Assembly (NCBI GenBank): GCA_030040265.1
Contig: JASHUB010000009.1
Span: forward strand, 1 to 32,123
DNA: 32,123 nt
Source of the DNA: Microcaldota archaeon
GTDB taxonomy: Archaea > Micrarchaeota > Micrarchaeia > Micrarchaeales > CABMGC01
Direction of reading: 5' to 3'
Numbering within the stretch: the stretch's first letter is position 1; the number at the start of each line of letters is the position of its first letter. The notes below the pieces were generated by a model. The model had not been told where the DNA came from and ran no database searches. It saw only the letters and a list, made by a program, of their open reading frames with translations. Below, piece by piece: positions 1 to 32,123 of this stretch. The position numbers and the translations under genes were made by a program.

Positions 1-1639
1 GGGCAGCGAGCCTCGCCTTCCTGAACGTCTCCCTCAGCATCTTCTCGCTCTCGCCGACCCATTTGCTGAGTATCTCTGGGCCTTTTATCGGTATGAAGTT
101 CGACTCGCGCTCTGTAGCGACCGCCCTCGCCAGCAGTGTCTTGCCCGTGCCCGGGGGCCCGACAAGCAGGACGCCCTTTATCGGCCTTATGCCGATCTTC
201 TCGAACTGCTCCGCATTCTTGATCGGGAACTCTATCGCCTCCTTTAACTCTTCCTTTATCTTGCCCATTCCGCCGATGTCTGCCCAGTGTATGTTCGGCC
301 GCTCTATGAACACCTCCCTGAGCGCGCTAGGCTGCACGTTCCTCATGCCCTCCATGAAGTTGTCCTTGGTGACAGTGAGGTTCTGCAATATCTCTCCAGG
401 AATCACCTGTTTGTCGAGAACCTTTGGCAGTATCTGGCGAAGCGTCGACATCGCGGCTTCCCTTGCAAGTGCGTAAAGGTCCGCGCCGGTGTAGCCGTGC
501 GTTATGTTGGCGAGCTCGTCCAGGTTGACGCTCTTGTCGAGCGGCATGTTCCTGGTGTGGATCTGGAGTATCTCCTTCCTTGCGTTCCTGTTCGGCACGC
601 CGATCTCGATCTCTCTGTCGAATCTTCCTGGCCTCCTGAGCGCCGAGTCTATCGCGTCCGGCCTGTTGGTCGCGCCGAGCACTATGACCTGGCCTCTCGG
701 AGGCATGCCGTCCATGAGGGTGAGCAGCTGCGAGACGATCCTTCGTTCGACCTCGTTAGTCGCCTCCTCTCTCTTCGGTGCGATCGCATCGATCTCGTCC
801 ATGAATATTATCGTTGGCGCCTTCGAGTTCGCCTCCTTGAATATCTCCCTCAGCTTCTCCTCGCTCTCTCCTACGAACTTGCTGACCAGCTCTGGCCCTG
901 AGATTGAGATGAAGTTGGCGTCGCTCTCGTTGGCGACTGACTTTGCGAGCAGAGTCTTTCCGGTTCCCGGAGGGCCATAGAGGAGCACGCCCTTGGGCGG
1001 CTCGACGCCAAGTCGCTCAAACAGCTCGGGGTACCGGATGGGCAGCTCTACCATCTCTCGTATCTTGGTTATCTCGTTCCTCAGGCCGCCTATATCCTCG
1101 TAGTGGACCTCTGCGACTCTGACGACCGATTCAGAAACAGGCTCTTCCTTCACGACCAAGTGCGTGTCCTTGGTCATGCGCACTATGCCGTGTGGTATCG
1201 CCTGGACGACCAGGAAGTTGAACACAAGGCCGAACATTGGGATGGGAACCGAGTCGCCCTTTGCGAGCGGCCTTCCCTCGAGCCTTCTCTTTGCGTAGTC
1301 TGCGAAGTCCGGAGAGAGCGGCGGCTTCTGCCCAGGAGGCGGGGCGATTATGATGCGCTCAGCATCCTTGACCTCGGCCTTCGATGCGAAGACCTTGTCG
1401 CCTATCCCGACCCCGACGTTCTGCCTTATGTAACCGTCAATCCTTATGAATCCGAGCCCCTCGTCGCTGGGGTGCGCAGACTGGACGATCGCGGCCGTGG
1501 ACTTGATCTTCCCCTTGATCTCTATGACGTCGCCTGCGCCGACGTCGAGCAGCTTCCTCGCCTTGGAGTCTATCCTCGCATAGCTCTTCCCGGAATCCGT
1601 AACGAGCGTGTCCGCAACCGTGAGCTCTATTCCCGCCAT
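1..1639 (-). CDS. cdc48: CDC48/VCP-like AAA+ ATPase; N-domain, D1 and start of D2; C-terminus runs off the left edge
   Basis: Translated by eye from the minus strand (absent from the ORF track because it has no stop in the window): [24 protein letters not shown]...; D1 Walker [14 protein letters not shown] and Walker [10 protein letters not shown]2 Walker [18 protein letters not shown]-like TTATAAATATAAA about 30 nt upstream of the start. Confidence 0.95.
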
Positions 1640-1708
1640 CGGAAAGACCTACGGTATCCTATCAGCTCTTATAAATATAAAGATGTCGGAACTTGTCGGT
1701 TCCTGCTG

Positions 1709-2440
1709 TCACAGGCTGAAGCCGCGGTACATGAACGAGAAGATCAGCGCGATTGCCAGCATGAACACTAGCAGGAACAGCAGGTAGCCCGAGCCTATGA
1801 CATAGAAGAGCATGAGGAAGGTGACCGCGACCATGGCGAAGTAAACGGGCTTGTTCCAGCGCAGCACCTTCGAGCCGTCGAGCGGGAAGACAGGCAGCAT
1901 GTTGAAGAACGCTAGGATTATGCTTATGAAGAGCGTAAGGTTCACCAGCGACGCGAGGTAGCTGTGGAGGCCAGCTCCGACAGTTGGGAGTGCGAAAGAG
2001 CTTCCGGCAAAGTACAGGAAGTGTATCGCAAGGAAGACGAGGAATATGGCGAAGTTGGTCATCGGGCCGGCGAGCGACACGACACCCTCCTCGTTCTTCG
2101 TGAAGGTGTTGGTATATATGACCGTTGCGCCAGGGATGCCGAGCAGGAACCCGAACATTCCGGATATCAGCGTGATGCCCAGGCCGATCGTGGATGTCCT
2201 GAACGCGGCGACAGCGCCGTACTTCTGCGCAGTGAACTTGTGCATCATCTCGTGGAGCACGAACGATATCGTTATCGCGAAGAGCGCTATCGGGAACAGG
2301 TACAGGAACACCATCTCGTTCCCGCGGACCGCCTTAGCGCCGCCTATGAGTGCCAGGCTGAAAGCCAGCGACAGCACTAGGTCGGCGAGCACTATGTCCT
2401 GTAGCTCTCTTGCCAGTGAAAGGTGTTCTCTAAGCTGCAT
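1709..2440 (-). CDS. M50 family (site-2 protease-like) membrane metalloprotease
   Basis: Polytopic protein with HExxH-type motif (FVLHEMMHKFTAQKYGA) and the downstream NMLPVFPLDGSKVLRW NPDG-like motif typical of S2P/M50. Confidence 0.85.
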   Translation of the reverse strand: MQLREHLSLARELQDIVLADLVLSLAFSLALIGGAKAVRGNEMVFLYLFPIALFAITISFVLHEMMHKFTAQKYGAVAAFRTSTIGLGITLISGMFGFLLGIPGATVIYTNTFTKNEEGVVSLAGPMTNFAIFLVFLAIHFLYFAGSSFALPTVGAGLHSYLASLVNLTLFISIILAFFNMLPVFPLDGSKVLRWNKPVYFAMVAVTFLMLFYVIGSGYLLFLLVFMLAIALIFSFMYRGFSL

Positions 2441-2470
2441 GAAAACAACTAGAACCGATATGACATATCG

Positions 2471-2483
2471 TTAAATATATTAA
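2471..2483. promoter_or_regulatory. AT-rich TATA-like element between divergent M50 gene and tRNA-Gln, possibly shared
   Basis: TTAAATATATTAA; about 31 nt from the M50 start codon (minus) and about 30 nt from the tRNA-Gln 5' end (plus). Confidence 0.5.
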
Positions 2484-2512
2484 TAGTTTGGCTGTTATTA
2501 ATACCTTACGAT

Positions 2513-2585
2513 AGCTCCATCGTCTAGTGGTCAAGGATAGCGGGCTCTGAACCCGTTGACTCCAGTTCGAATCTGGATGGAGCTA
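2513..2585 (+). tRNA. tRNA-Gln (anticodon CTG)
   Basis: Acceptor AGCTCCA/TGGAGCT, anticodon arm GCGGG-CTCTGAA-CCCGT, T arm TCCAG-TTCGAAT-CTGGA, discriminator A; CCA not encoded. Confidence 0.92.
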
Positions 2586-2610
2586 ATAGTGATAAGTAAA
2601 ATGTGACTCT

Positions 2611-2916
2611 ATGCTAAGGGAAGACGATGCATTGGAGATGGCATCTAATGTACATAGGCTGCTGTTGGAAAACGACAGGGTGCGCATTCTTGATGTGCTG
2701 GTGAAGCCTAATGAGGTGGCAAAGATGCACTGGCACCCCGACAACGTTTCTTACGTTCTTGGAGGTGGAAAGTTGCGCATCTCCAAACCGGACAAGACGG
2801 TGAACGAGGTTGATCTCAAGGTTGGGCAGACCCTCCAGGCGAAGGCGGGCTCTCACGAAGTTGAGAATATAGGAGACACTATAGTTCATACAATTCAAGT
2901 TGAACTAAAAGGATAG
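2611..2916 (+). CDS. small cupin-fold protein
   Basis: Single-domain cupin pattern: VKPNEVAKMHWHPDNVSYVLGGGKLRI...VGQTLQAKAGSHEVENIGDT. Confidence 0.75.
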   Translation: MLREDDALEMASNVHRLLLENDRVRILDVLVKPNEVAKMHWHPDNVSYVLGGGKLRISKPDKTVNEVDLKVGQTLQAKAGSHEVENIGDTIVHTIQVELKG

Positions 2917-3061
2917 TCATCGTCATTGTTTATATGCTTCTTGTACCGGGAAGGTTCAGAACGGGCAGACGAAGAGCCAGATCCGTGCCTGAAACCGAAA
3001 ACACGCGCAAGCATTAATAATATATTCTGCGTCAATTATGGCGCTAATGATTTGTGATTGA

Positions 3062-3772
3062 ATGGCAGACGATTCGGACAACGGCCAGCAGCAGAGCCAG
3101 ACGGGCTCCCAGAACCAGTCATCCACGGCCTGGGGCGGCAAAGGAGGCGGACAGAGCAACAGGAAACTGCTCTACATACTAGTAGGCATCGCGGTGATAG
3201 TGGTCATAGCGATAGTCGCCCTCAGCGCCATTGGCCCGTCGTATTATCCGACGATCAACCAGACCCAGTCGAAGAACACGACCGAGATCGCCATGCCAGC
3301 TTCGCAGGCGCAGCTGGTTCTGAACTCGCTCCTCTCTTACTACAACGTCTCGGACCTTTTCAATCCGGCATCCCCGATAAATGTCTCTAGCCTCTCTGCC
3401 GTGGTCCCGGCGCTTGCGACAAACGTGACCAGCGGATGGGTGACCGTTGCCGCAGGGCAGAACACGACGACCAACGCTACGATCGAGTTCATCGTGCTGA
3501 CCACGAACAACACCCAAAGCATGTCGAAGATGCTGGGGTCAGAAGTCGTTGCATCTCTCAACGGCAGTGTCGAGTCGGGTTCGGCTTCCGGAACTTACAA
3601 CGGACTAGCATACAACTACGCGCTGTTCTCGAACTCGACCGGCAACGTGCAGCTGGTGTACGGCTGGAAGGGCAGCAACGTCGCAGTGGCCCTGGCGAAC
3701 TTCAACGCGGGTTATGAGGCGAACGCGACGCAGCTCATATGGGCAGTGGCGAACGCGACGACCTACAACTAG
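3062..3772 (+). CDS. membrane-anchored extracellular protein with disordered Gln/Ser/Gly-rich N-terminus
   Basis: One TM segment (LLYILVGIAVIVVIAIVALSAIG) after a low-complexity cytosolic tail; Asn/Thr/Ser-rich ectodomain with many N-x-S/T sequons; GTGATTG just upstream of ATG. Confidence 0.7.
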   Translation: MADDSDNGQQQSQTGSQNQSSTAWGGKGGGQSNRKLLYILVGIAVIVVIAIVALSAIGPSYYPTINQTQSKNTTEIAMPASQAQLVLNSLLSYYNVSDLFNPASPINVSSLSAVVPALATNVTSGWVTVAAGQNTTTNATIEFIVLTTNNTQSMSKMLGSEVVASLNGSVESGSASGTYNGLAYNYALFSNSTGNVQLVYGWKGSNVAVALANFNAGYEANATQLIWAVANATTYN

Positions 3773-3822
3773 CCGCGGCTGAAACAAATAAAGACTTTGT
3801 TGACCGATAGGTAGCGGAGACC

Positions 3823-4431
3823 ATGAAGGCGCAGAGCACACTCGAGTACATACTGACATACGGCTGGGCTTTCGCCATAGTTTTCGGGATCGTGGTGGTT
3901 CCGTACATCCTGTTCCTGATAGTCGCGTTCCTGATCTCTCCACTGTTCGGCGCGGCCTTGACTGCGGTCGGGCCGCTCTACCTCTTCATCGCATTCCTCG
4001 TGCCATGGCTGGTCTTCTCGATATTATTCCGCGTCTCGAAGAATCCTCTGTTCAAAGCCACCGGGATGACCCTTGGTTCAATCTTCGGCGTGCTGGTTGG
4101 CGGCCTTGTCTCATACGAAGCATTCAAGTTCCTGGGCCTGGCGTACTACGTAGCCGTGGTCGTAGTGCTGTTCATCATCGTTGCGATAGCAGACGCGGCA
4201 TACAAGCGCTTCGAGGGCGCGACGTTGAAGTGGGCGTTCGGCCTGCTCGCCATGCCGGCGTTCGTGATGTTCTACGAGATAATAAAGGCGCTCGGGCTGT
4301 GGTACTACCTGCTGGCCGCGTTAATTGTCGCCGTGCTGTCCATAGCATGGATGATGCTGCGGTCGAAGAAGTGGACGGTCAGGGTCGTCCCGACCGCGCC
4401 GCCCATGCGCAGCGAGCCCGTCAAGACATGA
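3823..4431 (+). CDS. polytopic membrane protein with class III prepilin-like N-terminus
   Basis: MKAQSTLEYILTYGWAFAIVFG... resembles the archaeal prepilin K-x-Q-S-x-x-E-Y signal, followed by several additional hydrophobic TM segments. Confidence 0.65.
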   Translation: MKAQSTLEYILTYGWAFAIVFGIVVVPYILFLIVAFLISPLFGAALTAVGPLYLFIAFLVPWLVFSILFRVSKNPLFKATGMTLGSIFGVLVGGLVSYEAFKFLGLAYYVAVVVVLFIIVAIADAAYKRFEGATLKWAFGLLAMPAFVMFYEIIKALGLWYYLLAALIVAVLSIAWMMLRSKKWTVRVVPTAPPMRSEPVKT

Positions 4432-4488
4432 CCGCGGCGTTTTAAGAACCTTTTGCGACTAATGCTGACTTAAGGAGCAGGGGATGTC

Positions 4489-5748
4489 GTGCAATACAAC
4501 AAAAAGACCGTGAGAGACGCAGCGGAGGATGGCCTCATCGCAGGCAAGACCGTACTTTTGAGATCGGACCTCAACGTTCCACTTGACAAGATGGGCAAGG
4601 TAAAGGATCCAAGGAAGATAGTGGCGTCGCTAGATACCGTCAGGTATCTCAGGGAACAGGGGGCGATGGGCATAGTCATGATGAGCCACCTTGGCAGGCC
4701 AGACGGGAAGCCAGTGCCGTCATTGAGCATGAAGACTGTTTATGATTGGCTCGCTGCCCCGAGAGGAGGCTTGGGACCGAGCCTGGAGAACGTGGTGCTG
4801 GCGCCGGACTGCATAGGCCCTGAGACCGTAAGCATGGCCAAAAGCGCGACGGAAGGCAGGGTCGTGCTTCTCGAGAACACAAGGTTCTATCCGGAAGAGG
4901 AAGCCAACGACAGTGTTTTCTCGGCGTCGCTGAGCACCCTCGGAGACGTGTACGTGGATGACGCATGGGGGACTGCGCACAGGGCCCACGCATCCAATGT
5001 TGGAGTCGCAAGGCTCATGCCAAGTTACATCGGCCTCCTGATGAAGCAGGAGCTAACGTACATCGGCAACCTTCTCGGTAAACCGGAGCAGCCGTTCATA
5101 ATCGCGTTGGGCGGCGCGAAGGCGTTTGACAAGATCCCTATTTTGAAGAACCTTGAGAGGCGCATATCGAAAGCGTTGATCGGCGGCGCGCTGGGGAACG
5201 CATTCCTGGCCTCGCAGGGAAGAAGGATGGGCACGTCGAAGGTCGACCAGGAGAGCCTCGGGCCGGCTGGCGAGGTGCTCGGGATCATGGGAGATAAGAT
5301 ACTGCTGCCGACAGACGTCATCGTGTGCGAGAAGATGGAGACTGGACTTCCCATCAGCGTAAGGAAAGTTGACGACATACCATCCGATGTGGGTGCGTAC
5401 GACATCGGGCCGGAGACCCAGCAGGCTTTCGGAGCCGCGATAGAAGAGGGAAGCACGATCTTCTACAACGGGCCGCAGGGAGTCACCGCCATAGAGGAGT
5501 TTACCGGAGGCACGAGGTCCGTGCTTGCAGCAGGGACGAACGGACGTGGCAGGCAGAAGACCACGACCGCAGGCGGAGGAGACATGGCGGACGCTGTCAC
5601 GCAACTGGGCTACGCTGAAAAGTTATCTTGGGTCTCAACCGGAGGCGGCGCCACACTCGAAGTGCTTGGAGGCGAACCTCTGCTGGCGCTTGAAGTGATC
5701 AAGGATGCACGGCGCGACCCCGATGAATGGAGCGGAGACCGGATCTAG
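4489..5748 (+). CDS. pgk: phosphoglycerate kinase
   Basis: RSDLNVPLD, MSHLGRPDG, STIFYNGPQGV and AGGGDMADAV...VSTGGGATLEVLGG motifs; GTG start preceded by a purine-rich ggagcaggg. Confidence 0.95.
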   Translation: MQYNKKTVRDAAEDGLIAGKTVLLRSDLNVPLDKMGKVKDPRKIVASLDTVRYLREQGAMGIVMMSHLGRPDGKPVPSLSMKTVYDWLAAPRGGLGPSLENVVLAPDCIGPETVSMAKSATEGRVVLLENTRFYPEEEANDSVFSASLSTLGDVYVDDAWGTAHRAHASNVGVARLMPSYIGLLMKQELTYIGNLLGKPEQPFIIALGGAKAFDKIPILKNLERRISKALIGGALGNAFLASQGRRMGTSKVDQESLGPAGEVLGIMGDKILLPTDVIVCEKMETGLPISVRKVDDIPSDVGAYDIGPETQQAFGAAIEEGSTIFYNGPQGVTAIEEFTGGTRSVLAAGTNGRGRQKTTTAGGGDMADAVTQLGYAEKLSWVSTGGGATLEVLGGEPLLALEVIKDARRDPDEWSGDRI

Positions 5749-5755
5749 AGGGAAG

Positions 5756-6946
5756 TCAGGAGATGCGGATCCTCATCTTGTAATCAGATAGGAACCGCTG
5801 CTCTATCTGCGACCTTATCGCAGGCCTCTGCTGCGCTATCGACTTGAGCTGCTCGTCCATTCGTGACAGTGCAGCTTCCTTATCCCTGTGCTTCTTGCCT
5901 ATCGCACTCACGCTTTCCATGGTCTGGTGCAGCGATATCAGTTCCTCATCGATGACTGCTTTCTTCGCGGAGAGCCCCTTCGCCGCTATCGCTTGCGCAC
6001 GCAGGTCCTGCCCGAGTATCGATTCTATCCTGCTGGCCGTATCCCGTGCGTCCCTAACGTCCACTTTCCCAGCGTTGATCCATCCCTTTAGGTCGTTCAG
6101 CTTTCCACGGAATTCAGCATACCCCGGTCCATCAGTGATCAGCTCCAGCGGCCGTTCTATGAACTCGGACAGCCTTGTCTTCTGCGCGACAAGATGGTCA
6201 TACTTTCTTGCTGCACGTTCGAGAGGGGACAGGACCAGTTCGACGCTCGACTTCGCAGCCGATGCTTCTGCGCTTACCTTATCGCGTTCCGATTGCTTCT
6301 CCTTTATCGCAGCCTTTAGGCCCGCCTCGCGCTCCGCCACCGACTCTTCGCGTCCCGAAGCAACGCCTGACATCTGTGCGGTTATCTGTTTTTCCTCTTC
6401 AGCAAGCGCCGCCAGGCGTTCTATGGTCGGCATGATCCCGTTGTAGATCGCGAGTTCGCTGTCTGCGCGTTCCAGCTCGCGCTTCAGCTCGTTCCTCAGC
6501 TGCTCTATCCTGCTGAACGATTCCTTGAGCTGGCCGATGTGCGATGCGTAACCTACAAGCACGAATTTGAACTGCGCGTTGGTGGTCAGCACCTTGTTTA
6601 TCGATGACTCGAGCGCAGACAATTCTGCGCTGTACCTGCCATGGATAGTCGTATCCCCGTACGCGGGGTGCACGAAGGCGGAGCGAAGCGCCGTGACGTA
6701 TCCACTCTTCTGCAGCCTTATCGACTCGGGCTTCACCCTGAACAGGTTCTCGGTCACCGGCTCGGCGGTGACCATGTCCAACGAGTCGCACGCATGCATG
6801 AAGGTGCGTTCCGCGGACGATAGCTCCTTGGTTATCCTTGATCCCCTTGACTCGAGCCACCCCAAGCGCGAGTCGAACACGCGTTTTGCCAGCGCTTCGA
6901 GCGCCGCTGGGTCCACGGACTCTGGTTCCTTTGGTTTCCAGAACAT
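5756..6946 (-). CDS. long coiled-coil protein of unknown function
   Basis: 396 aa Glu/Lys/Ala/Ser-rich heptad-like sequence; TATA-like ctatatataat about 25 nt upstream of the start. Confidence 0.7.
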   Translation of the reverse strand: MFWKPKEPESVDPAALEALAKRVFDSRLGWLESRGSRITKELSSAERTFMHACDSLDMVTAEPVTENLFRVKPESIRLQKSGYVTALRSAFVHPAYGDTTIHGRYSAELSALESSINKVLTTNAQFKFVLVGYASHIGQLKESFSRIEQLRNELKRELERADSELAIYNGIMPTIERLAALAEEEKQITAQMSGVASGREESVAEREAGLKAAIKEKQSERDKVSAEASAAKSSVELVLSPLERAARKYDHLVAQKTRLSEFIERPLELITDGPGYAEFRGKLNDLKGWINAGKVDVRDARDTASRIESILGQDLRAQAIAAKGLSAKKAVIDEELISLHQTMESVSAIGKKHRDKEAALSRMDEQLKSIAQQRPAIRSQIEQRFLSDYKMRIRIS

Positions 6947-7040
6947 GCTTTGAACTTGCCCGTGAAACTATATATAATGGGGCTGCGGATTCGGTTTCCC
7001 GATGCCGCCCGGTCGTCTGCAAGATCACCGGTTTGCCCGA

Positions 7041-7114
7041 ATAATCCGAAACACTGCTGCATGTTTTAAAAAGGGCTGCAAGAAAAAATCCGAAACACTC
7101 GTCCCCGCTTTAAA
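7041..7114 (+). promoter_or_regulatory. tandem 44-bp-spaced element: AATCCGAAACACT-N9-TTTAAA, twice
   Basis: AATCCGAAACACT at 7043-7055 and 7087-7099; each is followed after exactly 9 nt by TTTAAA (7065-7070 and 7109-7114). Confidence 0.7.
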
Positions 7115-7147
7115 TACCTGGCTCGCCACTACCATATCGGTGATTTG

Positions 7148-7591
7148 ATGGACATGAATAGGATTGGAATGAGCACATTCGGGATCTCCGTGATGGCTTT
7201 GCTGCTTGTGTCGGTCGGTTTCGCGCCGACGCTCAACGCGGCATCTGCAACTGCGCAGACATCGTGCCGGACGGTCTGGTCGCCGGTGACGCCGTTGACC
7301 ACAGTCTATGTGGGACAGAACCTCAGTGTAGGCAGCTTCACGGTGGAACTGCAGGACCTGACGTACCCTAATGCGAACGGCGTATCGGACGCGGTGCTTA
7401 GCGCGACTTACAATGGAGTCAACTATGGGTCCAAGAACGTTGCGCCTGGGACCAGCTGGGTTGTGTTCAACTTCAACAGCCGCAACGGGGCGGCCATGAT
7501 GGTGCATGTGAAGTCCACGCAGGCAGGGCTCTACGCCAACCAGAGATGGGCCAAGATGAGGGTGTACAGCGGCACAAAGGTCTGCGGCTGA
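7148..7591 (+). CDS. small secreted protein, signal peptide-like N-terminus
   Basis: MDMNRIGMSTFGISVMALLLVSVGFAPTLNAASA followed by a beta-rich-looking domain with two Cys; GGTGAT ribosome-binding site directly upstream. Confidence 0.65.
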   Translation: MDMNRIGMSTFGISVMALLLVSVGFAPTLNAASATAQTSCRTVWSPVTPLTTVYVGQNLSVGSFTVELQDLTYPNANGVSDAVLSATYNGVNYGSKNVAPGTSWVVFNFNSRNGAAMMVHVKSTQAGLYANQRWAKMRVYSGTKVCG

Positions 7592-7620
7592 GTTTTTAAT
7601 TTTCGCGACCGTTGCGGCTG

Positions 7621-7638
7621 GGCCGGGATGGCCCGGCC
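7621..7638 (+). other. GC-rich perfect hairpin, 7-bp stem and 4-nt loop
   Basis: GGCCGGG-ATGG-CCCGGCC downstream of the 7591 stop, in the intergenic space before the RCK cluster; a T-run (ctttttc) follows about 17 nt later. Confidence 0.6.
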
Positions 7639-7725
7639 GGCGGCCGCCAATGCTCTTTTTCCCTGTTGCCGTGTTGTCGGTGGGCTTCGGGGCATCAAAG
7701 CCTATTAAAAGATGTTGCTCGTAAT

Positions 7726-8166
7726 ATGAGCATGGCGAGCAAGGAGGGGATGAAGAACCACGTTATAATATGCGGCTACGGGCTGGTCGGCGAGATGGTC
7801 GCCGACATACTGATGCAGCACGGCGCCCAGTTCGTAGTAATAGAGCCGGACCAGACGAAAGTCGACAACATGAGGCAGCGCGGCATAAGCGTGGTGAAGG
7901 GCGATGCTACACTGGCGAAGAGCCTCAGGGAGGCGAACATCGCCAGCGCCAAGGCGATAGCAATAGTCATAGACGATGATGCAACTGACCTGTTCGCAGT
8001 CATAACGGCTAGGAGCCTGAACAGCAAGATAGTGATAGCCACCAGGGTGAACGATGCCGGCATGAAGAGCAAGATGAAGGACGCCGGCGCTAACTACGTA
8101 GCGACACCAAACCAGTCTGTCGTTGACGAGCTGTTCGGCGAGCTGTTGAAGGGCTATGGTAGATAG
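7726..8166 (+). CDS. stand-alone TrkA-N/RCK domain protein
   Basis: NHVIICGYGLVGEMVADILMQHGAQFVVIEPDQTKVDNMRQRGISVVKGDAT: Rossmann GxGxxG and typical RCK-N pattern. ATG 7732 is an alternative start. Confidence 0.85.
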   Translation: MSMASKEGMKNHVIICGYGLVGEMVADILMQHGAQFVVIEPDQTKVDNMRQRGISVVKGDATLAKSLREANIASAKAIAIVIDDDATDLFAVITARSLNSKIVIATRVNDAGMKSKMKDAGANYVATPNQSVVDELFGELLKGYGR

Positions 8167-8941
8167 GATGCCGAGCAAGCAGACGTCCGAGGAAACAAGG
8201 AACGTCCTTGTCTCGACGCTCGTCATAGCCACAACGATAATAGTCGTCTCGCTCATACTTCTTATCTACCTCACTGGTAACTACTACCTCAGCGCGTACT
8301 ATGCCCTCGAGATCTTCTTCCTCGCCTCGAACAGCTTCGCGGCTTCAACGCTGTCGCAGCTGGCGATCGCTGGCGGGACGCTCAAGTTCGGCGAGATAAT
8401 GGGCATCCAGATAGTGGACAACATAAGCAGGCTGCTCGTGATCAGCTTCGTGGTCGCCGCGGTGGTGGATTTCGTGGCGTACGCGAACCTCGAGAACCTG
8501 CTCAACAAGTTCAGGATAAGGCTTCTGAGCAACCACATCATAGTTTGCGGTTCGGGAGACGCGTCAGATTACATAGTGTCTAAGCTCAGGCCGCTTGGCA
8601 GGTATTTCGTCGTGATAGAGCAGGACAGGGAACGTGCCATAGAGATAGGGCACGGGAAGGCCGTGACGCTTGTGGGGAACTTCACTGACGCGGAGACGCT
8701 GAATGCAGCGGCGGTGCAGAAGGCGTATGCCGTACTTTTCTTCTCCCAGTCGGACATCGACAACCTGCTCGGCACGGTGACCGCGAGATCCCTCAACAAG
8801 GACGTGAAGATAGTCGCACGTGCAACGAAAGACGACGTGAGGAGGAAGATGTACAGGGCAGGGGCAGACATGTGCGCCCTTCCAGAGTATCTCGCCGGGC
8901 TGGAGATCGCCGACAAGCTGGTCGGAGTGATGAAGAAGTGA
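8156..8941 (+). CDS. membrane protein with C-terminal TrkA-N/RCK domain, no TVGYGD filter
   Basis: N-terminal hydrophobic helices, then SNHIIVCGSGDASDYIVSKLRPLGRYFVVIEQD...; no T-x-G-Y-G motif between the TM segments. ATG 8168 is an alternative start. Confidence 0.8.
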   Translation: MVDRMPSKQTSEETRNVLVSTLVIATTIIVVSLILLIYLTGNYYLSAYYALEIFFLASNSFAASTLSQLAIAGGTLKFGEIMGIQIVDNISRLLVISFVVAAVVDFVAYANLENLLNKFRIRLLSNHIIVCGSGDASDYIVSKLRPLGRYFVVIEQDRERAIEIGHGKAVTLVGNFTDAETLNAAAVQKAYAVLFFSQSDIDNLLGTVTARSLNKDVKIVARATKDDVRRKMYRAGADMCALPEYLAGLEIADKLVGVMKK

Positions 8942-8945
8942 TGAT

Positions 8946-9683
8946 ATGAGGCTGCTCGTGATACAGAAGATATTGATCGTCGCGATAGTCGTGGCAGCGA
9001 TCCTCTCGGTCACTGGCGTGATTGCGAACCGGCAGCCGTTCTACATCGCGCTGTTCTTCACTGTTCTGAACATACTCGGCTCTGACTTCGTGATAAACAG
9101 CTCTCTCATAGACGTGCCAAACAGGGTGATGCTCGGCGTCCAGGTCATCGATGTGGCTGCCAACATAATGCTGACCATACTGATAACCACGGTGTTCTAC
9201 CAGCTGCTCAGCAGGCTCGACCTCAGGTACATAGTGGCGAGGTCGAAGGCGCGCCGTCTCTCAAACCACGTGATACTTACGCCAGCCAACGAGATGTCGC
9301 TGCTGCTGTCCAAGAGGCTGAAGGAGAAGGGCATCGGGTCCGTTGTTGTGGACAAGGACTACCTCAAGGTTGTGAACTTCGTTGGTAGGGGAGTGCTGGC
9401 CTATCACGGGAACCCCACGGACCAGGGCGTTCTCGAATACGTGCAGATAGGCAAGGCAAGGTCGGTGATCACGCTGGACAAGGACGATGCGAGCAACCTC
9501 TACATAGCGATGTCGGCAAGGAAGGCGAACGGCAGCGTTAGGGTCGTCTCAAGGCTGAAGAGGCTTGATGACATGATGAAGCTCGAGAAGTCGGGGGTGA
9601 ACCGGGTCGTCCTTCCGGAGTTTGCGATAAGCAAGGACATCGGAGAGTTTCTTACCGAGAGAAGATCGCAAAAAGGTTTATAA
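8946..9683 (+). CDS. membrane protein with C-terminal divergent TrkA-N/RCK domain, no canonical K+ filter
   Basis: N-terminal TM segments with FFTVLNILGSDFVINSS where TVGYGD would be expected; C-terminal SNHVILTPANEMSLLLSKRLKEKGIGSVVVDKDYLKV... Confidence 0.75.
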   Translation: MRLLVIQKILIVAIVVAAILSVTGVIANRQPFYIALFFTVLNILGSDFVINSSLIDVPNRVMLGVQVIDVAANIMLTILITTVFYQLLSRLDLRYIVARSKARRLSNHVILTPANEMSLLLSKRLKEKGIGSVVVDKDYLKVVNFVGRGVLAYHGNPTDQGVLEYVQIGKARSVITLDKDDASNLYIAMSARKANGSVRVVSRLKRLDDMMKLEKSGVNRVVLPEFAISKDIGEFLTERRSQKGL

Positions 9684-9724
9684 GTTAATTATGCTCATAC
9701 TGATTGTTTAAAAAGCGTGCCACC

Positions 9725-10936
9725 ATGCCTGAGCAGCCCGTCACCACTAGCATAGACGAATTAGTCAGGTACTTGAAAGAGCACGGGGAGACCGATTCGG
9801 TGACCCTTGCGGTCGCTCTGAAGGTCAGCCCGAACATAATCGAGGACTGGAGCAACATACTCGAGAAGGCCAACCTTGTCAAGATAAGCTACAGGGTCGG
9901 CAAGATGTACATATCGATGACCGTAGCCGAGACCAAGGAGAAGGAGCAGGCGATGGGCAGGATGATGGAGGAGCGCGGCGGAGAGGTCGAGTCATCGATC
10001 GCGACGCAGGAGGCCCTGGCCAAACGCGTCGCAGAGCGCATCGACGAGTACAAGAAGCAGGTGTCCGGCGCGGAGCGTGTCTTCAGGGAGAAGTCCGGAG
10101 GCATAAAGGAGGCGCTTGACAGGCTGGACAAGCTGGAGGGCGACGCTGGACGGCGCTACAGGTCGCTGACCGAGAAGAAGGAGGTGGTCGACAGGCTGTC
10201 CAAGGACCTCGAGCGGGACATGAACGCGCTGATAGACAGGGCGGATGCGGCCAAGCGCACAGAGCTTCTTGGCACGGGCGATGCGCAGAAGATATTCCAG
10301 GACGTGCAGGGCAAGATAAAGGCGTCGGAGGACGCTGCCGCATCGCTGCTGAAGAGCTTTGACGAGGCGGTCGCGAAGCAGAGGAAGAGCCTGCTTACCG
10401 TTATAGACAGCATAAGGAACGAGGATGAGGCGCTCAGGAAGACCGCGACGGAGCACGAGAGGCAGGCCGAGAAGTACGAACACACGCTCGAGGGCTACGC
10501 GCGCGAGACGGACTCCGTGAAGAGGAGGATAGGCTCGGAGAAGACCAGGCTCCTGGACGAGCTAACGCAGGCGAAGCAGGAGATAGACAAGCTCAACAAG
10601 GCTGCCGATGCGGAGATGGGCAGGATGAGCTCAGGGCTGAAGGACGTCAGGGACAAGTTCGGAGGGTACGCGAAGCTCGACAAGCAGATCCAGGAGGTGA
10701 AGTCGAAGCTGGAGGGCCTGGAGAAGGACAAGAACGACATACTCAAGGAGCTTTCTGAGATGGACACGGAGCTCAGGGCTATCGCTGCCCTAGGGCCCGG
10801 CAAGGTCGCGCAGAAGACCGAGAGGATCGCGAAAGTGGCGGAGAAGGCGAAGAAGACAAGGAGGAGGACTGACGACGTCGTAGAGAAGAGCGCCAAGACG
10901 AAGGACGACGTTGACGAGATAGGCACGGAGAAGTGA
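9725..10936 (+). CDS. N-terminal winged-helix-like domain plus long coiled-coil; first gene of pilus assembly operon
   Basis: SIDELVRYLKEHGETDSVTLAVALKVSPNIIEDWSNILEKANLVKISYRVGKMYISM resembles a winged helix; the rest is Lys/Glu/Asp-rich coiled-coil. An in-frame TTG at 9704 is an alternative start. Confidence 0.7.
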   Translation: MPEQPVTTSIDELVRYLKEHGETDSVTLAVALKVSPNIIEDWSNILEKANLVKISYRVGKMYISMTVAETKEKEQAMGRMMEERGGEVESSIATQEALAKRVAERIDEYKKQVSGAERVFREKSGGIKEALDRLDKLEGDAGRRYRSLTEKKEVVDRLSKDLERDMNALIDRADAAKRTELLGTGDAQKIFQDVQGKIKASEDAAASLLKSFDEAVAKQRKSLLTVIDSIRNEDEALRKTATEHERQAEKYEHTLEGYARETDSVKRRIGSEKTRLLDELTQAKQEIDKLNKAADAEMGRMSSGLKDVRDKFGGYAKLDKQIQEVKSKLEGLEKDKNDILKELSEMDTELRAIAALGPGKVAQKTERIAKVAEKAKKTRRRTDDVVEKSAKTKDDVDEIGTEK

Positions 10937-10943
10937 TTTGCTT

Positions 10944-12452
10944 ATGATAGAAGACGACCCGAAAGATGGCAAGGTGTTCGAGGAGTACGACCTCGACGCA
11001 CATGGACTCAAGGTGCACATAACGATAGCCGACCGCGGCGACTTCGTGCCCAACTACGAGATAAGGATGGCTGGCATAGGAGAGGCGACGCGCGTTCTGC
11101 TCCTCTCGCTGAGGCAGGAGCTGCTCTCGCTCATTCCCATAGACCCGACGAGAGTCGAGGACAAGGAGTACGTTGACGAGCTCACCGCGAAGTACGTGGA
11201 CGCGAGCGGAGTGGTGCTGAACAAGTACCTTCCGGGCACCGACCCGAACACGAAGAAGATGCTCATCGCTTACATAATCAACGTGATGCTGGGGCTCGGC
11301 GACCTAGAGGCGCCGCTCGCTGACGACAACCTCGAAGAGGTCGCTGTGAACAACAGCAGGGAGAACGTCTGGGTGTTCCACAAGACGTACGGATGGTGCA
11401 GGACGAACATGCGCATCGACAGCGAGGCGCTGATATACGACGACGCGGAGATAATAGGAAGGAGGGTCGGCAGGCAGGTCACCAACCTGTCGCCGCTCAT
11501 GGACGCGGAGCTTCCTGACGGATCCAGGGTCAACGCAACGCTCCTCCCAATCTCGCAGTTCGGTAACACTATAACGATAAGGAAGTTCGCAAAGAACCCG
11601 TGGACAATGCCGGCCATGGTGCAGAACAAGACGGTGTCGAGCGAGGTCGCCGCGCTGATATGGCTCTGCATCCAGAACGAGATAAGCCTGCTCATCTCCG
11701 GCGGAACGGCCAGCGGGAAGACCAGTTTCCTCAACGCGCTCTCCATATTCATACCATCGAACCGCAGGATAGTCTCGGTCGAAGAGACCAGAGAGCTGAC
11801 GCTGCCCAAGTTCCTCCACTGGGTGCCGATGCTGACAAGGCAGGCTAACCCGGAGGGCAAGGGAGAGGTGACGCTGTACAACCTTATGATAAACGCGCTC
11901 AGGCAGAGGCCTGACGTCATGCTGGTCGGAGAGATCAGGACCAAGGGCGGCGCGGAGACGCTGTTCGAGGCGATACACACGGGGCACGCCGTGTACGGAA
12001 CGCTGCACGCGGACAACGCGCAGGACACGGTGATAAGGCTGACCAACCCTCCGCTGGACCTGCCGAAGCTCATGCTCAACTCGATAGGTGCGGTCGTGTC
12101 GCTGTTCAGGCACAGGAGGCTCGGCATAAGAAGGGCGCTGGAGTTCGGAGAGATACTGAGGAGCGGCGACATAAACGTGCTCTACAGGTGGAACATAAGG
12201 AACGACAACATAACCCAGATAGCAGAGCTTTCCAGGCTGAGCGAGCTCATCTCGCTGTACGGAGGATACACCAGGCCGGAGATACTGGACGACGTGAAGG
12301 AGAAGTCGAAGGTGCTCGATTGGATGTCGAAAAACAACGTCATAGACGTAGACTCTTCCGGAATGGTGGTCGCGAGCTACTACAAGGACAGGGAGAACGT
12401 CATGAAGATGATCGAGCAGGACAAGCCTTACAGCAAGGACATGTTTGGTTGA
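10944..12452 (+). CDS. type II/IV secretion system (GspE/ArlI/TadA-like) ATPase
   Basis: Walker A LLISGGTASGKTSFLNAL; ALRQRPDVMLVGEIRTKGGAETLFEAIHTGHAVYGTLHAD with Asp, His and Walker B boxes. Confidence 0.93.
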   Translation: MIEDDPKDGKVFEEYDLDAHGLKVHITIADRGDFVPNYEIRMAGIGEATRVLLLSLRQELLSLIPIDPTRVEDKEYVDELTAKYVDASGVVLNKYLPGTDPNTKKMLIAYIINVMLGLGDLEAPLADDNLEEVAVNNSRENVWVFHKTYGWCRTNMRIDSEALIYDDAEIIGRRVGRQVTNLSPLMDAELPDGSRVNATLLPISQFGNTITIRKFAKNPWTMPAMVQNKTVSSEVAALIWLCIQNEISLLISGGTASGKTSFLNALSIFIPSNRRIVSVEETRELTLPKFLHWVPMLTRQANPEGKGEVTLYNLMINALRQRPDVMLVGEIRTKGGAETLFEAIHTGHAVYGTLHADNAQDTVIRLTNPPLDLPKLMLNSIGAVVSLFRHRRLGIRRALEFGEILRSGDINVLYRWNIRNDNITQIAELSRLSELISLYGGYTRPEILDDVKEKSKVLDWMSKNNVIDVDSSGMVVASYYKDRENVMKMIEQDKPYSKDMFG

Positions 12453-12456
12453 TTGA

Positions 12457-13083
12457 TTGGCAGGAGAGTTCAACGTTAATGCGGGAGATTACAACAACGC
12501 GGTAGCCACGATAAGCGAAGCCGAGGGCGCGGTCACGGGCGAGCGCGCCGCCGAGGTGAGCATCGATGCCGCGCTTGAGAACAGGCTGGAGATGCAGGAG
12601 CTGCCGTACAGCAGGGCGGCGGACATAATAAACCTGGCGGAGGGAGGCTATGCCTACACCCCGAGCACGCAGGCGGTGAGGCCGACAGCGCCCAAGGCGG
12701 CGGTGGCTCCGAGGCGCGCTCCGGCCCCGGTCAGCCCGGAGACGGTCGAGGCCGCTAGGGAGATAAAGAGCCTTGTCGGAAGCGCGGGCAGGGAGTACGA
12801 GCAGAAGGTGTCAAGGGAGGCCGAGAAGGTAAGGAAGGGAGAGCTGGTGCTTCCTTCTCTCTCCATACAGGACCAGATATCGGAGCTGGAGAAGATAAGC
12901 ATGGGCATCGATGAGAAGGTGTTCAACAGCGACATGAGGAAGATCATAATCGACGAGGTGTCTGGCCTCAACGGCAAGGTCAAGGGCGAGAAGCTGGAGA
13001 ACCGGGACGTGTTCCAGAGGAACATCATAGCGGTGAGGAACCAGAGGCTCGACGAGGCCATGACAAAGCTCGGGGTAAAGTAG
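12457..13083 (+). CDS. uncharacterised protein between secretion ATPase and TadC-like genes
   Basis: 208 aa ORF, TTG start 4 nt after the ATPase stop; Pro/Ala-rich linker and helical C-terminus; no family recognised. Confidence 0.7.
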   Translation: MAGEFNVNAGDYNNAVATISEAEGAVTGERAAEVSIDAALENRLEMQELPYSRAADIINLAEGGYAYTPSTQAVRPTAPKAAVAPRRAPAPVSPETVEAAREIKSLVGSAGREYEQKVSREAEKVRKGELVLPSLSIQDQISELEKISMGIDEKVFNSDMRKIIIDEVSGLNGKVKGEKLENRDVFQRNIIAVRNQRLDEAMTKLGVK

Positions 13084-13130
13084 GATTGCGTTTATAGTCT
13101 TTGACGTTGGATTAGAAGAAGCGTGCTTTG

Positions 13131-14195
13131 ATGGCCCTGCTCAATAAGGACGACCCGGATGAGACCCAAAACAAGGGACCAGTGGTAGGTTTCACCAAGC
13201 CGAAGAAGTTCCTCTTCTTCAAGCAGAGGGCGAAGCCGATATACGCTTCGGACCAGGCGGCCGGACAGTCCCAGGCGGCGGCCCAGCAGGCACAGCCAAG
13301 GCAGCCGATATTCAACACAACCGCACCGCAGCCAACGGCGCAGGCAGGCGCGGAGGCAAAACCAAAGGGGATGTCCAGCTTCAGGTTCTTCATAACCAAC
13401 ACAGCCGCAAGGAAGCGCGGCCTCGAACTCGCGCTGAAGGCGCAGGGGATAAAGTCGACGCCGTACGAGTTCGTGAGAAGGATGTTCTTCTCTGCTGTGA
13501 TCGTCGCGGCGGTCGTCGCGATCGCGCTCGGCGTCCTCTTCTACGACATAGGCATAACCCCGATACTTGCGATAATCATAGGCATAGCTCTTTACTACGG
13601 CCTGTTCTACAACTTCCTCGACTTCCCTATAGCAAGGGGCAGGAGCACGGCCAGGGAGGTCGAGAGGGACATACTCTACGCCGCAAGGGACCTTGTCATC
13701 GGGATGAGGTCTGGAATGCCGCTGTTCAACGCGCTCACAACGGTGAGCAAGGGATATGGGGCGGCGAGCAGGGAGTTCGGCAAGGTTGTGCAGCTCATAG
13801 AGCTGGGCATGCCGATAGAGCAGGCGATAGACGAGGTCAGCGGCCAGAGCTCGTCCAGAACTTTCAAGATGCTCATGCTGCAGGCATCGGTCTCGATACG
13901 GGCAGGCGCCGACGTGGTAGGCGCGCTGCAGAGCGTGGTCGACGAGGTCACGCAGGAGCGCATCATAGAGCTCAGGAGATACGGGCAGAGGCTGAACGCG
14001 CTCGCGATGTTCTACATGCTGTTCGGCGTGATATTCCCGAGCATGGGCATAGCCGTGGCCGCGATACTCACCACGTTCATAAGCCTCTTCACGGTCAACG
14101 AGACGACGCTCGCCTTCGCTCTTGTCGGGATAATATTCGTCCAGGTGATATTCCTTAACCTGATGAGGACCTCGCGTCCTTCGTTCGCGGTGTGA
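13131..14195 (+). CDS. T2SSF/TadC/ArlJ-like pilus assembly membrane protein, Gln/Ala-rich N-terminal extension
   Basis: EVERDILYAARDLVIGMRSGMPLFNALTTVSKGYGAASREFGKVVQLIELGMPIEQAIDEV... T2SSF pattern, C-terminal TM segments. Confidence 0.85.
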   Translation: MALLNKDDPDETQNKGPVVGFTKPKKFLFFKQRAKPIYASDQAAGQSQAAAQQAQPRQPIFNTTAPQPTAQAGAEAKPKGMSSFRFFITNTAARKRGLELALKAQGIKSTPYEFVRRMFFSAVIVAAVVAIALGVLFYDIGITPILAIIIGIALYYGLFYNFLDFPIARGRSTAREVERDILYAARDLVIGMRSGMPLFNALTTVSKGYGAASREFGKVVQLIELGMPIEQAIDEVSGQSSSRTFKMLMLQASVSIRAGADVVGALQSVVDEVTQERIIELRRYGQRLNALAMFYMLFGVIFPSMGIAVAAILTTFISLFTVNETTLAFALVGIIFVQVIFLNLMRTSRPSFAV

Positions 14196-14197
14196 AA

Positions 14198-15193
14198 ATG
14201 GAGCAGACATCTTTCGAGAAACTGGTTTCGAGGAACGTCGTCAGGTTCCTGTCCAGCGAGCTCGACATGGCAGGTGTCAAGACGTCTGTGAACACGCTGC
14301 TGGCCATAATGATCATCGGCGGATTCGCGGTCTTCATACTCACGCCTGTCCTGCTGATACTGTTGCTCAAGGTGAACCCGGCCATCTCCGGTGTCGCGGG
14401 ACTGCTGCTCGCGACATTCTTCGAGCTGTCCATATACCTCGTGCTGGAGCTCAGGATAGAGCAGAGAAGGACGTACGTCGACTCGATACTGCCGGACTAC
14501 ATCCAGATAGTGTCGGCGAACATAAGGAGCGGGATCTCGCTTGACAAGGCCATGCTCCTCGCCGCCAGGCCGGAGTTCACGTACTTCAGCGATGATGTGA
14601 AGCTGATAAACAGGGAGCTGTACGCGGGAGAGACCATACAGAACGCACTCACGCTGCTTTCAACCAAGTACAGGTCGTTCCAGCTCAGGCATACGATAAG
14701 GATGATGACCGAGGCGCTGCAGTATGGCGGAGGCATGACGGACCTGCTGAACCAGATAGCCAAGGACATAAGGCAGCAGCTCATAATCCAGAAGGAGATA
14801 TCGGGACAGCTCTTCATGTACACGATATTCATAGCGTTCGCCGGGCTCATAGGAGCTCCGGTGCTCTACGGACTGACCACACAGATGATCACCATCACCG
14901 ACACGGTGTGGGCTGGCATACTCAAGCAGAATCCAGGGGGGCTGCCGACTACCGGCATCTCATTCCTGAGGCCGAGCCCGCCGCAGGTTACCATCGCAGG
15001 GTACCACGACTTCGCGCTCGCTGCGGTCCTGACCATAGCGGGTTTCGGCGCGTTCATAGTGTCCGCGATAAGCACGGGCTCCGTGCCGAAGGGCATACGC
15101 TACCTTCCGCTGTTCCTTATCATAGCGCTCTCCGTGTACCTGATCGTGGGCGCTATAATGGGCAACCTGTTCACGACGCTCAGCACGGTGTGA
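14198..15193 (+). CDS. second T2SSF/TadC/ArlJ-like pilus assembly membrane protein
   Basis: VDSILPDYIQIVSANIRSGISLDKAMLLAARPEFTYFSDDVKLINRELYAGETIQNALTLL... T2SSF pattern with multiple TM segments. Confidence 0.85.
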   Translation: MEQTSFEKLVSRNVVRFLSSELDMAGVKTSVNTLLAIMIIGGFAVFILTPVLLILLLKVNPAISGVAGLLLATFFELSIYLVLELRIEQRRTYVDSILPDYIQIVSANIRSGISLDKAMLLAARPEFTYFSDDVKLINRELYAGETIQNALTLLSTKYRSFQLRHTIRMMTEALQYGGGMTDLLNQIAKDIRQQLIIQKEISGQLFMYTIFIAFAGLIGAPVLYGLTTQMITITDTVWAGILKQNPGGLPTTGISFLRPSPPQVTIAGYHDFALAAVLTIAGFGAFIVSAISTGSVPKGIRYLPLFLIIALSVYLIVGAIMGNLFTTLSTV

Positions 15194-17776
15194 TCAAGGG
15201 ACCGAGAGTCCCATGCTCTGCCATTCGTCCAGAGTAGCGACCGGAGAAGACAGCCCAGGTGCATCGTACACTCCCGACATTGGGACCCAACTTATGTTCG
15301 CGGTGGTGCCGTTGTCGGCGAAACCGCTGTAGTCTTTCGCGTTGCCGTTTAGCGGCCACCATCCGACCAGACCGTTCGAGGATAGGGGCATGCCGTATAC
15401 TCCACGGCGATACAGCTCCGCGACCTGTGGCGCGCTAAGCGACCGGTTGTAGATCTGCACATCGGCCAGGCTGCCGTTCAGGCTTGAAGGAACCGCTTCG
15501 CTGAAGCCGAGCTTTATCGGGTTGATGGAGTTCGATAGAAGGCCCGCGGGCACCGCGGTCGACGGCTCTGGCGTCCCGTTCAGGTACAGCATCATCGTCC
15601 CTGCACCACCATATGTGACCGCGGCGAAGTACCACGTGTCGTTGTTCACGACAAGGGTACCGAGTGGGGTGGTTGCCGTGCCGCCGCTGGTGGTCAAGGT
15701 CGCCTGGAGGTTTTGGTCATCCACGGAAAGATTGAAGTCGTCGAAGCCAGCCACGCTGCTCGTCTTTGAGACGAGCACGGAGTTTGCCGTGGTGTTGGCC
15801 AGCCTGAACCATACCGCGAGGGTTATCTCTCCTGACGCATTTATCTGCGGCGCGCTCGGTATCGTTACGTTGCTGCCCGGGCCGCTGAATGCCGCTGTCT
15901 GTGCGCCTTTCTGTCCTATCTCAAGGGGCGCGCCACCAAGATAGACGTGCGGCAGTGCGTTGTTGTCACACTGCGATACGCTGTCGCAGTTGAGCACTCC
16001 TGGCACCGCCCAGACCTGGCCGACGTCGCGGGACAGGAAGCTGTCACGTGCATAGCCTGGGGCGACAGTGAATGGGATTGCGGGAGACGATGCGGCGTTG
16101 TTGCCATTGCCGCTATAATCGTTCGGGTTGCCGTTGAGCGGCCACCATCCGACAAGGCCGGAGTTGCCTGCGGGTACGTCGCTGACTCCGTTCTGGAACA
16201 GCGTGGTGAGCTCGGAGCGCGTCAGCGAGGAGTTGTACACCTGCACGCTGGCCACGTATCCGTTGGTGAGGGAGCCTATGTCGAACGGGTTGCCAGAAGC
16301 GGGTATCGACCCGGATGCGGAGGTGTTCACGCACATCGATGCGTCTATGCAGACTTCTATGAGCGACCCGGAGTAAGTGCCCGACAGCATGTACCACCCG
16401 CCAGAGGAGATGCTATTGGTGGTGGTCACGCCCCCTACAGTAGGTATGCTGAAGGCGACGGTGCCCGTGTTGCCGACGCTGAGCCCACCCACGCCTCCGG
16501 ATTGCATGGTCACAACAGCAGCGCTGGTGGGCGCTGGAAGCGAGTTGAGATAGACCCACACGACCTGCGTCTCTGCGCTTGTCCCGAATGGGACCGAGTT
16601 CGCTGCGAACGCGGCCATCGAGCCGCTCAGGCTTGCAGCCTGACGGTCGTAGCCTGAGAACGCAACTACACCATCTGGCGAGTCGTTCATCAGCGACGAC
16701 TGGGCGCGTTCGAGATACGATGGCGCAAGCGGAGATGCGAAGTAGTAGCCTCCTGATGCAGCGGCGATCAGGCCGCTTATGTCGTAGGTCGAGAGCGTTG
16801 GCCCGTAGAGAAGGATGCTCCTTCCGCTCTCAATGCTGCGCGGGATTGTTGAGTTGGTAGGGTATATGAGGTATGGCACGCCTGGCCCTGACACCGATAC
16901 GTTGGTTATTATGCCGGCAAAGAGCCCTGCGCAGCCACCGAGTGCGCCGGGGTTGCTCGTGACAAGTATGACGCCTTTGTCGAAAGGTGCGTTGAACAGG
17001 AGCGTCGACAGTGTGGCGCACGTGTCCGAAGACATGGATGCCGGGACCTGATATGCTGTGCCATAAGCATACGTCGTGGTGTTGCCCGACTGCGCAGGCT
17101 CGCCGCCGATGGCGGAAGTCAGGTTGTCCAATTCGGCAAAGCTTATCTGCTGGAACACCCCCTGCTGGGCGTAGAACAGGTCCGGGGTTCCGTTGAGCTG
17201 AATCGATGCATTGACCGGAATCGTGTAATTGTAAATGCTTCCGGACGCGTTGATCAGCACGTGCTCGTTGTAAGATACGGTTAGCGCGTATGAGCCATCC
17301 TGGCTTATCACAGGCTGCGTCTCGCTTACCGAGAATTCTGAGTATGGGATGTTCAATGAACCAATGACGTGCGCGTTGTACGACCTGAGCGTGAGGTTGG
17401 CCATGCCGGCGAGCAGCGAATTCGCTGCAGCGCCCTGAGGCACATTCGGCAGCGTGCCGTTTGCGATGAGCCACGACATGTATTCGCTGGTGTTCGATAT
17501 GAAGTTGTCGCGCCTCATCGATGGGTTGTATTCGTAGTTGAACAGAGTCGAGAGCGCCCTCTGCGCGCTGGCTGACGCGAACGACTGTGCGCTGATCGCC
17601 AAGTCCCGTCCGTAAGCGCTGCTGCTGAGGCTCTGCACTGCGATCTGGTCGTTGCCGTTCGCGTTTATCCCCAGAGTTATGTAGGCGACTAGCGAAGCGA
17701 GCATCAGCAGGAAGAGCACCAGTACCAATATGGTCATGAGCTGGCCCTTGCTGCTGCCCCTGAGGTTTATCTCCAT
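15194..17776 (-). CDS. giant pilin-like protein with LamG/concanavalin-like modules
   Basis: Likely start MEINLRGSSKGQLMTILVLVLFLLMLASLVAYI; two GLVGWWPLNGN.xDYSG modules; many N-x-S/T sequons. The upstream part of the listed ORF (before 17776) lies within the preceding gene. Confidence 0.8.
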   Translation of the reverse strand: MEINLRGSSKGQLMTILVLVLFLLMLASLVAYITLGINANGNDQIAVQSLSSSAYGRDLAISAQSFASASAQRALSTLFNYEYNPSMRRDNFISNTSEYMSWLIANGTLPNVPQGAAANSLLAGMANLTLRSYNAHVIGSLNIPYSEFSVSETQPVISQDGSYALTVSYNEHVLINASGSIYNYTIPVNASIQLNGTPDLFYAQQGVFQQISFAELDNLTSAIGGEPAQSGNTTTYAYGTAYQVPASMSSDTCATLSTLLFNAPFDKGVILVTSNPGALGGCAGLFAGIITNVSVSGPGVPYLIYPTNSTIPRSIESGRSILLYGPTLSTYDISGLIAAASGGYYFASPLAPSYLERAQSSLMNDSPDGVVAFSGYDRQAASLSGSMAAFAANSVPFGTSAETQVVWVYLNSLPAPTSAAVVTMQSGGVGGLSVGNTGTVAFSIPTVGGVTTTNSISSGGWYMLSGTYSGSLIEVCIDASMCVNTSASGSIPASGNPFDIGSLTNGYVASVQVYNSSLTRSELTTLFQNGVSDVPAGNSGLVGWWPLNGNPNDYSGNGNNAASSPAIPFTVAPGYARDSFLSRDVGQVWAVPGVLNCDSVSQCDNNALPHVYLGGAPLEIGQKGAQTAAFSGPGSNVTIPSAPQINASGEITLAVWFRLANTTANSVLVSKTSSVAGFDDFNLSVDDQNLQATLTTSGGTATTPLGTLVVNNDTWYFAAVTYGGAGTMMLYLNGTPEPSTAVPAGLLSNSINPIKLGFSEAVPSSLNGSLADVQIYNRSLSAPQVAELYRRGVYGMPLSSNGLVGWWPLNGNAKDYSGFADNGTTANISWVPMSGVYDAPGLSSPVATLDEWQSMGLSVP

Positions 17777-19917
17777 GCGTAAACACCCACGTCGTATGCC
17801 CGAGACGCTCCGGGATAGCTGGCTACAGGAATGCCGACCGTTGCGGACGCCTTGCTCACCTCGAACGAGTTGATGAGTCCGCCTGGAAGGTAGTTCGCAC
17901 CTATTGCATCGACACCGCCGTACACGTAGCCCGTGTAGTTGTACGGGCCGAAGTCGTCGGCGCCGCCCTCCATCGGATACCACGCTAGCGCGCCGCTTAT
18001 CGGAGCGCCCTGGAGCCCGTTCTGGTAGACCTCCTCGACTTGAGGTCCGGTCAGTGCTGTGCCGTATATCTGGACGTTGGCCATCCTGCCCGAATATGAG
18101 TCTGCGGACGGCAACGTGTTGAACGCGCCCAGATACATGCCGCCCCGCGCTCTGGGCAGAACCGGGAGCGTGTTCGAGCTTTCCACGAGCGCGCCGTCAA
18201 CGTATATCGATATGGTGCCGGTTATGTAGTTGTAAGTGCCAACAACGTTTTGCCACTTGTTTGACGATACTGTGGCGCTGACATTATGCCTTGGCACCGT
18301 CCCGTCATTGCTGAAGAGCAGCCTTTGCGATGCCTGTTCCACCATGTATGGGCAGCCGCTGCCTGAGCAGTTCTCCGCCATTATGGTGTTGTTGAGCCCC
18401 TGCCAGGAGTTCGGGTCTATCCACAGCGACCACGAATAAGCGTTGGTCTCGGCGTTGCTGCTGTTGCCCAGGAACACCAGCCCCTTTGCGCCGGTGAAGT
18501 TGTCGACCGCAAGGCCAGGGGCGAACGTCCCGTTGATGAAGACGCTGTAATTATACATGGGAACCACGCCGTTGACCAGCGCCGTGGCGCAGCTTCCCTG
18601 GCCGTTGAGATACAGGGACACTGCAGCGGATAGGACGCTGTCGCTGCTGCTCGCGGGGCATGCGCCGTATGCGGTTATGAACTGGTTGGATGGTACGTAT
18701 AGGTTGCCGTATGCGATCGACATGTTTGGCGAAGCGATACTGTACGGATAGTTGGTTGTCCACAGCACCGCGCCATTGTTGATGTTCTGCGCCACAAGCC
18801 ATCCGCCGGACCAGAGCGAGTACACTATCGAGCCGCCTATCACCGGGGTCGATGCGGGATACGCTGCCCCAAGAGACGGAGGCATCGTCCTTGACCACAG
18901 TTGAATTCCGGATGGTGTATAGGCGGACATCGACGACGTTCCTTGGTAGACTATCAGACCGCTTCCCGTGGCAACTCCTGTGACCGGGCTTGTCGTTGCC
19001 TGCGGGAACGAGCCGAAGTTGCTTCCGTTGAGCGATACCCCGTCTGCAGCAGTGCCGTTTCCGAACACTATTGTGCCGCCGATTCCGGCTATGCTTGATG
19101 ACATCCCGGTGTATCCGACTGGTGCGAAGAGCTCGGCCGCGTTGCCGCCGCTCGCGCCTATCGCGGTGATCGTGCCGGACGTCCTGACAGCGACGGCACC
19201 CTGCACTATTGCTATGTCAGTCGGTACCGCGCCAACATCGACATGCCATTCCACCGTGCCGTTGGAGGCGAAGAGACCATACACGAAGTGGTTGGCACCT
19301 CCCAGTATCACCTGGTCGCCATACACTAAGATAGGTGTGGTGACGAGAGTCGAGCCGGGTATGCCTGCGCTCCAGACTAACGAGCCGTTGAGCGCGCTCA
19401 CGGCTGTGACGTTTGTGGTGTTCGCATATATGATCATGCCTGAATATAGGGCCGGCTCAGATGCGACTACGCTGGGCATATCGATAGCCCAAGCGAGCGT
19501 GCCGAACGTGCCGTTCAGGGCATAGAGTGCGCCTGACGTTGCAAAGTATACATCACCGTAGCCGGCCACCGCACCGCTTATCGGAGCCTGCAACAGAGAA
19601 TACTGGTATGCTACGCTTGGATTTTCGGGACCGGCAGGGGAGTCGCCGGTGTGCGCCGCGTTCTGCCCGAGCTGCGGCCACGTCTCGTTTGCAGCGATAC
19701 CTTTTGCGAGCATCGCAGCGGCGACGTGGCTGGAAGACAGAGTGCCGACACCCGTTCCGAGAAGGCTGTCCAGTATCGACTGCGTGCTTGTGTAACTGAG
19801 CAACGCAGGAGTTGGCGCCTGGTATGTGAAGTACAGGAGTATCGATATCCCTGCTGTCGCTATCACGAGGGCGAATATGGAGTCTAGAGTGAACACTATC
19901 CCCTTCATCTCAGCCAC
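17767..19917 (-). CDS. pilin-like protein with PQQ-type beta-propeller and C-terminal LamG-like domain
   Basis: MAEMKGIVFTLDSIFALVIATAGISILLYF, then repeats such as GYGDVYFATSGALYALNGTFGTLAWAID and ALNGSLVWSAGIPGSTLVTTPILVYGDQVILGG; LamG-like C-terminus SWSLWIDPNSW...ANVQIYGTALTGPQVEEVYQNG. Confidence 0.8.
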   Translation of the reverse strand: MAEMKGIVFTLDSIFALVIATAGISILLYFTYQAPTPALLSYTSTQSILDSLLGTGVGTLSSSHVAAAMLAKGIAANETWPQLGQNAAHTGDSPAGPENPSVAYQYSLLQAPISGAVAGYGDVYFATSGALYALNGTFGTLAWAIDMPSVVASEPALYSGMIIYANTTNVTAVSALNGSLVWSAGIPGSTLVTTPILVYGDQVILGGANHFVYGLFASNGTVEWHVDVGAVPTDIAIVQGAVAVRTSGTITAIGASGGNAAELFAPVGYTGMSSSIAGIGGTIVFGNGTAADGVSLNGSNFGSFPQATTSPVTGVATGSGLIVYQGTSSMSAYTPSGIQLWSRTMPPSLGAAYPASTPVIGGSIVYSLWSGGWLVAQNINNGAVLWTTNYPYSIASPNMSIAYGNLYVPSNQFITAYGACPASSSDSVLSAAVSLYLNGQGSCATALVNGVVPMYNYSVFINGTFAPGLAVDNFTGAKGLVFLGNSSNAETNAYSWSLWIDPNSWQGLNNTIMAENCSGSGCPYMVEQASQRLLFSNDGTVPRHNVSATVSSNKWQNVVGTYNYITGTISIYVDGALVESSNTLPVLPRARGGMYLGAFNTLPSADSYSGRMANVQIYGTALTGPQVEEVYQNGLQGAPISGALAWYPMEGGADDFGPYNYTGYVYGGVDAIGANYLPGGLINSFEVSKASATVGIPVASYPGASRAYDVGVYAWR

Positions 19918-20437
19918 CGCTTATCGTGGAGTTCGTCCACACCTCTACCACCACCTGCACGGGTTCGCCGTTGAGCACCGCGCTCTCCGATGCTGACTGC
20001 ACGGATGTAGCGCCGTTCGCGGTCGGCGATAGCCCCATGCTTATGTCAGTGTTGTTCCCTTTTATCAATATGAAGTAATCGAACCCGATGCCGAGAAGCG
20101 CTTTTGTCGCCTGGTAGTTGTGGTTCGACATCGATTCGAGCGTCGCAATCTTCTCGGGCGAGAGCACGCTGCCCCCCTGTGCGAGGCCTGCGCCAATGCC
20201 CGTCCAGCTAGAGGCGTTGGACGCCGAGACCTGGCCCTCCCAGTTGGCGGGCGACCCGGCGGTCAGCAGCCTTGATGCAAGCGACAGAGTCTGCAGCTGC
20301 ATGTCCTGCACCCCCGCGTTGCTCGCAAGCGAGAGCTGGCCGTTTATGCTGGACCAGACTGCGACGAGTATCACCATCGTGATGCTGAACAGTATCATCG
20401 CGAATATGATGTCGAAAGACCAGAACTGCGCCTTCAT
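19910..20437 (-). CDS. small pilin-like protein
   Basis: MKAQFWSFDIIFAMILFSITMVILVAVW N-terminal hydrophobic helix, 175 aa; overlaps both neighbouring genes by a few nt. Confidence 0.75.
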   Translation of the reverse strand: MKAQFWSFDIIFAMILFSITMVILVAVWSSINGQLSLASNAGVQDMQLQTLSLASRLLTAGSPANWEGQVSASNASSWTGIGAGLAQGGSVLSPEKIATLESMSNHNYQATKALLGIGFDYFILIKGNNTDISMGLSPTANGATSVQSASESAVLNGEPVQVVVEVWTNSTISGG

Positions 20438-23214
20438 GGAGAAACACCCAATGCGACAGGCTTCGACGCTACAGGAGGCGTGCCTGCCTGGTAGGCCTGC
20501 TCAACCTGCACCTGGCTGAGCGCCGCGTCGTATACCCTAACATCAGCTATCGTGCCGTTGAACGACGGCGTGCCGCCCAGCACCAGCTGATCGGAGTTCG
20601 TTGCCGGGTTCGGCAGCCCTGTGTAGTTGCCCGTCTGCTGCCCGTTCACGTACCACGTGGCAGTCCCCGAATTGAACACGAGGGTCGCGAACGCCCATGT
20701 CTGAGCTGGAATCGCAGAGCTGTTTATGTCGTTGTGCACGGCGCTGCTCGAGTCCACGTATTCGAACGTGAGCGGAGTTCCCTGCGCGCTTCCCGCGGAG
20801 CACGCGCCTCCCTTGGTCTGCGAGTAGATGCACATCGCAGATGTGCAGGAGCTCTTCGCGAGTATGACGTCGCAAGAAGCCATCTGCGCGTCCTTGTAGA
20901 CCCAGAACGAGATCGTGAAGCTGCTCCCTAGGTCGAGCGGTCCTGAGCTATCGACGGTTATGTTGCCGTTGTTAGCGGCGTAGTCGCTGAAAGATGCGCC
21001 GTACTGGCCGTTGGAGTTGAGCAGGGACGGAGTCACCGGCTCCTGCTGCGAGTATGCCACCGCAGAGGCGGTGCCGTTGTTCCCGTTGCCGCTGAAGTCC
21101 TGTGTGTTGCCCTCGAGAGGGTACCATAGCAGGAGCTGCGAGTTCGGCACAGGAGTGCCGGTCGTCCCGGACCGGTATATCCCGTAGATCTGCGACGGGG
21201 TGAGGGACGCGTTGTATAGCTGCACGTTGGCCATCGAGCCGTTGAATGCGCCTATCCCGAACAGGGACTTTGCGAGCGAGAATCCCGTTAGAGAGTATGG
21301 TGGCGCTGCTACCGGAGAGATTGTGTACGCCGGCGAGCCGTCCACGTAGAACGATGCTGTCCCGCTGTCCAGCGATACCGCCAGGAACGTCCATCCCGTC
21401 CCAACGCCATATCCTGGATAGATGTTTGGCCCGACGCCTATCTGCTCGTCGCCAGTGCCTGGCGCAGCGCCCAGGCCGTTGCCGTTCGTGAGGAACAGCT
21501 CGAACGGGTTCGTGCCGCTCGCGTTCGCGACGGTGTAGCCGCTGGAGCTTGTCATCTGCGACAGGCTGCTGGCGTTGACCCACATCGTCAGCGTGAGCGC
21601 GTCGGTCTGCACCCTGAGCCGCGATGATACGCTGCTGCTCGTCCCGTTGAAACCGGCAGTCAGTATCGATGCCTGGTTGACCGTGCCGTTCTGCAGGAGT
21701 TGCGAGGGTGCAACACCTCCGTAGATCGTGCCGTTGTCGCCGTTGATGCTGTAGTCATTGGCATTTCCATCGAGCGGCCACCATCCCGCAATGCTGCTGC
21801 TGCCTATCGGCGAGCTCGCGATGCCTTGTTGGTAGAGCAGCTGCACATCGCCAGGCGAAAGCACCGAGTCGTAGACCTGGACGTTCGCCAGCTTCCCATC
21901 GAAGTGGCCCCCGGTGAGCGACGCGTTGTTGATTCCGCTGAATAGAAGGTTGTTCATGTCTGGGATGACCGACGCGCCGTCCGTGTTGCCAGTGCCTACA
22001 AGGACACCGTCAACGTATAGGTCGAGCTCGCCGGACGATGCGTTGAAAATCCCGGTGAGCATGTACCACCTGTTGAGCTGCGGCGTGGCGTTCGTTGCGA
22101 GCGCTGTCGGTATAGTGTTCGCGTCGACCGACCAGTAAAGGTAGCCGTTGTCGCCGTATTCGAACCACCACATACCCGGATATCCGTGTCCGACTATCAC
22201 GCTGGTCGCGCCGCTTGCCGGATTCGGCACAGACGCCCCGTCGCGGCCGTTGCCGTATAGCGCTGGGTTGAACCAGAGGTTCACCGTGACGGTGCCCGAG
22301 TTCAGCGCAGCGGAGTTCGGTATCGAGACGTAGCCGCTCTGCCCGTCGAAGGACATCGCATAGTCGGGCTGCGACCAGGACACAAGGCCGTTGAATTGGC
22401 CATCGTTCCCGTTGCCGCTCAGGTCTGGGGCTGCGTTGCCCTGCCCTATGTTCAGCGGCCACCATCCGACAAGGCTGCTCTGCGCGCTTGCGTTGCCGTT
22501 GTATGCGGTCGCCTTCACGACCGCGTAACCGCCGTTGCCCTGGCTTTGGAGGTACGCGGCGGCGACGCCATTTGAATCTGTGAAGCTCGCTGTTGAGATC
22601 CCGTTAGTGCCGAACGACCCGAGAGTCGTGGCGAAGCCGACGAGCGCTCCGGATATGGGCTCTCCGGCCGCGTTGGTGACTTTTGCGGATATCGCCATGG
22701 TGTTGTTCAACCCTGAATTGGATACGGACTGCGCGGACAGCGATACCGATGCCGGTACGTCGCTGCCGAAGCGGCACGACAGGTCGACGCATATGGTTCC
22801 GAACGAGTTCTGCACAGTGATGCTGCCGTTCGCTATCGGTATCGAGTATGCACCGAGCGTGAAGTACGCCGGGTCTGACGCGACCTCTGCGACGGAGCTG
22901 TACGCGATGGCCTGCACTATCTGCTTGCCTGTCACGGCCTGTATGACGACTATGCCGCCTTTGGTTATGCTGATGTTGTACTTGAGCGCTCCGATGCTTG
23001 AGGGGATGAAGAAACGCGACTGGTAGCCGTTGCCTGACTGCTGCGCGGTGCTCAGCTGGAGGGCTATCTGCTGCGCTGTCGCCTGGAGCTGGTCCAGCGT
23101 CTCTCCGGTCTCGACTATCGCGCGCTGGTTCGCGATCAGGGCGAAAGTGAAGATGAAGACTATCAGGACGAACGAGAAGATGAGCATGAACTCGAGCGAA
23201 AGTTGCAGCTTCAT
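20434..23214 (-). CDS. giant pilin-like adhesin with Ig-like (Big_1-type) and three LamG-like domains
   Basis: Likely start MKLQLSLEFMLIFSFVLIVFIFTFALIANQ; AKVTNAAGEPISGALVGFATTLGSFG...TDSNGVAAAYLQS (invasin-like); SLVGWWPLN..., SIAGWWPLDGNANDYS..., LLLWYPLEGNTQDFSGNGNNG. Confidence 0.82.
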   Translation of the reverse strand: MKLQLSLEFMLIFSFVLIVFIFTFALIANQRAIVETGETLDQLQATAQQIALQLSTAQQSGNGYQSRFFIPSSIGALKYNISITKGGIVVIQAVTGKQIVQAIAYSSVAEVASDPAYFTLGAYSIPIANGSITVQNSFGTICVDLSCRFGSDVPASVSLSAQSVSNSGLNNTMAISAKVTNAAGEPISGALVGFATTLGSFGTNGISTASFTDSNGVAAAYLQSQGNGGYAVVKATAYNGNASAQSSLVGWWPLNIGQGNAAPDLSGNGNDGQFNGLVSWSQPDYAMSFDGQSGYVSIPNSAALNSGTVTVNLWFNPALYGNGRDGASVPNPASGATSVIVGHGYPGMWWFEYGDNGYLYWSVDANTIPTALATNATPQLNRWYMLTGIFNASSGELDLYVDGVLVGTGNTDGASVIPDMNNLLFSGINNASLTGGHFDGKLANVQVYDSVLSPGDVQLLYQQGIASSPIGSSSIAGWWPLDGNANDYSINGDNGTIYGGVAPSQLLQNGTVNQASILTAGFNGTSSSVSSRLRVQTDALTLTMWVNASSLSQMTSSSGYTVANASGTNPFELFLTNGNGLGAAPGTGDEQIGVGPNIYPGYGVGTGWTFLAVSLDSGTASFYVDGSPAYTISPVAAPPYSLTGFSLAKSLFGIGAFNGSMANVQLYNASLTPSQIYGIYRSGTTGTPVPNSQLLLWYPLEGNTQDFSGNGNNGTASAVAYSQQEPVTPSLLNSNGQYGASFSDYAANNGNITVDSSGPLDLGSSFTISFWVYKDAQMASCDVILAKSSCTSAMCIYSQTKGGACSAGSAQGTPLTFEYVDSSSAVHNDINSSAIPAQTWAFATLVFNSGTATWYVNGQQTGNYTGLPNPATNSDQLVLGGTPSFNGTIADVRVYDAALSQVQVEQAYQAGTPPVASKPVALGVSP

Positions 23215-23225
23215 CCAAAAACCCC

Positions 23226-23702
23226 TCAAGTGATAAGCGACATGTAGACGCACGGCACAGGCGCCCCGTTCTGGCACGTCGGCTCGGCGGTTACGTTTAT
23301 CAGATACGTTCCCGATGCCGTTATGCCGCCTAGGTCACCGCTTACGTTGACCGGCGTGTAGGCCGTGATGTAGCTAGGCCCCACAGGTGATCTTATCACG
23401 AATATGACCTCGTGCCCTGGCTGGTTGTTGGAGTTGCCCACGTAGATGCTCTGCACGCCAGACGGCACCTGTATGGTTGCCTGCTCCTTTGCAGGGTATC
23501 CCTCACTGCCCACAAGAGTCGCGTAGCTGGAGAGCTTTGTCGCCGCCTGCTGCGCCTCGACCGAAGAGATGGTCGAGTTTGCGCTTGCGAGCTGGATGAA
23601 CGCGAGGACCACGAGCGGAAGCAGGACCGCGAGGCCCAGCGAAAGGGTCATAAGTAGCTCGAAGCTGGATTGCCCCTTCTTCCCGCCCCTCCGGTCATTC
23701 AT
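23226..23702 (-). CDS. class III prepilin-like protein
   Basis: MNDRRGGKKGQSSFELLMTLSLGLAVLLPLVVLAFIQLA: K-K-G-Q-S-x-F-E prepilin-peptidase-type signal followed by hydrophobic helix. Confidence 0.8.
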   Translation of the reverse strand: MNDRRGGKKGQSSFELLMTLSLGLAVLLPLVVLAFIQLASANSTISSVEAQQAATKLSSYATLVGSEGYPAKEQATIQVPSGVQSIYVGNSNNQPGHEVIFVIRSPVGPSYITAYTPVNVSGDLGGITASGTYLINVTAEPTCQNGAPVPCVYMSLIT

Positions 23703-24834
23703 ACAACTCATCGGTCTCCGGTCTCCTGTCAAGGGTGATGAGCTCCTTCTTGGCCTTGGCCTCTTCGTAAAGCTTGTCCGTTATGTCGCGCATTGCCTCG
23801 TCCAAGGAGTAGCCGAAAGCGGAGGCCGTTATGATACCCTTCCGCTCGAGTATCAGCTTCGCCTTGGCCTCGTAGTTCCTCTGTTTCATCCGCTTGACGT
23901 TCAGCGTTATCTTGTGCACCTGCAGGCGCTGGAACTTGTTGATCCTGTCTGCGAGGGCTGTTAGCGAATCGCGTATGTCGTCCTCGTACTCCCGGCTGTA
24001 GTCATCGAGTCCGGATATCCCCATCTCGACGCCTCCCGCCGGAGTGCCGGCAGACGCTGCGCCGAATACATCTGTTATCGTTATTATCCCTACGGTCTCG
24101 CCGCGCCTTGTGACAACGAGCGACGAGATGCCGTTCTCCACGAACGACCTTATCGCGTCGTCGATGGGCGACTTCAGGTCTATCGTGCGGATGTTAGTCT
24201 GGCAGACATCGAGCACTGTCGGGACTACGTCAGACCTGATGTTCCTGTTCTGCTTGCCGACGCGCTGGGTGAGCTTCGCTGTCTGCTGTATCAGGTTGGC
24301 ATAAGACAGTATGCCGACCGGCCTCTTCTTGTCGATGACGACCAGCCTGTTCACCTTGCTCTGCTTCATCACGTTCCTGGCCTGCGTCACGCTGGAATCT
24401 GAGGCTATCGCAATAACGGGAGATGACATTGCGTCCTCGACCTTGAACGTCGAGAGCCTGTGCAGCGAGAGTATCGCCTTGAGCACGGCGTCGCGCTTCA
24501 CTATCCTGTCGACCCTGCTGCCGCGCCTGAAAGGCAGCGCCTTCGTGGCGAACTCGTAGAAGTTGGATATCGTCTTGTCTATGGAAGTGCTCTTGTCCAG
24601 GACTGGAACTTTGTGCGCAAACTTGCCCAGAGGGTACTTCTCGTTCACCTTGAGGGCGCCCTTGTGCGCTATTGTCCTGTTGTCAACCACTCCGAAATAG
24701 TCATCGTCCTTGAGCACGATCACGGTGCCGTATTTCTTGATCTTTTCGAACGTCTGCTTCACGGGCGTCTTGTAATCGTAGAGCATCGTTTCCGAGAGAA
24801 ATTCATCAGGTACCGGTTCTGGGGCTATGGCCAT
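23695..24834 (-). CDS. four-CBS (two Bateman modules) protein with C-terminal HPF/RaiA-like domain
   Basis: CBS repeats (e.g. VEDAMSSPVIAIASDSSVTQARNVMKQSKVNRLVVIDKKRPVGILSYANL; GISSLVVTRRGETVGIITITDVF); C-terminus ALADRINKFQRLQVHKITLNVKRMKQRNYEAKAKLILERKGIITASAFGYSLDEAMRDITDKLYEEAKAKK resembles HPF. Confidence 0.8.
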   Translation of the reverse strand: MAIAPEPVPDEFLSETMLYDYKTPVKQTFEKIKKYGTVIVLKDDDYFGVVDNRTIAHKGALKVNEKYPLGKFAHKVPVLDKSTSIDKTISNFYEFATKALPFRRGSRVDRIVKRDAVLKAILSLHRLSTFKVEDAMSSPVIAIASDSSVTQARNVMKQSKVNRLVVIDKKRPVGILSYANLIQQTAKLTQRVGKQNRNIRSDVVPTVLDVCQTNIRTIDLKSPIDDAIRSFVENGISSLVVTRRGETVGIITITDVFGAASAGTPAGGVEMGISGLDDYSREYEDDIRDSLTALADRINKFQRLQVHKITLNVKRMKQRNYEAKAKLILERKGIITASAFGYSLDEAMRDITDKLYEEAKAKKELITLDRRPETDELYE

Positions 24835-24863
24835 GCAAATCGTATTATACGTATCAAAGAATA

Positions 24864-24871
24864 TTTATAAA
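24864..24871. promoter_or_regulatory. palindromic TATA box between divergent CBS-HPF operon and tRNA-Cys
   Basis: TTTATAAA; 30 nt from the CBS start codon (24834, minus) and 28 nt from the tRNA-Cys 5' end (24899, plus). Confidence 0.6.
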
Positions 24872-24898
24872 TACATAGAGCGACATTATCCTGCTTGC

Positions 24899-24969
24899 GC
24901 CAGGATGGCAGATCGGCTATGCGTCCGCCTGCAGAGCGGAAAAGAGGGGTTCAACTCCCTTTCCTGGCT
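24899..24969 (+). tRNA. tRNA-Cys (anticodon GCA)
   Basis: Acceptor GCCAGGA/TCCTGGC, anticodon arm TCCGC-CTGCAGA-GCGGA, T arm AGGGG-TTCAACT-CCCTT, discriminator T typical of tRNA-Cys; CCA not encoded. Confidence 0.93.
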
Positions 24970-24981
24970 AACGCTGATTGA

Positions 24982-26052
24982 ATGGACGCCCAAGACATCG
25001 CAGACTACAGGCTTTCGAACCAGCTGATACCTGCAACGGTATCCAGGACTCCCTCGCAGGTGGTCGCTTCGCTGGGCGCGCTTCAGGCGCAGGCGTACCA
25101 GGACTCTCTCTGGGCCGTTGGCCTGCGCTGCAAGGATGCGACACAGTCTGACGTTGAGGGTGCCGTGGCAGACAGAAGCATAGTCAGGACCTGGGCGATG
25201 CGCGGCACCTGGCACTTCGTCTCCCCTGGGGAGACGCGATGGTTCCTCAGTCTTTACCCAGAGGATGTCAATGTGCCGAGTTACATGCGGCGGGTCGGAC
25301 TCACCGAACCGTCCCTAAGGAAAGGTCTGGCTCTGATTCCGACGTTCTTCAAGAAGAACGGCCAGTTGACCTACGCTGAGATGGGCGATGCGCTTAAGGC
25401 GACGGGCATTCCGTCGTTCAAGGACACCATGGCACAGAGGCACGTGATAAGGAGGGCCGGTCGTATGGGAATAATCTGCTTCAGCGGGCACATTGGAAGG
25501 CAGCCTGCGTTCTCGCTGCTCGAAAGTCACGTTCCAAAATCCAAGCCGATGAGCAGGGCAGACGTCCTTGCCAGGTTCGCAGAGGTCTACTTCAAGAGCC
25601 ACGGCCCGGCCACGGATAGGGACTTCGCATGGTGGGCCGGAGTGAAGCTGTCGGATGCGAGGGCAGGGGTGAATGCAGCTTCATCGCATCTTTCAAGCGA
25701 CGAGTTCGCGGGGCAGACTTACTGGATGCCGAAGAACGCGAAGCGGGCCGCGCACAAGGCGGCTTACCTGCTGCCGTCGTTCGATGAGTACATAATTGCA
25801 TATCAGAACCGAGATGCCGTCCTTGAACCGAGACACGCGAAGAAGATAATCAACGGCAGCACCCTCCTGTTCCATCCGACGGTCGTGTTCGATGGAAAAG
25901 TGATAGGCGCGTGGAAGAGGGCGAATGCGAAAGGCGCAGTTCAGGTCTCGATAGATCCGTTCAACAGGCTGAGCGGAGTTGAGAAGGAGGCGATAGATGT
26001 TGCGGCCGAGCACTATGGCCGATTTCTTGGCATGAAAGTCAGCGTGAAGTGA
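24982..26052 (+). CDS. HTH_42/AlkZ-like winged-helix protein (putative DNA glycosylase)
   Basis: RLSNQLIPATVSRTPSQVVASLGALQAQAYQDSLWAVGLRCKDATQSDVEGAVADRSIVRTWAMRGTWHFVSPGETRWFLSL matches the AlkZ/YcaQ family pattern, with QAQ in the catalytic QxQ position. Confidence 0.85.
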   Translation: MDAQDIADYRLSNQLIPATVSRTPSQVVASLGALQAQAYQDSLWAVGLRCKDATQSDVEGAVADRSIVRTWAMRGTWHFVSPGETRWFLSLYPEDVNVPSYMRRVGLTEPSLRKGLALIPTFFKKNGQLTYAEMGDALKATGIPSFKDTMAQRHVIRRAGRMGIICFSGHIGRQPAFSLLESHVPKSKPMSRADVLARFAEVYFKSHGPATDRDFAWWAGVKLSDARAGVNAASSHLSSDEFAGQTYWMPKNAKRAAHKAAYLLPSFDEYIIAYQNRDAVLEPRHAKKIINGSTLLFHPTVVFDGKVIGAWKRANAKGAVQVSIDPFNRLSGVEKEAIDVAAEHYGRFLGMKVSVK

Positions 26053-26063
26053 TCGCTGCAGGT

Positions 26064-26636
26064 TTAGGACGGGATGGGCTGCTGCTCGGCTGTGCTCGAT
26101 TCGGCCCGCCTGAGTTCGATGAACGCGCTGTCGAATGCCGCTTTGACTTTGGGGTTGCCGAGGAACCGGTCGAGCTCCGCCTGGGCGTCGCGCAGAACGA
26201 TGCTGGCAACCTCTCGTTCGTATTCTTCGCCTCCCCGTTCGTGATGCGGCGTCGATGCGACCGGCCTGAGAAGCTTGCCGGATCTGTCTGCAAATATGGC
26301 GTGCTTGATGCTCGTCTCAGGACCTTGACCGCCTTCTATTCCGAAGAGCACGACTATGGTTTCTGCAGCCTGCTTTCCCTGCTCGGTCTGCAGCAAAGCG
26401 GCCCTGGCGTCAGCGACCGCATAGTGGTAGAAGTGGCCTATGTCCCGGTCGCCACTCCATACGGGGACCTGATGCGACACTCCCTCGCTCCACCAGCCCG
26501 GTCGGGATGTTATTCCGCCCCTAGAATGATATGCGACCTGTTCCTGATCGACTTTCTGGCTCCTGACCCGTATCGAAGCAATCGTTGGCACTCCCTCCGG
26601 AGTCGGTGCCTGCCCGTTCACTACTTTCGCTGACAT
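26064..26636 (-). CDS. orphan hypothetical protein
   Basis: 191 aa from MSAKVVNGQAPTPEGVPTIASIRV...; TATA-like box about 33 nt upstream (ccttTTTATAcc on the minus strand). The upstream part of the listed ORF is probably non-coding. Confidence 0.6.
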   Translation of the reverse strand: MSAKVVNGQAPTPEGVPTIASIRVRSQKVDQEQVAYHSRGGITSRPGWWSEGVSHQVPVWSGDRDIGHFYHYAVADARAALLQTEQGKQAAETIVVLFGIEGGQGPETSIKHAIFADRSGKLLRPVASTPHHERGGEEYEREVASIVLRDAQAELDRFLGNPKVKAAFDSAFIELRRAESSTAEQQPIPS

Positions 26637-26642
26637 GATATC

Positions 26643-26657
26643 ACAACAAGATGTTGT
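26643..26657. repeat. perfect inverted repeat ACAACA-AGA-TGTTGT in promoter/start region of the 26064-26636 gene
   Basis: 6-bp arms, 3-nt centre, between the TATA-like box and the start codon. Confidence 0.6.
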
Positions 26658-26784
26658 CTTGAAGGTGGTATAAAAAGGTAACTGCGGCTGCGTCTCCTGA
26701 CGTTCCTTCCAAAATTCCGCGCAATTTAGACTCGTGTCGTTCCGGTCTTTACGCTTAAATACAAGCTCCGCAGATATTAGGAGT

Positions 26785-26865
26785 ATGGGGGAAGATGGAA
26801 ACAAGAAGTGTAACGGCAAACACAAGGTTTGTCGACGTTTTGGCTGCAACAGTAAGACGTTCTGA
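26785..26865 (+). CDS. candidate 26-aa Cys-rich basic microprotein
   Basis: MGEDGNKKCNGKHKVCRRFGCNSKTF*; ATG lies 25 nt after TTAAAT (26755-26760), ideal for a leaderless mRNA; overlaps the 5' end of the 26795 ORF in another frame. Confidence 0.3.
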   Translation: MGEDGNKKCNGKHKVCRRFGCNSKTF

Positions 26866-27499
26866 CGCGCACGAAGCGGCGCGTCTAGACTCTGCGCCGC
26901 GGTTCGTTTTTTCAAGTAGCTTCAGGCGCAACAGGCGCGGCGCTGCTACTGGGATGGCCGACGCGCTGAGCAACGCGGTCGACCTGATGAAGCCAGAGGA
27001 CATGCTCAATGGCAGGAAGTACACCAGGAAGCAGCTGGCCGCGATAGCGAAGTGGCAGAAGGGGATCAGGGTGCGCACATACGGCGCCGTGATGACCGGA
27101 TGCAAGAAGACGTTCTTCTTCAGCCTTGGGAGCAACCTCGCCGCGATGGGCGTCATAAAGGTCGCCCCGATGGTGGCCGCGGAGCTGCGCCTGGGCCCGT
27201 TCTGCGAAGCGACGGGCATAGCGATGGGCGCAAGCTTCTTCCTGCACGCTTGGGCGAACGACAGGCTGAAGAGAGACCTGGCGCACGTGCTCAACGACCT
27301 CAGGAGGCCCGGAGAGCGTTTCGACCAGCAGAGCTATGGCAAGCGCTTCAAGGATGCCGCAACGTGGACGGTGCACCAGTTCATAAAAGGCCCTGTCGCC
27401 AGGTTCAAGGAACAACTGATGCAGAAGATACGTGGAGAAACGCCGGCGAGCCAGACCGTTGATTCGGAGATGGCGCGGGCGCTGGAGGGGCTGTGGTGA
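26795..27499 (+). CDS. orphan protein with two hydrophobic segments
   Basis: 234 aa ORF; hydrophobic stretches around SLGSNLAAMGVIKVAPMVAA and ATGIAMGASFFLHAWA; the start may instead be ATG 26954 (MADALSNAVDL). Confidence 0.55.
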   Translation: METRSVTANTRFVDVLAATVRRSDAHEAARLDSAPRFVFSSSFRRNRRGAATGMADALSNAVDLMKPEDMLNGRKYTRKQLAAIAKWQKGIRVRTYGAVMTGCKKTFFFSLGSNLAAMGVIKVAPMVAAELRLGPFCEATGIAMGASFFLHAWANDRLKRDLAHVLNDLRRPGERFDQQSYGKRFKDAATWTVHQFIKGPVARFKEQLMQKIRGETPASQTVDSEMARALEGLW

Positions 27500-27554
27500 C
27501 CTGGCAAAAGGTGCGGCCGTGGGTCTATAAGAACCTGCTCTGAAGAATTGCATC

Positions 27555-28514
27555 ATGACAAAGCTCAGCCACTCGTTTTCTTACACTGTAGTGCCGAAGG
27601 CGCCGTACAACTTCAATCTCACGATGAAGAAGCCGGCGGGATGGTCGGTGTTCACCTCGTACGAGGTCTTCGATGAGGGAACGCTCTGGACTGCGTTCGC
27701 CTTCGAAGGGGTCCTTCTGGGGCTTAGGCTGAGGTCGCTCGGGACGACGGACAGGCCGAAGGTCTCGGTGACGGTCTTCACCAGGATTGGACTCGATGCA
27801 GGGATGGTGCAGCGGATAAAGGACGCGCTATACGGCAAGCTGGGCATGGGCCAGGACCTCCGCGCCTTCTATGCGGCGGCGCGGAAGGACAAGATCCTGA
27901 AGCACGTTGTTGACGACCTCTACGGGCTGCACGACACCGATTCGGGCAGCGTCTTCGACATAACGCTGCTCGCGATATGCCTGCAGATGGCGAACATAAA
28001 GCGGAGCAACCAGATGATGGACGCCATGATGAAGAAGTATGGCGAGGTCGCCGAGTTCGACGGCAGAAAGGTGAGAGTGTGGCCCCTGCCGCACACGCTC
28101 GCTGTGGTGGATGCGAAGAAGCTCGCGAAGGACTGCAACCTCGGCTACAGGGCGAAGAGCATAGTCAGGCTAGCCAAGAAGCTGGACACCGAGAGCTTCC
28201 CGAGCATCGAGGACCTGGAGCGGATGGAACCCGAGAAGGCGAAGGAGACGCTCCTCGAACTCCCGGGAGTCGGGGACTACTCCGCAGACATAATCAACCC
28301 GCACGGCGGATTCCCGATAGACGTCTGGTCTGCGGAGGTCTTCGGTAAACTCTTTTTCGGGAGGGAGCCGCGGAACAACAGGGCGGCCGTCGAGAGGGTG
28401 AAGCGGGAGGGCCTAAGGCGCTGGGGTATATGGGCCTGGATGGCCTTCTACTATGTCGCGCAGGACCTCGAGAACCTGTCGAGGAAGCTGGGCGTGAAAC
28501 TGCGTCTCGAGTAG
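27555..28514 (+). CDS. HhH-GPD superfamily (AlkA/OGG-like) DNA glycosylase
   Basis: LLELPGVGDYSADIINPHGGFPIDVWSAEVF: helix-hairpin-helix and candidate catalytic Asp; TATA-like tataag about 25 nt upstream. Confidence 0.82.
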   Translation: MTKLSHSFSYTVVPKAPYNFNLTMKKPAGWSVFTSYEVFDEGTLWTAFAFEGVLLGLRLRSLGTTDRPKVSVTVFTRIGLDAGMVQRIKDALYGKLGMGQDLRAFYAAARKDKILKHVVDDLYGLHDTDSGSVFDITLLAICLQMANIKRSNQMMDAMMKKYGEVAEFDGRKVRVWPLPHTLAVVDAKKLAKDCNLGYRAKSIVRLAKKLDTESFPSIEDLERMEPEKAKETLLELPGVGDYSADIINPHGGFPIDVWSAEVFGKLFFGREPRNNRAAVERVKREGLRRWGIWAWMAFYYVAQDLENLSRKLGVKLRLE

Positions 28515-28735
28515 AACCCAATGGAAAGACGTTTATATCAGAGATGCGCCATATAATATTGAAGGTAATATGTGACCAAAATATAACGGCATGAGTTACC
28601 TTCCGGCGTTCACGGCGCCTTCCTTCTCGGCCACATGCTTATCCTTTATCCAAAAAGACAAAACACACAACAAGCTTTAAGAAGGGGGAGCCACTAAGCC
28701 TGATTGTAACAGTCGGCACTGGGAGAGTGACGTTT

Positions 28736-29908
28736 ATGGACTTGAGCGGCAAGAAGGCGGCAGACGAGAGGAGAAGAAAGGAGCTTATCGACCTGGCGAG
28801 CGCAGCGGGCATAACGCTGCTCAGCAAGGAGGAGCTGGCGAGGGAAGGCAAGCCGGAACAGGTCCCGACGGACGATGTCGCGAAGAGGCTGCGCAAGATA
28901 TTGGAAAAACCATCCGAGTTGGAGAAAGCGGCGCTCGCGAAGAGGGAGAAGGCGGTTGCTGCGCAAGCCGCAAGGGCAGCGGCAACCGAACAGAAAAATG
29001 CGGCAACGCAGGCCACGCTCGACGAAAAGAAACTGCTTCTGACAGGTGCGCTGCAACGGGCGAGAGTGGTTGTCGCGAAGCACGCCGGGATAGACACTCC
29101 GGGAGACCTGACCCTTGATACGCTTCTTAGGATGCTTGAAGATGGCGACGCGCGGCTTCCGGGCATATTGGAGGACGCAAGGGTCGCCAGGGAGAGGGCG
29201 CGCGAAGAGCTAGAGAGCGCACAGGCTCTTGGAAAGTCAAACGCGGCAAAAGCGGAGGAGCATGCCCAAAGGGCGAAGGAACTCGGTGAGCGCGACGGCG
29301 TAGTCGCGCAGAGGGAAGCCGATGCCGGACTGCGCGAACAGGAAGCGCTGGCGAAGGAGACGGCTGCAACTGCGAGGATGCGTGCCGCCGAAGGTAAGGA
29401 ATTGGAAAATGCCGTGACGAGGAGGACCTTGGACACAGAACTGGCGGACCTAGGTGGCAGAATGGAAAGGCTCCAAGCATGGGAGGCGAAGCACGAACAG
29501 GATCTCGCCAAACTTGCAGGAATAGACCAAGAGCACGACGTGATAAAAGACGAGAGGCGAAGGCTCGCGGAGAATGCAGACCTGTGGCTTAGAACGACCC
29601 AGGATGGGGAAAGGAGACTGACCGAGGCATTGGCGCAATGCGAGACGGAGCTGACGCGCCTGGGAGAAACAGACCCTGTCGTTGCCCTAAGGCTTGCCGG
29701 GGCGCTCGGCACCATCAGGTCGCTCAGAGAGCAACAATCGACGCGCAATGACGGCAGGAGCACCGCGCAGCCCGTAGCAACGCCTCTGGCGGCGGCAGCG
29801 CCTGACGCGACACTGGCGACAGCGCGGCGCGATGGCCCTGCGACGCCGGCAAATGTCGAGTCTGTCGGGGCGCCCGCAAAGGTCACGACAGGCGGAAACG
29901 GCGGCTGA
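28736..29908 (+). CDS. long Ala/Glu-rich coiled-coil protein of unknown function
   Basis: 390 aa heptad-like sequence (EKAALAKREKAVAAQAARAAATEQ...), low-complexity Pro/Ala/Thr C-terminus. In-frame GTG at 28727 is an alternative start. Confidence 0.7.
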   Translation: MDLSGKKAADERRRKELIDLASAAGITLLSKEELAREGKPEQVPTDDVAKRLRKILEKPSELEKAALAKREKAVAAQAARAAATEQKNAATQATLDEKKLLLTGALQRARVVVAKHAGIDTPGDLTLDTLLRMLEDGDARLPGILEDARVARERAREELESAQALGKSNAAKAEEHAQRAKELGERDGVVAQREADAGLREQEALAKETAATARMRAAEGKELENAVTRRTLDTELADLGGRMERLQAWEAKHEQDLAKLAGIDQEHDVIKDERRRLAENADLWLRTTQDGERRLTEALAQCETELTRLGETDPVVALRLAGALGTIRSLREQQSTRNDGRSTAQPVATPLAAAAPDATLATARRDGPATPANVESVGAPAKVTTGGNGG

Positions 29909-29992
29909 GAAGCGCATCGACAGCATTCCGGTATTGCAATAAATAGTGGAAGTGTCAACGCTTTTTAAATCTAACTGCGCAAACTATATTAT

Positions 29993-31033
29993 ATGCGATC
30001 GGCATCCGGCGACGATGTCGTAAGCGCACCACAGTGGGACTTCACTGTTGGTGGACTAGGATCCTCCACCGTTCCCATCTTCCGCGAGGTCGCACACCTC
30101 TCTCATCCTGAGACCACAAGGACATTCGATAACCCTCAAGCTCTTACGCAGTACGCCATTAAGAAGGGTAAGATGCTCCCGAGCAAAAGGCAGATCAAGC
30201 GCATGCAGCGGTCCGGCAACCGCGATCCCTACTGGCCGACAATGCTGGAGGTGGATGTTTACAAGGGGCTGTTTGAAGGCAGCGGCGACGGGCTGATCCC
30301 CGTTCCGAAGCTCTGCATCCTGCCGATACCCGACGACAACCTTGAAGCGCTGCCTGAGCAAGGATTGGACATGAGCAAGGCCCTCCTCGCCGCGGTGAAG
30401 AGGGATCCGAAGCACGAGCACGAATCGTACAGGCTTCCTGGCGTCAGCAGGAAGTACGTTCCTGACGTCACGTTCACTGCGTTCGACAGCGAGGGGAACC
30501 AGTTCTTGGGCGAGGCCAAGAGTGCGGAGTACTTCACAAGGAGGGGCAGGCGGGGCAAGGATCCGTCAAAGTACGTTGAAAAGATACTCGCATTAAAGCG
30601 AGCCTATCCGTTCTTCAGGCTGGTGCTGTTCTCCGATGTGAGCGAAGAAGAACTGCGGAAGATATGGGATGCTGAGGGAATAAAGTACGGGATCCGCGAT
30701 GTGTACGACGAGTATTGCCAGGTATCTGACGGTGGTGCCATGAATGCGCGTGATGGCAGGGAGCAGCAGCGCAAAGCGGAGGAGTTCATGCGCGGGCTCA
30801 GGCAGAGGCCCGGCATCTTCGTGGCGAAAGACATAAACGAGCTGGTGGTTAGGATGCAGCGCGTCTGGACTACGGTGCTGATCATAGAGTTCAGCAACAG
30901 ATTATCCGAGGGAAGGAGAGTGCCAGGGATGCCTGATCCGGTGGCGTCAGCGCCGGCGCAGAGGAGGCCAGAAGTGCCAGAGCACAGTGGTTTGGGGAGG
31001 ATGGCGGGCATCCACAAGACTAGATGTCGATAA
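29993..31033 (+). CDS. putative PD-(D/E)XK-fold nuclease, orphan
   Basis: RKYVPDVTFTAFDSEGNQFLGEAKSAEYF shows PD-x(n)-E-x-K; MLEVDVYKGLFEG upstream could supply the helix-borne Glu; YPFFRLVLFSDVSEEEL downstream fits the core fold. TATA-like ctttttaaat upstream suggests a leaderless mRNA. Confidence 0.55.
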   Translation: MRSASGDDVVSAPQWDFTVGGLGSSTVPIFREVAHLSHPETTRTFDNPQALTQYAIKKGKMLPSKRQIKRMQRSGNRDPYWPTMLEVDVYKGLFEGSGDGLIPVPKLCILPIPDDNLEALPEQGLDMSKALLAAVKRDPKHEHESYRLPGVSRKYVPDVTFTAFDSEGNQFLGEAKSAEYFTRRGRRGKDPSKYVEKILALKRAYPFFRLVLFSDVSEEELRKIWDAEGIKYGIRDVYDEYCQVSDGGAMNARDGREQQRKAEEFMRGLRQRPGIFVAKDINELVVRMQRVWTTVLIIEFSNRLSEGRRVPGMPDPVASAPAQRRPEVPEHSGLGRMAGIHKTRCR

Positions 31034-31457
31034 CGACCCTTATGCTCCACGCTTTGCCGTGCTTGACTGTGAAGTCGTGCGGCGTCACCGCCTTGACGTC
31101 CATCTGAGTGTAATCCTTCTTCGTCTTCTTGAAGCGCAGGACTCCTGACACCTTTACAGCCCCAGAAGATCCTGTGACTTTCACCTCATCGAACTTGTAG
31201 GCCATGAGTGAACTTGCGTCGACCTTTGACAGGACGGCCTGCAAGACATACCAAGCAGCGTTTTCCTTCGAGTCGGCTTTCTCGCTTATGCGCAAACTTC
31301 CCTCCCTACCGCCATCCTTGCCTAGTTTCTTCAGATCGAAGCGCACGTTGAGCATGGCGAGAACCGAGTTCTCAATCGCCTCTCCGAAGCTCCTGCCGTA
31401 TCCGACGAACGCTATGTCGGCGGTGTGGGGGAGATACCTGAACTTTTTCAGGGGCAT
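31020..31457 (-). CDS. archease (RtcB ligase activator family)
   Basis: FRYLPHTADIAFVGYGRSFGEAIENSVLAMLNV...and C-terminal DVKAVTPHDFTVKHGKAWSIRVVIDI match archease. Confidence 0.92.
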   Translation of the reverse strand: MPLKKFRYLPHTADIAFVGYGRSFGEAIENSVLAMLNVRFDLKKLGKDGGREGSLRISEKADSKENAAWYVLQAVLSKVDASSLMAYKFDEVKVTGSSGAVKVSGVLRFKKTKKDYTQMDVKAVTPHDFTVKHGKAWSIRVVIDI

Positions 31458-31578
31458 GAATTAGATTCTGCAAGCACCTTTATATATGCTCATTATGGAA
31501 TATTACTGTCCGATGAAGATAAGAGTAACTGCTGAAGCGTGATGATGCCCATTTCGGCTGAGGACTTTTGGTGATTGC

Positions 31579-32123
31579 ATAAGATATGATAAGAGGATCG
31601 CCACTGCACTCTTGATAATATTCACGATCGCGCTGCTCGCTAACGCGTTCAGCGTGACGTCGCTCTCGGTGCAGGACACCAACGCAACGACCTACGTTGT
31701 CGTGCCCATGCTGATGCTCCCGATATTCGCGTTCTTCACGATGAAGAGCGACGTGTGGCCGAATGTCGGGAAGCGCGACATAATCGCCGGCGCGATGATC
31801 GGCGCGGCTTATCTGTTCGACGTAGTCGCCGTCTGGTATGCGTCCTCGTTCGAGTTCGTGGGCCTGAGGCTCGACCTCCTGCTGCTCCCGATAGGGCTGA
31901 CAGCGATCGTCACGCTGCTGTTCGGGCTCGAGAACCTGGGCAAGTTCAAGGCGTTCCTGCTCTATTCCGTTGTTGCGTCTCCAGTCGTGTTGACTCCGAT
32001 AATCGGACTTGCGCAGGGCTTCACGGTATTGAACACTGTCATCGTGTACGACATAATACACGTGTTCGTGCCCGCGGCTACGTACCTCGCACCGATAAGC
32101 ATAATCGCAAACGGGTACAGCAT
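31579..32123 (+). CDS. polytopic membrane protein, truncated at the right edge
   Basis: Open frame absent from the ORF track (no stop in window): (M/I)RYDKRIATALLIIFTIALLANAFSVTSLSVQDTNATTYVVVPMLMLPIFAFFTMKSDVWPNVGKRDIIAGAMIGAAYLFDVVAVWYASS...; the first canonical start is only TTG 31612. Confidence 0.65.
   Translation, partial: MRYDKRIATALLIIFTIALLANAFSVTSLSVQDTNATTYVVVPMLMLPIFAFFTMKSDVWPNVGKRDIIAGAMIGAAYLFDVVAVWYASSFEFVGLRLDLLLLPIGLTAIVTLLFGLENLGKFKAFLLYSVVASPVVLTPIIGLAQGFTVLNTVIVYDIIHVFVPAATYLAPISIIANGYS

Follow-up and report, generated by a model that had tools for sequence, protein, structure and literature searches.

A conserved Micrarchaeota gene cassette pairs a soluble RCK protein with two MthK-like membrane proteins that lack the potassium selectivity filter

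RCK channels are models for ligand-driven pore opening, and no feature of K+ channels is more conserved than the TxGYG filter. Here we describe an operon from a Micrarchaeota genome that encodes one soluble RCK protein, g1, and two membrane proteins of MthK-like architecture, g2 and g3, neither of which carries that filter. The same three genes recur across two families of one Micrarchaeota order and are under purifying selection, and our literature search found no paper on the g1-g2-g3 cassette. The reading to which we give most weight, at a little under an even chance, is that the cassette encodes a heteromeric, RCK-ring-gated membrane complex of the MthK fold with a non-K+ pore.

Results and Discussion

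The DNA analysed here, referred to as the window, is a 32,123-nucleotide stretch in which positions 7726-9683 hold three co-directional genes forming one tight operon, all on the plus strand. The first, g1 (7726..8166), encodes a free-standing RCK/TrkA_N protein of 146 aa (TrkA_N E=2.6e-29) without the TrkA_C lobe. The second, g2 (8156..8941; TrkA_N E=3.3e-21), and the third, g3 (8946..9683; TrkA_N E=5.4e-19), encode 2TM-RCK membrane proteins and are sister paralogues; judged from its homologues, g2 likely starts at the in-frame ATG at 8168. All three genes score above the Pfam cut-off for the TrkA_N fold, and they are the only TrkA_N genes in this genome, the assembly of which is 77.5% complete. 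An earlier note, made from the sequence alone, had described three consecutive RCK/TrkA_N genes, the first standing alone and the last two with transmembrane segments, and the TrkA_N matches, hydropathy and AlphaFold2 models bear this description out.

Hydropathy analysis gives two transmembrane peaks for g2 (residues 19-37 and 90-108) and two for g3 (9-27 and 62-80), the latter with a third hydrophobic stretch at 32-50 that covers its pore helix and the region where a filter would lie. AlphaFold2 models built on 26-row alignments place the same elements in the same order in both proteins, namely TM1, pore helix, loop, TM2 and a Rossmann RCK domain, with a mean pLDDT of 84 for g2 and 89 for g3. 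According to these models the pore-helix equivalents are residues 43-55 of g2 (8282..8320, plus strand) and residues 32-43 of g3 (9039..9074, plus strand); the RCK/TrkA_N domains follow at 8537..8878 and 9288..9617 on the same strand. Foldseek returned MthK and GsuK as the top solved structures for both proteins (against MthK, E=8.7e-11 for g2 and E=1e-10 for g3), and the g3 profile can be aligned to MthK and GsuK across the pore. The MthK-like domain order that the note had proposed is thus borne out, and the descent of g2 and g3 from RCK K+-channel-type proteins is supported.

What sets g2 and g3 apart from MthK and GsuK is the pore loop. We assembled homologues from the fetched relatives and from loci of named genomes (51 g1, 51 g2 and 48 g3), and none of the 51 g2 or 48 g3 sequences has TxGYG in the pore loop. 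Likewise, Pfam Ion_trans_2 (PF07885) had no match in the 26 g2 and 26 g3 proteins scanned. Of 27 canonical 2TM-RCK channel sequences from this lineage, 24 have T-x-G-Y-G. Since all g2 and g3 homologues are without the filter, its loss characterizes the cassette and not one genome. The pore strings quoted in the earlier note are correct, and a search for the exceptions it had named, a close homologue with TxGYG or a standard filter at another place in the protein, turned up none in either set. A filter hidden elsewhere or by a frameshift was also ruled out, as the frames are intact and none of the 99 homologues has one in its pore loop.

In place of the filter, a pseudo-filter specific to each family is conserved, and for this reason the pore strings of the window are not chance sequences. 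From the AlphaFold2 model and the alignment, the g2 pseudo-filter loop in the window is LASNS (residues 56-60; 8321..8335, plus strand), and here a short loop and an extra helix at residues 61-72 stand where the filter strand would be, in a region where pLDDT is only about 60-70. The g3 equivalent, placed in the same way, is LGSDFVIN (residues 44-51; 9075..9098, plus strand). Among g3 homologues the loop consensus is N-I-I-G-[AS]-x-F-P-P in family f1 (N 90%, I 80%, I 75%, G 100%, A or S 100%, F 95%) and L-[DNQ]-[IV]-x-Y in family f2. For g2 it is F-F-[D/other]-A-x-N in f1 and L-F-D-A-x-G in f2 (D 87%, A 53%, G 83%). A reciprocal exchange of the glycine between g2 and g3 from one family to the other was considered and dropped because it depends on the alignment.

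A precedent for an RCK-gated pore of this kind comes from plants: CASTOR, an RCK channel, conducts Ca2+ without having TVGYG (PMC6697748). The nuclear Ca2+ channels CASTOR, POLLUX and DMI1 share with the cassette the RCK-gated pore architecture without TVGYG, and the CASTOR filter sequence AD265S(A)GNHA resembles the DAxN or DAxG of many g2 homologues in having a filter-loop Asp, although the resemblance is short. The plant channels differ in having four transmembrane segments instead of two, whereas the cassette product would be heteromeric and has a separate soluble RCK protein. Among g2 proteins the loop Asp occurs at 50% in f1 and at 87% in f2; the window g2 has Leu56 in its place, so that the aspartate essential for conduction in CASTOR is missing from this protein. 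This absence, together with the helix-loop-helix modelled for the g2 loop, speaks against a non-K+ pore. So does a feature of g2 TM2 (window 8417-8431, residues 88-92), in which a near-invariant Asp88 is followed in most homologues by Arg or Lys at position 92. The two residues form a possible intramembrane ion pair, which could have a structural role or close the pore.

The three RCK domains differ in their nucleotide motif. The g1 protein of the window has GYGLVG, all 51 g1 homologues have CG[YFL]GxxG, and the strict GxGxxG is kept in 50/51 g1, 2/51 g2 and 0/48 g3. At this site the window g2 reads CGSGDAS, GxGxxG being lost here as in 49 of the 51 g2 homologues, and g3 has TPAN, with P in 89% and N in 79% of its homologues. 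The earlier note had presented loss of GxGxxG as a peculiarity of the third RCK; the loss itself holds, but it is shared with g2. The GxGxxG dinucleotide motif is not universal among RCK/TrkA_N domains, and MthK's own RCK, which also lacks the full motif, is still gated by Ca2+, so that motif loss alone does not imply loss of regulation.

Because the operon combines one soluble with two membrane RCK proteins, it is most simply read as encoding a heteromeric RCK-ring complex. In such a complex g2 and g3 would contribute the pore domains, probably with two copies of each in a tetramer, and the motif-less RCKs of g2 and g3 together with four soluble g1 proteins would form a gating ring of eight RCK domains. 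The g1 protein would be the nucleotide-sensing subunit, and nucleotide bound to it may open the pore through a pull on TM2, with the family-specific pseudo-filters as the pore lining. The resulting ion flux would be weakly selective, or selective for an ion other than K+.

Parts of this arrangement have counterparts in known systems. MthK and GsuK share with the cassette the TM1-pore helix-TM2-RCK order and fold and a soluble RCK partner, and the regulated RCK ring proposed for the cassette would be a further common feature. In MthK the soluble RCK is made from an internal Met (PMC4565861), and the separate g1 gene would do what MthK achieves by this internal translation. In contrast to MthK and GsuK, the cassette would build its pore from two different genes, and its soluble RCK, which lacks the TrkA_C lobe, comes from a separate gene and is the only one of the three RCKs to keep GxGxxG. 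A ring made of different gene products is known from Thermotoga maritima, where the two genes of TM1088A/B form an octameric RCK ring (PMC4380455); that ring serves a putative Trk transporter, whereas the cassette has no TrkH and carries a 2TM pore domain on two of its three RCKs. KtrAB and TrkAH also combine a separate soluble RCK protein with membrane pore subunits, but the cassette has no TrkH/KtrB-type protein and its membrane chains are 2TM proteins with an RCK of their own.

Of 39 fetched relatives, which are Candidatus Micrarchaeota, 26 have g1, g2 and g3 in the same order and on the same strand; they fall into the two families f1 and f2 of a single order. The cassette is also present in Ca. 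Micrarchaeum A_DKE, which is grown in co-culture (locus L103; NZ_CP060530.1, about 408096-410082). The intergenic gaps or overlaps of the cassette are short, often 4 bp, as expected of an operon whose products work in one complex, and the soluble RCK gene is always adjacent to g2 and g3; in one genome (G036) the third gene is present and highly divergent. In a tree of the RCK domains there is one clade for each of the three genes, every one of them dividing into f1 and f2, and g2 and g3 are sisters, matching each other over their full length in a profile comparison (E=1.4e-44). As each gene's clade splits into the same two families, the cassette is older than the f1/f2 split and was inherited as a unit. 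The canonical TVGYGD channels encoded elsewhere in the same lineage form a separate clade in this tree.

Pairwise dN/dS values are about 0.05-0.3, and the transmembrane part is as constrained as the RCK part, which indicates purifying selection and shows that the membrane part is in use. These values bear directly on the idea that g2 and g3 are decaying channel genes on their way out. Loss of the filter and of the nucleotide motif, as well as the strong divergence of g3, would fit such decay; however, the frames are intact in two families, the loops are conserved family by family, and dN/dS far below 1 in both TM and RCK parts goes with retention since before the f1/f2 split. We therefore reject pseudogene decay as very improbable. 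Conserved pore loops within families and selection on the transmembrane parts instead favour a pore of altered selectivity.

The cassette also has conserved neighbours. Downstream in the window lies a pilus-like operon on the plus strand, which begins with a protein with a winged-helix-like N-terminus and a long coiled coil (9704..10936) and continues with a FlaI/TadA-type secretion ATPase (10938..12452; T2SSE E=6e-34; archaellum FlaI model E=8e-72, which is below that model's cut-off), a small protein and a split T2SSF/FlaJ-like platform protein (first half 13128..14195, T2SSF E=7.7e-15; second half 14192..15193, T2SSF E=7.6e-16). The platform protein (13128-15193) is made as two half-proteins from overlapping genes here and in nearly all relatives examined. 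On the minus strand, divergent from the cassette, is a gene for an M50-type membrane metalloprotease (1709..2440; phmmer E=1.9e-62 with its A_DKE homologue, which itself matches Peptidase_M50 at E=2.8e-8). Two other features of the surroundings are worth recording. Adjoining the pilus-like operon, window 15194-19917 on the minus strand encodes two large concanavalin-like (Laminin_G_3) proteins, one with a PQQ/beta-propeller, which by their look are surface adhesins. A phosphoglycerate kinase gene at 4489-5748 has a patchy distribution: PF00162 was found in 8 of 69 family genomes, and there was no close match in 27 relatives, a same-genus one included.

Linkage to the pilus-like operon was found for 21 of 26 cassettes, the remaining five being unlinked; it was counted only in the sample found by g2 itself, as the other named genomes were reached through the T2SSE neighbour. 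In f1 the cassette abuts the operon on the same strand, mostly at 12-71 bp (with one overlap and one gap of 928 bp), whereas in f2 it is divergent from the operon at about 1-4 kb. In both families the M50 gene and the cassette are divergently oriented, and inverting the M50-cassette block turns one arrangement into the other.

This neighbourhood speaks for a different explanation, which the earlier note had also named beside a channel of altered selectivity. In it the cassette products are a non-conducting sensor or scaffold derived from a K+ channel, with an RCK ring that senses nucleotide or redox state and signals to the pilus/archaellum-like machine or to the M50 protease. The loss of the nucleotide motif from two of the three RCKs and of the K+ filter from both pores would also suit such a role. 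Yet one ancestral arrangement plus the inversion largely explains the linkage, which may thus reflect shared history, and since the cassette is missing from many genomes that have the operon, the linkage is suggestive and not proof of a functional tie. The five unlinked cassettes weigh in the same direction, and the pseudo-filter loops are conserved beyond what a pure anchor would need. We regard a sensor or scaffold as rather unlikely, but as the main rival of the non-K+ pore.

A third explanation keeps K+ as the conducted ion. Trk, Ktr and HKT transporters are conductive with a single glycine in each of their pore loops, and g2 and g3 might form a K+ pathway through an unconventional heteromeric filter of that type. 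One loop glycine is indeed retained in g3 of f1 (G45, 100%) and in g2 of f2 (83%), and few other K+ transport genes were found: TrkH (PF02386) is absent from all f1 and f2 genomes searched, Kup and KdpA were not found in the 69 f1 genomes searched, and 17 of 18 cassette-bearing f1 genomes are without a PF07885 match, the remaining one having a weak match. These absences count in favour of the non-K+ pore as well. Against the K+ pathway, TxGYG is missing from all 99 subunits, and the alignment of the retained residues is uncertain, with g2-56 and not g2-59 lying opposite g3-45. PF07885 matches, three of them weak, were found in at least 34 of the 57 cassette-bearing f2 genomes, and incompleteness of the metagenome-assembled genomes may hide transporters. 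Such a K+ pathway seems doubtful.

The same distribution looked at first like replacement of the canonical K+ channel by the cassette, as another 44 f1 genomes have a PF07885 channel and no full cassette. When this alternation is placed on the T2SSE tree, however, it amounts to only about four changes with one well-supported contrast. There is also an f1 exception (G005), in which a contig ends in a g3 fragment and a channel is encoded as well, and in f2 both are often present. We consequently do not adopt replacement as a conclusion, and for the same reasons the f1 alternation gives weak support to a transport role. An order-wide Fisher test was discarded, since the genomes with neither gene were incompletely listed and relatives are not independent.

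Filterless 2TM-RCK proteins also occur outside the cassette. Family f11 (L156-L160) has a gene pair of a soluble RCK and a filterless 2TM-RCK protein, the RCKs of which are sisters; within each genome the C-terminal stretches of the pair are near-identical, as if by gene conversion. Families f10, f15 and f17 have single-gene filterless 2TM-RCK proteins, several with C-x6-C in the loop. These C-x6-C pseudo-filters (CTSLYVDC, CSLTLGKC, CDLTFAHC) are conserved in L161, L162, L163, L166, L168 and L170, and the cysteine pair possibly staples the loop by a disulfide. A 2TM-RCK protein of Nanoarchaeota B4T1B8 (L147:14236-15003) has TTVGLEHN in place of TTVGYGD, an intermediate-looking filter. Given that f10, f11, f15 and f17 have filterless proteins of their own, loss of the K+ filter from 2TM-RCK proteins looks frequent among archaea of this class.

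Conclusions

The most far-reaching version of the pore reading joins several of the points above: a lineage-specific two-gene pore with an unprecedented filter, gated by a separate nucleotide-sensing RCK, would have taken the place of the ordinary K+ channel in some Micrarchaeota and become functionally coupled to the pilus/archaellum-like machine. We consider this combination improbable as a whole. If it were true, the cassette could, for example, control contact with the host cell through a ligand-gated ion signal. More generally, an RCK complex that is maintained while the filter is replaced in two of its subunits would show how selectivity is re-made or given up, and the cassette would be a testable candidate for membrane signalling in host-dependent archaea with few known transporters.
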